Positions 1 through 58,363 of a DNA stretch of 58,363 nucleotides are shown in pieces. Location of the stretch: contig JAMPDH010000008.1 in the NCBI GenBank assembly GCA_023665725.1, forward strand, positions 1 to 58,363. The letters are read 5' to 3'. Both the position numbers and the translations under genes were made by a program. Position 1 is the stretch's first letter. Each line of letters opens with the position of its first letter. The stretch comes from Clostridium sp. Its GTDB lineage: Bacteria; Bacillota_I; Bacilli_A; RF39; UBA660. The notes beneath the pieces are model-generated. The model worked only from the letters and a program-made list of their open reading frames with translations. It did not search any database and was not told where the DNA came from.

Positions 1-316
<316 letters not shown>

Positions 317-385
317 CTCATGTTATTTTTTCTAAGTGAGATATCCACATTATCATGTTTTCAGAGAATAATTTCTCTATATTTA

Positions 386-430
386 ATTAGTGACTATAGC
401 AAAGAGGATACACCTGTTCCCATCTCGAAC
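386..430 (+). pseudogene. 5S rRNA, 5' half (host gene split by an integrative element)
   Basis: This is the first 45 nt of a 5S gene, running into the conserved CCATCTCGAAC loop. After position 430 the sequence stops resembling 5S. Its first nine bases, ATTAGTGAC, do not match the 5S-like sequence just downstream. They pair over nine positions (two G-U) with GTTGCTAAT at 10237-10245, the end of the other half. Joined at position 430/10187, the halves give 104 nt, the same length as the intact copy at 489-592. A 9-bp complementarity between 390-398 and 462-470 could let the hybrid transcript fold, but the product would be only 81 nt. Confidence 0.85.
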
Positions 431-431
431 A
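420..431 (+). other. attL core of the 5S-integrated element
   Basis: CCATCTCGAACA here and CCATTTCGAACA at 10176-10187 match at 11 of 12 positions and mark where 5S similarity stops on the left and starts on the right. The core lies in the most conserved internal loop region of 5S rRNA. The exact crossover cannot be fixed within these 12 bp. Confidence 0.7.
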
Positions 432-488
432 GAGATGTTGATAGATGTAGACCATAAAAGTTATAGTTACAAAAATAGTTAAAATTTT

Positions 489-592
489 AGTTGTGTTGAT
501 AGCCTAGTGGACACACCCTTACCCATCCCGAACAAGGAAGTTAAGCACTAGAACGCCGAAAATAGTGTATGCGAAGATAGGAAAATGCAACT
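489..592 (+). rRNA. complete 5S rRNA carried inside the element
   Basis: A full 104-nt 5S gene. Its 5' end AGTTGTGTT pairs over nine positions with its own 3' end AATGCAACT. It keeps CCCATCCCGAAC, GAAGTTAAGC, ACGCCGA and GCGAAGATAGGAA. By hand alignment it matches the reconstructed host 5S at about three quarters of positions with no gaps, so it is related but clearly diverged. It lies 58 bp after the break in the host gene, in the direction of the rRNA operon and ahead of a terminator, so transcription from the upstream rRNA promoter would include it. An alternative reading is a second, pre-existing tandem host 5S. Confidence 0.85.
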
Positions 593-610
593 ATTTTTTT
601 TTGCTTAAAA

Positions 611-645
611 AAGACTAAATCGGTTAAAATTTAGTCTTATTTTTA
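611..645. terminator. bidirectional terminator between 5S and int
   Basis: A perfect 10-bp stem (611-620 with 629-638) and 8-nt loop. A T-rich tail follows on the plus strand and a run of T on the minus strand, so it can end both the rRNA operon and the convergent int gene. Confidence 0.8.
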
Positions 646-1878
646 TGTCATTTTGTCGATGGGTGTCCCGTTAGGTGTCCCAGTTTTAGTAGTTTCATTA
701 TGCTTATTTCGTAAATTTGTTATGTCATTAGCAAGTAAAATTTTCCTTTCTTTATACATATGTCCATATTCATTAGAGGTTGTTCTAATATCTTTATGTC
801 TTAGTCTTGTTTTTATATCTTCTAGTTGCATACCCATATTGACTAATAGTGCTGCATGGCTATGTCTTAACTTATGAGGAGTAATATTTTTTTCTATTCC
901 TGCTCGTTTTAAATACTTTTTAATCATATCTCTAATAGCTTTGTCCCCAATTACTTCACATTTACCTCTATTATTAGCAAATAGATATTTACTTGTTATA
1001 TTCTTTTCTTTTCTATATTCTAAGAAAGTATGATAAGCATCAACTGTAATGTCATCTAAGAATAAATCATCTTCTGACTCCTCGGTTTTAGCATATGGTC
1101 TAATTTTACCTTTATAATATGTTTCAGTAATATTTAAAGATGTCCCTTCATCTGTAGTAATTATACTATCAGTAGAAAGTCCTAGTGCTTCGCTTATTCT
1201 TAAACCAGTATAAAATAGTAGTTGTAGCATAAATAAATCTCTAATGTTATCAACAACAGATAATAAATTTATAAATTCTTCTTCTTCTAGGTAAGCTACT
1301 TTCTTTTTCTCTTTCTCTTTTTTAAAATTGCCCACAACTCCAGCAGGGTTATAAGTTATTAACCTTTTTTTAACACAATAATTTAAAAAAGCAGATAACT
1401 GCTTATGTACTTTCATAAGTGTTTGCTTTGCTAATTTCTTTTCCTTTTCCCTTTGACAATTCATTTTCATTAAATCATCATGAAACTTATTAATATGTTC
1501 TTCCGAAATCTCAGCAATTTTTACATTACCTAATTTTGGAAGTATTTGATTTTTAAAGATTGTTTTCTTACCATCAACAGTCGATTCTGCTAGTGTACCT
1601 TTTCTTACTTTAAGTTCACATTCTTTTATATATGTATTAAACACATCTTTAAAAAGTTCCGTTTTCTTAGGTTGGTTGCCTTGTTCCTTAAATTTTACTT
1701 TTTCTTTTGCTATCCAGTTTTGAGCATCCTTTATTGTTTTTAAATTACATTTACTTTTTCGAACATCTTTATTATATAATATATCACGCAATTTAAAGTT
1801 AACAGCATATGTACCTTTTGTTTTGTGTTTATAGATATAATCATAATTAGTTTTATCATATTCTTCCCATTTTATCAT
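643..1878 (-). CDS. int: tyrosine recombinase / integrase
   Basis: A 411-aa integrase of the Tn916/phage type. The order is an N-terminal arm-binding part (AP2-like, about 1-60), a SAM-like core-binding domain (about 75-175) and a catalytic domain (about 195-390). Visible catalytic residues are Arg in TGLRISEAL, the HKLRHSHA box, a late His in RHKDIRTT and Tyr in SNEYGHM. It should integrate and excise the element by cutting at the 5S core site. It sits at the left end, as integrases usually do. The last codons, for GTPNGTP, are built from the tandem GGTGTCC repeat that recurs at the right end, so arm-type binding sites are embedded in the coding sequence. Confidence 0.95.
   Translation of the reverse strand: MIKWEEYDKTNYDYIYKHKTKGTYAVNFKLRDILYNKDVRKSKCNLKTIKDAQNWIAKEKVKFKEQGNQPKKTELFKDVFNTYIKECELKVRKGTLAESTVDGKKTIFKNQILPKLGNVKIAEISEEHINKFHDDLMKMNCQREKEKKLAKQTLMKVHKQLSAFLNYCVKKRLITYNPAGVVGNFKKEKEKKKVAYLEEEEFINLLSVVDNIRDLFMLQLLFYTGLRISEALGLSTDSIITTDEGTSLNITETYYKGKIRPYAKTEESEDDLFLDDITVDAYHTFLEYRKEKNITSKYLFANNRGKCEVIGDKAIRDMIKKYLKRAGIEKNITPHKLRHSHAALLVNMGMQLEDIKTRLRHKDIRTTSNEYGHMYKERKILLANDITNLRNKHNETTKTGTPNGTPIDKMT
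662..680 (+). repeat. left arm-type repeat (tandem GGTGTCC)
   Basis: GGTGTCCCGTTAGGTGTCC contains two GGTGTCC heptamers 12 bp apart and matches 10048-10066 at 18 of 19 positions in the same orientation. It lies inside the element near the left end, within int. The tandem spacing suits a binding site for the integrase N-terminal domain rather than a crossover core. Confidence 0.75.
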
Positions 1879-1944
1879 TTAATTTATTCTCCCATCTTTT
1901 CTAATTTCGTAATTAGTGCTATAATAGGAGTACAGAAAAAAAGT

Positions 1945-1961
1945 TGTTCTGTGCTAGATTA
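1945..1961 (-). promoter_or_regulatory. leader motif upstream of int, shared with xis
   Basis: Read on the minus strand, TAATCTAGCACAGAACA lies upstream of int and is identical over 17 bp to 2823-2839 upstream of the excisionase gene. Both copies are followed by a run of T. The shared sequence suggests a common operator or RNA signal acting on both genes. Confidence 0.6.
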
Positions 1962-1993
1962 ATTTTTTATTCTGTACGCTATTAATAGCGGTT

Positions 1994-2025
1994 GAGTTAG
2001 TGTTCCAGCACTAGCTCCTTTTTTT
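1994..2025 (+). terminator. hairpin between repressor and int
   Basis: A 9-bp stem (1994-2002 with 2009-2017, one G-U) followed on the plus strand by CCTTTTTTTATTTT. On the minus strand it lies just after the repressor stop codon and before int, where it could limit readthrough into int. Confidence 0.55.
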
Positions 2026-2377
2026 ATTTTCTTTTTAAAAAATTTTTAACCATTGATAATAAAATATCTAAATCTTCATCAGATAATTCAGCAGATATTT
2101 TAATTAGTTCTCTTCTTTTTTTCGACTTGGTATCAATTTCCAAATGTTCTTTATCATTATCTTCGGTAAGTTGACTTCTTGATATTCCAAAGTAATCTGC
2201 TAATTGTTTGATATTATCTTCACTTGCATAATTATAACAACTAAGCCAATTACTAAGGGTTGAATATTTAATCTCTAACTCTTTGCATATATCGTTTCTA
2301 CTAGTTCCTGTTAATAGCATATAGTATCTAAGATTTTTACTGAATATTTTACATATTGCTCGATTAGTATTTCTCAT
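2024..2377 (-). CDS. helix-turn-helix repressor (CI-like)
   Basis: A 117-aa regulator with an XRE-type HTH at about residues 8-65 and a charged C-terminal tail, without a peptidase domain. The start at 2377 is preceded by GGAGAGA; a longer reading to 2476 has no such site. It reads left while the small HTH gene, xis and rep genes read right, the usual immunity-switch layout. It probably keeps the element silent by acting on the divergent region at 2378-2660. Confidence 0.8.
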   Translation of the reverse strand: MRNTNRAICKIFSKNLRYYMLLTGTSRNDICKELEIKYSTLSNWLSCYNYASEDNIKQLADYFGISRSQLTEDNDKEHLEIDTKSKKRRELIKISAELSDEDLDILLSMVKNFLKRK

Positions 2378-2660
2378 ATTATCTCTCCTTCCAATAATAT
2401 AATACAGCATATCCGACAAAAATGCAATATACAAATTAAAATAAATTACAGAATGATACATAAAAATACTTGACAATCATTAAAGTTAGTAGTATTCTAT
2501 TTATCGAACGCACCAAATAGAATGCAAATTCAAGAAGTAGATAGTGTTCTAATTGTATATCAACAATGGAAGTTCTTATTTGAGAACTTTTAATTGAAGA
2601 TATAATTTTTTTGGAAGTTCGTTACAGCGTTGCTGGTAAATTTAAGAAAGGAGAGATATA

Positions 2661-2825
2661 ATGCCATTAAAAGAAACTAGACTTGATAATAACTGGAGTA
2701 TAGAAGAAGCGTGTTTAGTATTTGGACTGGATGCAGAAACTCTTTTTCGATACGAAAATGGTACAGAAATTCCAAATAAGTGGGCACTTAACATAATAGC
2801 AAGTGTTCTTGATGAAAGTAATTAA
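2661..2825 (+). CDS. small HTH protein (Cro-like)
   Basis: A 54-aa open frame starting ATG after AGGAGAG. The stretch WSIEEACLVFGLDAETLFRY followed by ENG reads like one XRE-type helix-turn-helix. It is the first rightward gene opposite the repressor, the position of cro or an early activator. The 183 bp before it (2478-2660) form the divergent control region, where I see no other gene. Confidence 0.65.
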   Translation: MPLKETRLDNNWSIEEACLVFGLDAETLFRYENGTEIPNKWALNIIASVLDESN

Positions 2826-2839
2826 TCTAGCACAGAACA
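2823..2839 (+). promoter_or_regulatory. leader motif upstream of xis, shared with int
   Basis: TAATCTAGCACAGAACA overlaps the stop codon of the Cro-like gene and lies 28 bp before the xis start. It is the inverted twin of 1945-1961, so int and xis have the same leader in the same relative orientation. Confidence 0.6.
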
Positions 2840-2866
2840 GTTTTTTTAATTAAGGAGGAAAAGACC

Positions 2867-3049
2867 ATGAATAGTAATATGCTTGATATAAAGCAATGTG
2901 CAGAATTTTTAAATGTTTCTATTTCACTGATTAGGAAGTTAGTTAGAAAAAATAAAATACCATATAACAGAATAGGAGCTAAGCTCTTATTCCCAAAAAA
3001 TGAAATTGACATTTGGTTAAAAGAAAACCAAAACAATATTGAATATTAG
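2867..3049 (+). CDS. xis: excisionase / MerR-like DNA-binding protein
   Basis: A 60-aa protein of the helix-turn-helix 17 excisionase family: DIKQCAEFLNVSISLIRKLV, then a basic segment and LFPKNEIDIWL. This fold is common in Xis proteins that steer tyrosine integrases toward excision. A strong AAGGAGG precedes the ATG. It is first in a tight rightward run with the two unknown genes and the helicase gene. Confidence 0.8.
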   Translation: MNSNMLDIKQCAEFLNVSISLIRKLVRKNKIPYNRIGAKLLFPKNEIDIWLKENQNNIEY

Positions 3050-3064
3050 AAAGGAATAATAAAT

Positions 3065-3604
3065 ATGAAAATAAAATCAAAAATAAGTGAATCATATGTA
3101 ATCGAAGTTGATGGAGAGATAACATTAAATTTAGTTACCCACTTGGCTTTTTTAAACAAAGATGAAGTAACTATATCTAGTCTATATGGAGATTTTGTGG
3201 ATATAACTCTTACGAAAATAGATATGTTAAAGATATCTAAATTTATTCGAGAAGATTATCCAAATCGTTCAATACTAAAATTGGATAATATCTCATTTGA
3301 AATTAACCCAAACTGGGTAATAATTACTAATGGGGATAAAAAAATAGAAATTCGACCTGAAATGTTTGAAAAAATAACCAAACATATAGAAGAAAGAGAG
3401 GAAAAAATTATGGAGAGTAGCAATCTTACTCAAGAAGTTTATAATAAAATTATAAACGCTACTGCTAGTCAGAATAATAAACCTACTGAAGAAATGGCGA
3501 AACCTATTGAAACTGTAGGTCAACAAAAAAAGCAAAGTCTTTATGACACAATTATAAATACTATGAAACAAGAAACAAAAGGAGGAAATGGAAATGGAAA
3601 ATAA
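3065..3604 (+). CDS. element protein of unknown function (179 aa)
   Basis: Not recognised. The first about 110 residues alternate beta-prone and charged segments; the last about 60 are polar and rich in Gln, Lys and Thr, probably disordered. It lies 15 bp after xis and overlaps the end of the next gene's ribosome site. It shares a loose pattern with the next protein (acidic and hydrophobic strands, then a helix ending EERE/EERK), so the two may be distant paralogues. Its position suggests a role in replication or its control. Confidence 0.7.
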   Translation: MKIKSKISESYVIEVDGEITLNLVTHLAFLNKDEVTISSLYGDFVDITLTKIDMLKISKFIREDYPNRSILKLDNISFEINPNWVIITNGDKKIEIRPEMFEKITKHIEEREEKIMESSNLTQEVYNKIINATASQNNKPTEEMAKPIETVGQQKKQSLYDTIINTMKQETKGGNGNGK

Positions 3605-3932
3605 TATAGACAAAAACAAATTAAAAAGATTTGGGGAGATAACAATACTTAATATAGATACTTTTATAGAGGGTAGTTATATTAAAATATGTAATGAAGA
3701 TGATTACATAGATAGTGCCATAGTTACTATTGATGAAATAATAAGTTTATATACTTTATCATTAACTCAAAATTATATATTTATTCAAACTCAAGATAAT
3801 AAATTCACTTATAATAATGGATGTTTTGAAATAGAAAGTCCATTTGCATGGTTGAAATTTACAAGAAAAGATTTTACTGCGTTTGGTAATTACATTTATG
3901 GCATAGTGGAGGAGAGAAAAGAAAATGGATAA
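3594..3932 (+). CDS. element protein of unknown function (112 aa)
   Basis: Not recognised. The start at 3594 is 8 nt after GGAGG, a better spacing than the ATG at 3588. The protein is acidic, with hydrophobic strands and a final helix ending in GIVEERKENG. Its end overlaps the helicase start by 8 nt, so the two are probably translationally coupled. Confidence 0.65.
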   Translation: MENNIDKNKLKRFGEITILNIDTFIEGSYIKICNEDDYIDSAIVTIDEIISLYTLSLTQNYIFIQTQDNKFTYNNGCFEIESPFAWLKFTRKDFTAFGNYIYGIVEERKENG

Positions 3933-5073
3933 TAATGTTAATAGCACTAGCTCAGCAGGTATATATAATATACTTGCTGAGCTACCCCAAAAGATACCTT
4001 ATAATGATACTGAGGTACTAACAAATGATACAGAAGAATTAAGATTAGTGAATTATTTTTTTTCCAGCATTAGCAGTCATAATCAGGAAGTGGAAACTCT
4101 ATTATATGAAGTGATAGGATACTCATTATGCAAAACTGCTAAACTTAATAAGGCCTTTATATTTAAGGGAAAAGGCAGAAATGGAAAGTCGGTCATTTTT
4201 CGTATAATAGAGAAATTAGTGGGTGCAAAACAATGCTCACATGAGCATTTAGAGAAACTATCAGGGAGTAAGGCTGGAAGCAAAACAACAATTAAGGCTT
4301 TAAGTGGGTGTACTGTTAATATAGCAGAGGACCAAAAGCAACCGAAGTATATTAATACTTCGATTCTAACTAGGTTAATATCAGGTGAACCTATTTCAGT
4401 AGAACAAACAGGTAATCATAGAATAGAGTTGACACCTAAGGTAACTATGTTATTCTCTGTAAATGAAGTAATAGACTTCAAAGAAACTGGTATTTATATA
4501 AAAGACCGTTTTTTGGTTATACCATTTAATGAGACATTTACTGATGATAATAGCAATAGAGATATTAATATAGTAGAGAAACTCTGCGAAGATAAAGCAC
4601 AGCAGATTATAGCAACTAGGGCTATTCAAGCATTTAGTAAAGTATTAAAAACTGGAAAATTTACTATTCCAAGCATCGTGGAAGAAGAAACTAAAAGGTA
4701 CTTTAGGGAATGTAACAATGTAGAAGAATTTTGTAGCGAACTACCTTTAAAAACAATTATCACTAAATCACAATATTATGATGAATATTGTAATTGGTGT
4801 AAGAGCAATAATAGGGAAGCAGTCAGTAGTTCTAAATTTGGGAAAGAAGTTTTAGCTCTAGGGTATAGAGCAGAACGATACCAATTTGAAGCTAAAAGAG
4901 ATACCTATTATGCTTCTCCAGATTTTAATAATTCCGATAGTAAAAATGTATATGATAAATACCGTAAGCAACATGATAATGCTGAGAGTAAAGGAACGAA
5001 TAATGAGATTTCATTTAATAATTATTTAGTAGAATGTCTTTATAATATAAATGATAATATTGAGAATGGCTAA
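3925..5073 (+). CDS. SF3 / D5-type replication helicase
   Basis: A 382-aa helicase of the phage/plasmid primase-helicase (P4/D5) family. Walker A is GKGRNGKSVIFRI near residue 80, a Walker B-like segment is CTVNIAEDQ, and an SF3 sensor Asn is in TMLFSVNEV; a winged-helix C-terminal part follows (about 260-345). P4 alpha-type proteins are usually longer because of an N-terminal primase, which is absent here, so this is probably a stand-alone origin-unwinding helicase. Repeats and palindromes directly downstream (5105-6000) could be its origin. Confidence 0.85.
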   Translation: MDNNVNSTSSAGIYNILAELPQKIPYNDTEVLTNDTEELRLVNYFFSSISSHNQEVETLLYEVIGYSLCKTAKLNKAFIFKGKGRNGKSVIFRIIEKLVGAKQCSHEHLEKLSGSKAGSKTTIKALSGCTVNIAEDQKQPKYINTSILTRLISGEPISVEQTGNHRIELTPKVTMLFSVNEVIDFKETGIYIKDRFLVIPFNETFTDDNSNRDINIVEKLCEDKAQQIIATRAIQAFSKVLKTGKFTIPSIVEEETKRYFRECNNVEEFCSELPLKTIITKSQYYDEYCNWCKSNNREAVSSSKFGKEVLALGYRAERYQFEAKRDTYYASPDFNNSDSKNVYDKYRKQHDNAESKGTNNEISFNNYLVECLYNINDNIENG

Positions 5074-5104
5074 ATGCTCTATAAGGTCTGTGTAAGGCTC
5101 TCTT

Positions 5105-5205
5105 AGGCTCTAGGAGGGCTTTTATTATATAAGGCGATAAAATTTTTGTAAAATAAGGTATGCCCCTGTAGGGCTTATAGAGGCTCTAGGAGAAGTTTTA
5201 TTATA
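5105..5205 (+). repeat. pair of 25-bp direct repeats behind the helicase gene
   Basis: Segments 5105-5129 and 5181-5205 start with AGGCTCTAGGAG and end with TTTTATTATA; they match at 22 of 25 positions and are 76 bp apart. Shorter AAGGCTCT and AAGGTCTG pieces precede them at 5083-5100. They resemble iterons, but their number is low. Confidence 0.6.
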
Positions 5206-6017
5206 GGCTTATATTAGTAGATAATAAAAGAGCTAGATCCATTTGGTGCCTAGCTCTGTATTATTTGGAATTTCACTATGCCACTATGCCACATACATTA
5301 GTAGACCATTCATTCGTATAATTTTATAGTAACACATTGTACCAGTTAATAATAAAGGTAGTAAAGAGAGGTATCCTTATATCTATAACAAATAAAATAT
5401 AAAGCACCAATAAAATCAACTAGTACAATGCTTATAATTATATACGAGAGTATATAATTATCTATCAATTAAATATAATAAGCCATAAGAAAACTATAGT
5501 TATTTCACTATAGTTGTTCTTACTAATATTCTAACATTCTTTTAATTCTTGTTTTCGACTTTCTTTACTTACATTTTCTTTTAATTTGTTTTTAATTTGA
5601 TTTGTTCTTTTTTAATATGACCTTTGATAATGTTTTTACTATTATTTAGATTATTGATATTATTATAATTATTTATTTCGTAGTCAAGAAAAACCTAAGT
5701 CCCACATACTATAGATTTCTCTTTTTAACATCTACATTATTGAATAACTACGACTAGATAAATTAACGGTCTGAGTTCCATTGTGTTACCACAAGTGTTC
5801 AGTATGACGGTTAAGGTAGACTTTAATCTTACTCAAATTTGGGTTGGTAAGAGAATTACTCCTAAGTTGGTCCGTATCTAGTATGAGCAAGTTTTTAAAA
5901 TCATCACACTAGGCTCAATAGTGTAATGATTAGGACATTATCTCTTTATTGGGTCCTGTTTTATAATGTAGTAGTAAATAATATTGTACTTACTATTACA
6001 ATATATACGACCTAATT
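5206..6017. other. structured non-coding region between convergent genes
   Basis: With the repeats before it, this is about 940 bp without a convincing gene. Visible hairpins are 5229-5257 (8-bp stem), 5435-5460 (perfect 11-bp stem with GAGA loop), 5492-5515 (9-bp stem), 5900-5930 (11-bp stem, one mismatch) and 5967-6000 (11-bp stem). The last 300 bp are less AT-rich than other spacers. It could be a replication or transfer origin or a non-coding RNA; the sequence does not decide which. Confidence 0.6.
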
Positions 6018-6632
6018 TCACACTTGATTTTTGATTAGAATTTTATCTATCAAACCATATTCTATACCTTCATCAGCATTAAACCATTTGTCCTTTAGTT
6101 GAATGTCTTGTCTAACTTGTTCAATGCTTTTGCCAGTATTATCTGCTAGAATTTTAATAATTCGTTCATTTAATGTATTGGTATGTTCAAAATCAACCTT
6201 TATTTCTCCAACTTTACCATAGCTACATGATGAAACTTCGTGTATCATAACTTCACTATTAGGAGTAATATATCGTTTTCCTTTTGTTCCACCACTAAGT
6301 AGCAATGCTGCCATTGAAGCACAACGACCTAAACATATTGTAACGACATCACTTTTAACCATCTGCATAGTATCATAAATGGCTATCCCATCTGAAACTG
6401 TTCCACCTGGAGAATTAATATAGAATATTATATCTTTCTTGCTTTTAGTAGCATCTAGTTTTAATAACTGCTCTGTTATTTCTTCAGCTACTTCTTTATC
6501 AATAGTTTTATTTAAGCGAATTATTCGATTGTCGAATAAGTTAATGTCAGAGGGTGTTTTAGGCTTAGTTTCTTTCTTTTTCTTCTTTTTAGTTTTAGCA
6601 TTAGACTTAGCCTTATTTTTATTTTCTTCCAT
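6018..6632 (-). CDS. ClpP-like serine protease
   Basis: A 204-aa ClpP-fold protease. After a lysine-rich tail (about residues 5-30) come INSPGGTVSDG, the nucleophile Ser in GRCASMAALLLS, His in VMIHEVSS, and Asp in LKDKWFNADEGIEYGLID, so the Ser-His-Asp triad looks complete. The core is the normal family length. Phage ClpP relatives usually mature capsids, but no capsid gene is present, so the substrate is unknown. It is last in the block behind ssb, one base after the ssb stop. Confidence 0.88.
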   Translation of the reverse strand: MEENKNKAKSNAKTKKKKKKETKPKTPSDINLFDNRIIRLNKTIDKEVAEEITEQLLKLDATKSKKDIIFYINSPGGTVSDGIAIYDTMQMVKSDVVTICLGRCASMAALLLSGGTKGKRYITPNSEVMIHEVSSCSYGKVGEIKVDFEHTNTLNERIIKILADNTGKSIEQVRQDIQLKDKWFNADEGIEYGLIDKILIKNQV

Positions 6633-6633
6633 T

Positions 6634-6936
6634 TTAGACTGCTCCTTTACTTGATAAAAATGTTACTTTCTCTGCGATTACTTCTAATCTATTTTCTTTG
6701 TTTTGCATTCTTCCCTTAATACCTACTAAGTCGCCTTTTTTACAGTATTCACAAGTATTGACTGCAATTGTATTCCATAAGACACAGGGAATAAAATCAG
6801 TTTCATATTCTCCGTTTTCATTCTTGAAACTTCTAGGTACTGCTAATTTTAATGAAGTAAACTTTCTTTCATTTTCTGTTTCGTTTATTTCTAGGTCCGA
6901 AACAACACGACCTACTAATACTATTTGATTTAACAT
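6634..6936 (-). CDS. ssb: single-stranded DNA-binding protein
   Basis: A 100-aa OB-fold SSB starting MLNQIVLVGRV, with the TDFIPCVLWNTIA strand and GDLVGIKGRMQ. It ends just after the OB fold and lacks the flexible tail and acidic DDDIPF-type tip that bring partner proteins to host SSB. It should coat single-stranded DNA when the element replicates but may not recruit the usual partners. AAAGGAATTGAGATA precedes the start. Confidence 0.9.
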   Translation of the reverse strand: MLNQIVLVGRVVSDLEINETENERKFTSLKLAVPRSFKNENGEYETDFIPCVLWNTIAVNTCEYCKKGDLVGIKGRMQNKENRLEVIAEKVTFLSSKGAV

Positions 6937-6972
6937 TATATCTCAATTCCTTTCTTTAATACATTTTAAATC

Positions 6973-8160
6973 TTAAATCTTGTATGTTCTTTTTGTCTTT
7001 AGATGTTCAATTCTATATGGTAAATCTAATTTATCGAAGTCGTGCGAGTCTTCGCCATGTATAGGAATAATTACATCAGGTTTAACAATATTACAAACCT
7101 CTTTAATTCCTTTAGAAGTTGCATGACCACTTGTGTGTAGGTAATAATATTCTTTGGGAACAAAACTAACAATACTTTCATCAGCATTAGCTCCTTCTAA
7201 ATATCCTAACCATTGAGAATAAATAAATAGGTTATCTTTGAAAGTAGGGCTATGAATGAACTTCTTTGAAAAGTAATTACTCCGTACTAGCATACAAAAA
7301 CCTTTGTCTACCATTTCATCATAATACTTTCTATCAAAACTCTTAACATCTGAAAAGTCGTAGTAGTCTTTATATTTCTTGCTAGTCTTTGTTACATAGT
7401 CCAGTATTTCTTTTTGGTAAATATCACATATAAATAGTTTATCTCCTGCTTTTTTGTTAGCATGGTAAAAAGAAGCTATCCTATCAATATTAGTAGAAGC
7501 ACACATTATAAAGACATACTTATTATCTTTTATTAGATTAATGGCTTCTTTTTGTAGTTCTAACTCAGATATAAAGATTTCATCTAATCTTGAAAGTGTT
7601 GTATGTTCACAAATGAGAATATCAACTTTTCCAATATCTTTAAGTATCTTATGTATATCTTGCCCATCAGGACCATGTGTACGAAAATCTCCAGTATGTA
7701 AAACTCTTTTCCCATCAGCTTCAATAAGAAACATATAACTATCGAAAGCAGAATGATTTACACGAATAGGGGTTATTTTCATATCTCCAATTTCTAAAGA
7801 TACATCTTGCTTAAATGTTTTGAAAGTCTTTAATCTATCAATATGTGCTTGTGTAACTTCTGCAATATTAGGCTCTTTCATTTTCTTTTGATAAATCGTA
7901 AATATTTCTTTGGCTTGTTCTCCAATATAAATCGGAACTTCCTTTTTTACTTGCATATATTCGCCAATATGGTCCAAGTGATAATGAGTAATAAAAACAG
8001 CATTACATTTCTTACTAATATTAGCGATATTCACTTTTACTTTACTTTCACAAGTTGGTAGATTGGAGCCAACATCAATAAGTATTTTAGTTTTCTTACT
8101 TTTTATTTCTGTTACACACCCACCAATTTGATTAATACCTCTGTGTATTTTTATTTGCAT
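6973..8160 (-). CDS. MBL-fold (RNase J-like) hydrolase
   Basis: A 395-aa metallo-beta-lactamase-fold protein. The metal motif is THYHLDHIGE, with a further ligand in VLHTGDFR. Late motifs HTSGHA and IPIHGE match the beta-CASP RNase J family, but the protein is much shorter than RNase J (about 550 aa). It could be a nuclease or phosphodiesterase. The ATG at 8160 is 8 nt after AAGGA; the ATG at 8166 is too close to it. It is followed by ssb and clpP, which suggests a shared nucleic-acid or stress task. Confidence 0.8.
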   Translation of the reverse strand: MQIKIHRGINQIGGCVTEIKSKKTKILIDVGSNLPTCESKVKVNIANISKKCNAVFITHYHLDHIGEYMQVKKEVPIYIGEQAKEIFTIYQKKMKEPNIAEVTQAHIDRLKTFKTFKQDVSLEIGDMKITPIRVNHSAFDSYMFLIEADGKRVLHTGDFRTHGPDGQDIHKILKDIGKVDILICEHTTLSRLDEIFISELELQKEAINLIKDNKYVFIMCASTNIDRIASFYHANKKAGDKLFICDIYQKEILDYVTKTSKKYKDYYDFSDVKSFDRKYYDEMVDKGFCMLVRSNYFSKKFIHSPTFKDNLFIYSQWLGYLEGANADESIVSFVPKEYYYLHTSGHATSKGIKEVCNIVKPDVIIPIHGEDSHDFDKLDLPYRIEHLKTKRTYKI

Positions 8161-8185
8161 AGACATTATCCTTTCTATAAATAAA

Positions 8186-8227
8186 ATACCATAGTTATTT
8201 TTATAAGTTTTAACACAAAATAAAAAG
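8186..8227 (-). repeat. repeat upstream of the MBL gene, copy 1
   Basis: About 42 bp nearly identical to 9988-10029 in the same orientation. On the minus strand it reads as a possible promoter, with TGTTAAAAC some 15-20 bp before TATGGTAT, placed directly upstream of the MBL gene. Confidence 0.5.
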
Positions 8228-8324
8228 CCCATTATCTAAACTGGACAATGGGATATATTTTTGGCTAATTTTCTGTTGTAATTTTATCTAAATTTTCACA
8301 AGTGCTAGATGATGATTTATCATT

Positions 8325-9383
8325 TTAATAATGAAAACTAAAAGAATTACCACTAAAACTAGCACCAAACCAATTTGTAGAATAATTAATAATTTCTTTT
8401 GAAGTATCATTACTCATATCCCATATACAACTACCACTACTGTAACACTCAGCAACAACGTAATCATCATACAAGTAATATACTTTATAATGGGCACAAT
8501 CATTTTCATTAAAAAGTATTTTTGCTTCGTTTTTATTAATATGTTTAATATTTGCCCAATAAATATGCCAAACATCTACCTTATAGATAGATGGCTCAAT
8601 AGTATAATAAATATTTTTATCATTTATATTTGATAAAATTAACCTTTTATTATGGATATCACAGCTTAGTGTACTATAATCAGATATATCAACAGCAAGT
8701 CTTAATTTATCTGTATCAATGCCATTAATATCTTCTTCTGAACCAAATATTTTAACTGTATATGGCATTAAAAAGTTTTCTATTCCCTCACCATGATTAA
8801 CCATTACGCTATAGCTTACAGCCGTAGTATTGGTATCAAAAAATTTATCTGCATCCCAATTTGATGATGTAACGCCTTGAAGCTCAAACTCTTTATTTTT
8901 AATATCTTCTATTACAATTTCACTCTCGCTTATATCCTCTTTAATATCAATAATAACTGTGTATTTATTATTATAACTAGAATTATCAGTTATTGCTTTT
9001 TCTATTTCTTCACTTGAATAAACATCTTCCCAATCTGTTTGAATACTTATATTATTAAAATTTATTCCATTGTCATATACTGTATCAGTTAAAGTTGGAA
9101 TAATATCTAATAGTGTTTTGTCTTTGAAGTCTATGTCTTTGTACATCTCCTTTGCATCATCATTAACTAAGTCATAATTTGTTATAACTGGATCTGTACA
9201 ATCATTATCCTTACAAGTCTGGGTAAGTTCCAGTTTTACTAATGGATTGATTTTAATATATGCTACATAGTTGTTAATGGCTTCTTTTTCTTTTTTAGTA
9301 TTAGTGTTTTCTTTATTTCCACAACCAGCTAGACTTATTACAAGACATCCACCTAATAAAAGCATAAGTAATTTCTTTTTCAT
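8325..9383 (-). CDS. lipoprotein with RsgI-like extracellular domain
   Basis: A 352-aa predicted lipoprotein. The signal peptide ends in lipobox LAGC (Cys about residue 21), followed by a charged linker. Residues about 40-115 (YIKINPLVKLEL, then LVNDDAKEMY) resemble the NP-x-(V/I)-x-(L/I) repeat of RsgI anti-sigma ectodomains; this is a pattern match, not a proven assignment. The rest is unassigned, with several cysteines near the C-terminus. It should sit on the outer face of the membrane and could sense envelope state. Its mRNA has a long structured leader. Confidence 0.75.
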   Translation of the reverse strand: MKKKLLMLLLGGCLVISLAGCGNKENTNTKKEKEAINNYVAYIKINPLVKLELTQTCKDNDCTDPVITNYDLVNDDAKEMYKDIDFKDKTLLDIIPTLTDTVYDNGINFNNISIQTDWEDVYSSEEIEKAITDNSSYNNKYTVIIDIKEDISESEIVIEDIKNKEFELQGVTSSNWDADKFFDTNTTAVSYSVMVNHGEGIENFLMPYTVKIFGSEEDINGIDTDKLRLAVDISDYSTLSCDIHNKRLILSNINDKNIYYTIEPSIYKVDVWHIYWANIKHINKNEAKILFNENDCAHYKVYYLYDDYVVAECYSSGSCIWDMSNDTSKEIINYSTNWFGASFSGNSFSFHY

Positions 9384-9522
9384 TATTCCACCTCTCTGAT
9401 ATTACAACAAAATAAAAGGAACACGATACTACCTTGTGTTCCGATACTGCTTAATGTTGGCTTAACTGCATACTGCTACCAACATTTACAACAATGTCGG
9501 ATTTTAGCACTTCTTACCGACA
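9384..9522 (-). ncRNA. structured leader with three hairpins and a terminator
   Basis: Read on the minus strand from a start near 9521, the leader holds three stems: 9522-9495 (6 bp), 9485-9454 (7 bp) and 9442-9418 (7 bp). The last is followed by a run like TTTTATTTTGTT, a Rho-independent terminator shape, and then GAGAGGTGG before the lipoprotein ATG. The motif GCAGTAT or GTAGTAT recurs in or between the stems. This looks like an attenuator or riboswitch-type control, or a small RNA with weak readthrough. I do not recognise a known family. Confidence 0.6.
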
Positions 9523-9527
9523 ATATA

Positions 9528-9557
9528 ATTTTAGCATAAAAACTAAAAAAATGTCAA
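9528..9557 (-). promoter_or_regulatory. sigma-A promoter for the lipoprotein leader
   Basis: On the minus strand TTGACA (9557-9552) is followed after 18 bp by an extended minus 10, TGCTAAAAT (TAAAAT at 9533-9528). The predicted start is immediately before the first leader hairpin. Confidence 0.7.
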
Positions 9558-9563
9558 TACTTT

Positions 9564-9609
9564 TTGTAGAGAAATACCTTACAATATTTTGTTAGGCAAT
9601 TCTCTACAA
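9564..9609. promoter_or_regulatory. inverted repeat before the HTH gene
   Basis: TTGTAGAGAA at 9564-9573 and TTCTCTACAA at 9600-9609 form a perfect 10-bp inverted repeat in the divergent region between the lipoprotein promoter and the HTH gene. It is a likely operator for that regulator. Confidence 0.6.
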
Positions 9610-9628
9610 TAATAGTAGAGGTGTTGAT

Positions 9629-9880
9629 ATGAGATTAAATAAACCACTTAAAACTCCAAAATATGATACTGACATATACAATACCATTCGTAAAAACATT
9701 AAAAAATATAGGAAACTAAAAGGCTTAACCTCTGAGGAACTTTCAGAAATGGTAGGCTTATCTCATGAGTTTATAAGACAAATCGAAAGTGAGAAAGTAG
9801 CATATAACTTTTCAGTAGATACTTTATATAAAATATCAGTTGCTTTAGATGTTAGCATAGATACCTTAATTAAAAAGTAA
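9629..9880 (+). CDS. XRE-family transcription regulator
   Basis: An 83-aa single-domain regulator with an XRE helix-turn-helix at about residues 20-80 (LSEMVGLSHEFIRQIESEK). It is transcribed away from the lipoprotein block across a short region with an inverted repeat, so it probably controls itself and the cargo promoter. It is a distinct gene from the left-end repressor. Confidence 0.85.
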   Translation: MRLNKPLKTPKYDTDIYNTIRKNIKKYRKLKGLTSEELSEMVGLSHEFIRQIESEKVAYNFSVDTLYKISVALDVSIDTLIKK

Positions 9881-9987
9881 ACTAAATTAAGACATCTTTA
9901 TATAAAGGTTATACTTCTTGTTATATTTATATACGAAGTATATAAATATTCAATTATCTATTCATTATCAACAACCTTAATTATAAT

Positions 9988-10029
9988 ATACCATAGTATT
10001 TTTAATAAGTATTAACACAAAACAAAAAG
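9988..10029 (-). repeat. promoter-like repeat, copy 2
   Basis: The second copy of the roughly 42-bp sequence at 8186-8227. On the minus strand it would drive transcription leftward over 9880-9985, where I find no gene but see an AT-rich palindrome around 9925-9950. It could express an antisense RNA to the HTH gene. Confidence 0.45.
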
Positions 10030-10047
10030 AAGTACCAAAAATCAAGA

Positions 10048-10066
10048 GGTGTCCCATTAGGTGTCC
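10048..10066 (+). repeat. right arm-type repeat (tandem GGTGTCC)
   Basis: GGTGTCCCATTAGGTGTCC, matching 662-680 at 18 of 19 positions. It lies about 110 bp inside the right junction, as expected for an arm-type integrase site. Confidence 0.75.
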
Positions 10067-10175
10067 TGAAATCTAAAATAGAGTATGATAATTTAGAGTA
10101 TTTTATAACAAATTCATTAAATTAAAAACCACTATAAAACAAAGGGTAATAAGCTATGATAATAGTCTAGTTTGT

Positions 10176-10187
10176 CCATTTCGAACA
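10176..10187 (+). other. attR core of the 5S-integrated element
   Basis: CCATTTCGAACA is the right copy of the 12-bp core at 420-431. From 10187 the sequence is again clean 5S rRNA, while the 25 bases before it are not the natural 5S first half. Confidence 0.7.
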
Positions 10188-10245
10188 CAGAAGTTAAGCT
10201 CTTTTACGCCGACAATAGTGTAAGCGAAGATAGGAAGTTGCTAAT
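10187..10245 (+). pseudogene. 5S rRNA, 3' half (displaced host part)
   Basis: The last 59 nt of a 5S gene, with GAAGTTAAGC, TTTTACGCCGAC and GCGAAGATAGGAAG, ending GTTGCTAAT and a T run. It has no matching 5' half beside it; its partner is 386-430, with which it forms a 9-bp stem I. It is 9.8 kb from the rRNA promoter and probably silent as 5S while the element is in place. Confidence 0.85.
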
Positions 10246-10350
10246 TTTTTTTTGTACATTTTTAACTTATATTTAAAAATATTAAAATATTGCATACTTT
10301 ATGTTGTAATATTTTTTTGTTTTTACTATAATATTCTTAGGTGATAATTA

Positions 10351-10803
10351 ATGCAATATAAAATAACTTCTAATAATGAATCAAATACAATTGAATTAGC
10401 ACAAAATATAGAATCTGAAAAATTTGAAAATATGATTATTTGTCTAGATGGTGAATTAGGTAGCGGGAAAACTGTATTTACTAAGGGTTTTGCAGATGCA
10501 CTTGGTATTGATGAAAATATTACATCTCCTACATTTACAATAATAAAAGAATATCAAAGTGGTGAAATGCCACTTTACCATATGGATGTATATAGATTAG
10601 ATTCTTCATCTGATGATATTGGAATTGAAGAATATTTTACAAAAAAAGGTGTAGTTATTATAGAATGGTCTAGTATGATTTTTGATATTCTCCCAAAAGA
10701 AAGATTGGATATTAAATTTAAAATAATTGATGAAAACAGGCGTATTGTAGTTATTACTCCACATGGTAGAAAATATGAAGAACTTTGTGAGGCAGTTTTA
10801 TGA
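10351..10803 (+). CDS. tsaE: tRNA t6A biosynthesis ATPase TsaE
   Basis: A 150-aa P-loop ATPase with Walker A GELGSGKTVFTKG and the family segment SPTFTIIKEY. It works with TsaB and TsaD in N6-threonylcarbamoyladenosine modification of ANN-decoding tRNAs. GGTGAT precedes the start. Its TGA stop overlaps the tsaB ATG (ATGA), and the run tsaE-tsaB-rimI-tsaD is a common Firmicutes order. Confidence 0.95.
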   Translation: MQYKITSNNESNTIELAQNIESEKFENMIICLDGELGSGKTVFTKGFADALGIDENITSPTFTIIKEYQSGEMPLYHMDVYRLDSSSDDIGIEEYFTKKGVVIIEWSSMIFDILPKERLDIKFKIIDENRRIVVITPHGRKYEELCEAVL

Positions 10804-11429
10804 GATGTCTATTAATTGACACTTGCACTTCTAATTTGGTTGTTTCTATTATAAATGATAATACTATTGAATATTTATTTAATTCTAAGGTTGATAGTGA
10901 ATTGTCGTCTATGTTTATTCCCATTATTAATGGAGCATTTAAAAAATGTAGTATAAGGCCTAATGATATAGATAAAGTATTTGTTTCAAATGGCCCGGGG
11001 TCTTTTACAGGTATTCGAATAGGTTTAGCGTTTGCTAAAACTTTTTGTTGGGCTTTAAATAAAGATTTAATTTTTTTTACATCATTAGAATTAATTGCTA
11101 CTTCTTCAAATAATAATTGTTTGTCTTTGATTGATGCTAGACGAGGGTATGTTTATAGAGGTTTTTATGATAGTAATTTAAATAAATTATCAAATGAAAA
11201 GTATATAAGTATAGCTGAAGTTGTTAATGAAATAGAAACATATAATAATTTAGATTATTATTCATATGATAGTTTTGAAAATTTTAATGTTAAATCAGTA
11301 AAAATTGATATTTTAAAATTAATAAATAAACACATTAATGATAAACCAGTTAACCCTCATGAATTAAAGCCAAGCTACTTAAAAAATACAGAAGCAGAGG
11401 AAAAATTAAATAGTGATAAAAGAGATTAG
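10800..11429 (+). CDS. tsaB: tRNA t6A biosynthesis protein TsaB
   Basis: A 209-aa member of the ASKHA-fold TsaB family. It begins MRCLLIDTCTS and has the signature GPGSFTGIRIGLAFAKT. TsaB lacks activity alone and supports TsaD as a heterodimer partner. It overlaps both neighbours by a few bases, so the operon is translationally coupled. Confidence 0.95.
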   Translation: MRCLLIDTCTSNLVVSIINDNTIEYLFNSKVDSELSSMFIPIINGAFKKCSIRPNDIDKVFVSNGPGSFTGIRIGLAFAKTFCWALNKDLIFFTSLELIATSSNNNCLSLIDARRGYVYRGFYDSNLNKLSNEKYISIAEVVNEIETYNNLDYYSYDSFENFNVKSVKIDILKLINKHINDKPVNPHELKPSYLKNTEAEEKLNSDKRD

Positions 11430-11790
11430 TGATTTAAAATCTATTGAGCTTTTTAGTGCCCATATTATTATCAATAATTTTTCTAAAACATATGGTTATT
11501 ATATTGATAATAATTTAGTAGGATTTATTAATTTTTCTATTATTTATGATAGAGCTGAATTAAATTACATATTTACAAATGAGCATTTTAGAAACAAAAA
11601 AATTGCAACTAATCTAATTAATAAAATGCTTAGTGAATGTATGAATTTAAAGAATATTACATTAGAGGTTTCTATAGATAATACTAAAGCATTAAATTTG
11701 TATAATAAATTTGGATTTATTATTGTTACAAAAAGGGATAAATACTACAATGGAAAAGATGCTTATCTAATGATGAAAGAGGTGAATTGA
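11413..11790 (+). CDS. rimI: RimI-like N-acetyltransferase
   Basis: A 125-aa GNAT protein starting with GTG inside the tsaB end. The acetyl-CoA region is FRNKKIATNLINKML, with LEVSIDNTKALNLYNKFGF at the C-terminal side, typical of RimI. RimI acetylates the N-terminus of ribosomal protein S18, though related GNATs have other targets. It is slightly shorter than most RimI proteins. Confidence 0.85.
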   Translation: MIKEISDLKSIELFSAHIIINNFSKTYGYYIDNNLVGFINFSIIYDRAELNYIFTNEHFRNKKIATNLINKMLSECMNLKNITLEVSIDNTKALNLYNKFGFIIVTKRDKYYNGKDAYLMMKEVN

Positions 11791-12795
11791 ATGAAGGATA
11801 TATATATTTTAGCAATAGAATCTAGCTGTGATGATACAGGGGTTTCTATTGTTAAAAATGGAACAGAAGTAATTAGCAATGTTCTCTCTTCACAAATAGA
11901 TATACATAAAATATTTGGTGGAGTTGTACCTGAGATTGCGAGTAGAATGCACATTGAAAATATAACTATAATACTTGAAGAGGCTATTAATAAAGCAGGA
12001 ATTTCTATAGATGATGTAGATGCGATTGCAGTAACTTATGGACCTGGATTAATAGGTTCTCTCTTAGTAGGACTACAAGTGGCAAAAACGTTAGCTTTTA
12101 TATATAACAAACCATTAATACCAGTTCACCATATTGCAGGTCATATATATGCTAATAACATAGACAATAAGATGGAATTTCCACTAATAGCTTTGGTTGT
12201 TAGTGGGGGACATACGGAACTTGTCTATATGAAAGAGGATTATTCCTTTAAATATATAGGTGGAACATTGGATGATGCTGTAGGAGAGTGTTACGATAAG
12301 GTTGCAAGAGTAATAGGACTCACCTATCCAGGAGGTCCAAAAATAGATTCTCTTGCACATGTAGGAAAGGATGCATATAATTTACCTTTACCACTCGATG
12401 ATGACAGCTTTAATTTTAGTTTTAGCGGTTTAAAAAGTGCAGTCATTAATTTGAAACATAATGAAGAGCAAAGAGGAAATTTAATAAATGATGCAGATTT
12501 AGCGACATCTTTTCAAAATAGAGTAGTTAAAATATTAACCAAAAAAACAATGAAGGCATTGAAAGAGTATAATGTAAAAAATCTAATAGTAGCAGGAGGA
12601 GTATCCGCTAATAAAGGATTAAGAGAAGAATTAAAAAAACAATGTGAACTTAATGGTATAAATTTATCAATACCGGAAATAAAATATTGTACAGATAATG
12701 CTGCTATGATAGGAGTAGCAGGATATTTTGCATACAAATTATCTAGAACAGCTAATCTTGATTTAAATGCTAAGTCTAATGATCAATTAATATAA
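11791..12795 (+). CDS. tsaD: tRNA N6-adenosine threonylcarbamoyltransferase TsaD
   Basis: A 334-aa Kae1/TsaD enzyme. It starts [16 protein letters not shown], with the metal-binding HHIAGHIYA motif, the nucleotide loops VVSGGHTEL and GLTYPGG, and late [12 protein letters not shown]. It transfers the threonylcarbamoyl group to A37 of tRNA with TsaB and TsaE. Full family length. GAGGTGAA precedes the start. Confidence 0.97.
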
Positions 12796-12796
12796 A

Positions 12797-12829
12797 ATTA
12801 GTATAAATATGATTATACTAATTTTTTTT
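12797..12829 (+). terminator. terminator after tsaD
   Basis: A 9-bp stem (12797-12805 with 12814-12822) followed by a run of eight T, ending the t6A operon. Confidence 0.85.
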
Positions 12830-12911
12830 ATTTATTAAGAGATTTAATATATATCCTCACGCAATATTTTTATGAGAATATAATATAAAAGAAAAGGAGG
12901 AGTATGATAGT

Positions 12912-13523
12912 TTGAAGAAGATAGTTATTTCTATTGTTTCAATTATCATAATTGGAGCATTAATATTTCTTTGTTTTTGGAGTAAAAAAGATAGTAATTT
13001 AAAACATGTAAAAGTTGCAGAAGTAACGCACAGTGTATTTTATACACCACAATATGTAGCACATGCATTGGGGTACTTTGAAGAAGAGGGATTAGATGTC
13101 GAAATCATTCTAACATCAGGAGCAGACAAAGTTACAGCTGCTGTACTATCAGGAGATGTCCAAATTGGATTCTGTGGTAGTGAAGCGACTATATATGTTT
13201 ATAATCAGGGAGAACAGGATTATTTAGTTAATTTTTCTGGTTTAACAAAAAGAGATGGGAGTTTCATAGTTTCTAGGGAAAAATATGATAATTTTACATT
13301 AAATGATATGGTTGGAAAAACTGTAATTGGTGGTAGAATTGGTGGAATGCCAGAAATGACATTGGAATGGATTTTAACTCAAAACGGTATTGATGTAGAA
13401 AATGATTTAACTATAGATACAAGTATTGCATTTGCCTCAATGGGTGGAGCATTTATAGGTGGAACAGGTGACTTTGTATCTTTATTTGAACATAGTGCAA
13501 CGATAATCACTCACCTATGCTAA
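12912..13523 (+). pseudogene. ABC substrate-binding protein, 5' part, interrupted
   Basis: The first 193 codons of an NMT1/SsuA-like substrate-binding protein: a membrane or signal segment (about 4-24), HSVFYTPQYVAHALGYFEEE, and the DKVTAAVLSGDVQIGF motif of NitT/TauT-type binders. The start is TTG after AAAGGAGG. From codon 193 the frame enters a serine-recombinase element and ends after about ten foreign residues. The missing 137 residues are at 16740-17150. The ATPase and permease genes follow at 17394, so the importer lacks an intact binder while the element is present. Confidence 0.9.
13488..13491 (+). other. attL of the serine-recombinase element
   Basis: GAAC here and at 16737-16740 is the sequence common to both junctions. 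Joining there restores the frame as Phe-Glu-Pro-Asn-Ala. Inside the element, GCAACGATAA (13497-13506) is an 8-of-10 inverted match to TTATCAGTGC (16720-16729), so the reconstructed attP is a dyad centred on this core. Confidence 0.75.
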
Positions 13524-13550
13524 AATAAATTTGCTTATTAAATTTGCAAA

Positions 13551-15311
13551 TTACATACAAATATATGAATTTACTTCATATTTCACTATATATCTAGTTG
13601 TACTAGTAGTATTATAGCCTCTTTTAAATTCATAATTTTTTTTTATAAAATTTTTAAAGTTTTGAGTATTTGGAATTATTGGTTGCAATACTGATTTTTT
13701 GATAAATTTATCTGAAAAATTGAAAAAAATTTTTAATTCTATATTCTTTTTATCATTATTTATTTTTGATACAATAATTTTATTCAATAGTATTTCAATT
13801 AATTTTTCTTTAGTTTCTTGTGATTTTATTTTTAGTTTTAATATCTTTTCTAATTTCTTATTTTTATCCTTAATATCATTAAAATTTTTTTTATTTACTT
13901 CTAATAATGTAATATTTTCCTCAATTTTACTTAATTCTTTATTATAATCATTATTTCTATGATTAAACTCGTTATTTGATAAATTACCTTCAATATTAAG
14001 TTCTAATAACTTTTCTTTTTTTATAAGTATTTTGTTTTTCTCTTTTTTTAATTCTGTTATTTTGTTATCTACACTAACATTTTTAATATTATTTTTATAA
14101 AGATCTAATAATATATTAGATACGTTAGATAATTCAATTTCTAATGATTTTATGATATCATTAAAAATAGCATATATTTCAGATTCTCTAATATTAGGGG
14201 AATTACATTTTTTAACTCCTTCTTTTAAATGTTTAGCACAAGTCCATGTTATATCATTAGACGATTTACATTGTTTTCTTCTATGAAAAATCTGATTATC
14301 TTCAGAACAATAAATTTTTGCAGACAATGCATACCTATTTTGATACATTATTTTATTTTGCAGATAATCTTTACCAAAAGTTTTTTTTCTTGATTGTAAT
14401 CTTTCATTAGCTCTATCCCATAAATTTTCATTAATAATAGGAGGAATTCTTATTTTGTCTTTATGGATGACCCAATCTTTTTCAGGGATCATTATTACCT
14501 TTTTTGTCATATAATCAATTACCTCTGTTTTTTTTCCACAGTAATAACCTTTATATTTTGGATTTTTAATCATTCTGGTTAATGTGGAAGTGCACCATTT
14601 CTTATTTTGACAAGTTTTAATTCCTTCCTCATTAAATATTTTAGCAATTTTCGTTATAGACATTTTGTCTATAGCATACATCTTATATAATCTTTTCACT
14701 AAATTAGCTTCTTTTTCAATTATAATTAAATTACCAGTTAACTTATCCTTTTTATACCCATACAATAAATTATTGCCTAAAATAGTTCCATTTTTAATCG
14801 ATCTATTCATACCAAATTTTACTCTTTCAGACAATCTCCTTATTTCATCTTGAGCCATTGATGACATAATTGTCAATCTTAATTCTGAATCTGGCAAAGC
14901 AGTGTTTATGTTATCATTAACAAACAGTACTGCTACTCCATAGAATAATAATTCTCTTGTATATTTTATACTATCAAGTGTATTTCTAGAAAATCTTGAT
15001 ATTTCTTTTGTAATAATTAAATCAAATTTTCCATTTCTAGCATCATCTATCATTCTCATGAAGTTATCTCTTTTGTAATCCGTTGTGCCACTTATACCAT
15101 CATCTACATATCCTGAAACATAAGTCCAATTTTCATTACTTTTAATCATTTCATCAAAGTGTTCTATTTGATTTTTTAAGGACTTTTGTTGCTCAAGATG
15201 ATCGGTAGATACCCTAGAGTAATCTGTTACCCTAAGTTTCATTTTAGTTAGCGGAATGCCCATATTAAGTTGCTTTCGAACAATATATAGATCCATTAAA
15301 CATCTAGCCAC
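13551..15311 (-). CDS. large serine recombinase
   Basis: A 586-aa recombinase of the phiC31/TndX class. An N-terminal resolvase domain has YSRVSTD with nucleophile Ser about residue 35 and ITKEISRFSRNT. The recombinase domain follows (about 190-300), then a zinc ribbon with cysteines in KIYCSEDN, KQCKS, TWTCAKH and KKCNS, then a long lysine-rich coiled coil (about 400-520). It appears complete. It should excise the element and so restore the binding-protein gene if a directionality partner is present. Confidence 0.95.
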   Translation of the reverse strand: MARCLMDLYIVRKQLNMGIPLTKMKLRVTDYSRVSTDHLEQQKSLKNQIEHFDEMIKSNENWTYVSGYVDDGISGTTDYKRDNFMRMIDDARNGKFDLIITKEISRFSRNTLDSIKYTRELLFYGVAVLFVNDNINTALPDSELRLTIMSSMAQDEIRRLSERVKFGMNRSIKNGTILGNNLLYGYKKDKLTGNLIIIEKEANLVKRLYKMYAIDKMSITKIAKIFNEEGIKTCQNKKWCTSTLTRMIKNPKYKGYYCGKKTEVIDYMTKKVIMIPEKDWVIHKDKIRIPPIINENLWDRANERLQSRKKTFGKDYLQNKIMYQNRYALSAKIYCSEDNQIFHRRKQCKSSNDITWTCAKHLKEGVKKCNSPNIRESEIYAIFNDIIKSLEIELSNVSNILLDLYKNNIKNVSVDNKITELKKEKNKILIKKEKLLELNIEGNLSNNEFNHRNNDYNKELSKIEENITLLEVNKKNFNDIKDKNKKLEKILKLKIKSQETKEKLIEILLNKIIVSKINNDKKNIELKIFFNFSDKFIKKSVLQPIIPNTQNFKNFIKKNYEFKRGYNTTSTTRYIVKYEVNSYICM

Positions 15312-15348
15312 CTTTATTATCTTTTAATTCTTTTTAATAATATTAAAT

Positions 15349-15507
15349 TCACTGCATTTTAGAATTTTTAATTCTCTTTAGTAAAGTTTCTTCTGTTATT
15401 TTATATATATGATAAGGTATATAATTTGAATCATACATATTTTTATTTATAATTAAAGCTATTTCTAAATATATTTCATTACAATTATTTATTTGTAATT
15501 TATAAAT
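15349..15507 (-). CDS. small frame upstream of the recombinase
   Basis: An open frame of about 52 codons ending TGA, containing IYKLQINNCNEIYLEIALII and then KNMYDS and YHIYKITEETLLKRI. It reminds me of small SHOCT-like proteins often found before such recombinases, but this is from memory. There is no ATG, GTG or TTG in frame; an ATT lies 8 nt after AGGAG. It may start at that rare codon or be a decayed gene. The rest of 15312-15697 shows nothing else. Confidence 0.4.
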   Translation of the reverse strand: MYKLQINNCNEIYLEIALIINKNMYDSNYIPYHIYKITEETLLKRIKNSKMQ

Positions 15508-15697
15508 AGTATCAACTCCTAATAAATATTATGCAAAAATTAAGTAACTTTAACTAACTTTGCTGTTTATAGCTTTATTGATTGCTTAAAAATAAGGGTT
15601 ATAAATGTTTAAAGTATTTTATAATTTATCATTTATTAAAATTATATTTTTTATTCTAAAGCACAACTAAAAAAACTTCGAATGAAGTTTTAGAATA

Positions 15698-16618
15698 TTA
15701 TCCCATTACTTGACCACCATTATTATGGATTACCTGACCAGTAACATAACTTGAGTCATTAGATGCTAAAAAAACAAAAGTAGGTGCTAATTCGTAAGGC
15801 ATAGCTCCTCTTGCCATAGCAGCATCTGCACCTAAAGATGGAATTTTTTCTTTTTGCCAACAGGATGGTTGTAGTGGCGTCCAAAAGAATCCAGGCGCTA
15901 TAGCATTTACTCTAATATTACGTAGTGCTAAGTTACGAGCAAGGGCTCTAGTAAATCCTACAATTGCACCTTTAGTAGATACATAATCTATTAATTGAGG
16001 ATCTCCGTAAAAAGTAGTAACTGAACTTAAATTAATAATTGATGATCCAGATTTTAAATATGGTAATGTTTCTTTTGTCATATAAAACATACCATATATA
16101 TTTACTTTCATTGTTTTATCAAATTGCTCATCAGTAATATTTTCTAATTTATCCTGTTGATATTGTACTCCTGCATTATTTACTAAAATGTCAATTTTTC
16201 CAAATGTCTGAAGAGTTTGGGCTACAATATTTTTACAAACATTATGATCTGTAATGTCTCCTGATATTAATAGACATTCTCCTCCTAAAGATTCGATATA
16301 ATTTTTAGTATCATTAGCATCTTCATGTTCATCATAATAAGCAATAACCACTTTAGCCCCTTCTTTTACAAAAGCTATAGCCGCAGCCTTTCCTAAACCA
16401 CTATCACCACCAGTAATAATAGCTACTTTATTTTTTAATTTATTGCTGCCTTGATAATCAGGATTATCAAAAATAGGTTTTGGCGTCATTAAATATTCCA
16501 TTCCCGGTTGTGTAGATTGATGTTGTTCTGGTGCTAAAATATTATATTGCTTTGTTTGAAATCCAATATCATTATAATAATTATAATATTCATTTCCGAA
16601 CATATAATCGTAATTCAT
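15698..16618 (-). CDS. SDR-family oxidoreductase (GSP39-like)
   Basis: A 306-aa short-chain dehydrogenase of the general stress protein 39 type. It has an N-terminal extension of about 60 residues, the NAD(P) motif TGGDSGLGKAAA, NNAG, the catalytic Tyr/Lys motif YVSTK with Ser in NLSS, and the C-terminal SYVTGQVIHNNGG. The substrate is unknown. It lies inside the serine-recombinase element and is its only visible cargo. GGAGTG precedes the start. Confidence 0.92.
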   Translation of the reverse strand: MNYDYMFGNEYYNYYNDIGFQTKQYNILAPEQHQSTQPGMEYLMTPKPIFDNPDYQGSNKLKNKVAIITGGDSGLGKAAAIAFVKEGAKVVIAYYDEHEDANDTKNYIESLGGECLLISGDITDHNVCKNIVAQTLQTFGKIDILVNNAGVQYQQDKLENITDEQFDKTMKVNIYGMFYMTKETLPYLKSGSSIINLSSVTTFYGDPQLIDYVSTKGAIVGFTRALARNLALRNIRVNAIAPGFFWTPLQPSCWQKEKIPSLGADAAMARGAMPYELAPTFVFLASNDSSYVTGQVIHNNGGQVMG

Positions 16619-16736
16619 ATATTATTCACTCCTTCAAATTAATATATGAGTCATACTTTTAAAGGTTATTAAAAGTTGAGAATTCTATACTCAATTAATT
16701 AATAATTTATAGAAATTTGTTATCAGTGCTTTTAGT

Positions 16737-16740
16737 GAAC
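16737..16740 (+). other. attR of the serine-recombinase element
   Basis: The right GAAC copy. The inside flank TTATCAGTGC (16720-16729) is one arm of the reconstructed attP. The midpoint between the two arms falls between the G and A of GAAC, so GA is the likely crossover dinucleotide. Confidence 0.7.
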
Positions 16741-17153
16741 CTAATGCACTACAGCTTGAAAAACAAGGTTATGGATATGTAGTTGCATCTTTAGGTGAAT
16801 TAGGTGGAGAGGTTCCATATACAGCTTATAATGCAAGAAAAAGTTATATAGAAAATAATCCTGAAGTTATAGAGGGATTTACTAAGGCTATTCAGAAGGG
16901 GATAGATTACGTTAATTCACATAATTCAAGTGAGATAGCAGATGTTATTTTAGATTATTTCCCAGATATTTCTAAAAATGATTTAGAGCAAATTATTGAG
17001 AGATATAAAAATATAGATTCTTGGTTTGATACAACTTACATTAGCGAAGATAATTTTAATCATATACAAGAAATAGCAGAAAATGCTGGTCAACTTGATG
17101 AACGCGCACCTTATGATAAATTAGTTAATAATAAATATTCAATAAATAAATAA
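16737..17153 (+). pseudogene. ABC substrate-binding protein, 3' part
   Basis: An open frame without a start, beginning EPNALQLEKQGYGYVVASLG, with PYTAYNARKSYIENNPEVIE and a stop at 17151-17153. Joined to codon 193 of the 5' part it is in frame and gives about 330 residues, the usual length for this family. It shows no internal stops, which suggests a recent or reversible interruption. Confidence 0.88.
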
Positions 17154-17168
17154 GATATATATTAATAT

Positions 17169-17210
17169 CAAAAAATAGCTATCTAAATTTAAATTAATAG
17201 CTATTTTTTG
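17169..17210. terminator. terminator after the binding-protein gene
   Basis: A 14-bp inverted repeat, CAAAAAATAGCTAT with ATAGCTATTTTTTG, usable in both directions. Confidence 0.8.
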
Positions 17211-17393
17211 ATTATATTATTAGCTTTGTTTAATCTTTTTGTAGAATTGTCTTTAACAAAACTATGTTGTAAATTGTAATTAACTGTATTAATATTATAA
17301 TTTATTAATTATTAAAATATATTTTTTAATTTTGTATATTTTAAATAGTCAAATAGTTAATACTTACATAACATATAACTAGAGCGGAGGTAT

Positions 17394-18146
17394 ATGGTGG
17401 GGGAAAATATTTTAAAAATTAAAAACTTAAGTAAAATATATCATACAGAAAAAGAAGAAGTAATTGCAGTAGAAGATTTCTCTTTTGAACTTCATGAAAA
17501 TGAATTTATTGCAATAGTTGGACCAAGTGGATGTGGAAAAAGTACGATATTATCTATACTATCAGGATTAGAAACAAAGTCTAGTGGTGAAATAACATTA
17601 AAAGAGGGTAAAAATATAGGATATATGCTTCAACAGGATGCTTTATTTGATTTTAGAACAGTATTGGACAACTGTTTAATAGGCCTAGAAATAAACAAAA
17701 ATTTAAGTAAAGAAACAAAAGAAAATGTGATAAACTTATTAAATACATATGGTTTGAAAGACTTTATAAATAGTTATCCAAATACTCTCTCAGGCGGGAT
17801 GAGACAACGAGTTGCTCTAATTAGAACATTAGCTACTAATCCAGATATAATTTTACTAGATGAGCCTTTTTCTGCGCTTGATTATCAATCTAGACTTGCA
17901 GTATCTGATGATGTTTATAATATTGTAAAAAAAGAAAAAAAATCTGTTATAATGGTAACTCATGATATTGCAGAGGCAATTAGTATGGCAGATAAAGTTA
18001 TAGTTTTAACAGGAAGACCAAGTACAGTGAAATGTGAAATAGATATTAATTTAAAGAATAAAAGCACTCCTATTAATAATAGAAAAGATTCTGAATTTTC
18101 AAAATATTATGACTTGATATGGAAGGAAATTGATTATCATGTTTAG
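17394..18146 (+). CDS. NitT/TauT-type ABC transporter ATPase
   Basis: A 250-aa ABC ATPase. Walker A is GPSGCGKST, the Q-loop is in YMLQQDALF, the signature is LSGGMRQR, Walker B is IILLDEPFSALD, and the switch His is in VTHD. The closest types are SsuB/TauB/ThiZ-like importers of sulfonates, nitrate or pyrimidine precursors; the substrate cannot be told here. GCGGAGG precedes the ATG. It overlaps the permease start by 8 nt. Confidence 0.92.
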   Translation: MVGENILKIKNLSKIYHTEKEEVIAVEDFSFELHENEFIAIVGPSGCGKSTILSILSGLETKSSGEITLKEGKNIGYMLQQDALFDFRTVLDNCLIGLEINKNLSKETKENVINLLNTYGLKDFINSYPNTLSGGMRQRVALIRTLATNPDIILLDEPFSALDYQSRLAVSDDVYNIVKKEKKSVIMVTHDIAEAISMADKVIVLTGRPSTVKCEIDINLKNKSTPINNRKDSEFSKYYDLIWKEIDYHV

Positions 18147-18927
18147 CGAGGAACATAAAGAGTATATAAAAAAGAAAAGGAGAAAGACCTTATTTGTTAG
18201 AATAGTCCAAGTATCAATATTTATATTATTTATAGTTATTTGGCAACTGCTATCTAACTTTGGATTAATAAATACTTTTATTTTTTCATCCCCTAAAAAG
18301 GTTATAGAATGTTTAATAGATTTGCATGTAAGGGGAAATTTATATAATCATATACTAATAACTGTATGGGAAACAACTATAAGTTTTGTTTTAGGAACAT
18401 TTATTGGACTTTTTATAGCAACGCTTATGTGGTGGAATAAAACATTTGCAAGAATTATAGATCCATATTTAACTGTTTTAAATAGCTTACCTAAAGTTGC
18501 GTTAGGGCCAATAATAATTATATGGGCAGGAGCAGGTATGAATTCTATAATATTTATGGCACTTTTAATATCAGTAATTGTCACAATAATTGGGGTATAT
18601 CAGGGATTTATAGATACCGATCCAATAAAATTAAAACTTATGAAATCATTGGGTGCAAATAAAAGACAAATATATTTTAAATTAATACTACCAAATAGTT
18701 TACCTGTAATAATAAGTGCATTGAAAATAAATGTTAGTATGTCACTTATAGGGGTAATAATGGGTGAATTCTTAGTTTCTAAAGAGGGAATTGGATATTT
18801 AATAATGTATGGTTCTCAGGTATTTAATCTAGGACTTGTTATAACAGGTATAATGATACTTTGTATTGTAGCAGTATTAATGTATTATATAGTTCTTTAT
18901 ATCGAAAAAAAATTAGTAAGAAAATAA
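18139..18927 (+). CDS. NitT/TauT-type ABC transporter permease
   Basis: About 262 aa with six predicted membrane helices and the binding-protein-dependent permease loop around KLMKSLGANKRQIYFKLILP (EAA-type). It pairs with the ATPase just upstream. ATG 18139 follows GGAAGG at a longish distance; TTG 18130 is an alternative. Permease and ATPase look intact although the binding protein is interrupted. Confidence 0.9.
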   Translation: MFSEEHKEYIKKKRRKTLFVRIVQVSIFILFIVIWQLLSNFGLINTFIFSSPKKVIECLIDLHVRGNLYNHILITVWETTISFVLGTFIGLFIATLMWWNKTFARIIDPYLTVLNSLPKVALGPIIIIWAGAGMNSIIFMALLISVIVTIIGVYQGFIDTDPIKLKLMKSLGANKRQIYFKLILPNSLPVIISALKINVSMSLIGVIMGEFLVSKEGIGYLIMYGSQVFNLGLVITGIMILCIVAVLMYYIVLYIEKKLVRK

Positions 18928-18949
18928 TTACTAATTTTTTTGTTAAATA

Positions 18950-19387
18950 TTATCGTTCTATCATAATTGTAAATGGGCCATCATTTATTAAACTTATTTG
19001 CATATCAGCACCAAATACGCCTTCTTTAACATTCTGTATTTTTTTACTACATTCATTAACTATATATTGATATAATTTGTTCGCACATTCTGAATTCAAA
19101 GCTTTAGTAAATGATGGTCTATTTCCATTGGTGCAATCTGCATATAGCGTAAATTGAGAAACTAACATTAACTGACCATTAATATCTTTTATAGATAAAT
19201 TTGTTTTCATATTTTTATCTGCAAAAATCCTTAAATTAATTAATTTATTTATTAAATAATCTGCTTGTTCCTTTGTATCACCATCACCGATTCCAATAAA
19301 AACAAGTATACCCTGATTAATTTCGCTAATAATTTTATTATCTATCTTAACATGTGCACTTTTAACTCTTTGTATCAAAAATCTCAT
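18950..19387 (-). CDS. dtd: D-aminoacyl-tRNA deacylase
   Basis: A 145-aa DTD enzyme that removes D-amino acids and glycine from mischarged tRNAs. It starts MRFLIQRVKSAHVKID, with SQFTLYADC and the cross-subunit NDGPFTIMIE motif. Full length. It is convergent with the ABC permease, with about 20 bp between the stops. Confidence 0.95.
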   Translation of the reverse strand: MRFLIQRVKSAHVKIDNKIISEINQGILVFIGIGDGDTKEQADYLINKLINLRIFADKNMKTNLSIKDINGQLMLVSQFTLYADCTNGNRPSFTKALNSECANKLYQYIVNECSKKIQNVKEGVFGADMQISLINDGPFTIMIER

Positions 19388-19554
19388 TTTATCAATTCCT
19401 TATAAAATTATAATATTTATTTTATTATATCATTATTTAATTAAAACAGATAGTTTTATGTTTTTAAAATTTATGTAAAGTATAATATTTAATAAAGTTA
19501 AAATGGAGTTTCATGATATAATATAATATATATAGTTTTAAAGGGGCAAGTTAT

Positions 19555-21276
19555 ATGAACCATGCTAACAGTATTAAACAAGAAGAATTAATAAAAAAAT
19601 ATCCACATTTAGAAAAAATCGCAGAGTTTACCATATTTACAACGGAAGAAGATATAAAACAAATAAAAAATGGAAAAAAGATAAGAATTGGTAGTGATCT
19701 AGTATGTATTGAATTTCTCAAAAGAATACTAAAAGATGATTATTATTATGAATATGCAAATAAATATTTTAATGGAAAAATAAATGATTTTCGCATAGGT
19801 TATATAGTTAATGGTGATTTAGGAACTTCAATACATTATGAAAAAATAGTTATTATAAAAGCACTGCAGCAACTAGTTTCATATAACAAACTCCATCTTA
19901 ATGATTTAGAAATGCAAAGATATAGTATATTAAAAAATTGTGTTTCACTTAGAAGTTTTGAGTTAATGCATAAAGGTTCATTTTATATTAATATAGATGG
20001 AAATGAATATTCAATTAATTCATGTGATATGGTTTCTTTAATGCAACTTTCTAATAGTAGTTTTAATGAATTATGCAATAATAACGATATAAAAACTATT
20101 CATGGTATAAGAAAAGAATACTTTATTTATGCAACTTATATGTATTTTAAAATATATAAGGGTTTTGAAGAATTTATAATGCCTAATTCAGTAATAAATA
20201 GATTTAATGATATAAAATCATTACAAAAAATAGATTTTCAAGCTATAAATGAGCATTTAACAACCTCTGATACTAAATATAAAGAAGCTATAATTAGCGA
20301 TAGTTTAGAACATGAGATACTTGATGATATGCCAAATAATTTAACATTATTAGAAAAATCAATATATGTATATATAAAAATGTGTAAGATTTTAAACTAT
20401 GATGGTGAGTATTATGCAACTAATCAAGAAGGAATTGTTGTAGAAAAACACAAAAATATTGATTATATTCAAACGATTACTCCTACTAATAATGAAATTG
20501 TTTGTTTTGAATTCAATCTAATATATTCTAAAATATTAAATAGTCTTGGAATAAACTTTAAAAGTAATTATAAAAATATGGTAGAAGAAGAATATGGTGA
20601 TAGCCATGCAAATCTAGAATACAGGGTAGATAAATATTTAGTAATTGCGGATGCTGTGACATCTATACTCCAAAGTGACATGGTAAATGCAAAATTAAAT
20701 AAGCCACTTAATGGACTTATTTGCATTAATATAAATAATAAAACACAATATGAATTTGAGCAAATCCTTGAAAAAGTATATAAGTTAATTATAACTATGG
20801 AAATTAAAAGTAATAAAGATAAAAATAATCTTAATGAATTATTAATAGAATATTCAAAAATAACTGATAATATTAAAACTATAGATATGAGTGAAAGGTT
20901 ATCAATTTTAAAACAAAAAATAAATTTAAATAAATACATAGGAATGACCTCTCTATCATACATATTAAATTTAAGAAATTTACTGTTTGATATTAAAGAA
21001 CAAAAAGATAATGCTAATATAGTGATTGTTAGAAATAATTCACCATTAGATAAAAATAAAATAGCATTACCAACAGCTGTTTTATTACTAAATAATTATA
21101 GTATTAAGGATAAAACAGATGAAACTAATTATTACATTTATAATCCCTGTGCTAATCTTGAATCTATTTCTTTAAGTGATCTTCAAAATTTATTTAATAA
21201 TGGAATTTTTGAATATATACAAAAGGATTCTCCAAAAATACCAGGTATATTAGAAAGAGGAGGACTAAAAAAATGA
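19555..21276 (+). CDS. putative transglutaminase-fold protein (573 aa)
   Basis: No firm family match. The middle holds LTLLEKSIYVYIKMCKILNY, then Cys in IVCFEFNLIYSKIL, His in YGDSHANLEYRVDKYLVIAD and the Asp in that segment. Order and spacing resemble the Cys-His-Asp core of transglutaminase-like proteins. There is no signal peptide or membrane helix. A separate 315-aa protein at 36123 shows a similar core. It is first in a group with a 74-aa protein (ATGA overlap) and pcrA. The 167 bp before it (19388-19554) hold only promoter-like sequence. Confidence 0.6.
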   Translation: MNHANSIKQEELIKKYPHLEKIAEFTIFTTEEDIKQIKNGKKIRIGSDLVCIEFLKRILKDDYYYEYANKYFNGKINDFRIGYIVNGDLGTSIHYEKIVIIKALQQLVSYNKLHLNDLEMQRYSILKNCVSLRSFELMHKGSFYINIDGNEYSINSCDMVSLMQLSNSSFNELCNNNDIKTIHGIRKEYFIYATYMYFKIYKGFEEFIMPNSVINRFNDIKSLQKIDFQAINEHLTTSDTKYKEAIISDSLEHEILDDMPNNLTLLEKSIYVYIKMCKILNYDGEYYATNQEGIVVEKHKNIDYIQTITPTNNEIVCFEFNLIYSKILNSLGINFKSNYKNMVEEEYGDSHANLEYRVDKYLVIADAVTSILQSDMVNAKLNKPLNGLICININNKTQYEFEQILEKVYKLIITMEIKSNKDKNNLNELLIEYSKITDNIKTIDMSERLSILKQKINLNKYIGMTSLSYILNLRNLLFDIKEQKDNANIVIVRNNSPLDKNKIALPTAVLLLNNYSIKDKTDETNYYIYNPCANLESISLSDLQNLFNNGIFEYIQKDSPKIPGILERGGLKK

Positions 21277-21497
21277 TAGAAGATTTACGTTTAATTTGCA
21301 GTAAATTAGTATCTCTAAATAAAAATAACGAGGGAAATTTAAGGAAATATGAATTAATTCAAGAAATATTAACAGATAATAAATGTTTTTTCAAAATAGA
21401 TATAAAATATGCATATTCAATTTTAAGGGATTTAGGAATACAAGAGGAATCTATAAAAGATTATTATACGGAATTAATTGATATAAAAAATTACTAG
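21273..21497 (+). CDS. small protein of unknown function (74 aa)
   Basis: Not recognised. Charged and helical, without cysteines beyond two or a membrane segment. Its ATG overlaps the previous stop (ATGA), so it is co-translated with the transglutaminase-like protein and is probably a partner or modulator. Confidence 0.65.
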   Translation: MIEDLRLICSKLVSLNKNNEGNLRKYELIQEILTDNKCFFKIDIKYAYSILRDLGIQEESIKDYYTELIDIKNY

Positions 21498-21527
21498 AAA
21501 ACTTTAATATAAATAGAGGAGAACAAA

Positions 21528-23627
21528 ATGAACTTAACAAACTATAATGAAAAACAATTAGAAGCAATAAAGGAAACAGAAGGGCCACTTCTTGTATTGG
21601 CTGGTGCAGGAAGTGGAAAAACTAGAGTATTAACCGCAAAGGTGGCATATTTAATAGAAAAAAATGGTATACTCCCAGAAAATATACTTGCCATAACATT
21701 TACAAATAAGGCAGCACAAGAAATGAAAGGTAGAATTATAGATATGTTAGGAGGGATTGCATATAGAATACAAATATCTACATTTCATTCATTTGGTCTA
21801 TTATTAATAAAAGAAAATTATGAAAAATTAGGGTATAAATCTAATTTTACAATACTTGATAGTGATGATACACTAACAATAATAAAAAAAATACTTAAAG
21901 ATATGTCAAAAGATCCTAAAATGTATAATCCTAAGGGTATAAAAAATAAAATTAGCAGTGCTAAAAATGCAGTAATAAATCCTGAAGAGTATGAAAAGAA
22001 ATTTGTTAATACTGATTATGATCAGGTTGTGTTAGACGTGTTTCGAAAATATGAGTCAAAATTAAAAGTAAGTAATTCCTTCGACTTTGATGACTTATTA
22101 ATAAAGCCAATAACTTTATTTGAAATGTATCCAGAAATACTTTTTCAATATCAAGAAAAATATAGATATATATTAATTGATGAATATCAAGATACAAACG
22201 AAGCTCAGTATAAATTAGTAAAAATGCTTTCAAAAAGATATAAAAATATATGTGTCGTTGGAGATGAATCGCAATCTATTTATTCATTTAGAGGCTCTGA
22301 TTATAGAAATATTCTTAAGTTTGAAGAAGACTTTCCAACATCTAAAACAATTTTATTAGAACAAAACTATCGTTCAACCAAAACTATATTAGATAGTGCG
22401 AATAAGATTATAAGTAATAATAAACAAAAAAAAGATAAGAAATTATGGACAGAAAATGATATAGGAAATAAAATTAGTTATTATCGTGCAAATGATGAAA
22501 AAGATGAAGCATTTTATACCGCAAATGAAATTAAAAAATTAATTAATAATGGAGTATCTAAAGATAAAATAGCTGTTTTATATAGAACAAATGCACAGTC
22601 ACGTACTATAGAAGAAGCAATGCTTAGAGAAAATATACCATATAGAGTAATAGGAAGTTTCTATTTCTATAATAGAAAAGAGATAAAAGATTTAATATCT
22701 TATTTAAAGTTATTATATAATCCTTATGATGATGTAAGTTTGACTAGAATAATAAATGTTCCTAAAAGGGGAATTGGAACTAAAACAATAGATAATTTGT
22801 TAAATAAGGCTGATTTAGAAAATAAAAGTATATTTGAAGTTATAGAAAGTGGAAAAGAACTAGAATTTAAAAAAATAATACAAGATATTATAAATGAGAA
22901 AGATAATCACACACTTACAGAACTTGTAGATTTAGTTTTGGATAAAAGTGGTATGAGAATGGAGCTAGAATCAGAGAAAACAATAGATTCTGAAATTAGA
23001 TTAGAAAACTTAGACGAATTTAAATCTATTACAAGGACCTTTGAAGAACAAAATGGAATAGTATCATTAGAGGAATTTCTAGATGAAATAAGTTTAGTTG
23101 CAGATATTACGGAACATAAAAATCTAACAGATGTTGTAACACTTATGACAGTACACTCAGCCAAAGGATTAGAGTTTGACTACGTTTTTTTAATAGGACT
23201 AGAGGAAGGGATTTTTCCACATAGGAATTCTTATGATAGCAATGATTCTATAGAAGAAGAAAGAAGACTTTGCTATGTTGCTGTAACAAGAGCTTGTAAA
23301 GAATTATATTTAGTTAATGCTAAAAGAAGAATTATATATGGACTGGATTCTATAAACCCACCTAGTAGATTTATAAGTGAAATAGGAGAGGAAAACTTAG
23401 ATATTAAAAATTCTTTCCAAACGGAAGAAATAAAATTTAATAAATCTAATGTTATAGATAAAGATGTAGAATATAACCTAGGGGATCACGTAGAGCATGA
23501 TTCATTTGGGGAAGGAGTAATAGTTGGAATTGATAAAAGTGTACTTACAATAGCGTTTAATCATCAAGTTGGTATTAAAATGTTAATAAAGGGACATAAA
23601 AGTATAAAAAAAATAGAAAAAAATTAA
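21528..23627 (+). CDS. pcrA: ATP-dependent DNA helicase PcrA/UvrD
   Basis: A 699-aa SF1A helicase. It has the Q motif NEKQLEAI, Walker A GAGSGKTRVL, motif Ia FTNKAAQEMK, motif II DEYQDTN, motif III GDESQSIYSFRG, QNYRS, and motifs V-VI HSAKGLEF and YVAVTRA. A C-terminal tail (YNLGDHVEHDSFGEGVI) is the PcrA RNA-polymerase-binding Tudor-like domain. It is slightly shorter than Bacillus PcrA. In many Firmicutes pcrA directly precedes ligA; here two genes intervene. Confidence 0.96.
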   Translation: MNLTNYNEKQLEAIKETEGPLLVLAGAGSGKTRVLTAKVAYLIEKNGILPENILAITFTNKAAQEMKGRIIDMLGGIAYRIQISTFHSFGLLLIKENYEKLGYKSNFTILDSDDTLTIIKKILKDMSKDPKMYNPKGIKNKISSAKNAVINPEEYEKKFVNTDYDQVVLDVFRKYESKLKVSNSFDFDDLLIKPITLFEMYPEILFQYQEKYRYILIDEYQDTNEAQYKLVKMLSKRYKNICVVGDESQSIYSFRGSDYRNILKFEEDFPTSKTILLEQNYRSTKTILDSANKIISNNKQKKDKKLWTENDIGNKISYYRANDEKDEAFYTANEIKKLINNGVSKDKIAVLYRTNAQSRTIEEAMLRENIPYRVIGSFYFYNRKEIKDLISYLKLLYNPYDDVSLTRIINVPKRGIGTKTIDNLLNKADLENKSIFEVIESGKELEFKKIIQDIINEKDNHTLTELVDLVLDKSGMRMELESEKTIDSEIRLENLDEFKSITRTFEEQNGIVSLEEFLDEISLVADITEHKNLTDVVTLMTVHSAKGLEFDYVFLIGLEEGIFPHRNSYDSNDSIEEERRLCYVAVTRACKELYLVNAKRRIIYGLDSINPPSRFISEIGEENLDIKNSFQTEEIKFNKSNVIDKDVEYNLGDHVEHDSFGEGVIVGIDKSVLTIAFNHQVGIKMLIKGHKSIKKIEKN

Positions 23628-23660
23628 TAAGCGTGTTATACTAATTATGGAGGTAATAAT

Positions 23661-23819
23661 ATGATATTAGATATTATGGATACTTTGAATAAATGGGGAG
23701 ATCAAATAAAAGTATGGGCCGTTGAAGCCGGAAAAAATCCTTTCTTTTGGTTGGCTTTTATTGTAGCAGGTTGTCTTATATTTAGAATAATTTTTACTGC
23801 CTTAAACAAGGATAGATAA
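23661..23819 (+). CDS. small single-helix membrane protein (52 aa)
   Basis: A short frame with ATG after GGAGGTAA. An amphipathic N-terminal half is followed by one predicted membrane helix (about 28-46, FFWLAFIVAGCLIFRII). It sits between pcrA and galU with a strong ribosome site and a 2-nt gap to galU. Function unknown. Confidence 0.65.
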   Translation: MILDIMDTLNKWGDQIKVWAVEAGKNPFFWLAFIVAGCLIFRIIFTALNKDR

Positions 23820-23821
23820 TT

Positions 23822-24673
23822 ATGACAGTAAAAAAAGCAGTTATACCTGTTGCGGGCATGGGAACAAGATTTTTACCTGCTACAAAATCAGTTCCGAAAG
23901 AAATGTTACCAATAGTAAATATTCCTACAATTCATTATATTGTAGAAGAAGCAGTTAAAAGTGGAATAGAAGAAATTTTATTTATTACGTCACCCCATAA
24001 AAAAGCTATAGAAGATTATTTTGATAGAACGCTAGAACTAGAACATGCATTAGAAAGATCAGGAAAATTAGATCAACTCAATATGCTAAAGGATATATCA
24101 AATTTATGTAAGTTTACTTATATAAGACAAGGTGAAGCAAAAGGAACTGCACATGCAATAAATTTAGCACGTAATTTTATAGGTAATGAACCATTTGCAG
24201 TAATGTATGGTGATGATTTAATAAAGTCAGATACTCCTGTTTTAAAACAATTAATAGATCTTCATGATAAAACAGGTGCTAATATTATAGGGGTACGCAA
24301 AGTTAAACATGAGGATACTTACAAATATGGAATAATAGATTATGAAGATTTAAATACTAAAAAAATTAGATCAATAGTAGAAAAACCAAAAGTAGAAGAG
24401 GCCCCTAGTGACTATGCTGGACTTGGAAGATATATAGTTAATCCAGAAATTTTTGATGAGATAGAAATTCTACAGCCAGGCCATGGAAGCGAATATCAAT
24501 TTACAGATGCCATGGCAGCACTTCTTAAAAAACAGGACTTTTATGCATGTGAATTTGATGGTATTTATTTTGATATAGGTAATCATTTAGGATATATAAA
24601 GGCAAATATAGATTATGCTTTAGATAGAGAAGATTTAAAAGAAGATTTAAAGGAATATATAAAATCCCTTTAA
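23822..24673 (+). CDS. galU: UTP-glucose-1-phosphate uridylyltransferase
   Basis: A 283-aa GalU/GtaB. It has the nucleotidyl motif AGMGTRFLPATKSVPKEMLP, YGDDLIKSD, VEKP and QFTDAMAAL. It makes UDP-glucose for glycolipid and envelope polysaccharides. Full length. It immediately follows the small membrane protein gene, so the two probably form one transcription unit. Confidence 0.95.
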   Translation: MTVKKAVIPVAGMGTRFLPATKSVPKEMLPIVNIPTIHYIVEEAVKSGIEEILFITSPHKKAIEDYFDRTLELEHALERSGKLDQLNMLKDISNLCKFTYIRQGEAKGTAHAINLARNFIGNEPFAVMYGDDLIKSDTPVLKQLIDLHDKTGANIIGVRKVKHEDTYKYGIIDYEDLNTKKIRSIVEKPKVEEAPSDYAGLGRYIVNPEIFDEIEILQPGHGSEYQFTDAMAALLKKQDFYACEFDGIYFDIGNHLGYIKANIDYALDREDLKEDLKEYIKSL

Positions 24674-24698
24674 TCTTTTTTCTATTTTATAGATTTAA

Positions 24699-26711
<2,013 letters not shown>

Positions 26712-26814
26712 AAAGTTAAACTATTATATGAATGTTTATTAAAATGTATGTAAGTTATTCCATTTTTTACTTTTTTTTGCTATAATAAAAGAAATAATAC
26801 GAGGAGGAATAAAA

Positions 26815-27291
26815 ATGGATAATGAAAATAATAAGGAATTTGAAAATAATGTTTCTAATACAGATGATATAGAAACAATAAGTTTTGATAATTTAATTGA
26901 TGATCCTATTATTAGTAATAATCAAGGTTCATTGTCTTCATTTTTTAACGGAGTTCAAAATGTTCAACAAGATGAAAATTTAGAAATTTCTAATACCGAA
27001 AACACAGAGGAAGAGGTTAATACGGTAATTGATGGTGAAAATAGTGAAACTATTGAACAACAAAAAGAGCAAACATTAAATACAGATTTAAATGATTTTC
27101 AAGAAAGTTATAAAACCGATAGTGCTAGTTCTATAATAGATGATATAAATTCAGCTAATTTACAACCTAGTTCTAAAAAAAGTTCTAAGCATAAAGATGA
27201 TCAACCATCTGGAATTGGGTTTATAGTGATTCTATTTATTATATTAATAATATTTATATTTGCGCTTCCATACATAACAAAATTATTCTAA
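26815..27291 (+). CDS. tail-anchored acidic membrane protein (158 aa)
   Basis: Not recognised. A low-complexity region rich in Asn, Asp, Glu and Gln (1-125), a short Lys-rich stretch, then one C-terminal membrane helix (about 132-154). The start follows GAGGAGG. The layout is shared by the proteins at 51166 and 53349, so this may be a lineage-specific type of membrane anchor protein with a cytoplasmic tail. Confidence 0.65.
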   Translation: MDNENNKEFENNVSNTDDIETISFDNLIDDPIISNNQGSLSSFFNGVQNVQQDENLEISNTENTEEEVNTVIDGENSETIEQQKEQTLNTDLNDFQESYKTDSASSIIDDINSANLQPSSKKSSKHKDDQPSGIGFIVILFIILIIFIFALPYITKLF

Positions 27292-27293
27292 TA

Positions 27294-27333
27294 AAAAAGG
27301 TTAATGAAAATTTGTAATTCATTAACTTTTTTT
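27294..27333. terminator. bidirectional terminator
   Basis: A long stem, AAAAGGTTAATGAA with TTCATTAACTTTTTTT, between convergent genes, with a T run on either strand. Confidence 0.85.
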
Positions 27334-27634
27334 AAATACACCTTGATAACTCAATTATTTTATCCATGCTATCATCATTTGCTATAATGTTTTTATGTAT
27401 TTCCCCACATTTTTCACATTTATATATAATCTTAAAAGTGTTTTTGAATTTTTCTATGCCTATAGGCTTTAACACTCCACGACACTTATTCATTCTATCT
27501 CCAGGCATAATATCTACGTGTTTAGAATATAGACAATTATTACAATGATCCCTAGAGGAATAATTTAATTTAGGCACTTTTTTTTGACATACTTCACAAA
27601 TAAATTCATTATCATTTGAAGTAAATATTTTCAT
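27332..27634 (-). CDS. RNHCP-domain zinc-ribbon protein
   Basis: A 100-aa protein with cysteine pairs CEVCQ, CNNC and CEKCGE and the segment SRDHCNNCLYSKHVD, which matches the RNHCP domain named for a similar motif (here RDHC). The paired cysteines should bind one or two zinc ions. Biochemical role unknown. ATG 27634 follows AGGTGAT. Confidence 0.8.
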   Translation of the reverse strand: MKIFTSNDNEFICEVCQKKVPKLNYSSRDHCNNCLYSKHVDIMPGDRMNKCRGVLKPIGIEKFKNTFKIIYKCEKCGEIHKNIIANDDSMDKIIELSRCI

Positions 27635-27683
27635 AAAACATATCACCTAAAATAATTATAACAGACTTTTGATATTTTAAATA

Positions 27684-28190
27684 TTATTTTTTTATAAAAC
27701 CATTTTGCAGTGTTTGGATTTCATCTATTACTATAAATGCTTTTTTATCCAGAGAAAGAATTAGTTTTTTTAATTCACCAATACTTTTATTTGTTATTGA
27801 TATATATAGCATATATTTTTTTTCTTCTTTTTTGCCTTTTATATCTATCACAGAAACACCATATCCACTATTTCTTAAAATATCTACCATGTCATAACTA
27901 GTAGTAATAACTTGTATACAAAAGTTGGATTGTATAAATTTTTGAGATATATATCCTCCGATATATGTTCCGGTAGCAAATCCAGCAGCATATGATAAAC
28001 CAACCCATAAACTACTTTCATCTGTATTTAAAGCTTCTTTAACTATTAAAAACCATACAGTTACTTCTACTAGACCAATTAAACTAGCTATAAGATTTTT
28101 TCCTTTAACAGAAAAAACTGTTCTAACTGTACCAAGAGATACATCTATTATTCTTACAAAAAATATTTTTATACATAAATAAAAAAGCAT
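27684..28190 (-). CDS. UPF0316 membrane protein (DUF2179/DUF5698)
   Basis: About 168 aa with three membrane helices in the first 95 residues, including RIIDVSLGTVRTVF of the UPF0316 (YebE-like) family, and a soluble DUF2179-type domain at about 100-168. Some relatives bind cyclic-di-AMP-like ligands or regulate transport; that is not established for this one. A paralogue lies at 44532-45044. Confidence 0.88.
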   Translation of the reverse strand: MLFYLCIKIFFVRIIDVSLGTVRTVFSVKGKNLIASLIGLVEVTVWFLIVKEALNTDESSLWVGLSYAAGFATGTYIGGYISQKFIQSNFCIQVITTSYDMVDILRNSGYGVSVIDIKGKKEEKKYMLYISITNKSIGELKKLILSLDKKAFIVIDEIQTLQNGFIKK

Positions 28191-28238
28191 TATAATCACC
28201 ATTACTATAATGCTTTCAATAATTAGATTTTATTCATT

Positions 28239-29051
28239 TTATAGGAAAATTAAAACTAAAATTCCAATAATTAAACAGTAAATAGAAAACCATATAAGTT
28301 TACCATGATTCATTATATTTTTAAATAACTTGGTTGAGAAATAAGTTACAATACCACTTACAATCATACCTATTAAATAATATAATATAAGACTTCCATC
28401 AATTCCTACTTCTACAATATCTTTAACACCTAATACTAAAGTAGCTAAAGAAATAGGAATATATAACATGAAAGAAAATTTAAATGCTGTTTCTCTTTTA
28501 AACCTTAGTAACATTGCACCCACTATAGTAGCACCGCTTCTACTTATACCTGGAAGAAGAGCGACACATTGGAATAATCCGACAATAATTGCATCTTTAT
28601 AAGAAATTACAGAATCTTCTTTCTTTCCTTTGAAGTTTCTAATTAAATATAAAAATAATGAAGTTATTAAGAGAGAACAGCCTATAACTTTTATATTTTC
28701 AGATATATTACCAATTAAGTCATTAAGTAATAGACCTATAATTCCAGCTGGAATAGTTCCTATTATAATAAGTAAACAATATTTAAAATTGTCATAATAT
28801 TTAATATTCTTAGTTTTTATATAAAGAAAAAAATGTTTTATTAATTCTATTATATCTTTTCTAAAGAATATTATAATTGAAATTAAACTGCCAAAATTTA
28901 AAATTATCTCGAGACTTAAGTTATTTAATATATCGCTATTTATAAGTCTTTTGAAAATTGCTAAATGACCACTAGATGAAATTGGTATTGGTTCAGTAAA
29001 TCCTTGTACTGCACCTAAAATTATATATTTAATTAGTTCTATAAATGACAT
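28239..29051 (-). CDS. uppP: undecaprenyl-diphosphate phosphatase
   Basis: A 270-aa BacA/UppP membrane enzyme that recycles the C55 lipid carrier for wall synthesis. It has QGFTEPIPISSSGHL with the catalytic Glu and Ser/His region, and PGISRSGATIVGAML. About seven or eight membrane helices. The start at 29051 follows AGGTGATA. Its presence supports a cell with peptidoglycan. Confidence 0.95.
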   Translation of the reverse strand: MSFIELIKYIILGAVQGFTEPIPISSSGHLAIFKRLINSDILNNLSLEIILNFGSLISIIIFFRKDIIELIKHFFLYIKTKNIKYYDNFKYCLLIIIGTIPAGIIGLLLNDLIGNISENIKVIGCSLLITSLFLYLIRNFKGKKEDSVISYKDAIIVGLFQCVALLPGISRSGATIVGAMLLRFKRETAFKFSFMLYIPISLATLVLGVKDIVEVGIDGSLILYYLIGMIVSGIVTYFSTKLFKNIMNHGKLIWFSIYCLIIGILVLIFL

Positions 29052-29137
29052 ATTATCACCTATTAAAGTATACACTATTTTTAAGCTTTTTTGAATATTA
29101 TTTTTAAAATATAACATAAAATTATATAGGTGGTTTT

Positions 29138-29362
29138 GTGGCAGTTAGGTTTTTAACATTTTTAATAGGCTTTGGATTTATGGTAATTGGTAACATATAT
29201 ATTATAAGTTATTTAAATTTAATGACAATTGGGTATAATTTATTAGATTATGTAAAATTTATAACTGGTAGATTTGAATGTATGTTATCTTTAATAGGAT
29301 TTTTAATTCTTATTTTGACATTGTACATACCGAGAGGAGATAAAAATGAGTTACATATATGA
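29138..29362 (+). CDS. small two-helix membrane protein
   Basis: A 74-aa protein starting with GTG after AGGTGG. Two predicted membrane helices (about 3-25 and 45-66) are separated by a short loop. It is divergent from uppP and overlaps the next gene by 17 nt. Function unknown. Confidence 0.65.
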   Translation: MAVRFLTFLIGFGFMVIGNIYIISYLNLMTIGYNLLDYVKFITGRFECMLSLIGFLILILTLYIPRGDKNELHI

Positions 29363-29975
29363 TATTTTGCTTAATTTTAAAAAAGACTTAATTGATTTTT
29401 ATGAATGGAATATAAATGATGATATAATTCATATTAAAAAAATACCTTTGTATAGAGTGAGAAGGGATATTTTATTTGATTTTAAAACAAAAATTTTAAA
29501 ATTAGATTCGGAGTTTTTAGGTAAGCTTTTTAATAAAACTGAAGCATATAGGGGAAAAAGTAAAAAAAATCTTAAATATTCTTTTTTAATTGGAAGTGAT
29601 GAAGATGTTATTGCAATTTGCTTAGATAATAGTGGCAAAATAATTGGTAAAAGTAATTTATTACTAGATGAATATGATGAAATTATAGAAATAATTAATG
29701 GTGTTGATACTATCAATATAAGTTATGAGGTTATAGATACAGTAAATTTAAGTTTTAAAACTAGAAATGAGCTTGATAAAATTAATTATATAATTAATCA
29801 TATAAATAAAACTAATATTGATAAACTTAAGTATTTGCACTATGAATGCTTTAATGTATTAGAGGAAGATATTAATAATATAAAAAATAATATAAAGGAA
29901 GCTATACAAAATGATGATAATCTAATCAACAAAATATACGATTTTTATAAGATGTTATCTTATAATACTAAGTAA
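29346..29975 (+). CDS. unknown cytoplasmic protein (209 aa)
   Basis: Not recognised. No signal or membrane segment; acidic, with a strand-rich middle (about 75-125) and a helical C-terminal part (about 140-205). It starts ATG after GAGGAGA inside the preceding small gene and is followed by scpA 55 bp later, perhaps under a separate promoter. Confidence 0.65.
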   Translation: MSYIYDILLNFKKDLIDFYEWNINDDIIHIKKIPLYRVRRDILFDFKTKILKLDSEFLGKLFNKTEAYRGKSKKNLKYSFLIGSDEDVIAICLDNSGKIIGKSNLLLDEYDEIIEIINGVDTINISYEVIDTVNLSFKTRNELDKINYIINHINKTNIDKLKYLHYECFNVLEEDINNIKNNIKEAIQNDDNLINKIYDFYKMLSYNTK

Positions 29976-30030
29976 ATATTTTTATTTAATCCAAATTTGT
30001 GATATAATATTACTATTCGGATGTGATAAC

Positions 30031-30750
30031 ATGGGATATAAGGTAACAATTGATAAGTTTGAAGGACCAATGGATTTGTTACTTCACTTAATAAAAGAAT
30101 CTAATATTGATATATGTGAGATAAAAATTGTAGAAATTATAGATCAATATTTAAATTATATAAATGACATGGAATCTATGAATTTAGATATTGCCAGTGA
30201 ATATATAGTTATGGCAGCAGAGTTAATAGAAATAAAATCATCAATTTTACTTCCAAAGCCTGTTATTAGTGATGAGGATAATGAAGAGGATATAAAAGCA
30301 ACATTTATTGAAAAGCTTTTGGATTATAAAAAATATAAAGAAATAGCACCTGTATTTAAGAATTTAGAAGAAGAAAGAAAACAAATTTTTACAAAGGAAC
30401 CCTCTGATTTAAAAAATTATGATGTTACTTTAGAAGCCAAATTATCAACAGATGTTACCTTAGATGATTTAATGAATGCCATTAAAATATTTTTACAAAA
30501 TCAAATAAAGAGTAAACCACTTAATACTACTATCACTACTAAGGAATATAGTGTTTCTAAAAGAAGCAACGAAATTAGAGATATTATAAAAAAAAGGAAA
30601 AAGGTAGAATTTACGGAACTTTTTGATATTATTTCTAGGGATTACGTTGTTGTAACATTTTTATCTTTATTGGATTTAACTAAAAAGCAAGAGGTTTGTT
30701 TAAATCAAGATTCGAATTTTGGTAAAATTTTTGTAAGTGAGAAGGTATAA
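30031..30750 (+). CDS. scpA: segregation and condensation protein ScpA
   Basis: A 239-aa kleisin. It starts YKVTIDKFEGPMDLLLHLI, with the helical SMC-neck-binding part (about 10-95) and a C-terminal winged helix (about 165-235). It bridges SMC heads in the SMC-ScpAB condensin that compacts and separates chromosomes. It is followed at 1 bp by scpB. Confidence 0.95.
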   Translation: MGYKVTIDKFEGPMDLLLHLIKESNIDICEIKIVEIIDQYLNYINDMESMNLDIASEYIVMAAELIEIKSSILLPKPVISDEDNEEDIKATFIEKLLDYKKYKEIAPVFKNLEEERKQIFTKEPSDLKNYDVTLEAKLSTDVTLDDLMNAIKIFLQNQIKSKPLNTTITTKEYSVSKRSNEIRDIIKKRKKVEFTELFDIISRDYVVVTFLSLLDLTKKQEVCLNQDSNFGKIFVSEKV

Positions 30751-30751
30751 G

Positions 30752-31327
30752 ATGAATAAAAAATCTGTTTTAGAAAGTTTATTATTTGTTGTAGGCGAGG
30801 AGGGACTCTCAATTAATCAAATAATGGAAATATTGGAATTAAATGAAGAGGATACAAAAAATCTTATATTAGAAATGGATAAGGAATATTCAAATCTCGA
30901 TAGGGGTTTTAGAATAGATGTTTTAGGAAATAATTTTAAACTTGTTACTAAAAAATCATGTAATGAATATATTAAAAAATTGTTTGATATTGAAAAAGAA
31001 GATGTCTTAAATCAGTCTGCATTAGAAACTTTGGCAATTATAGCTTATAATTTTCCTATAACTAGATCAGGTATTGATGAAATAAGAGGAGTAAATAGTT
31101 CATATATAGTGAGAAAATTATTGGTTAAAGGGTTAATAGAGGAAAAAGGACGTTCTGATTTGCCAGGAAGACCTATATTATATGGAATAACTGATTATTT
31201 TTTAGATTATTTTGGTTTAGCAACAATAGAAGATTTGCCTAAGGTTAATTTTGATATTCCAGAACAATTAGATGAAGAAAATTTATTTGAATCTAGATAC
31301 AAAGAAGAGAGTGCTACAGAAAATTAG
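30752..31327 (+). CDS. scpB: segregation and condensation protein ScpB
   Basis: A 191-aa protein with two winged-helix domains and the signature ALETLAIIAYNFPITRSGID, followed by GRSDLPGRPILYG. It dimerises and binds the central part of ScpA. ATG 30752 is preceded by GAAGG, and the upstream in-frame codons are not needed. Confidence 0.95.
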   Translation: MNKKSVLESLLFVVGEEGLSINQIMEILELNEEDTKNLILEMDKEYSNLDRGFRIDVLGNNFKLVTKKSCNEYIKKLFDIEKEDVLNQSALETLAIIAYNFPITRSGIDEIRGVNSSYIVRKLLVKGLIEEKGRSDLPGRPILYGITDYFLDYFGLATIEDLPKVNFDIPEQLDEENLFESRYKEESATEN

Positions 31328-31394
31328 CATTTTTTCTTTTAATAAGTAAATTTATGTAAAAACTTCTAAAAGTATGGTATAATTATTTATAGTT

Positions 31395-31478
31395 GCTCGT
31401 GTGGCGGAATTGGTAGACGCGCACGACTCAAAATCGTGTAACTATGTTGTGAGAGTTCGATTCTCTCCACGAGCACCA
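31395..31478 (+). tRNA. tRNA-Leu (CAA)
   Basis: An 84-nt tRNA including an encoded CCA. The acceptor stem GCTCGTG pairs with CACGAGC; the anticodon loop is CTCAAAA with anticodon CAA. There is a long class II variable arm, and the T loop is in GAGAGTTCGATTCTCTC. Discriminator A fits leucine. Its 3' end is repeated downstream at 32340. Confidence 0.95.
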
Positions 31479-31501
31479 GATTTAAGGATAACTCGAACTT
31501 T
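31473..31501 (+). repeat. 29-bp direct repeat, tRNA copy
   Basis: The last six bases of tRNA-Leu (GCACCA) plus 23 bp of flank are identical to 32340-32368. The repeat contains the left arm of the tRNA terminator (31490-31518, AACTCGAA with TTCGAGTT). Together the copies bracket 838 bp that contain one gene. Confidence 0.85.
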
Positions 31502-31518
31502 TATGTTTCGAGTTTTAA
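31490..31518 (+). terminator. terminator after tRNA-Leu
   Basis: An 8-bp stem AACTCGAA/TTCGAGTT followed by TTAATA. A similar AACTCG-type hairpin follows tRNA-Ala at 42838-42868. Confidence 0.7.
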
Positions 31519-31631
31519 TATGTTTTAAAATGTGATAGAATATTTATAGGAAATAAATTGAATTTTGTCAATTTGATAAACACACTTGTACATTGACAAA
31601 GCCAATGAACGTGTGTAGGTGGTGTAAATAT

Positions 31632-32315
31632 ATGAGTAAACCAATAATAGGAATTATTTCTAAACATTTTATTGAAAATAATATTAGACCTAATGCATAT
31701 ATAAGAGACGAGGTAAAACAAGCTATATTTGATAATGATGCAATAGCAATTGGTATTTTATTGCCTAAAGATGAAGTACTAGATGTTGGAGATGATTGGA
31801 CCAATAATTTATCTCAAGATGAATACAATGCTTTAATTACACAAATTAACCTTTGTAATGGAATAATATTTCAAGGTGGGGGAGCATGCGATAACTATGA
31901 AATGATTATTGCAAAATATTGCTACGAAAATGATATTCCTACTTTGGGTATATGTTGTGGTCAAAATGTTATTGTTAGAGCTTTAGGTGGTACAACATAT
32001 AATGTTCCTAATCCAGAAAAACACAATCAATCGATGAAAGAATATGTACATAATATAAAAATCAATTCATCATCTAAATTTTATGATATTATCAATTTAG
32101 AAGAAATAAGGGTCAATTCAAGACATAAAAAAACTATTGATAAATCACCATTTTTAGATCAAGTTGCTTTTTGTGAAGATGGATATCCAGATGTAGTTGA
32201 GTCCAAAGATAAAAAATTCTACATTGGTGTAAGATTTCATCCTGAGAGTTTATATAAAACTGATGAAAATATGAATAATATTTTTAAATGTTTTATTGAT
32301 ACATGTAAAAAATAA
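31632..32315 (+). CDS. class I glutamine amidotransferase-like peptidase C26
   Basis: A 227-aa hydrolase of the gamma-glutamyl-GABA hydrolase (PuuD-like) family. It has the oxyanion strand GIIFQGGGACDNYE, nucleophile Cys in TLGICCGQNV, and the late His/Glu in GVRFHPESLY. The substrate may be a gamma-glutamyl amide or a glutamyl bond in peptidoglycan. The upstream region has nested hairpins (31583-31618). It lies between two copies of a tRNA-Leu 3' end repeat, so it may be an acquired cassette. Confidence 0.88.
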   Translation: MSKPIIGIISKHFIENNIRPNAYIRDEVKQAIFDNDAIAIGILLPKDEVLDVGDDWTNNLSQDEYNALITQINLCNGIIFQGGGACDNYEMIIAKYCYENDIPTLGICCGQNVIVRALGGTTYNVPNPEKHNQSMKEYVHNIKINSSSKFYDIINLEEIRVNSRHKKTIDKSPFLDQVAFCEDGYPDVVESKDKKFYIGVRFHPESLYKTDENMNNIFKCFIDTCKK

Positions 32316-32339
32316 AGTTGTTGAACGTCTTCCTTTAGG

Positions 32340-32368
32340 GCACCAGATTTAAGGATAACTCGAACTTT
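32340..32368 (+). repeat. 29-bp direct repeat, distal copy
   Basis: Identical to 31473-31501, starting with GCACCA as in the tRNA end, but without a tRNA before it. It is followed by a short hairpin CTCGA/TCGAG and then a terminator at 32382. Confidence 0.85.
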
Positions 32369-32381
32369 CGAGTAGTAATAG

Positions 32382-32410
32382 AAAACGTACTTGATAAAAG
32401 TACGTTTTTA
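32382..32410 (+). terminator. terminator
   Basis: An 11-bp perfect stem AAAACGTACTT/AAGTACGTTTT with a T-rich end, downstream of the distal tRNA-Leu repeat. Confidence 0.8.
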
Positions 32411-32739
32411 TGTTAATATGATTTAGCGAGAGAACTTGCATAAAATAAAAAAGGAACATTCAATAGTCGCATGTTGAGTGTAGGCATAAATGGTCTCCAC
32501 CTAAATCATTGCTGAGTTAGGTGGATTTCTTTTATATTAAGCCTATAAAAATTACAACAAACAAATGCTTACTATGTAATTAAAAAGATACAGTATAAAT
32601 ATTGAATCTGAAAAATATTTAAGGAAATTATATAGATAGGATTATTGAATTTAGAAAAGTATAATATATCAAAATAAAGGCTCAATAACCCTTTTTGCAC
32701 CTATATACTTTAAACTCATAAAATGTATTAGGTGAGTAT
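32411..32739. other. intergenic region with one strong hairpin
   Basis: No gene seen in about 330 bp. A 9-bp perfect stem (32496-32504 with 32517-32525) is followed by TTTCTTTT and could be a terminator, or the end of a small RNA beginning near 32440. The final 30 bp supply the ribosome site AGGTGAG for the symporter gene. Confidence 0.5.
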
Positions 32740-33987
32740 ATGAAAAGAATTTGGAAAAATTATAAACAAACAATTATTTTATTAACAGCACTCATACTGG
32801 GTGTAGTAACTGGTCTGATTTTTAAGCAAGATGCTGCAATTGTAAGTCCTTTAGGAGACCTATTTCTTAATCTATTATTTGTAGTAGTTGTTCCTTTAAT
32901 TATTTTAACAATTACAACATCTATAGCAAAAATGAAAGAACCTAGAAGATTATCAAAAATAGTAAAATCTATTATTGTTGTTTTTGTGGTAACATCTTTA
33001 ATATCTGTTATAGTTGGTTTAATATCTACTTATTCAATTAAATTAGTTAATAATGAAGATAGTAGAGTTATAAAAGATATGATGGTAGAGCAAGAAAGTA
33101 GTGAAATAAAATTAAATATATTGCAAAAAACAGTAGATGTAATTAGTGTAAATGATTTTTATAAATTACTAAGTAAAGAAAACATAATAGCTATTGTTAT
33201 ATTTGCCTTAATACTAGGAGTAGCGCTAAGAATGGCAAAGGAAAAGGCAGATCCGTTAGTACGATTTTTGGATTCTGCAAATACAGTAATTATGCAAGTA
33301 ATTAAAATTATTATGTATTATGCACCAATTGGAATATTTTGTTATACAGCATCATTGATAGGTACTTATGGGTCCGCAATAGCAATTGGATTTGCTAAAA
33401 CCTTTGTTATTTATTTCATTGTTTCAATACTTTTCTACTTTATTATTTATTCTTTATATGCTTATATTGCAGCAGGGATAAAAGGGGTTAAATTATTTTG
33501 GAAAAATATTATTCCAACTACTTTAACTTCAATCGCTACTTGTTCTTCAGCTGCTTCTATTCCAGTTAATATTGAAGGAGCAAAAAAAATAGGAGTATCA
33601 GAAGATATTGCTAATACAATTATTCCTTTAGGTACTAGTTTTCATAAAGATGGTTCTATTATAGGCAGTGTATTTAAAATTATGTTTTTAGTAAGTTTAT
33701 TTGGCTTTGAAAACAATGGAATATTACAAATAGCAGCAACCGCTTTAATAGCTAATCTGCTTGTTACAGCTGTACCTATCGGAGGAGGAACAATATCAGA
33801 GATGATGATTTTATCTCTTCTAGGATACCCAGTAGCGGCACTTCCTTTATTAACAATTGTTGCTACTATAATTGATGCTCCTGCAACTATGTTAAATGTT
33901 GTTGGAGATACAAGTAGCGCCATGTTAGTATCTAGAATGGTAGATGGAAGAAATTGGATAAATAGAAAATTAATCAAAAATGATTAA
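32740..33987 (+). CDS. dicarboxylate/amino acid:cation symporter
   Basis: A 415-aa DAACS-family transporter with about eight membrane helices. It has the serine-rich re-entrant motif TSIATCSSAASIPV, the ion-site region IIPLGTSFHKDGS, and the second hairpin with AVPIGGGTISEMMILSLLGY. It probably takes up glutamate, aspartate, serine or a C4-dicarboxylate with sodium or protons. It appears transcribed alone. Confidence 0.9.
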   Translation: MKRIWKNYKQTIILLTALILGVVTGLIFKQDAAIVSPLGDLFLNLLFVVVVPLIILTITTSIAKMKEPRRLSKIVKSIIVVFVVTSLISVIVGLISTYSIKLVNNEDSRVIKDMMVEQESSEIKLNILQKTVDVISVNDFYKLLSKENIIAIVIFALILGVALRMAKEKADPLVRFLDSANTVIMQVIKIIMYYAPIGIFCYTASLIGTYGSAIAIGFAKTFVIYFIVSILFYFIIYSLYAYIAAGIKGVKLFWKNIIPTTLTSIATCSSAASIPVNIEGAKKIGVSEDIANTIIPLGTSFHKDGSIIGSVFKIMFLVSLFGFENNGILQIAATALIANLLVTAVPIGGGTISEMMILSLLGYPVAALPLLTIVATIIDAPATMLNVVGDTSSAMLVSRMVDGRNWINRKLIKND

Positions 33988-34082
33988 TTTTTTTTAATTA
34001 TCATTACTTTTTAATATAATTATGGTATACTTATATAAACAAATATATATAAATTATTATAGTATAATTATGAGGTAAGATA

Positions 34083-35159
34083 ATGAATAATAGAGAAAGT
34101 GTATTAGATAATAAATGTCCACATTGTAAGGCACCTTTAACTTTTAATCCTAAATTAGGCAAATGGAGTTGTGAATATTGTGATAGTGTATTTACACTAG
34201 AAGAATTACAAAAGTATAATAATGCTAGTTCTTTAGAAAATAATAATAATGAAGGTGGAAAATCTGTTGATACAACACAAGTTTCTTATAGATGCAAAAA
34301 TTGTGGTGCAGAGATAATAACCGATGAACAAACTGCTGCTACTTTTTGTATTTATTGTGGAAATACTGCAATACTTAAAAGTAAACTATCAAATGAATTC
34401 GCACCAGATATGATAATACCATTTAAAACTGAAAGACAAAAGGCAATAGAAACTTTTAAGAAACTTGCAAAAGGAAAACCTTTAGTACCAAAAGATTTTA
34501 TTAGTGAAAAAAATATAGAAAAAATAAAAGGAGTTTATATTCCATTTTGGTTATATGATATAAAAGTGGATGGAACAATTAACTGTAATGCTAGAAAAGT
34601 AAATTCATGGACAGTAGGGAATACACATTATACTAAGACAAGTCTATATAAATTATATAGAACAGGTGGAATGAATTTTTATGGAATACCGGTAGACGGA
34701 TCTACTAGATTTGATAATGCTATAATGAATAGTATAGAACCGTTTAAATATGAGGATTTAGAGAATTATAATCACGCATATCTTTCAGGATTTTTTGCCG
34801 AAAAATATGATGTTAATTCTGAGGATGCATTTATAGATGCTAAAAATAGAGGTTTAGAATCAGCAAAAAATATAATGTTAAATGATAGTGTTGGTTATAT
34901 TTCTAAATCAGTTTTTGAAAATACTTTAAATACAGAAATAATTAAAAAACAATATATAATGCTTCCAGTATGGATGGTAAATGTAAAGTATAAAGACAAA
35001 ATGTATATATTTGCTATGAATGGACAAACGGGAAAGTTTATAGGAAATATTCCACTTGATAAGAAAAAAACAGTAATTTATTCAATTTTAATATTTATAA
35101 TAACATTCGCGCTATGTGTGCTAGTAAGTTATTTAATATATAGAGGTACTTCAATATGA
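34083..35159 (+). CDS. double zinc-ribbon membrane protein
   Basis: A 358-aa protein. The N-terminal zinc ribbon is CPHCKAPL with CEYCDSVF and the second is CKNCGAEI with CIYCGN; a soluble region follows (about 110-325) and one C-terminal membrane helix (about 331-352). Such proteins are usually annotated TFIIB-type zinc ribbon or YgcG-associated. It overlaps the TPM-domain gene by ATGA, so the two probably act together at the membrane. Confidence 0.8.
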   Translation: MNNRESVLDNKCPHCKAPLTFNPKLGKWSCEYCDSVFTLEELQKYNNASSLENNNNEGGKSVDTTQVSYRCKNCGAEIITDEQTAATFCIYCGNTAILKSKLSNEFAPDMIIPFKTERQKAIETFKKLAKGKPLVPKDFISEKNIEKIKGVYIPFWLYDIKVDGTINCNARKVNSWTVGNTHYTKTSLYKLYRTGGMNFYGIPVDGSTRFDNAIMNSIEPFKYEDLENYNHAYLSGFFAEKYDVNSEDAFIDAKNRGLESAKNIMLNDSVGYISKSVFENTLNTEIIKKQYIMLPVWMVNVKYKDKMYIFAMNGQTGKFIGNIPLDKKKTVIYSILIFIITFALCVLVSYLIYRGTSI

Positions 35160-36079
35160 AAAAAATATTTAAAACTTTATTTATATGTATATTGTTTTTA
35201 ATTTTTAATATAAATAGTTATGCTTCAACTAATGTAATAGATAGAACAACACTTGATAATTATGGTGTTAATAAAAAATGGAATATAACAGAATCTAATA
35301 AATCTAATGTTTTAAATACATATAAAGTAGATGCCAGTGAAAAAATATATGATTACTCTGATATACTTGACTATGAAGAAGAAAAAAAATTATATAATAA
35401 AATTAAAACCTTTATAAATAAAACAGAAATAGATATGGTGTTTGTTTCTATCAACTTACCATATACATATGATAGTAAAAATGAAGATTTTGCAGCTGAC
35501 TTTTATGATTATAATGATTTTGGAATTGATTTTGAAAACTATAGTGGAGTTTTACTACTTAGAAATACATATGAGAAAGATCCATATTTTAATGTATATA
35601 CATTTGGTAATGCACAATTATATTTTTCTTATGAAAGATGTGAAGATGTATTAGATTATATTTACGATGATTTTCATTTTGGCGATTATTATGACGGACT
35701 TTCTAAATTTATAAATAGAATGACAACATATTATAATCGTGGAATCCCACATAATATGTCTAATTATAAAGTGAATGAAGATGGGTATCTATATAAAATA
35801 TATAAAGTGCCATATTTTTGGGGTATTATTATTTCTTCAGTAGTAACTTTTATAGTAATAACTATAATGATTAAGAAAAATAAGATGGTTGCATCTGCTA
35901 CACAAGCATTAGAATATTTAGACAAATCGAGTATTAATTACTCTGAAAAACATGATGATTTCATAACATCATATGTATCAAGTTATGTTGTTTCTTCCGG
36001 ATCATCAGGAGGAGGTCATCACTCTTCAAGTGGTAGTTCTGGAGGAGGCCACAGTAGTGGTGGAGGAAGACACGGATAA
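35156..36079 (+). CDS. TPM-domain (YgcG-like) membrane protein
   Basis: A 307-aa protein with a signal peptide (about 1-23), an extracytoplasmic TPM domain (about 60-190, starting DYSDILDYEEEKKLYNKI), a membrane helix (about 222-240), and a Gly/Ser/His-rich tail with repeated SSGGGH. TPM proteins are linked to photosystem repair in plants and to membrane or wall functions in bacteria; the role here is unknown. Confidence 0.85.
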   Translation: MKKIFKTLFICILFLIFNINSYASTNVIDRTTLDNYGVNKKWNITESNKSNVLNTYKVDASEKIYDYSDILDYEEEKKLYNKIKTFINKTEIDMVFVSINLPYTYDSKNEDFAADFYDYNDFGIDFENYSGVLLLRNTYEKDPYFNVYTFGNAQLYFSYERCEDVLDYIYDDFHFGDYYDGLSKFINRMTTYYNRGIPHNMSNYKVNEDGYLYKIYKVPYFWGIIISSVVTFIVITIMIKKNKMVASATQALEYLDKSSINYSEKHDDFITSYVSSYVVSSGSSGGGHHSSSGSSGGGHSSGGGRHG

Positions 36080-36106
36080 TAGGTTATAAAGTAACCTATT
36101 TTTTTG
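36078..36106 (+). terminator. terminator after the TPM gene
   Basis: A 9-bp stem AATAGGTTA/TAACCTATT followed by TTTTTT. Confidence 0.85.
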
Positions 36107-36122
36107 ACTTATTTATTAAAAT

Positions 36123-37070
36123 ATGATACCATATGCCGAAAAGAAGGGGATTTATACGGATATTTGGGATACTTTACAAGATAATTTAAAGATTATTAAT
36201 TATTATGAAAAACAAATAAATAATGAAAACTATCAAATAATATTAAGTGAAATATATAATTTTATAAAAAAAGTTTCAAAAGATTATTATGACGAAAGTC
36301 ATATGTGTGAAGCTTATAAGCATTTATTAATTTCAATCATTAAATTAGAAAGAAAATTACCATATAAAAAAATGTTAGATATAAAAATTAATGAAACATT
36401 AGAAAATAATGATAATATAATTTTAAAAATAATAAATAAGACTAGAGAATATTTAGTACTTAATCATTCAATTTATGAGGGTCTAAATAAAAAAATAGAA
36501 GATATTAATTTGACTAATGATTGTAAAAAATCATCAGAATATATAAGCTTTCTTTGTAAACAAGAAAATATAGAATGTCATACACTTATAATAGATCCAG
36601 GATATTCATGTGCTCATCAATTATATAATGGTTGTGGGTATCATTACATAAATATAGTTAAATATAATAATAAATATTATTTATTAGATGCAACATATTC
36701 TCAATTTTTTTATTTGAAATCTAACAATTTAGATAGAATAGGTATTGTAAAATATGCAAATTGTAATGTAGGAGCATTCATGATAATGAATCATGATACT
36801 AAGAAAATTGCAACTACTATTTTAGAAGATGGATATATAGAGTTAAATGAACAGGTTTTTAAAAAGTATTTAGATGGATTTACTATATCATATAGAAATG
36901 GCTTATACTATGAAAGTACAGGTGATTATTCATATACGGCGCCTTATTCAGTAGATGATTATATAAAATTTTTTCGTGGAGAAGATAATCAAGTAAATCA
37001 TGAAGGCAGAGAAAATTTGGGATATCAAATGAGGCCACTTAAAAATTGGAAGTTAAATTTAAAAAAATAA
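36123..37070 (+). CDS. transglutaminase-like protein (315 aa)
   Basis: The C-terminal half has Cys in LTNDCKKSSEYISFLCKQEN, His in CGYHYINIVKYNNKYYLLDA and the Asp of that segment, an order and spacing typical of bacterial transglutaminase-like cysteine proteases. The N-terminal 120 residues are helical and unassigned. No signal peptide. No clear ribosome site precedes the ATG, so the start is less certain. Confidence 0.65.
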   Translation: MIPYAEKKGIYTDIWDTLQDNLKIINYYEKQINNENYQIILSEIYNFIKKVSKDYYDESHMCEAYKHLLISIIKLERKLPYKKMLDIKINETLENNDNIILKIINKTREYLVLNHSIYEGLNKKIEDINLTNDCKKSSEYISFLCKQENIECHTLIIDPGYSCAHQLYNGCGYHYINIVKYNNKYYLLDATYSQFFYLKSNNLDRIGIVKYANCNVGAFMIMNHDTKKIATTILEDGYIELNEQVFKKYLDGFTISYRNGLYYESTGDYSYTAPYSVDDYIKFFRGEDNQVNHEGRENLGYQMRPLKNWKLNLKK

Positions 37071-37079
37071 AATTATATA

Positions 37080-37106
37080 GAATTGTATTTAATACAATTC
37101 TTTTTT
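37080..37106 (+). terminator. terminator after the 315-aa gene
   Basis: Stem GAATTGT/ACAATTC with an AT loop and TTTTTT tail. Confidence 0.8.
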
Positions 37107-37184
37107 CTTGCCTAATTCTATTAAAATATGATAATATATTTATAGATTAAAAAGGGTAAATAATGTTAATTTATGGAGGTAGTA

Positions 37185-38381
37185 ATGGGAAAAATTAAAA
37201 TTGGCATTTTGCCTAATATTTTTTTAAGGGATGATGATACCTTTGACTTACAAAAAGCTTTGAATTTGTCTGGTCAAATTGCAGGTGTATGTTATGATCC
37301 TGAAGGTTTTAATCATATTAAAAATGAAATTCAAGAAAAAACTAATCATAGGATTGAAACTACTTTGGATAGTGGACATCATAGTGTATATGATCATATT
37401 TTTATAAATTTTGATATGCAAAATATACCTAAAATTTTAGCAATGATACTTAATAATGAAAAACAATATACAACTAGTGAAAAATCAGCACGTTATACGA
37501 CTGTTAAGAAAAAAGACAATGAAATTATAACTGAAAATGAAGAAAGATTATATAATAAATGGTTGCAAATATTTAAAATAAAGATTAAAAATGAATATGG
37601 TAATATTTATGATGATATAAAAATAAAAAAATTAGCTCAAGAAAATGCAAGGTATTTGATTAGTGTATTTATGCCTACACATATGATATATACAACTTCA
37701 CTTAGACAAATAAATTACATAGCATCTTGGATAGAAAAATATATATTAAATACTAAAATAACTAATCAATTTGAAATTGAGTTAATACATTTTATGAAAA
37801 AATTTGTATATGAATTAGAAAAATTAAATGTACTTGATGATAGATTAATGCAAAATGAAAAGAAAAGAAGTATATCATTATTTGGCAAAAATCTAGAAAG
37901 TAAACAAGAAATATTTTCTGATATTTATCAAACTACATATAAAGGAACTTTTGTACAATTTGCTCAAATTCAAAGACATAGAACATTAGATTATAAACTA
38001 GAATTATTAAAGGAAAAGGAATATTTTATACCACCAATTCTTTTAGATGATCAAACCTTAGTTGACGAATGGTATAATGATATAAATCTTGTTAAGGACA
38101 TTAACCCTCAAGGAGAACTTGTAAGAATTTGTGAAACAGGAAGTTATGATAATTTTATTTTAAAATGCAAAGAAAGATTATGTAGTGAAGCACAATTAGA
38201 AACTATGATGCAAACAAAAGAAACTTTACTTAAATATAAAAAGGCATTAGAAGATTCTAATCATCCACTTAAAGAGGATATAAAATTATATTCTAAAGGA
38301 GCTAGATGTACGTTTCCTGGGTATAAATGTACGAGAGATTGTCAAAATAAAGAAGGTAAATTATTAATAAGAAAAATATAA
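37185..38381 (+). CDS. two-domain ThyX-like flavin-dependent thymidylate synthase
   Basis: About 398 aa, nearly twice a normal ThyX. The first half has GHHSVYDHIFINF and a core where the RHR of the RHR-x7-S signature is replaced by NEK but the Ser and ARY remain. The second half has QFAQIQRHRTLDYK with RHR but no Ser seven residues on. Each half keeps a different part of the signature. The C-terminus has CTFPGYKCTRDC, a possible metal site. It may still make dTMP, or it may be a diverged paralogue. ATG 37185 follows GGAGG. Confidence 0.7.
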   Translation: MGKIKIGILPNIFLRDDDTFDLQKALNLSGQIAGVCYDPEGFNHIKNEIQEKTNHRIETTLDSGHHSVYDHIFINFDMQNIPKILAMILNNEKQYTTSEKSARYTTVKKKDNEIITENEERLYNKWLQIFKIKIKNEYGNIYDDIKIKKLAQENARYLISVFMPTHMIYTTSLRQINYIASWIEKYILNTKITNQFEIELIHFMKKFVYELEKLNVLDDRLMQNEKKRSISLFGKNLESKQEIFSDIYQTTYKGTFVQFAQIQRHRTLDYKLELLKEKEYFIPPILLDDQTLVDEWYNDINLVKDINPQGELVRICETGSYDNFILKCKERLCSEAQLETMMQTKETLLKYKKALEDSNHPLKEDIKLYSKGARCTFPGYKCTRDCQNKEGKLLIRKI

Positions 38382-38437
38382 AGGTTTATATGAATATAAA
38401 TCTTTTTTTAGTACAATATATTTTTGGGAGGAAAAAA

Positions 38438-38665
38438 ATGAATCAAAATTATGAAAAAGTTCCAAATATTATAAGTGGCAAAGACTTGGATTATTTAAGC
38501 GATATGTTTAATTGGAATTATGGAGCATATAAACAAAGTTTAAATGCACAAAATTATGTAAGTGATGAAGAACTTAAAACCGTATTAATGAAATCTACTA
38601 ATACTTTTAATGGTACGATGACACAAATTTTAGATATTTTAAATCATGGAGGTAGCAATGAATAA
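38438..38665 (+). CDS. small protein paired with the coat-like gene (75 aa)
   Basis: Begins MNQNYEKVPNIISGKDLDYL; helical, without cysteines or membrane segments. ATG 38438 follows GGGAGG; a longer reading to 38390 lacks one. It overlaps the CotF-like gene by 20 nt. Short helical proteins next to CotF-like genes are often coat components, which is the basis for this suggestion. Confidence 0.65.
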   Translation: MNQNYEKVPNIISGKDLDYLSDMFNWNYGAYKQSLNAQNYVSDEELKTVLMKSTNTFNGTMTQILDILNHGGSNE

Positions 38666-38975
38666 TAATCAAATTTCTAATCCAAAAATACAAGTTCCAA
38701 CAGGAACAAAAATGAATGATAAAGATTACATGAATTGTCTTTTAAGCACATTAAAAGAAATGGTAAAAAATTATGCTATAGCGTTAACAGAAGCAAGTAA
38801 TGAAGCATTATATAATGAGTATAAGAAAATGTTTGATAATTATGCTACTCTTCAAAGAGAAGTATTTGAAACTATGTTTAGAAAAGGATGGTATTCTTTA
38901 GAAAAATCTCCAATGGATAAGATTAATACAAAATATCAAATGTTAAACAAAGAATTTAATGATTTAAATGCGTAA
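38646..38975 (+). CDS. CotF-like spore coat protein
   Basis: A 109-aa, all-helical protein. NDKDYMNCLLSTLKEMVKNY, the ALTEASNEAL turn and a final RKGWY motif match the CotF family, which forms spore coat in Bacillus and related proteins in many Firmicutes. The annotated ATG is at 38646; MNNNQISNPK from 38658 is an alternative. It fits the sporulation-type genes dacF-spmA-spmB further on. Confidence 0.8.
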   Translation: MEVAMNNNQISNPKIQVPTGTKMNDKDYMNCLLSTLKEMVKNYAIALTEASNEALYNEYKKMFDNYATLQREVFETMFRKGWYSLEKSPMDKINTKYQMLNKEFNDLNA

Positions 38976-39000
38976 AACGGTATAAATTATATCGTTTTTT
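38974..39000 (+). terminator. terminator after the coat-like pair
   Basis: Stem AAACGGTATA with TATATCGTTT and a T run. Confidence 0.75.
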
Positions 39001-39045
39001 GAATACATAAATAGATTTAGGTCAAAATAAAATAGGTGATTACTT

Positions 39046-40497
39046 ATGAGTATTTGGAATAAAGAAGAAATAAATACGAAAAATCAAAGTTTAACAGAAA
39101 ATATAGATATAGATACTTTGATAATAGGTGCAGGGATTACTGGAATGACAACAGCTTATTTTTTAAGAAATAATAAGTCATTATGTATAGTAGATGCATC
39201 AAAAATAGGTCACGGTGTAACTTTAAATACAACAGCTAAAATAAATTATTTTCAAGACAGAGTTTATACTAAAATAACTAACCTTGTAAGTGAAGAAATA
39301 GCAAAAAAATATTTAAATTCACAAAAGTATGCAATCAATATATTAAAAGAAATTATACAAAAAGAAAATATAGACTGTAATTTACAAAAAGTATCATCAT
39401 TTGTATTTGCTAATAATTTAGATGAAGTTGAACCACTTAAAGAAGAAGCAGAGTTTCTAAAAAGTAATGGTGTAAAAATAATAGAAAAAGAACTGCCAGA
39501 AAATGTAATTTCATATAAATCATATTGTGTAGATGATACATACATATTTAATCCTATAAAATATTTACAAGCAATCTATAATATATTAATAAAAAATAAT
39601 ATAAATATATATGAAAATTCAAAAATAACTAAAATAGAAAAGCAGGGAGATATTTATATATGCCATGGAGATAATTTTAAAATAAATGTAAAGAAAATAA
39701 TACTTGCTTGTCATTATCCATATTTTGTGTTTCCTTTTTTAACACCTCTAAAATCATATATAAAAAAATCCTATATAGTAATAAGCAAAGTAAAAAAAGA
39801 TTTGAATTATACTTGTATAAGTTCAAATACTCCAACATATTCATGTAGGTTTTATAGAGATAATAATAATATATATAAAATTTGTTTAGGAGAAAGTCAT
39901 AACTTGGCATTTAAACAATATGATACATGTCATTTTAAAAAAGTTAAAGAAATGTTCAAAATAAAAGAGGAAGATGTAGTTATGACTTATAGTAATACTG
40001 ATATTATGACTGCTGATCATATGCCATATATAGGAGCGCTTAAACCTAATATGTATATGGCACTTGGGTATAATGCATGGGGAATGACAAATGGAATACT
40101 TGCATCTAAAATTATATCTGATATTATTTTAAACAATGAAAATGAATATATAGATGTATTTAAACCACACAGAATAAATGGAACAAATCTTATAAAATCT
40201 CCGATATTTATTTTTTCACAAATAAAATCATTCTTAGGCGCCAAGTTCAATAAAGAAAAATTTTGGTACCCTAATGGAGTTGATTTTATAACTAAGAATG
40301 GGGAACCTTTAGCTATTTATAAAGATGAAAAAGGAGTAAAACATATTGTAAAGAATAAATGTCCACATTTTGGTTGCAGTTTAATATTTAATGAACAAGA
40401 AAAAACTTGGGATTGCCCATGTCATTCATCTAGATTTGATATAGATGGTAAATGTATTAAGGGACCAAGTAATTATGATATTTATATTAAAGATTAA
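39046..40497 (+). CDS. FAD oxidoreductase with C-terminal Rieske domain
   Basis: A 483-aa protein. An FAD-binding DAO domain begins with TLIIGAGITGMTTAYFL and covers about 1-370, with MPYIGALKPNMYMALGYNAW near its end. The Rieske [2Fe-2S] domain (about 400-483) has the ligands in CPHFGCSL and CPCHSSRFD. The pairing resembles GlpO/SoxA-like proteins fused to Rieske centres. It probably oxidises an amine or acid and passes electrons to the cluster; the substrate is unknown. Confidence 0.9.
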   Translation: MSIWNKEEINTKNQSLTENIDIDTLIIGAGITGMTTAYFLRNNKSLCIVDASKIGHGVTLNTTAKINYFQDRVYTKITNLVSEEIAKKYLNSQKYAINILKEIIQKENIDCNLQKVSSFVFANNLDEVEPLKEEAEFLKSNGVKIIEKELPENVISYKSYCVDDTYIFNPIKYLQAIYNILIKNNINIYENSKITKIEKQGDIYICHGDNFKINVKKIILACHYPYFVFPFLTPLKSYIKKSYIVISKVKKDLNYTCISSNTPTYSCRFYRDNNNIYKICLGESHNLAFKQYDTCHFKKVKEMFKIKEEDVVMTYSNTDIMTADHMPYIGALKPNMYMALGYNAWGMTNGILASKIISDIILNNENEYIDVFKPHRINGTNLIKSPIFIFSQIKSFLGAKFNKEKFWYPNGVDFITKNGEPLAIYKDEKGVKHIVKNKCPHFGCSLIFNEQEKTWDCPCHSSRFDIDGKCIKGPSNYDIYIKD

Positions 40498-40540
40498 CAT
40501 TTATTAATTATAAAATACATATTATAAGAAAGGTGAGAAA

Positions 40541-41743
40541 ATGGAAGAATCAAAATATATAGATTTATTACTAAAAAGATGTTTAAACTTTGAAAAATCA
40601 AAATCACTATTTATTAATTATGATCTAGTTAATAAGGATTTTGTAGATAAAGTTGTAAGTTGCGCTAAAAAAATAGGAATAACTGATATATATTTAGATG
40701 GAAAAGATATTTATAAAACACATGATATTTTAGATAAAATAGATATAGAGAATATTGAAAAAGATCCATATTTTAATGAACAAATATGGGATGAGTATGC
40801 TAAAAAAAATGCTTCTTTTTTAATACTTACTACAGAGTTTCCTAAAGTTATGGATGATATAGATCCCAAAAAGATAGCAAAAGCAACATATATTAAAACT
40901 AAGACAAAACCTATTTATAAAGAAAAACAGGCTTCTAATCAAATCCCTTGGTGTATAGCAGCGCTTCCTAATAAAATATGGGCTCTAGATCTTTTCCCAA
41001 ATGAAGAAAATAGTGAAAAACTGTTAACTGATTTAATTTATTCAGTATGTATGGTTGATAAAGATGACCCAATAAATGAATGGAATAATTATTTAAAGAA
41101 AAGCATAGATATAGCAAATAAACTTAATAATTTAAATATTAAAAAATTACATTATAAAAATAGTTTAGGAACAGATTTAACTGTTACTCTCCCAGATGAA
41201 TATATATTTGTTTCTGCGGGAAGTGAAACAAGTAATATGATATGTAATATGCCAAGTTATGAGGTTTTTGCAACCCCAGATTATAGGAAAACAGAAGGCA
41301 TTGTATATAGTTCTAAACCACTTATTCATAATGGTGGATTGATAGATGAATTTTTTATTGAATTTAAGGAAGGAAAAGTTTCAAATTATGGAGCAAAGAA
41401 AGGATATGAATTATTAAAAGAAATTATAGAAAGTGATTCTAATGCTTCATTTTTAGGTGAGGTAGCACTTGTAAATTATGATTCTCCAATATCTAATACG
41501 AAAGTTGTTTTTAAAACTACATTATTAGATGAGAATGCATCTTGCCATATAGCATTAGGAGACGGATTTCCAGAATGTATAAAAAATGGTCTAAACTCAT
41601 CTAGGAAGGAATTATTAGAAAAAGGAATTAATAACTCAACTACTCATGTTGACTTTATGATAGGAACACCTGATTTAAATATAGCTGCTCTTACTCCTAA
41701 TGGTGAAGTAAGCATATTTAAAGATGGGAACTTTGACTTATAG
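40541..41743 (+). CDS. M29-family aminopeptidase
   Basis: A 400-aa thermophilic-type metallo-aminopeptidase (AmpS/PepS family). Family segments are VSAGSETSNMICNMPSYEVF, GLIDEFFIEF, FLGEVALVNYDSPIS and STTHVDFMIGTPDL, with Glu and His metal ligands in the last two. It releases N-terminal residues from peptides in the cytoplasm. Full length. AAGGTGAG precedes the start. Confidence 0.92.
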   Translation: MEESKYIDLLLKRCLNFEKSKSLFINYDLVNKDFVDKVVSCAKKIGITDIYLDGKDIYKTHDILDKIDIENIEKDPYFNEQIWDEYAKKNASFLILTTEFPKVMDDIDPKKIAKATYIKTKTKPIYKEKQASNQIPWCIAALPNKIWALDLFPNEENSEKLLTDLIYSVCMVDKDDPINEWNNYLKKSIDIANKLNNLNIKKLHYKNSLGTDLTVTLPDEYIFVSAGSETSNMICNMPSYEVFATPDYRKTEGIVYSSKPLIHNGGLIDEFFIEFKEGKVSNYGAKKGYELLKEIIESDSNASFLGEVALVNYDSPISNTKVVFKTTLLDENASCHIALGDGFPECIKNGLNSSRKELLEKGINNSTTHVDFMIGTPDLNIAALTPNGEVSIFKDGNFDL

Positions 41744-41746
41744 AAG

Positions 41747-41770
41747 TCCTCTAATACAGAGGATTTTTTT
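41747..41770 (+). terminator. terminator after the M29 gene
   Basis: Stem TCCTCT/AGAGGA followed by TTTTTTT. Confidence 0.8.
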
Positions 41771-41803
41771 AAATATTTACATATAATAAAATGGTGAAGA
41801 AGT

Positions 41804-42643
41804 ATGCTTGATTTTATAAAGATGGAAGGATGCGGTAACAATTATATATATATAGATTATTTAGATAAAGATTTAGGAAATTATGACTATTCACTTCTTT
41901 CTCGTGAAATAAGCAATATTAACTATGGTATTGGTTCAGATGGGTTAATACTTATATGTAAATCAAATGTTGCAGATGCTAAAATGATTATGTATAACAA
42001 AGATGGAAGTGAGGGAAGTATGTGCGGCAATGGAATTAGGTGTGTTGCAAAATATTTATATCAAAATATTTTAAAAAAAAATAAAATGACTATAGAAACT
42101 AAATCTGGGATAAAGAAAGTTATGGTAAATGAAAAAGATAATAGTATTACGGTAGATATGGGCAAACCTATATTAACACCTAATCTAATACCAGTTACTT
42201 TAGAAGGTGAAAATGTAATAGATAAAAAATTTAAGTTTAATGATATAGAAATTCGGGTAACATGTGTGTCAATGGGTAATCCACATACCGTAATATTTGT
42301 TAATGATGTAAATAATATTAATATAGAATATCTAGGTAAAATAATTCAAAAAAGTAATATTTTTCCAAATCAATGCAATGTTGAATTCGTACAAATTATT
42401 GACAGTAATAATATTAAAATAAGAGTTTATGAAAGAGGTAGTGGAGAAACTTTTTCTTGTGGAACAGGGGCGTGTGCATCAGTAGTAGCTGGTGTTTTAA
42501 ACGGTTACTTAAATTTTAATGAGGAAATTAATGTAGAATTAATAGGAGGTAATTTAAAAGTTATATATAAAGATACAGTTTTATTAAATGGTGATGCTAA
42601 TACAATTTGTAAGGGTAAATACTTTGTAAAAAATAAAAATTAA
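41804..42643 (+). CDS. dapF: diaminopimelate epimerase
   Basis: A 279-aa DapF that converts LL- to meso-diaminopimelate for lysine and peptidoglycan. Both active-site cysteines are visible: MCGNGIRC and FSCGTGACAS. Early MEGCGNNYIYID and GSDGLILI are typical. Full length. It supports a wall with mDAP. Confidence 0.96.
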   Translation: MLDFIKMEGCGNNYIYIDYLDKDLGNYDYSLLSREISNINYGIGSDGLILICKSNVADAKMIMYNKDGSEGSMCGNGIRCVAKYLYQNILKKNKMTIETKSGIKKVMVNEKDNSITVDMGKPILTPNLIPVTLEGENVIDKKFKFNDIEIRVTCVSMGNPHTVIFVNDVNNINIEYLGKIIQKSNIFPNQCNVEFVQIIDSNNIKIRVYERGSGETFSCGTGACASVVAGVLNGYLNFNEEINVELIGGNLKVIYKDTVLLNGDANTICKGKYFVKNKN

Positions 42644-42746
42644 ATTATTTTTAATATCTTTTTAATGTTAAAAATTCAAGATTTTATATATATAATCTTG
42701 ACTTACTTAAATTCTATATGTTATAATCTATACATCAAAAAGATTT

Positions 42747-42823
42747 GGGGGATTAGCTCAGTTGGCTAGAGCACCTGCCCTGCACGCAGGGGGTCAAGAG
42801 TTCGAGTCTCTCATCCTCCACCA
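42747..42823 (+). tRNA. tRNA-Ala (TGC)
   Basis: A 77-nt tRNA with encoded CCA. The acceptor GGGGGAT pairs with ATCCTCC (one G-U); the anticodon loop CCTGCAC gives TGC; T loop region GAGTTCGAGTCTC. D arm TAGCTCAGTTGGCTAGAGC. A terminator-like AACTCGG/CGAGTT hairpin follows at 42838-42868. Confidence 0.95.
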
Positions 42824-42925
42824 TTTTTTGATTATAAACTCGGATCTTTAGTTTCGAGTTTTTAATATATATAAAAATCTTTATAATATTAATAAATACA
42901 GATATATATTATAGTGGGTGACATT

Positions 42926-43465
42926 ATGAAATCTTTGTATAATTTAACATATGAAAAGTTAAATTTAAAAAATCTAGAAATAGCTTATAAAATTCAAAAG
43001 GAAACTTGGCCTGATAATCCTGATTATGATGATCTCTATGATAAAGCTGTTAATACGAAAGATGACAACTGTTTTTTTCTGGTTTATGATAATGACTGCT
43101 TAATAGGAATAACAGGGGTTGATTTTTATGATAAATATCCTGAGAGTATTTGGATGGATTGGTTTACAGTTTTGCCAACCTATAGACAAAAAGGATATGG
43201 TAAAAAAATTTTATTAGATACAATATATTATTGTAAAAGTTTGAATAAATTTGAAACATTTACAATTGATACAACATATTATGAAAATAGACCAGCATTA
43301 ATTTTATATGATAAAGTTATGGAATTAAGAGAAGATTATACAATAGAAGATACAAAAGATTATAAAAATGATTTTGTTATATATAGCTATAGTTTAAATG
43401 GAAAATTAGAACCGTGGAACAACAAATATCTTGGTTTAAAAGAATATTATGATAATTGTAAATAA
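42926..43465 (+). CDS. GNAT-family acetyltransferase
   Basis: A 179-aa GNAT. The acetyl-CoA loop is PTYRQKGYGKKILLDTI, preceded by SIWMDWFTVL and followed by ENRPALILYDKV. The acceptor is unknown. ATG 42926 follows GGGTGA; a GTG upstream is less likely. Confidence 0.85.
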   Translation: MKSLYNLTYEKLNLKNLEIAYKIQKETWPDNPDYDDLYDKAVNTKDDNCFFLVYDNDCLIGITGVDFYDKYPESIWMDWFTVLPTYRQKGYGKKILLDTIYYCKSLNKFETFTIDTTYYENRPALILYDKVMELREDYTIEDTKDYKNDFVIYSYSLNGKLEPWNNKYLGLKEYYDNCK

Positions 43466-43552
43466 AATACGTATAATGAGTTTCTACATAAAGTTTTGCA
43501 GGCAAATATTATAGTGTATTTTTTTTATTTTTGCATATACTATTAGTAAATG

Positions 43553-43566
43553 TTTACGTACGTAAA
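43553..43566. promoter_or_regulatory. operator of the toxin-antitoxin operon
   Basis: A perfect 14-bp palindrome TTTACGTACGTAAA overlaps the minus 35 region; a half-copy GTACGTTA lies just after it, and TATAAT (43576-43581) is the minus 10 at 17-bp spacing. The palindrome beside the promoter fits autorepression by the YefM-YoeB complex. Confidence 0.75.
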
Positions 43567-43599
43567 AAAGTACGTTATAATGAATGCAGAGGTGATGAA

Positions 43600-43857
43600 A
43601 TGAGTACAATTAATATTACAAATGCAAGACAGAATTTATTTCAACTTGTTTCTGATGTTAATGTTGGATTTAATCCCATAACAATTGTAAATAACAAAGG
43701 CAAAAATGCAGTTTTAATATCTGAGGATGAATGGAAAAATATCGAAGAAACTTTATATCTTTCTGGTATGCCTGGGCTTGTAGATGACATAAATGAAATA
43801 AGAAGTTCTGAAGATTGGTCTAAATCTAAGGGGTACAATGAAGACGAAGAGTGGTAA
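43600..43857 (+). CDS. YefM/Phd-family antitoxin
   Basis: An 85-aa antitoxin. The N-terminal part is Phd/YefM-like (MSTINITNARQNLFQLVSDV, then ITIVNNKGKNAVLISEDEW), and the C-terminal region is acidic and flexible, wrapping the toxin. ATG 43600 follows GAGGTGAT. Its end overlaps the toxin start by 20 nt. Confidence 0.92.
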   Translation: MSTINITNARQNLFQLVSDVNVGFNPITIVNNKGKNAVLISEDEWKNIEETLYLSGMPGLVDDINEIRSSEDWSKSKGYNEDEEW

Positions 43858-44119
43858 TTATATTATTAAGTTTTCTAAACAAGCAGAAAAAGATAAGAAA
43901 AAATTAAAAAGTTCAGGTTTAGATAAGACATGCAAAGTTATTTTATCTTCAATGATATTTGATCCTTTTTGTTACCCACCATCTTATGAAAAATTGTGTG
44001 GAGAGTTAAATGGTCTTTATTCTAGAAGAATTAATAGGCAACACCGAATTGTTTATGAAGTGTATGAAAATATAAAAGAAATACACATTATTAGAATGTG
44101 GATTCATTATGAAAAATAA
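43838..44119 (+). CDS. YoeB/Txe-family toxin (mRNA interferase)
   Basis: A 93-aa RelE-superfamily toxin. It has KQAEKDKKKLK, YEKLCGELNGLYSRRINRQH and the C-terminal IRMWIHYEK, with the His-Tyr pair needed for ribosome-dependent mRNA cleavage. It overlaps the antitoxin gene, as is usual for co-expressed pairs. Confidence 0.92.
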   Translation: MKTKSGNYIIKFSKQAEKDKKKLKSSGLDKTCKVILSSMIFDPFCYPPSYEKLCGELNGLYSRRINRQHRIVYEVYENIKEIHIIRMWIHYEK

Positions 44120-44147
44120 AAAATGCTAAATAAAAGCATTTTTTTAT
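44119..44147. terminator. terminator after the toxin gene
   Basis: Stem AAAATGC/GCATTTT followed by T run, overlapping the toxin stop; it also lies at the end of the convergent gene. Confidence 0.75.
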
Positions 44148-44164
44148 TTTTAAATAAATAAATG

Positions 44165-44458
44165 TCACTCTTTCTTTTCAACATCATTTATTATAAAATC
44201 TAATGCATTATGATTAATAATAACATATTTTTTGTTAGGATTTGCTCTAGTTAATAATTCTTTTTGAAACTCTAACTTTTTTTTGCTTCCATAAAATACT
44301 ATTTTACCTGTGTCATATTCTATAAGTTGCCAATTATCTTCATATTTTTTTGATATAGGTATGCTTTTAATATTTATTTCATCTTCTGCTTGTAAAGTGA
44401 AAACTCTGATACTCCCATTTTTATGTTTAATGGTTAATATTGTATTATATTCATCCAT
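44165..44458 (-). CDS. small protein of unknown function (97 aa)
   Basis: Not recognised. Mostly beta-prone, starting MDEYNTILTIKHKNGSIRVF and ending in a Lys/Glu tail; no cysteines or membrane segment. The 73 bp to the next gene leave room for its own promoter. Confidence 0.6.
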   Translation of the reverse strand: MDEYNTILTIKHKNGSIRVFTLQAEDEINIKSIPISKKYEDNWQLIEYDTGKIVFYGSKKKLEFQKELLTRANPNKKYVIINHNALDFIINDVEKKE

Positions 44459-44531
44459 ATTAGTTATTACCTTTCATTTAATGTAAGATTTATTATATAA
44501 TAGCATATATAAATATTTATAGCTTTGATAC

Positions 44532-45044
44532 TTATTTTATAAACCCATTTTCTACAAATTTTGTATCACTTACCACTACAAATGCTTTTTCATCAAGCTC
44601 TTTAACTAGTGCTTTAAGGTCCTCTAAATTACTTTTTTCTATTTCAATATATAACATATATTTACCTACATTATTTTTGCCTTTTGCATCAATTACTGAA
44701 ACTGCATATCCTTTATTTCTTATTATTTCTACCATTTTATCATTTTTTTTGCTTGTAATTACCTGCATACTAACTAGACCTTTTATAAATTTATCTGCAA
44801 TAGTGCTTCCTACAAAAGTTCCAGTTGCATATCCTCCAGCATAAGATATAGCTATGAATATACTTTTAATATCAGTATTTAAAGCTTCTCTAACTACTAA
44901 AAACCAAACAAAAACCTCACAAAATGCAAATATAGTAGCATATAATTTTTTATTCTTTGCTATCATAATAGTCCTGATTGTTCCAAGAGATACATCAATT
45001 ATTCTAGCAAAAAAAACTTTTAAACATAAAAACAATAACTCCAT
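44532..45044 (-). CDS. UPF0316 membrane protein (second copy)
   Basis: A 170-aa paralogue of the protein at 27684-28190, with the same three helices, RIIDVSLGTIRTIM motif, the VWFLVVREALNTD segment and a DUF2179-type C-terminal domain ending VENGFIK. The two differ enough to suggest separate roles or an old duplication. Confidence 0.88.
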   Translation of the reverse strand: MELLFLCLKVFFARIIDVSLGTIRTIMIAKNKKLYATIFAFCEVFVWFLVVREALNTDIKSIFIAISYAGGYATGTFVGSTIADKFIKGLVSMQVITSKKNDKMVEIIRNKGYAVSVIDAKGKNNVGKYMLYIEIEKSNLEDLKALVKELDEKAFVVVSDTKFVENGFIK

Positions 45045-45143
45045 AACCTATCCTCCAAGTGTAATTATACATTAAAAATATTAAAACTTCAATAAAATGA
45101 ATAAATTTATTAAATTGTATAATAATAAAATTGGAGGGATAAT

Positions 45144-45689
45144 ATGAAAAAAACTTTAATTATAGTAACAACATTTTTACTTTTATTTACAGGTTGTTCA
45201 ACAGATATAAATAATACACCAACAAAACAGGCAGAGGAGTTTTTAAATAAATATCAGCGATTAGATAATGAAGTTTTAAATGATCTAGACAAAGTTATAC
45301 AAGAGGAAGAAAAATTTAATAGCGTGAATAGGGATGAATATAAAGAATTAATAAAAAAACAATATATGGATATGACATATATAATTAAAAATGAAACAAT
45401 AGATGGAGATAAGGCTGTTGTAGAAGTTCAAATTACAGTTAAAGATTACATAAAAATAATGAATGAGGCCGAGGAATATAAAAATAATAATATAGATTTA
45501 TTTAAAGATGAATTAGGTAATTATTCAGAAACTAAATATATAGATCATGTAATAGAAAGATTAAAAGAAACTAAAGATAAAGTTGAATACACTATTTATT
45601 TAACAGTTTCTAAGATAGATAATAAATGGACTGTTGACCAAATAAATGAAGAAATAGAAGATAAAATTTTAGGAATTTATTCTTATTAG
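45144..45689 (+). CDS. lipoprotein (181 aa)
   Basis: Signal peptide with lipobox LFTGC (Cys about residue 18), then a charged helical and strand-rich domain (about 30-175) that reads like a small NTF2/DUF-type extracellular domain. It should be attached to the outer face of the membrane. Directly upstream of dacF, with a terminator (45688-45716) between them. Confidence 0.8.
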   Translation: MKKTLIIVTTFLLLFTGCSTDINNTPTKQAEEFLNKYQRLDNEVLNDLDKVIQEEEKFNSVNRDEYKELIKKQYMDMTYIIKNETIDGDKAVVEVQITVKDYIKIMNEAEEYKNNNIDLFKDELGNYSETKYIDHVIERLKETKDKVEYTIYLTVSKIDNKWTVDQINEEIEDKILGIYSY

Positions 45690-45716
45690 GAACACATATA
45701 AATGTTCCTTTTTTCA
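45688..45716 (+). terminator. terminator after the lipoprotein gene
   Basis: Stem AGGAACA/TGTTCCT followed by TTTTT. Confidence 0.8.
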
Positions 45717-45738
45717 TATTATTTTTTAGGTGAAATAT

Positions 45739-46812
45739 ATGAAAAAGATAATAATATTACTTATTTTACTTATTCCTATAAATGTATTTGCATTAGAAAC
45801 AAGTGCAACTTCAGCAATTTTAATGGATTTAGATAACAATAGAATTATATATTCAAAGGATATACATAATATAAGAAGTGTAGCATCAATTTCAAAAATA
45901 ATGACAGCGCTTCTTGCAGTAGAATCAGGAAAATTAAACGATAATGTAACCATAGGGGAAGAAATAAATTCAGCATATGGATCTGGGATTTATATACAAG
46001 TTGGGGAAAATATGCGACTTATTGATTTAGTATACGGATTAATGCTTAGAAGTGGTAATGATGCTGCCCTAGCTATTGCAAAATATGTAGGGGGAAGTGT
46101 TGATGATTTTGTTGTAATGATGAATGATAAAGCTAAAGAAATAGGAATGAAAAATACAACATTTAATAATCCTAGTGGGTTAGATCAAGATAAGGGAAAT
46201 TATTCAACAGCATATGATATGGCATTACTTACAAGTTATGCTATGAAAAACGAGGATTATAAAAAAATAGTAGGTACTAAAAATTATAAATTAAAAACAG
46301 ATAAAAACTATTATTCATGGATAAATAAAAACAAATTACTTCATTCATATAGATATACAACAGGTGGAAAAACAGGATATACGGAAATTGCTAGAAGAAC
46401 ACTTGTTACAACAGCAACTCAAAATGGAGTTAATTTAGTTGCTGTAACACTAAATGACGGAAATGATTTCCAAGATCATAAAAATATGCATGAATATGGT
46501 TTTAATAACTATACCAATTATAAAATATTATCAAAAGGTGATATAACCATTATAGATGAAAATTATTATTTAGGTTATAGTTTTTATATTAATAATGATT
46601 TTAACTATATTTTAACAGATGATGAAAAGAATACAATAAAGCTTAAATTTTTATTAGAAAAGGACATAAATAAAAAAGATGGAGATATAGTTGGAAAGGT
46701 TCATGTGTATGTACTTGATAAAGAAGTACATAGTCAAGATGTTTATTTAAAAAAAGAAAAAATCGTTAAAAAAAATATTTTACAAAAAATATTAGATTGG
46801 TTTAGAAAATGA
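45739..46812 (+). CDS. dacF: D-alanyl-D-alanine carboxypeptidase (DacF type)
   Basis: A 357-aa S11 penicillin-binding protein with signal peptide (about 1-19). Active-site motifs are SVASISKIMT (SxxK), SGND (SxN) and TGGKTGYT (KTG). A C-terminal beta domain and an amphipathic tail (KKNILQKILDWFRK) should anchor it to the membrane. It trims the stem-peptide D-Ala of peptidoglycan. Its TGA overlaps the spmA ATG, giving the classic dacF/dacB-spmA-spmB order. Confidence 0.93.
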   Translation: MKKIIILLILLIPINVFALETSATSAILMDLDNNRIIYSKDIHNIRSVASISKIMTALLAVESGKLNDNVTIGEEINSAYGSGIYIQVGENMRLIDLVYGLMLRSGNDAALAIAKYVGGSVDDFVVMMNDKAKEIGMKNTTFNNPSGLDQDKGNYSTAYDMALLTSYAMKNEDYKKIVGTKNYKLKTDKNYYSWINKNKLLHSYRYTTGGKTGYTEIARRTLVTTATQNGVNLVAVTLNDGNDFQDHKNMHEYGFNNYTNYKILSKGDITIIDENYYLGYSFYINNDFNYILTDDEKNTIKLKFLLEKDINKKDGDIVGKVHVYVLDKEVHSQDVYLKKEKIVKKNILQKILDWFRK

Positions 46813-47387
46813 TTAATAAAATATGGTGTTTTTTCATAATAGCAGGTGTTATATTTTCGTGTATAACAGGAAAAGTTGATATCATTACAGAAGAAATATT
46901 AAAATCAGGAGAAACCTCTTTTAATATGATTATAAAAATTTTTCCAGTAATGGCTTTATGGCTTGGAATCATGAATATTGCTTTAAAATCAGGACTACTT
47001 TCAAAAATATCATCTTTTGTTTCTCCGATATTAAAATTTATATTTCCAGAAATTCCAAAGCATCATGAATCACTCGGGTACATTACAACAAATATTGTAA
47101 TGAATATGTTTGGTCTTGGGAATGCAGCAACACCCTTTGGATTAAAAGCAATGTCATCACTTCAACAGCTAAATAAAGATAAAACTACTGCAAGTAAAAG
47201 CATGATAACATTTTTGGTAATTAATACAAGTGGAGTAACCATAGTGCCAACTACAGTAATATCTTTAAGAATGCTTTATAATAGTGTAAATCCGCCATCT
47301 ATTATGGGTGCATCTATAATAGTTACAGTTATATCTTTAATAGCAGGGTTAATTTTTGATAGAATATTGGGGAGAATTTACAAATGA
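46809..47387 (+). CDS. spmA: spore maturation protein A
   Basis: A 192-aa membrane protein of the nucleoside-recognition (Gate) fold with about five helices. NMFGLGNAATPFGLKAM is characteristic. In Bacillus, SpmA and SpmB affect spore core dehydration. It overlaps both neighbours by 4 nt, so the three genes are coupled. Confidence 0.92.
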   Translation: MINKIWCFFIIAGVIFSCITGKVDIITEEILKSGETSFNMIIKIFPVMALWLGIMNIALKSGLLSKISSFVSPILKFIFPEIPKHHESLGYITTNIVMNMFGLGNAATPFGLKAMSSLQQLNKDKTTASKSMITFLVINTSGVTIVPTTVISLRMLYNSVNPPSIMGASIIVTVISLIAGLIFDRILGRIYK

Positions 47388-47905
47388 GTGGCTTTTCTAA
47401 TTATATAATACCAATAATGGTTTTAGTAATTATTTTATATGCAATATTAAAAAAAACAAATGTGTATGAAAATTTTATAGATGGTGCAGAAGAAAGTTTT
47501 GGAATGACATTAAAGCTTTTTCCAAGTTTACTTGCCATGATATTTGGAGTTAATATTTTCTTAAAAAGTGGTATTTTAGATTTTATTTTTTCTTATTTAG
47601 AACCACTTTTTTCTTACATAAACGTTCAAGTAGAAATACTTCCAATGGCAATAATGAGACCAATTTCTGGAAGCTCCTCACTTGCATTATTAAATGATAT
47701 TTTACTAAACCATGGTCCTGATTCTTTAATTGGAAGCATAGCATCTATAATACAAGGATCAACAGATACGACATTTTATGTATTAACTCTTTACTTTGGA
47801 AGCATTGGGATTAAAAAAATTAAATATGCAATGTGGGCTGGTCTTTTTGCAGATGTTGTAGGGATATTAACTGCAATAATATTAGGAAATGTATTTTTTG
47901 GTTAA
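47384..47905 (+). CDS. spmB: spore maturation protein B
   Basis: A 173-aa partner of SpmA with the same Gate fold. It has RPISGSSSLALLNDIL and IQGSTDTTFYVLTLYFGSIG, typical of SpmB. Related pairs occur in non-sporulating bacteria, so the genes alone do not prove sporulation. Confidence 0.92.
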   Translation: MSGFSNYIIPIMVLVIILYAILKKTNVYENFIDGAEESFGMTLKLFPSLLAMIFGVNIFLKSGILDFIFSYLEPLFSYINVQVEILPMAIMRPISGSSSLALLNDILLNHGPDSLIGSIASIIQGSTDTTFYVLTLYFGSIGIKKIKYAMWAGLFADVVGILTAIILGNVFFG

Positions 47906-47916
47906 GTATTGATAAA

Positions 47917-47945
47917 AAAGCGAGTCAAAAAATGACTCGTTTTAG
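47917..47945. terminator. bidirectional terminator
   Basis: Stem CGAGTCA/TGACTCG flanked by A and T runs, between spmB and the convergent sigma-like gene. Confidence 0.8.
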
Positions 47946-47971
47946 ATAATTCATTTCTAATATAAATTATG

Positions 47972-49162
47972 TTATTTAAAACGTAATTTATATACTTTTT
48001 CTTTGTCTTTTTCAAAATTGAAAACTGTATTGTCGATTTGATTAAGTAAGTTGATTTTTTCTAAGGGAAGACGGCCCTTTTTATATAAAGCCATTTGGTC
48101 ATGAAACCATATCCCTAAGCATTTTCCATTTTCATCGTATTTATAACCATTAATTGTTTTAAATCTTCTAATGATGTTTAAATTTTTATGATGATCATAG
48201 TAGATTTTTAATAGCTTATACCATTCATCCCAAATTTCTTGATAATTAGCAGTTTCGAATCTCATTTCTATTAATAGTAATAGTTTTTTTCTTTCTATTG
48301 ACAATTTATTGTTTTTATTAGCTGCTCTTTGATTGAAAATCCAGTATCCTAGATAATATCCGTCTTTATCATATTCATATCCATTAGTTGTTTTAAAATT
48401 ATGCTTAACATCTAAATTTTTATGGTATTCATAATAAGCTTTAGCTAAAAGATACATTTCATTCCAAGATAACTTTTTATTTTTTTCTTTTTGATATACA
48501 TTTATTAATCCTTCTTGATTTAAAGATAATTTGATTCTTTCTAAAGCTTCCCTAATGATTTCTTGTACTTGTAATTTTTTTAAATTTAATTTTTTACAAA
48601 TTTCTATTTGTGTATATGTTTTATCATCATCAAATCCAAAATATAACTTTATTATTTTTTTATTTATATCTGGAAATTCTTCTATTATTTTTTTAATAAA
48701 TTCATATAATTCTTTTTTTTCATATTTTGATATTAAATCAAAATTTCTATCTTCTATATTATTTAAATGAGTTTTATCTTTATTTTCTTCTAATTTAATA
48801 GGTTCATCTAAACTATAATTATTTTTATGCTTTTTTTCTTTTTTCAAAAACATCGATATTTCATTTTTAATACATATTGAAACGTATGATGCAAAGCTTG
48901 TATTTTTATTTATATCAAATGAATCTACACCCTTTATCAACCCTATTTTTCCTATTTCAACTAAGTCTTCTACATCATAAAAAGTATGTAAAAAGTTATT
49001 TTTAACTATATATCCTACGAATCTTATATTGTGTTTAATTATTTCATTCCTTGCATTATAATCCCCAGATTTATATTTTTTTAAATAATCATATAATTCC
49101 TGTTCATTTAGTGGATATGGTGCTTCTTTTACAAGGTTATCTACATATTTATAATTTATCAT
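47972..49162 (-). CDS. sigma-70-like factor fused to two helicase-associated repeats
   Basis: A 396-aa protein. Region 2 (about 30-115) has DVEDLVEIGKIGLIKGVDSF and NTSFASYVSICIKNEI; a region 4-like HTH (about 170-215) has YTQIEICKKLNLKKLQVQEI. Then come two repeats (about 233-300 and 308-375) with a start W(N/D)E, TTNGYEYDKDGYYLGYWIFN or TINGYKYDENGKCLGIW, and a final Leu-rich segment, as in helicase-associated (HA) domains. Such domains usually follow helicases. GGAGGGC precedes the start. It may be an accessory sigma factor with a nucleic-acid-binding tail. Confidence 0.8.
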   Translation of the reverse strand: MINYKYVDNLVKEAPYPLNEQELYDYLKKYKSGDYNARNEIIKHNIRFVGYIVKNNFLHTFYDVEDLVEIGKIGLIKGVDSFDINKNTSFASYVSICIKNEISMFLKKEKKHKNNYSLDEPIKLEENKDKTHLNNIEDRNFDLISKYEKKELYEFIKKIIEEFPDINKKIIKLYFGFDDDKTYTQIEICKKLNLKKLQVQEIIREALERIKLSLNQEGLINVYQKEKNKKLSWNEMYLLAKAYYEYHKNLDVKHNFKTTNGYEYDKDGYYLGYWIFNQRAANKNNKLSIERKKLLLLIEMRFETANYQEIWDEWYKLLKIYYDHHKNLNIIRRFKTINGYKYDENGKCLGIWFHDQMALYKKGRLPLEKINLLNQIDNTVFNFEKDKEKVYKLRFK

Positions 49163-49282
49163 TTTTAATTTGCCCTCCTTAGTTATCGTTACATTAAATT
49201 ATATTATTTGCTAGTATTTTATTTCCAAATTTTTATTGTTAAAAAATATATAATAGTGTATAATTTCTAAAAGGTGATTTAT

Positions 49283-50008
49283 GTGGAAAGATTACAAAAA
49301 GCAATAGCGAACAGCGGATATTGTTCTAGGAGAAAAGCGGAAGAACTTATTTTAAATAGAAAAGTTATGGTAAATGGTAATATCATAACTGAAATGGGTG
49401 TAAAAGTAAATGGTAACGACATAATAACGGTAGATGGAAATACAATATCTAATAGTGATAAGGAGTATTTTTTATTATATAAACCAAGAGGTGTAATAAC
49501 AAGTACAAATGATGATAAAAATAGAAAAACAGTTGTAGATTTAATAAACACAAATAAAAGAATCTATCCTGTTGGAAGACTTGATTATGATACATCTGGG
49601 ATACTTCTTCTTACTAATGATGGTAATCTTACTAATTTATTGATACATCCAAGAAATAATATAGATAAGGTTTATATTGCAAAATTAAATGGGATAATTA
49701 CAAAACAACAAATGATCATATTAGAAAAAGGAGTAATTATTGATGGAAAAAGAACTTCTCCTGCAAAAGTTAAATTAAAAAAAATAAATAAAGAAAATTC
49801 AACATGTATTGTTGAAATTACAATACATGAAGGCAAAAATCATCAAGTTAAAAATATGTTTAATGAGATTGGACATGAAGTAATAAAATTAAAACGTGAG
49901 AAATTTTCTTTCTTAGATTTATCTGGTTTAAAACCGGGAGAATACAGAACCTTAACTATAAAAGAGGTTAAAAAACTTTATAATGAAGCAAATAAAAATC
50001 CAAAATAG
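49283..50008 (+). CDS. rluB: 23S rRNA pseudouridine synthase RluB/RsuA type
   Basis: A 241-aa enzyme with an N-terminal S4 domain (VERLQKAIANSGYCSRRKAE) and the pseudouridine synthase core with catalytic Asp in PVGRLDYDTSGILLLTNDG. It modifies a uridine in 23S rRNA, or 16S if it is closer to RsuA. GTG 49283 lies 7 nt after AAGGTG; an upstream GTG falls within that site. Confidence 0.92.
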   Translation: MERLQKAIANSGYCSRRKAEELILNRKVMVNGNIITEMGVKVNGNDIITVDGNTISNSDKEYFLLYKPRGVITSTNDDKNRKTVVDLINTNKRIYPVGRLDYDTSGILLLTNDGNLTNLLIHPRNNIDKVYIAKLNGIITKQQMIILEKGVIIDGKRTSPAKVKLKKINKENSTCIVEITIHEGKNHQVKNMFNEIGHEVIKLKREKFSFLDLSGLKPGEYRTLTIKEVKKLYNEANKNPK

Positions 50009-50013
50009 GGTTT

Positions 50014-50706
50014 TTATTTTTTATGCTTATTAAGAATACTCATAACTTTTTGTTCCGCAACATCTAAATTCAATAATTTGTATTTTACCTTATTTTTTTT
50101 AAAATTTTGTAAAGGCATTATTATATCGTCTAAATGTTTTAAATTATTAGAATCATGTATAATTAAATAATTATCTTCTTTAAAAGAATTTGTTTTTATA
50201 AAAATGTTTTCATGTTTAGAATCTTTAAATAATAATATTTTTCTTTTATCGATATTAAATAAGCCATTATATATTTTAATAACATCATTTCTTGTATTAT
50301 ATAAAGTTGTATCAGGTATTTCGAATCCGTATGTTTTTAATAAATATAATAAAAATGGCTTTCTTTGTTTTTCGTTGGTTCCTAAAAATGAAAAACCATT
50401 ATTTAGACATAAATTAATCCAGTTAGATATCAGTAAGGATCCAATATTTAAATTGCGATATTCAGGGTGTATTTTAAGACCTATAAAATCACTTGTTTTG
50501 GAATCAAAATCAAGGTAAAAATATAAATAACCTTGTTGTACCTCTATTCCATTTACATAAGAATAAATGCTTAAATAAATTTTAGATCTATTCGAACCAT
50601 CATCTATAGCTTTTTTTAGATATATAGTATGATTGTATCCGTTTGAAAAATATTCATTTGAATATAGTATTTTATCATTTGATTGTGCTTTTTTTAAATA
50701 ATTCAT
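50014..50706 (-). CDS. GNAT-like protein (230 aa)
   Basis: The middle has IGLKIHPEYRNLNIGSLLIS, a GNAT acetyl-CoA loop with a degenerate R/Q-x-x-G-x-G/A, followed by a YLLKTYGFEIPD segment. The C-terminal 90 residues (ring KNKVKYKLLNLDVAEQKV) are unassigned. It is convergent with rluB, with only 5 bp between them. Confidence 0.7.
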   Translation of the reverse strand: MNYLKKAQSNDKILYSNEYFSNGYNHTIYLKKAIDDGSNRSKIYLSIYSYVNGIEVQQGYLYFYLDFDSKTSDFIGLKIHPEYRNLNIGSLLISNWINLCLNNGFSFLGTNEKQRKPFLLYLLKTYGFEIPDTTLYNTRNDVIKIYNGLFNIDKRKILLFKDSKHENIFIKTNSFKEDNYLIIHDSNNLKHLDDIIMPLQNFKKNKVKYKLLNLDVAEQKVMSILNKHKK

Positions 50707-50869
50707 AATTTCACCTTGTTCATAAATAATAAAAATTGAGTTTAGTGTAAGTTATTATAGCATTTTAGATAATACTTAGTAAATAAAAAAACTAAATAAT
50801 TTTTAAAATTAATTTAGTTAAAATGTTTTATATAATTTAATAATAGTTTTTGATATATTTAAAATTATT

Positions 50870-51064
50870 TTACTCATCAATTTCACTTATAGCTTGTGTT
50901 GGACAATTTTCTATTGCATCCTGAGTATCTTCTTCCAAATCTTTTTCTACCTCATCAACTTTAACAGTTGCAAGACCATCATCTTCAATTTCAAATACAT
51001 CTGGTACTAGGCTTTGACATGCACCACAGCCTATACATAAATCTTTGCTAACTTTTACTTTCAT
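50870..51064 (-). CDS. ferredoxin
   Basis: A 64-aa single-cluster ferredoxin with CIGCGACQSLVPDVF and a distant CP in ENCPTQAI. The second CxxC of two-cluster ferredoxins is missing, so it carries one [4Fe-4S]. It transfers electrons in anaerobic metabolism. GGAGGT precedes the start. Confidence 0.93.
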   Translation of the reverse strand: MKVKVSKDLCIGCGACQSLVPDVFEIEDDGLATVKVDEVEKDLEEDTQDAIENCPTQAISEIDE

Positions 51065-51165
51065 AAATAACCTCCAAAAATATTATAAATAAAACAGCAT
51101 ATTTTTTCAAGTATGTGTTTAAAAAAAAAAATATTTGTGTTAAAATAAAAAATAGGTGAAATCTT

Positions 51166-51936
51166 ATGAAAAGTAGAATGGATAAATACTATCAAACTAC
51201 TCCTGGTGTTAGTAGATCAAATAGAAATAAAGATTTATATAACGAAAAATATAATGGCGATTATGACTTTGAATCATATAGTAATGTTGAAGGTGTAGCG
51301 CAAATAGATAAAAATAATAAAATAGATTTAGATAAACTACAAGAACTGTTGAAAAAACGTGAAATAGAAAGAATGAACGATGCACCACACTTAGTTAATA
51401 GGAATGTTAAACAGAGGGATTTTGAAGAGGTTACAGATGATCGAAGTTATGACATAAATCAAGTACTAACACAGGCACGAACTGAAAAAAACAACGACAA
51501 TAAGACAAGAGCATTAAATAATACATGTTATGATATTTTAAAAAGTTTAGATATAAAAGATGTGCAAGATGAAAGTAGAAAGTTACAAGAGTTAGTAGAT
51601 ACTATAGCAACTACTAAAGCACTAGATAAACTTAATAATAATGAATTAAGTCTTGATATGTTAAATGATTTAAAATCAGATAATGGAACAGAAATTATGA
51701 ATCCAATTGATATGAAGGCAGATATAAAAGAACAAAGTAAATCATATAAAAATAGTGAAATGGGTGAAATTGATAATTCTTTTTATACTACAAGCCTAGG
51801 GTTAAAAAAAGAAGATTTTGAAGATTTAAAAGATATACAAGAATCTATTATAACAAATAATAAATTAATTAAAATTTTAGTTTCAATATTAATAATTGTG
51901 TTAATAGCAGGACTTATTTTCTTATTTGCTATTTAA
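51166..51936 (+). CDS. tail-anchored protein of unknown function (256 aa)
   Basis: Not recognised. Charged, helical, low-complexity cytoplasmic part (1-225), rich in Asn, Asp, Lys and Glu, and one C-terminal membrane helix (about 233-255). Two possible coiled coils (about 60-85 and 125-175). Same design as the proteins at 26815 and 53349. It could organise a membrane-linked assembly. Confidence 0.6.
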   Translation: MKSRMDKYYQTTPGVSRSNRNKDLYNEKYNGDYDFESYSNVEGVAQIDKNNKIDLDKLQELLKKREIERMNDAPHLVNRNVKQRDFEEVTDDRSYDINQVLTQARTEKNNDNKTRALNNTCYDILKSLDIKDVQDESRKLQELVDTIATTKALDKLNNNELSLDMLNDLKSDNGTEIMNPIDMKADIKEQSKSYKNSEMGEIDNSFYTTSLGLKKEDFEDLKDIQESIITNNKLIKILVSILIIVLIAGLIFLFAI

Positions 51937-51985
51937 AAGATATTAGTTTATATCTTTTTTTGTTATAATTTATATAGGTGGTATT

Positions 51986-53197
51986 ATGGAAGTTAAAATT
52001 ATAGATATGGATCATACTGGAAGAGGAATCACTAAAATAGATAATAAAGTTTGTTTTGTACCTAATACTTTAATAGGGGAAATTGTAGATATAGATATAG
52101 TTTTAGATAAGAAAAAATACATGATAGGACATTTAAATAAAATTATAAAAAAAAGTAATGAGCGTATTACAGAAAAATGTAAATATGCACCATTTTGTGG
52201 TGGATGCAATATAATGTTTTCAAGTTATGAAAATCAGGTTAATTATAAAATAAATAAAGTTAAGGATATATTAAAAAGATTTGCAAATATTGATGCTGAT
52301 ATAACAGATTTTATAAAAGGGGATGTTTTTAATTATAGGAATAAACTTACATTTCATGTATCAGAAAAAATAGGTTTATACAAGGAAAAAACAACAGATA
52401 TAGTAGAAATAGACAAATGCATAATATCTAATAAAGATATAAATAAAATATATTCTATTATAAAAAATATGGATTTAAATAATGTTTATGAGGTTATAAT
52501 AAAGAAAAGTTTTAATACCGATGATATTATGGTTATATTTTGTTTAAATGATATGAAATCATCTAGCTTTATAAAACCTTTAATTCCTTTTGTAACATCT
52601 ATAATATTTAAAATAAATAATAAGTATAAAACTATTTATGGAAGTGACTATATAATCGAGAAAATGGGTAAATATAAATTTATAATATCTCCTGATTCCT
52701 TTTTTCAAGTTAATACTATTCAAGCAGAAAAAATGTATAATAAAATTAAGGAATATTTAGGAGAGTGTGATAGTTTATTAGATTTATATTGTGGTACAGG
52801 AACAATCGGTTTATATGTAAGTGACATTTGTAATAATGTAACAGGAGTTGAAATAAATAAGTATGCAATTTTAGATGCCAATAAAAATAAAGAATTAAAT
52901 AATGTTAAAAATATTGAATTTATATGTGGAGATTCTAAAAAAGTTATAAAAAATATAAATAAAACCTTTGATGTGATTATTGTTGATCCACCTAGGAGTG
53001 GTTTAGATAAATCCGTCGTAGATGATTTAATTAAAATTAAACCTAAAAAAATAATTTATGTTTCGTGTGACGCAGTTACCTTAGCTCGAGACTTAAACCT
53101 TTTAAAAGATAAATACATATTAAACTCTATATCATTAGTTGATATGTTTCCGAATACATCCCACATTGAATGTGTGTGCGTGTTGAGATTGCGTTAA
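51986..53197 (+). CDS. rlmCD: 23S rRNA (uracil-5-)-methyltransferase RlmCD/RumA type
   Basis: A 403-aa SAM-dependent methyltransferase. An N-terminal TRAM domain (about 1-55) is followed by the [4Fe-4S] motif CKYAPFCGGCN, with LLDLYCGTGTIGLY (SAM motif), VDPPRSGLDK, and the catalytic Cys in IYVSCDAVTLARDL. It methylates one or two uridines in 23S rRNA. Full length. Confidence 0.92.
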   Translation: MEVKIIDMDHTGRGITKIDNKVCFVPNTLIGEIVDIDIVLDKKKYMIGHLNKIIKKSNERITEKCKYAPFCGGCNIMFSSYENQVNYKINKVKDILKRFANIDADITDFIKGDVFNYRNKLTFHVSEKIGLYKEKTTDIVEIDKCIISNKDINKIYSIIKNMDLNNVYEVIIKKSFNTDDIMVIFCLNDMKSSSFIKPLIPFVTSIIFKINNKYKTIYGSDYIIEKMGKYKFIISPDSFFQVNTIQAEKMYNKIKEYLGECDSLLDLYCGTGTIGLYVSDICNNVTGVEINKYAILDANKNKELNNVKNIEFICGDSKKVIKNINKTFDVIIVDPPRSGLDKSVVDDLIKIKPKKIIYVSCDAVTLARDLNLLKDKYILNSISLVDMFPNTSHIECVCVLRLR

Positions 53198-53348
53198 ATC
53201 CTTATAAATTAAAAGGATTATTTAGTTGTATTAAAATGACATTAAAGGTTATATGCTTATAAAACATATTGTCTTTTAGTATACATTTTATAAAATAAAA
53301 ATCTTGCTAAAAAGATTAAACTTGTCTATAATCATTATAGGTGATATC

Positions 53349-53912
53349 GTGGAGCAATCAAAAATTAAGAACATATATGCTATAGTTATAAATGGATCTA
53401 AATATATAGTTCAATCTGACAATGGAATAATTTCATTAGTAAATACAAATCCAATAATTAATACTAATACAGTACAGTATGAAGTTTCAAATTATATATC
53501 TCAAAGAATACAAGGGGATAATATTTGGGAGATAAGAAAGGATTTATCAAATATACAAACTATTATAAATACATCTAATGAACAAACTGTAATGGGTTTT
53601 TTAAAATCATATTTTGATAATAAAAATCAAGAAAATAATAAATTAGATGTTTTAAATTCTGAGTTAAAAAATTTGAGAGAACAGATTGTAGAAAGCTTTA
53701 ATTCAGATTCATCACAATCACTTGATGATACAAGAGAATTTGATATTAATAATTCAAGTTATCAAAATGGAAAACAAATGGTTTTAACTAATGGAAAGAG
53801 CTTATTACCAAATGATAAAAATGCATACGTTAATGCACTAATTCTTGCTTTTATTGTTGAGGTCGTTGGAATCATACTATCAATTTTTGTACTATTAAAA
53901 ATACAAGTTTGA
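53349..53912 (+). CDS. tail-anchored protein of unknown function (187 aa)
   Basis: Not recognised. GTG 53349 is preceded by AGGTGATATC; the longer reading from 53304 has no such site. A beta-prone region (about 5-75), a polar coiled stretch (about 95-150) and one C-terminal membrane helix (about 160-182). Confidence 0.6.
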   Translation: MEQSKIKNIYAIVINGSKYIVQSDNGIISLVNTNPIINTNTVQYEVSNYISQRIQGDNIWEIRKDLSNIQTIINTSNEQTVMGFLKSYFDNKNQENNKLDVLNSELKNLREQIVESFNSDSSQSLDDTREFDINNSSYQNGKQMVLTNGKSLLPNDKNAYVNALILAFIVEVVGIILSIFVLLKIQV

Positions 53913-53958
53913 TTAAAAATATAAAATTTGGTATACTTAAGTTAGGGAGGCTTTGTAT

Positions 53959-55056
53959 ATGTTGAACTTTATAACAGAAAAAATATTTAAAGGAAATAAA
54001 AATATAGCATTTATTACGATGAGTGCTTTATTTACTATTTTATTAATCGTTATAATAGCATTATTTGTTAATGGTTGTGGTACAAATATAAAAAATTATT
54101 CTGATTTAGAAAATGAATTAATTTCAGCTGCTAATAAGTATTATAAGGATAATGAAGATAGATTACCTACTACAGATGGGTCTATACAATCGGTGTCAGA
54201 TACTGAGTTAGTTGAAGGAAAATATATTAAAGAATTAAATAAACTATATACTAAAGATACTTGTAGTGCGAATGTAGAGGTTATAAAATCAGGAGAGAAT
54301 TATTTATATGTTCCAAATTTAAAGTGTGCAAAATATGAAACAAAAGTCTTAGTAAATGAGATTACAAGTAAAGTAGTCACTAAAAATGATGGATTGTATC
54401 ATATAGATGATGAATATGTGTTTAAAGGCGATTATGTCGATAATTATATTAAATTTGGAGATAGTGTTTGGAGAATAATTAGTATAGATTCAACAGGTAT
54501 CAAAATTTATTTAACTACAGAAAAGTTAGATAAAACTGTTTGGGACGATAGATATAATACAGATAAAGAAACTGAAACTGGTAAAAATGTATTTGAAACA
54601 AGTAGAATAAAAGATGCTTTGGAAGAAGCTTATTCTACAAATAAATTTATTTCGGAAAATAATAGACAATATTTAGTAAATGCTGATTGGTGTATCGGTG
54701 GAGTAAAAAACGAAACATTAACATCAAAGGTTAATTTATGTAATGAAAAATCAAAACAATATATTGGTTTATTTTATGTAGATGATTTTGCTAAAGCAAG
54801 TTTAGAACCAGAATGTAAAAACTTTGATGATGTTCAGTGTAAAAATTATAATTATTTAGCATCATTAAAAACTACAGATTGGACTTTAAATTATTATACT
54901 GGTAGTAGTTACCAAGCCTATAATGTATCTAAAACAGGAGTTAACTATGGTAAAACTTCTAGAAATTTGACACTTAGACCAGTTGTATATTTAAATTCTA
55001 AAATAAGATATATATCTGGTACTGGTACTGAAAAAGATCCATATATTATAAAATAA
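53959..55056 (+). CDS. membrane-anchored extracellular protein, pilin-associated type
   Basis: A 365-aa protein with one N-terminal membrane helix (about 17-40), no GFTLVE prepilin motif and no lipobox that I trust (NGC is present). The C-terminal part, RPVVYLNSKIRYISGTGTEK then DPYII, resembles the end of type IV pilin-like proteins in uncultured gut Firmicutes. Five or more cysteines may form disulphides. ATG 53959 follows GGGAGG. A true pilin-like gene begins at 58293. Confidence 0.65.
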   Translation: MLNFITEKIFKGNKNIAFITMSALFTILLIVIIALFVNGCGTNIKNYSDLENELISAANKYYKDNEDRLPTTDGSIQSVSDTELVEGKYIKELNKLYTKDTCSANVEVIKSGENYLYVPNLKCAKYETKVLVNEITSKVVTKNDGLYHIDDEYVFKGDYVDNYIKFGDSVWRIISIDSTGIKIYLTTEKLDKTVWDDRYNTDKETETGKNVFETSRIKDALEEAYSTNKFISENNRQYLVNADWCIGGVKNETLTSKVNLCNEKSKQYIGLFYVDDFAKASLEPECKNFDDVQCKNYNYLASLKTTDWTLNYYTGSSYQAYNVSKTGVNYGKTSRNLTLRPVVYLNSKIRYISGTGTEKDPYIIK

Positions 55057-55059
55057 GAT

Positions 55060-55093
55060 GAGGTTATAGAGATATAAACCTCAATTTTTTTTT
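55060..55093 (+). terminator. terminator
   Basis: GAGGTTATAGAGATATAAACCTC-type stem (7 bp) followed by a nine-T run. Confidence 0.75.
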
Positions 55094-55187
55094 GATAACT
55101 AATTCTATAGAAAAATATTAAATATATAAATTGACAAATAGATGTTTTTCTGAGAAAATATACTTGTATAAAAAGTGAGGTGTAATT

Positions 55188-55520
55188 ATGTATGAGGATA
55201 GGGTTTTGTTAACATCTCAAGATATTCTTGAAAAAGATTTTAAAATGGATACTAGAGGATATAGACCTCAAGAGGTAGATAAATTTCTAGATGTTATTAT
55301 GCGTGATTACGATGAAATGGGTAGTATAATAAAAGAATTAAAAATGGAAAATAAGATGCTTACAGACGATAATATTAAATTAAAGCAAGAGATAAGAATG
55401 TTAAACTCTAAAATTGATGTTTTAAAAACCGGAGAAGTATATAGTAAACCCACAAATAATTCTGATTTATTAAGAAGAATTTCTAAACTTGAAGAAATAA
55501 TATATGGTAGAGATGAATAA
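55188..55520 (+). CDS. gpsB: cell-cycle protein GpsB
   Basis: A 110-aa DivIVA-like protein. The membrane-binding head is DILEKDFKMDTRGYRPQEVD, followed by a long coiled coil (about 30-85) and a short C-terminal trimerisation part. It coordinates septal and elongation-phase wall synthesis. It is followed at once by rnpB, as in Bacillus, and its stop codon lies inside the rnpB P1 helix. Confidence 0.93.
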   Translation: MYEDRVLLTSQDILEKDFKMDTRGYRPQEVDKFLDVIMRDYDEMGSIIKELKMENKMLTDDNIKLKQEIRMLNSKIDVLKTGEVYSKPTNNSDLLRRISKLEEIIYGRDE

Positions 55521-55876
55521 ATCTTGGCAAACGCTGTATTCAAAGTAATATAGAGGAAAGTCCATGCTCACACAGTCTGAGATGATTGTAGTGTTTGTGC
55601 TCAGGGAAAAAATAACCTGTGATAGTTTTATACTAATGACGTCGAGATAACCTAAATTTTAATAACATGGTTATATTAGACATAAAGTGCCATAGTGACG
55701 ATGCTTATTAGAAATAATAAGAGTGGAACGCGGTAAACTCCACAAGTGAGAAACCCAAAATATGGTAGGGGAACTTTGATGAGAGAATCAAATCAATTCA
55801 AGGACTATTTTTAAAAATAGTAGATAAATGTTTGCCACCTTTAATAAGGTACAGAACATGGCTTATAAGATTTATT
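55516..55876 (+). ncRNA. rnpB: RNase P RNA
   Basis: About 361 nt. P1 is a perfect 10-bp pairing of 55516-55525 with 55867-55876. CR-I is AGAGGAAAGTCCATGCTC at 55551-55568, and CR-V is ACAGAACATGGCTTA near 55851-55865. The A-rich GAGAAACCC segment (55748-55756) is in the usual place. It overlaps the last five bases of gpsB, so it is processed from a shared transcript or starts inside gpsB. Confidence 0.93.
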
Positions 55877-55910
55877 TTTTATTTTATCTAAATAGGGTAC
55901 GAGGTGTGAT

Positions 55911-56381
55911 ATGAAAGAAATAGGAGAAAAATTAAAACTCGCAAGAGAAGATATAGGTATAAGTAAAGAAGAAGTTTGCGAGGATTTAAAAATTGATATG
56001 GAAAAATTGAATCAGTTAGAAGAGGGAGATATGAATGCCTTCCCAGATATCCTAGCGCTTAAATATTTAATTAGAGATTATGCAAAATATTTAGGTTTAA
56101 ATAAAGATGACTTAGTCGATGAATTTAATGAATTTTTATTTGATTATACTTCAAAAATATCTTTAGAAGATATAAAGCAAGCAAAAAAAGAAATAAAAAA
56201 AGATGAACTTAACAAAATTCAATCTCCATACACAATTGAAAGAAAAAGAAAAATATATAATTCCCAGATTATGGTTTACATACTTATTTTTATTGTATTA
56301 TTATTACTAGGATATTTTATTTTTTCAATGATTACTAGTGGTAATTCTTCATCTAGTGATGTTATAACATTTAATATGTGA
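55911..56381 (+). CDS. RodZ-like helix-turn-helix membrane protein
   Basis: A 156-aa protein. The N-terminal HTH_25 domain (about 5-80, IGEKLKLAREDIGISKEEV) is followed by a charged juxtamembrane stretch and a membrane helix (about 120-143). The outer domain found in full RodZ is only about 12 residues here. RodZ links MreB to the wall machinery. Upstream of pgsA, as in many Firmicutes. Confidence 0.85.
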   Translation: MKEIGEKLKLAREDIGISKEEVCEDLKIDMEKLNQLEEGDMNAFPDILALKYLIRDYAKYLGLNKDDLVDEFNEFLFDYTSKISLEDIKQAKKEIKKDELNKIQSPYTIERKRKIYNSQIMVYILIFIVLLLLGYFIFSMITSGNSSSSDVITFNM

Positions 56382-56398
56382 AAAAGGAGGATAATTAT

Positions 56399-56992
56399 AT
56401 GAATTTACCAAATAAAATAACCCTTTCTAGATTATTTCTATCATTAATAGTTATGATAATTCTTATATTTCCTTTTGATACAGTAGGAATTAGTTTACCA
56501 AAACTTTTCATTAATGAATTACTTGTTGTAGATATTAAATATATAATAGCAGGTATAATATTTGTTATTGCTTCTGTAACTGATTTTTTAGATGGATTTA
56601 TAGCTAGAAAATATAATATGGTTACAGATCTTGGAAAAATGCTAGATGCCATAGTAGATAAGGTATTAGTAAATGGAGTACTTATATTACTTGCAACAAG
56701 TGGTTTTATACATCCCATAATACCGGTTATTATTGTTGTAAGAGATACAATTGTTGATACTATTAGAATGGTAGCTAGTAGTAAGGGTAAAGTTGTTGCG
56801 GCTAGTATATTAGGCAAAATTAAAACTATACTTATGACATGTGGAATTTCTTTAACACTATTTTATAATCTACCATTTGAACTTATTAATATAAAGGTTT
56901 CAGATATTTTGATTGTAATTGCATGTATAATGTCTATTATTTCGGCAATTGAATATTACAAAATGAATAAGCAATTTATAACAGAAAATTAA
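56399..56992 (+). CDS. pgsA: CDP-diacylglycerol-glycerol-3-phosphate phosphatidyltransferase
   Basis: A 197-aa CDP-alcohol phosphatidyltransferase with five or six membrane helices and the metal-binding signature D-G-x2-A-R-x8-G-x3-D-x3-D, here DFLDGFIARKYNMVTDLGKM then LDAIVD. It makes phosphatidylglycerol phosphate. ATG 56399 follows AAGGAGG; upstream codons overlapping rodZ are not needed. Confidence 0.95.
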   Translation: MNLPNKITLSRLFLSLIVMIILIFPFDTVGISLPKLFINELLVVDIKYIIAGIIFVIASVTDFLDGFIARKYNMVTDLGKMLDAIVDKVLVNGVLILLATSGFIHPIIPVIIVVRDTIVDTIRMVASSKGKVVAASILGKIKTILMTCGISLTLFYNLPFELINIKVSDILIVIACIMSIISAIEYYKMNKQFITEN

Positions 56993-57073
56993 GGTTTGCT
57001 TATTTTTTTTTCTAATTTTTAAAATTAAATATTATATTTAAAAAAATCTGTAAATAAAATAATACAGTTTTAT

Positions 57074-57087
57074 CGAACAAACGTTTG
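57074..57087. promoter_or_regulatory. LexA box before recA
   Basis: CGAACAAACGTTTG matches the Gram-positive SOS consensus CGAAC-N4-GTTCG at all but one position and lies just upstream of the minus 35. Confidence 0.8.
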
Positions 57088-57096
57088 AAAAAAGTG

Positions 57097-57125
57097 TTGA
57101 CAAACTTTTTTTTCTGTTATACAAT
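57097..57125 (+). promoter_or_regulatory. recA promoter
   Basis: TTGACA at 57097-57102 and TACAAT at 57120-57125 with 17-bp spacing, between the LexA box and the GGAGG site of recA. Confidence 0.8.
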
Positions 57126-57151
57126 TATATTGTAGTGAATGGAGGAAAAAT

Positions 57152-58186
57152 ATGACAAAGTCAACTAATGATAAGACGTTAGATCAAGTATTATTAGATA
57201 TTGAAAAACAATTTGGTAAGGGAGCAATTATGAAATTGGGAAGTAATGAACATAGGGAAATTGACGTAGTACCTAGTGGATCATTATCCTTAGATCTTGC
57301 TCTTGGAATAGGTGGTTATCCTAAAGGAAGAATAATTGAAATATATGGGCCAGAATCAAGCGGTAAAACTACTTTTGCGCTTCATGCAATCGCACAAGTA
57401 CAAAAAGAAGGTGGTAGAGCTGCATTTATAGATGCAGAACATTCTTTGGATCCTAATTATGCATCTAGATTAGGTGTAAATATAGATGAACTACTATTAT
57501 CTCAACCTGATAATGGGGAACAAGCATTAGAAATTTGTGAGGCTTTAGTTAGAAGTAGTGCAATAGGAATAGTAGTAATTGATTCAGTTGCTGCCTTAGT
57601 ACCACAAGCGGAAATAGAGGGAGAAATGGGTGATTCTCATGTCGGTCTTCAAGCAAGACTAATGAGTCAAGCACTTAGAAAACTTTCTGGAATAACAAAT
57701 AAAACTAATACAATTGTAATATTTATAAATCAATTAAGAGAAAAAGTAGGAGTAATGTTTGGAAATCCTGAAGTAACACCTGGAGGTAGAGCCTTAAAAT
57801 TCTATTCTTCTATAAGACTTGAAATAAGAAAATCAGAACAAATAAAATTAGGAAATGATATAGTTGGTAATAAAACAAATATCAAAGTAGTTAAAAATAA
57901 GATGTGTCCACCTTTTAAAACTTGTACAGTAGATATTATGTATGGTGAAGGTGTATCTCAAGAAGGCGAATTAGTAGATTTAGCAGCAGATGCATCTATT
58001 ATTGAAAAAAGTGGTGCATGGTATTCTTACAATGGCGAAAAAATAGGCCAAGGTAAGGAAAATGTTAAAGAATTATTTAAGAAGGATATTAAATTAAAAG
58101 AAGAAATTATGAAAAAGGTTAGAGAACATTATGGATTAGGTAATAGTTCTAATACTAAAAAAGAGGAAACTAGTAAAGAAAACTAG
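57152..58186 (+). CDS. recA: recombinase RecA
   Basis: A 344-aa RecA. It has Walker [13 protein letters not shown], the L1 region [35 protein letters not shown] with L2 following, and the [10 protein letters not shown] segment. It forms filaments on single-stranded DNA for homologous repair and triggers LexA self-cleavage. All motifs are present. Its end overlaps a terminator. Confidence 0.98.
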
Positions 58187-58195
58187 TTTCTTTTA
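58166..58195 (+). terminator. terminator overlapping the recA end
   Basis: A 9-bp stem GAAACTAGT/ACTAGTTTC that includes the recA stop codon, followed by TTTTAATT. Confidence 0.8.
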
Positions 58196-58292
58196 ATTAT
58201 TTAATAGTTTATTGAGGAATCTTTTATCTAAAGTATAGATATTATTTATGTTATATAGTATAATGTATATTAATATAGAGGGAGTTAAAGAT

Positions 58293-58363
58293 ATGAAAAA
58301 GGTTAGACTTAAAGAAAATGGATTTACATTAGTAGAATTACTAGCAATAATAGTAATACTAGC
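58293..58363 (+). CDS. type IV pilin-like protein (partial)
   Basis: The first 23 codons of a gene cut off by the window end: MKKVRLKENGFTLVELLAII, a prepilin peptidase site (G/FTLVE) with a hydrophobic helix after it. GAGGGAG precedes the ATG. It belongs to type II/IV pseudopilins used in pili, secretion or DNA uptake. Confidence 0.85.
   Translation, partial: MKKVRLKENGFTLVELLAIIVIL

Follow-up and report, generated by a model that had tools for sequence, protein, structure and literature searches.

Background

Can a mobile element lodge in the middle of a 5S rRNA gene, and if so, what supplies its host with 5S rRNA? 5S ribosomal RNA is an essential component of every ribosome, and rRNA genes are usually regarded as vertically inherited and too essential to serve as integration sites. 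The question is raised by one end of contig JAMPDH010000008.1 from Clostridium sp. (the window, which is the whole 58,363-nucleotide stretch analysed). A sequence-only reading of it had proposed that an element targets the middle of 5S rRNA and brings a whole substitute, placed behind the host rRNA promoter. The proposal is supported and the arrangement recurs in 11 genomes; we regard it as very likely that an integrative element splits the host 5S gene and replaces it with its own complete 5S, with expression, ribosome occupancy and excision being inferred.

The split host gene

The rRNA features of the locus are as follows.

1..319, + strand: 3' end of the host 23S rRNA gene at the contig edge (Rfam RF02541, 326.8 bits, model 2606-2925)
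386..430, + strand: 5' half of the split host 5S rRNA gene, attL side (helix I, II and III pairing with the right half)
489..592, + strand: complete carried 5S rRNA gene, just inside the left junction (Rfam RF00001 match 489-593, 65.1 bits)
10183-10245, + strand: 3' half of the split host 5S, of which the joined gene uses 10187..10245, then its own T-run terminator

The two 5S halves and the carried 5S lie within a few bases of where they had first been placed. Contig C26 of this genome carries the 5' part of the 23S gene, and the host tsaE gene lies downstream of the 3' half, at 10351, an order also seen in element-free relatives. When the two halves are joined (through GAAC at 430 and from 10187) they yield a gene of about 104 nt, as had been claimed, in which helices I, II and III form all 20 of the pairs tested. 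A complete 5S is regenerated at neither the attL nor the attR junction: against the Rfam 5S model, which has a gathering cut-off of 38 bits, the flank at 386-475 reaches just 21.9 bits and that at 10142-10246 just 19.7 bits, and the corresponding chimeras across elements, at 15-34 bits where listed, also fall below the cut-off. Across the 11 genomes, 215 of 220 tested helix pairs form between the real left and right halves; permuted pairings form 181.3 on average (SD 6.0), and none of 100,000 reaches 215. The two host halves are parts of one gene and fit only their own partner.

In genome G198 that genome's own two halves, once joined, are identical to an intact 5S at its second, unoccupied rrn locus. 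In the 5S tree the joined host genes are scattered among intact host 5S genes, and family members without the element have a 23S gene followed by a single intact 5S and often by tsaE. The proposal would have failed if such element-free members possessed a tandem copy of the 489-592 type, or if the 386-430 piece were a complete 5S elsewhere; they have no such copy, and intact genes of the 386-430 type always run into a matching 3' half.

The element and its junctions

The window element spans 9.76 kb between the host 5S halves and encodes the following proteins.

643..1878, - strand: tyrosine recombinase (integrase), 411 aa (PF00589 E=1.7e-27; SAM-like N-terminal domain)
2024..2377, - strand: HTH repressor-like regulator (Pfam HTH matches)
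2867..3049, + strand: excisionase-like HTH_17 protein (PF12728 E=8e-11; PHROG 66 excisionase)
3925..5073, + strand: P4/D5-type primase-helicase (DUF5906; PHROG 864 DNA primase E=1.2e-58)
6018..6632, - strand: ClpP-like protease (PF00574 E=6e-60)
6634..6936, - strand: single-strand DNA-binding protein (PF00436 E=4e-21)
6973..8232, - strand: metallo-beta-lactamase-fold protein with RMMBL domain, RNase J-like (PF12706, PF07521)
8325..9383, - strand: predicted lipoprotein of unknown function (lipobox-like N-terminus read from sequence; no strong family)
9629..9880, + strand: HTH regulator (PF01381 E=8e-13)

The catalytic residues of the integrase (R227, H335, R338, H361 and Y371) are conserved in the alignment, and with this R-H-R-H-Y set, an att core and arm sites the element meets the integrase and att-site criteria for tyrosine-integrase elements. 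No structural phage genes were found in it, no packaging or capsid-interference genes were recognised, and the only relatives of its primase-helicase are distant ones from phages and plasmids. It is possibly a phage satellite or a plasmid-like element.

Non-coding features near the two ends are listed below.

420..431, + strand: left att core, CCATCTC-GAACA
427..439, + strand: element-derived right arm of the core, GAACAGAGATGTT, invariant in 11/11 elements
460..470, + strand: element stretch GTTATAGTTAC, which complements the 5' strand of the host 5S and closes a hairpin (386-475) over the orphan half
593..646, + strand: T-run immediately downstream of the carried gene, followed by an AT-rich hairpin AAGACTAAAT...ATTTAGTCTT that ends in a T-tail (read from sequence)
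661..681, no strand assigned: left arm-type repeat (integrase-binding by type), GGTGTCCCGTTAGGTGTCCC, overlapping the 3' end of the integrase gene
10047..10067, no strand assigned: right arm-type repeat, AGGTGTCCCATTAGGTGTCCT
10176..10187, + strand: right att core, CCATTTC-GAACA

A core of about 12 bp is common to attL and attR in the 11 elements and falls within loop C of the 5S in every one. Comparison of the cores places the probable crossover overlap at CCATYYC, flanked by TGTTC and GAACA as the arms of the dyad; its two Y positions segregate in both directions, which fits an overlap region. The arm-type repeat is present near both ends of the window element and also in most relatives. A search of 386 family genomes for the pattern CATYYCGAACASAGATGTT gave 7 with a match (0 in a reversed control); the integrase searches covered five of these and the element was found in all five, while the remaining two, G520 and G568, appear by their coordinates to be G203 and G196. 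RNA folding predicts a hairpin in which the left end of the element pairs with the orphan host half (386-475, -30.3 kcal/mol, z = -7.4); four further elements have a similar one (z = -3.1 to -4.8). Results for this helix are weaker in G197 and G204, the G197 spacer having been trimmed too short for its row to be informative.

Recurrence and movement between hosts

The same layout, with both junctions, was recovered from 10 further metagenome genomes with related integrases (73-81% identity). All 11 elements have the order host 5S 5' half, spacer, carried 5S, terminators and integrase, and the right host half was located for each. Whether other elements with this integrase also carry a 5S had been posed as a check, and it is answered in the affirmative, as 11/11 integrases of the clade, one of them truncated, adjoin a carried 5S. 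The elements of G199, G200 and G203 are 99.7-100% identical over 3.6-4.1 kb; in the comparisons involving G203 the joined host 5S genes match at just 79-81 of 106 positions and the tsaE proteins are about 66% identical. The occurrence of near-identical elements in clearly different hosts implies that the element moves. The split gene, the att cores with their arm repeats, the recurrence and this movement are established as far as sequence comparison can establish them.

More distant integrases (G033, G007, G065, G066, G070 and G088; 27-35% identity) have no 5S nearby at E up to 0.5. IMG/VR yielded neither an integrase relative nor an exact carried-5S motif, and phage records gave no match to the carried 5S. 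Partial 5S matches in G016, G069, G074, G088 and G066 were rejected as att remnants, as all of them stop exactly at contig ends.

The carried 5S gene

The intact 5S claimed inside the left junction is a full Rfam 5S, and the carried gene is complete in 11/11 elements (62-69 bits). The window copy had been described as gap-free and different from the reconstructed host gene at about a quarter of positions, which agrees with 79 matches over 107 aligned positions, no internal gap and 26% difference. The 11 carried copies (the window and the 10 others) form a single separate clade (support 100/99). In their helices 100% of cells are paired and six pairs are altered on both sides, with a covariation of 0.30 against 0.10 in shuffled and <=0.06 in slid alignments. 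Structural selection on the carried gene is evident at the level of the alignment.

Helix III reads CUGU/ACAG or CUCU/AGAG in 44/44 host genes, whereas it reads CCUU/AAGG or CCAA/UUGG in 11/11 carried genes; the recombination dyad is matched at 4-5 of 6 positions in the former and 1-2 of 6 in the latter. Judged from these motifs, the dyad has been lost from the carried gene by matched changes on both sides of helix III, which leave the RNA fold intact. Neither this loss nor the hairpin over the orphan half was part of the earlier reading. As the carried copies share one origin, few independent events lie behind this contrast, though the two carried forms of helix III seem to have interchanged on at least two occasions on the integrase tree.

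The carried 5S just inside the left junction implies that host rrn transcription would run into it. Its placement behind the host rRNA promoter thus stands by position, but its expression has not been shown. A scan for a promoter of its own gave a result no better than shuffled sequence. The T-run and hairpin at 593..646 form a probable transcription end, inferred from a layout that is the same in all relatives, and were not listed by a simple GC-based scan.

Alternative explanations

In 10/11 genomes the carried 5S is the sole complete 5S found. However, rrn copy number rests on sequence searches, and since all occupied genomes are metagenome assemblies additional rrn operons could be missing or collapsed. 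Such hidden operons, together with the intact second 5S of G198, leave room for the carried gene to be a passive passenger or decoy, which mainly terminates rrn transcription or blocks re-integration while other loci supply 5S. We consider this unlikely in view of the strong compensatory evolution and 62-69 bit scores of all carried copies, their status as sole complete 5S in those 10 genomes, and the case of G205, where a decayed element of 5.66 kb, its integrase truncated, still keeps the carried 5S intact at 68.6 bits. The second 5S of G198 does mean that replacement may be non-essential in multi-operon hosts.

Much less probable still is that 489-592 is the native second 5S of a tandem pair, the first copy of which was hit by an ordinary element with its true left end after 592. 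Intact relatives have no second copy, the carried copies group together and not with their own hosts, near-identical elements hold an identical carried 5S where their hosts' own 5S differ by about 25%, and the carried copy has the att core on one side and the integrase arm repeat on the other. Tandem 5S genes do occur in some bacteria of the class, such as G094, and the carried copy, though diverged, is clearly of the bacterial family's 5S type; the present data nevertheless refute a native tandem pair, barring discovery of an element-free lineage with such a tandem copy. That many contigs end within the 23S near the element could suggest an assembly or binning artefact at a repeated rRNA locus, but we give this hardly any credence: junctions are base-exact and halves match in 11 genomes with differing host flanks, and in several genomes both junctions are on one contig.

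Proposed mechanism and implications

Replacement of the host 5S by that of the element can accordingly be pictured as a series of steps. The tyrosine integrase would recombine within loop C, the most conserved part of the host 5S gene, breaking the gene such that neither junction rebuilds it. Transcription from the host rrn promoter is inferred to proceed through the 23S and the broken half into the carried 5S and to stop at the terminators behind it, and the carried RNA would take the place of the lost 5S in ribosomes. The altered helix III may protect the carried gene against the element's own integrase, the hairpin may shield the orphan host half, and excision would restore the host gene. 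We lean, with evident reservation, towards a fuller picture in which the 5S is both integration target and dependency device: its fold is kept while the integrase site is lost via paired helix III changes, the complementary strand caps the orphan half, the element spreads between genera, and its hosts run their ribosomes on a foreign, mobile 5S.

In uncultured gut bacteria, a mobile element has time and again broken an rRNA gene and put its own copy in place, and 5S can move by horizontal transfer. It becomes testable how far a 5S may diverge from its ribosome and yet function, by what means an element keeps its integrase from acting on the substitute gene, and how an element comes to be indispensable; if the dependency reading is true, the decayed G205 element would show hosts locked into a foreign 5S. 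rRNA operons, rarely examined by island-finding methods, may conceal further integration sites.

Comparison with known systems

With phage-inducible chromosomal islands and satellites the element shares a size of about 10 kb, an integrase, an excisionase-like HTH protein, a repressor and a P4/D5-type primase-helicase, but it differs in the absence of recognised packaging or capsid-interference genes, and its helper is unknown. Islands and prophages in tRNA and tmRNA genes (Islander, PMC4383910; TIGER/Islander, PMC12424338) likewise have a tyrosine integrase, a structural-RNA attB and a fragment plus an intact gene at their ends; unlike the 5S element, they restore the target gene at one junction with a piece that attP supplies. 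The TIGER/Islander sites comprise 33.8% tRNA/tmRNA, 43.4% coding and 22.8% intergenic sites, with no rRNA class (PMC12424338), and in the open-licence literature we found no described integrative element targeting 5S or any rRNA gene.

By analogy, the mechanism most resembles two systems. The recA mobile element of Vibrio cholerae S24 splits the housekeeping gene recA and brings a complete, diverged copy of it, and its excision restores the host gene (PMC4405046); the target there is protein-coding, in contrast to the non-coding structural RNA here. A Clostridium difficile insert disrupts thymidylate synthase and brings another version (cited in PMC4405046). In the tRNA-dependent lysogeny of actinobacteriophages (Fionnbharth and others; Guerrero-Bustamante and Hatfull 2024), as in the 5S element, a tyrosine integrase uses an attB with a short common core inside an essential structural-RNA gene, attL and attR leave that gene unrebuilt, and a complete gene of the same kind is carried that complements the loss (PMC10865867). 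Dependence on the carried tRNA is experimentally proven there but unproven for the 5S element, whose carried gene, by difference, lacks the integrase dyad and whose orphan half is predicted to be folded away. Moreover, the carried 5S lies beside attL inside the host rrn operon and can hence use the host promoter, unlike in tRNA-dependent lysogeny. With a 5S rather than a tRNA target and no virion genes, the element does not meet the strict definition of that lysogeny. It meets a generalised RNA-gene-dependent integration in its attB within an RNA gene, its short core without a functional junction gene and its carried complete gene, the host's need of that gene for survival being inferred only. 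The earlier statement that no described family is known to behave in this way needs correction, since the strategy has precedents (PMC10865867, PMC4405046); what appears to be new is the rRNA target and the details at the RNA level.

Organization of the split 5S locus

The contig (C28) belongs to a metagenome-assembled genome of 1.09 Mb (G000), and the window begins inside a 23S rRNA gene. The locus, in which the element spans 9,756 bp measured core to core, is laid out as follows:

up to 319: 3' end of the 23S rRNA
386-430: 5' half of the host 5S, separated from the 23S by a short spacer
489-592: complete carried 5S (65.1 bits), with a T-run and then an AT-rich hairpin with a T-tail on its 3' side
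643-1878, strand opposite to the carried 5S: tyrosine integrase
10176-10187: right core CCATTTC-GAACA, running into the 3' half of the 5S gene and then a T-run
beyond the right 5S half: host genes read as tsaE, tsaB, rimI-like and tsaD

At the left junction (attL) the core CCATCTC-GAACA marks the uninterrupted change from host 5S sequence to element DNA. The two variable letters of CCATYYC sort to either junction depending on the genome, a pattern compatible with an overlap region of 7 bp. As would be expected of arm-type sites, each end also has a repeat, GGTGTCCC..TAGGTGTCC, located outside the core (661-681 and 10047-10067). Further genes of the element encode a repressor-like HTH protein, an excisionase-like HTH_17 protein, a P4/D5-type primase-helicase, an SSB, a ClpP-like protease, an RNase J-like metallo-hydrolase and a lipoprotein. 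None was recognised as encoding a capsid protein, terminase or relaxase; the best fit is an integrative element of satellite or plasmid-like type, its mode of transfer being unknown. The 12.4-kb element of genome G202 (L136) contains a Mutator-family transposase (399 aa). Elsewhere in the window, a large serine recombinase ORF (13551-15311, minus strand) directly adjoins an ORF (12912-13523) resembling a truncated ABC-transporter substrate-binding protein, and 12912-15311 is possibly a second integrative element.

Two halves of one host gene

The sequence-only reading took the flanking 5S pieces for a single split gene, and indeed every one of the 20 pairs tested in helices I, II and III forms when the halves of the window are joined. 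Across 11 genomes the true left/right pairings form 215 of 220 helix pairs, against a mean of 181.3 (SD 6.0) for permuted pairings, none of 100,000 of which reaches 215. Matching halves include AAAGAG with CTCTTT (G000) and TTAGTG with CACTAA (G204), and in helix III CUGU with ACAG or CUCU with AGAG.

Relatives without the element might have retained a tandem copy, which would have contradicted the reading of the second 5S as brought in by the element. Instead, element-free family members have an intact 5S, single in nearly all of those examined and often with tsaE directly 3' (e.g. G003, G032). The predicted joined gene was also recovered at an unoccupied site: genome G198 has two rrn loci, one intact (5S then tsaE, contig C76) and one occupied (C58 and C27, then an ABC-F-type gene), and the joined halves of the latter equal the intact 5S letter for letter.

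Recurrence of the element

Searches with the integrase turned up a relative at 74% identity in a different genus (G124) and, across 84,980 species genomes, ten loci, one of which (L051 = G204) is the same contig as G124. The suggested check of whether other elements with this integrase carry a 5S came out positive, a complete 5S adjoining it at 10/10 loci. All ten have a 5S half upstream; its 3' counterpart is either at the opposite end or on a separate contig. Within the family, 7/386 genomes contain the attL core pattern, which is absent from the reversed control. The integrase is present in five of these seven, and in the other two (G520 and G568) the coordinates match those of the occupied loci in G203 and G196. 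Extended to the whole order, the integrase search gave hits in 6/385 genomes, all in this one family.

Other unusual 5S genes were seen. The virus-classed contig L168 (IMGVR_UViG_3300019742_000015) has a solitary 5S (7998-8112, a good 71.4 bits) flanked by late-type and antirepressor-type phage genes; a tyrosine integrase is absent from this 17-kb record. Another, L167 (IMGVR_UViG_3300031853_002777), has a 5S near the contig end (13279-13395, 38.8 bits) adjoining a transposase-like ORF and a serine recombinase. Genome G039 has, besides an ordinary 5S, a second one (L089, contig C73) with an unusual longer 3' arm and an apparent tRNA start closely 3'.

Origin and maintenance of the carried 5S

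In the window the carried and joined 5S differ, ungapped, at ~26% of positions, in agreement with the quarter given by the sequence-only reading. A tree of 54 5S sequences groups the 11 carried copies in one clade (support 100/99) and scatters the joined host genes among intact host genes; as judged from these sequences, the carried 5S belongs to the element itself. The elements of G199, G200 and G203 are 99.7-100% identical across 3.6-4.1 kb, yet their hosts differ: joined 5S genes agree at 79-81 of 106 positions in comparisons with G203, TsaE identity is ~66% for each of the three pairs, and between G200 and G203 340/387 positions of the 23S tail plus spacer agree. This marks recent transfer of the element between clearly different hosts.

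Among nine distinct carried sequences every helix I-III cell pairs and six pairs have both members changed; the score for covariation is 0.30, versus 0.10 for shuffles and ≤0.06 for slid structures. The sequences thus show selection on the carried 5S as an RNA. In 10/11 genomes no other complete 5S was found; every genome compared is a metagenome assembly, which leaves the number of rrn copies uncertain, and a second 5S is retained in at least one host. The G205 element has shrunk to 5.66 kb with its carried 5S still intact, and its host is a candidate for being locked into a foreign 5S. In this element (L138) the metallo-hydrolase ORF is fused to the C-terminal part of the integrase and the primase region is gone.

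Host helix III is CUGU/ACAG or CUCU/AGAG (33 intact and 11 joined genes), and together with the next bases it gives the att core a near-perfect dyad, TGTTC-7-GAACA. Every carried copy has CCUU/AAGG or CCAA/UUGG, forms that are just as well paired in the RNA yet break the dyad (1-2 of 6 matches, versus 4-5 of 6 in hosts). The two carried forms are intermixed in the integrase tree. The simplest reading is that the carried gene has escaped being recognised by the element's integrase; this remains a hypothesis because the shared ancestry of carried copies means few independent events.

A sequence of the GTTATWGTTRC type at the left end of the element complements the 5' strand of the host 5S and extends past the normal helix I and into loop A. 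The RNA of the attL chimera in the window is predicted to fold as one hairpin (-30.3 kcal/mol, z = -7.4), as are those of four other elements (z = -3.1 to -4.8), and in 9/11 elements shuffled spacers seldom pair as well (≤10 of 500). Such a hairpin would stop the broken 5S half from pairing with the carried 5S. The complementary sequence may derive from a decayed 3' half of a 5S in attP.

Comparison with known systems

We found no description of 5S or other rRNA as an integration target in the searchable literature, and rRNA is not among the classes listed in the TIGER/Islander census (PMC12424338). Within that literature, the earlier view that no described family does this thus holds for the target; the strategy itself has tRNA and recA precedents. 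We file the element as a putative case of 5S-rRNA-dependent integration, in the absence of expression, ribosome or excision data. Unlike Islander-type islands, it does not rebuild its target gene (PMC4383910). Mechanistically closest is tRNA-dependent lysogeny, in which a tyrosine integrase uses a short core within a tRNA gene, the gene is not reconstructed, and lysogeny requires a replacement tRNA encoded by the phage (PMC10865867). The recA mobile element follows the same strategy with a protein-gene target (PMC4405046).
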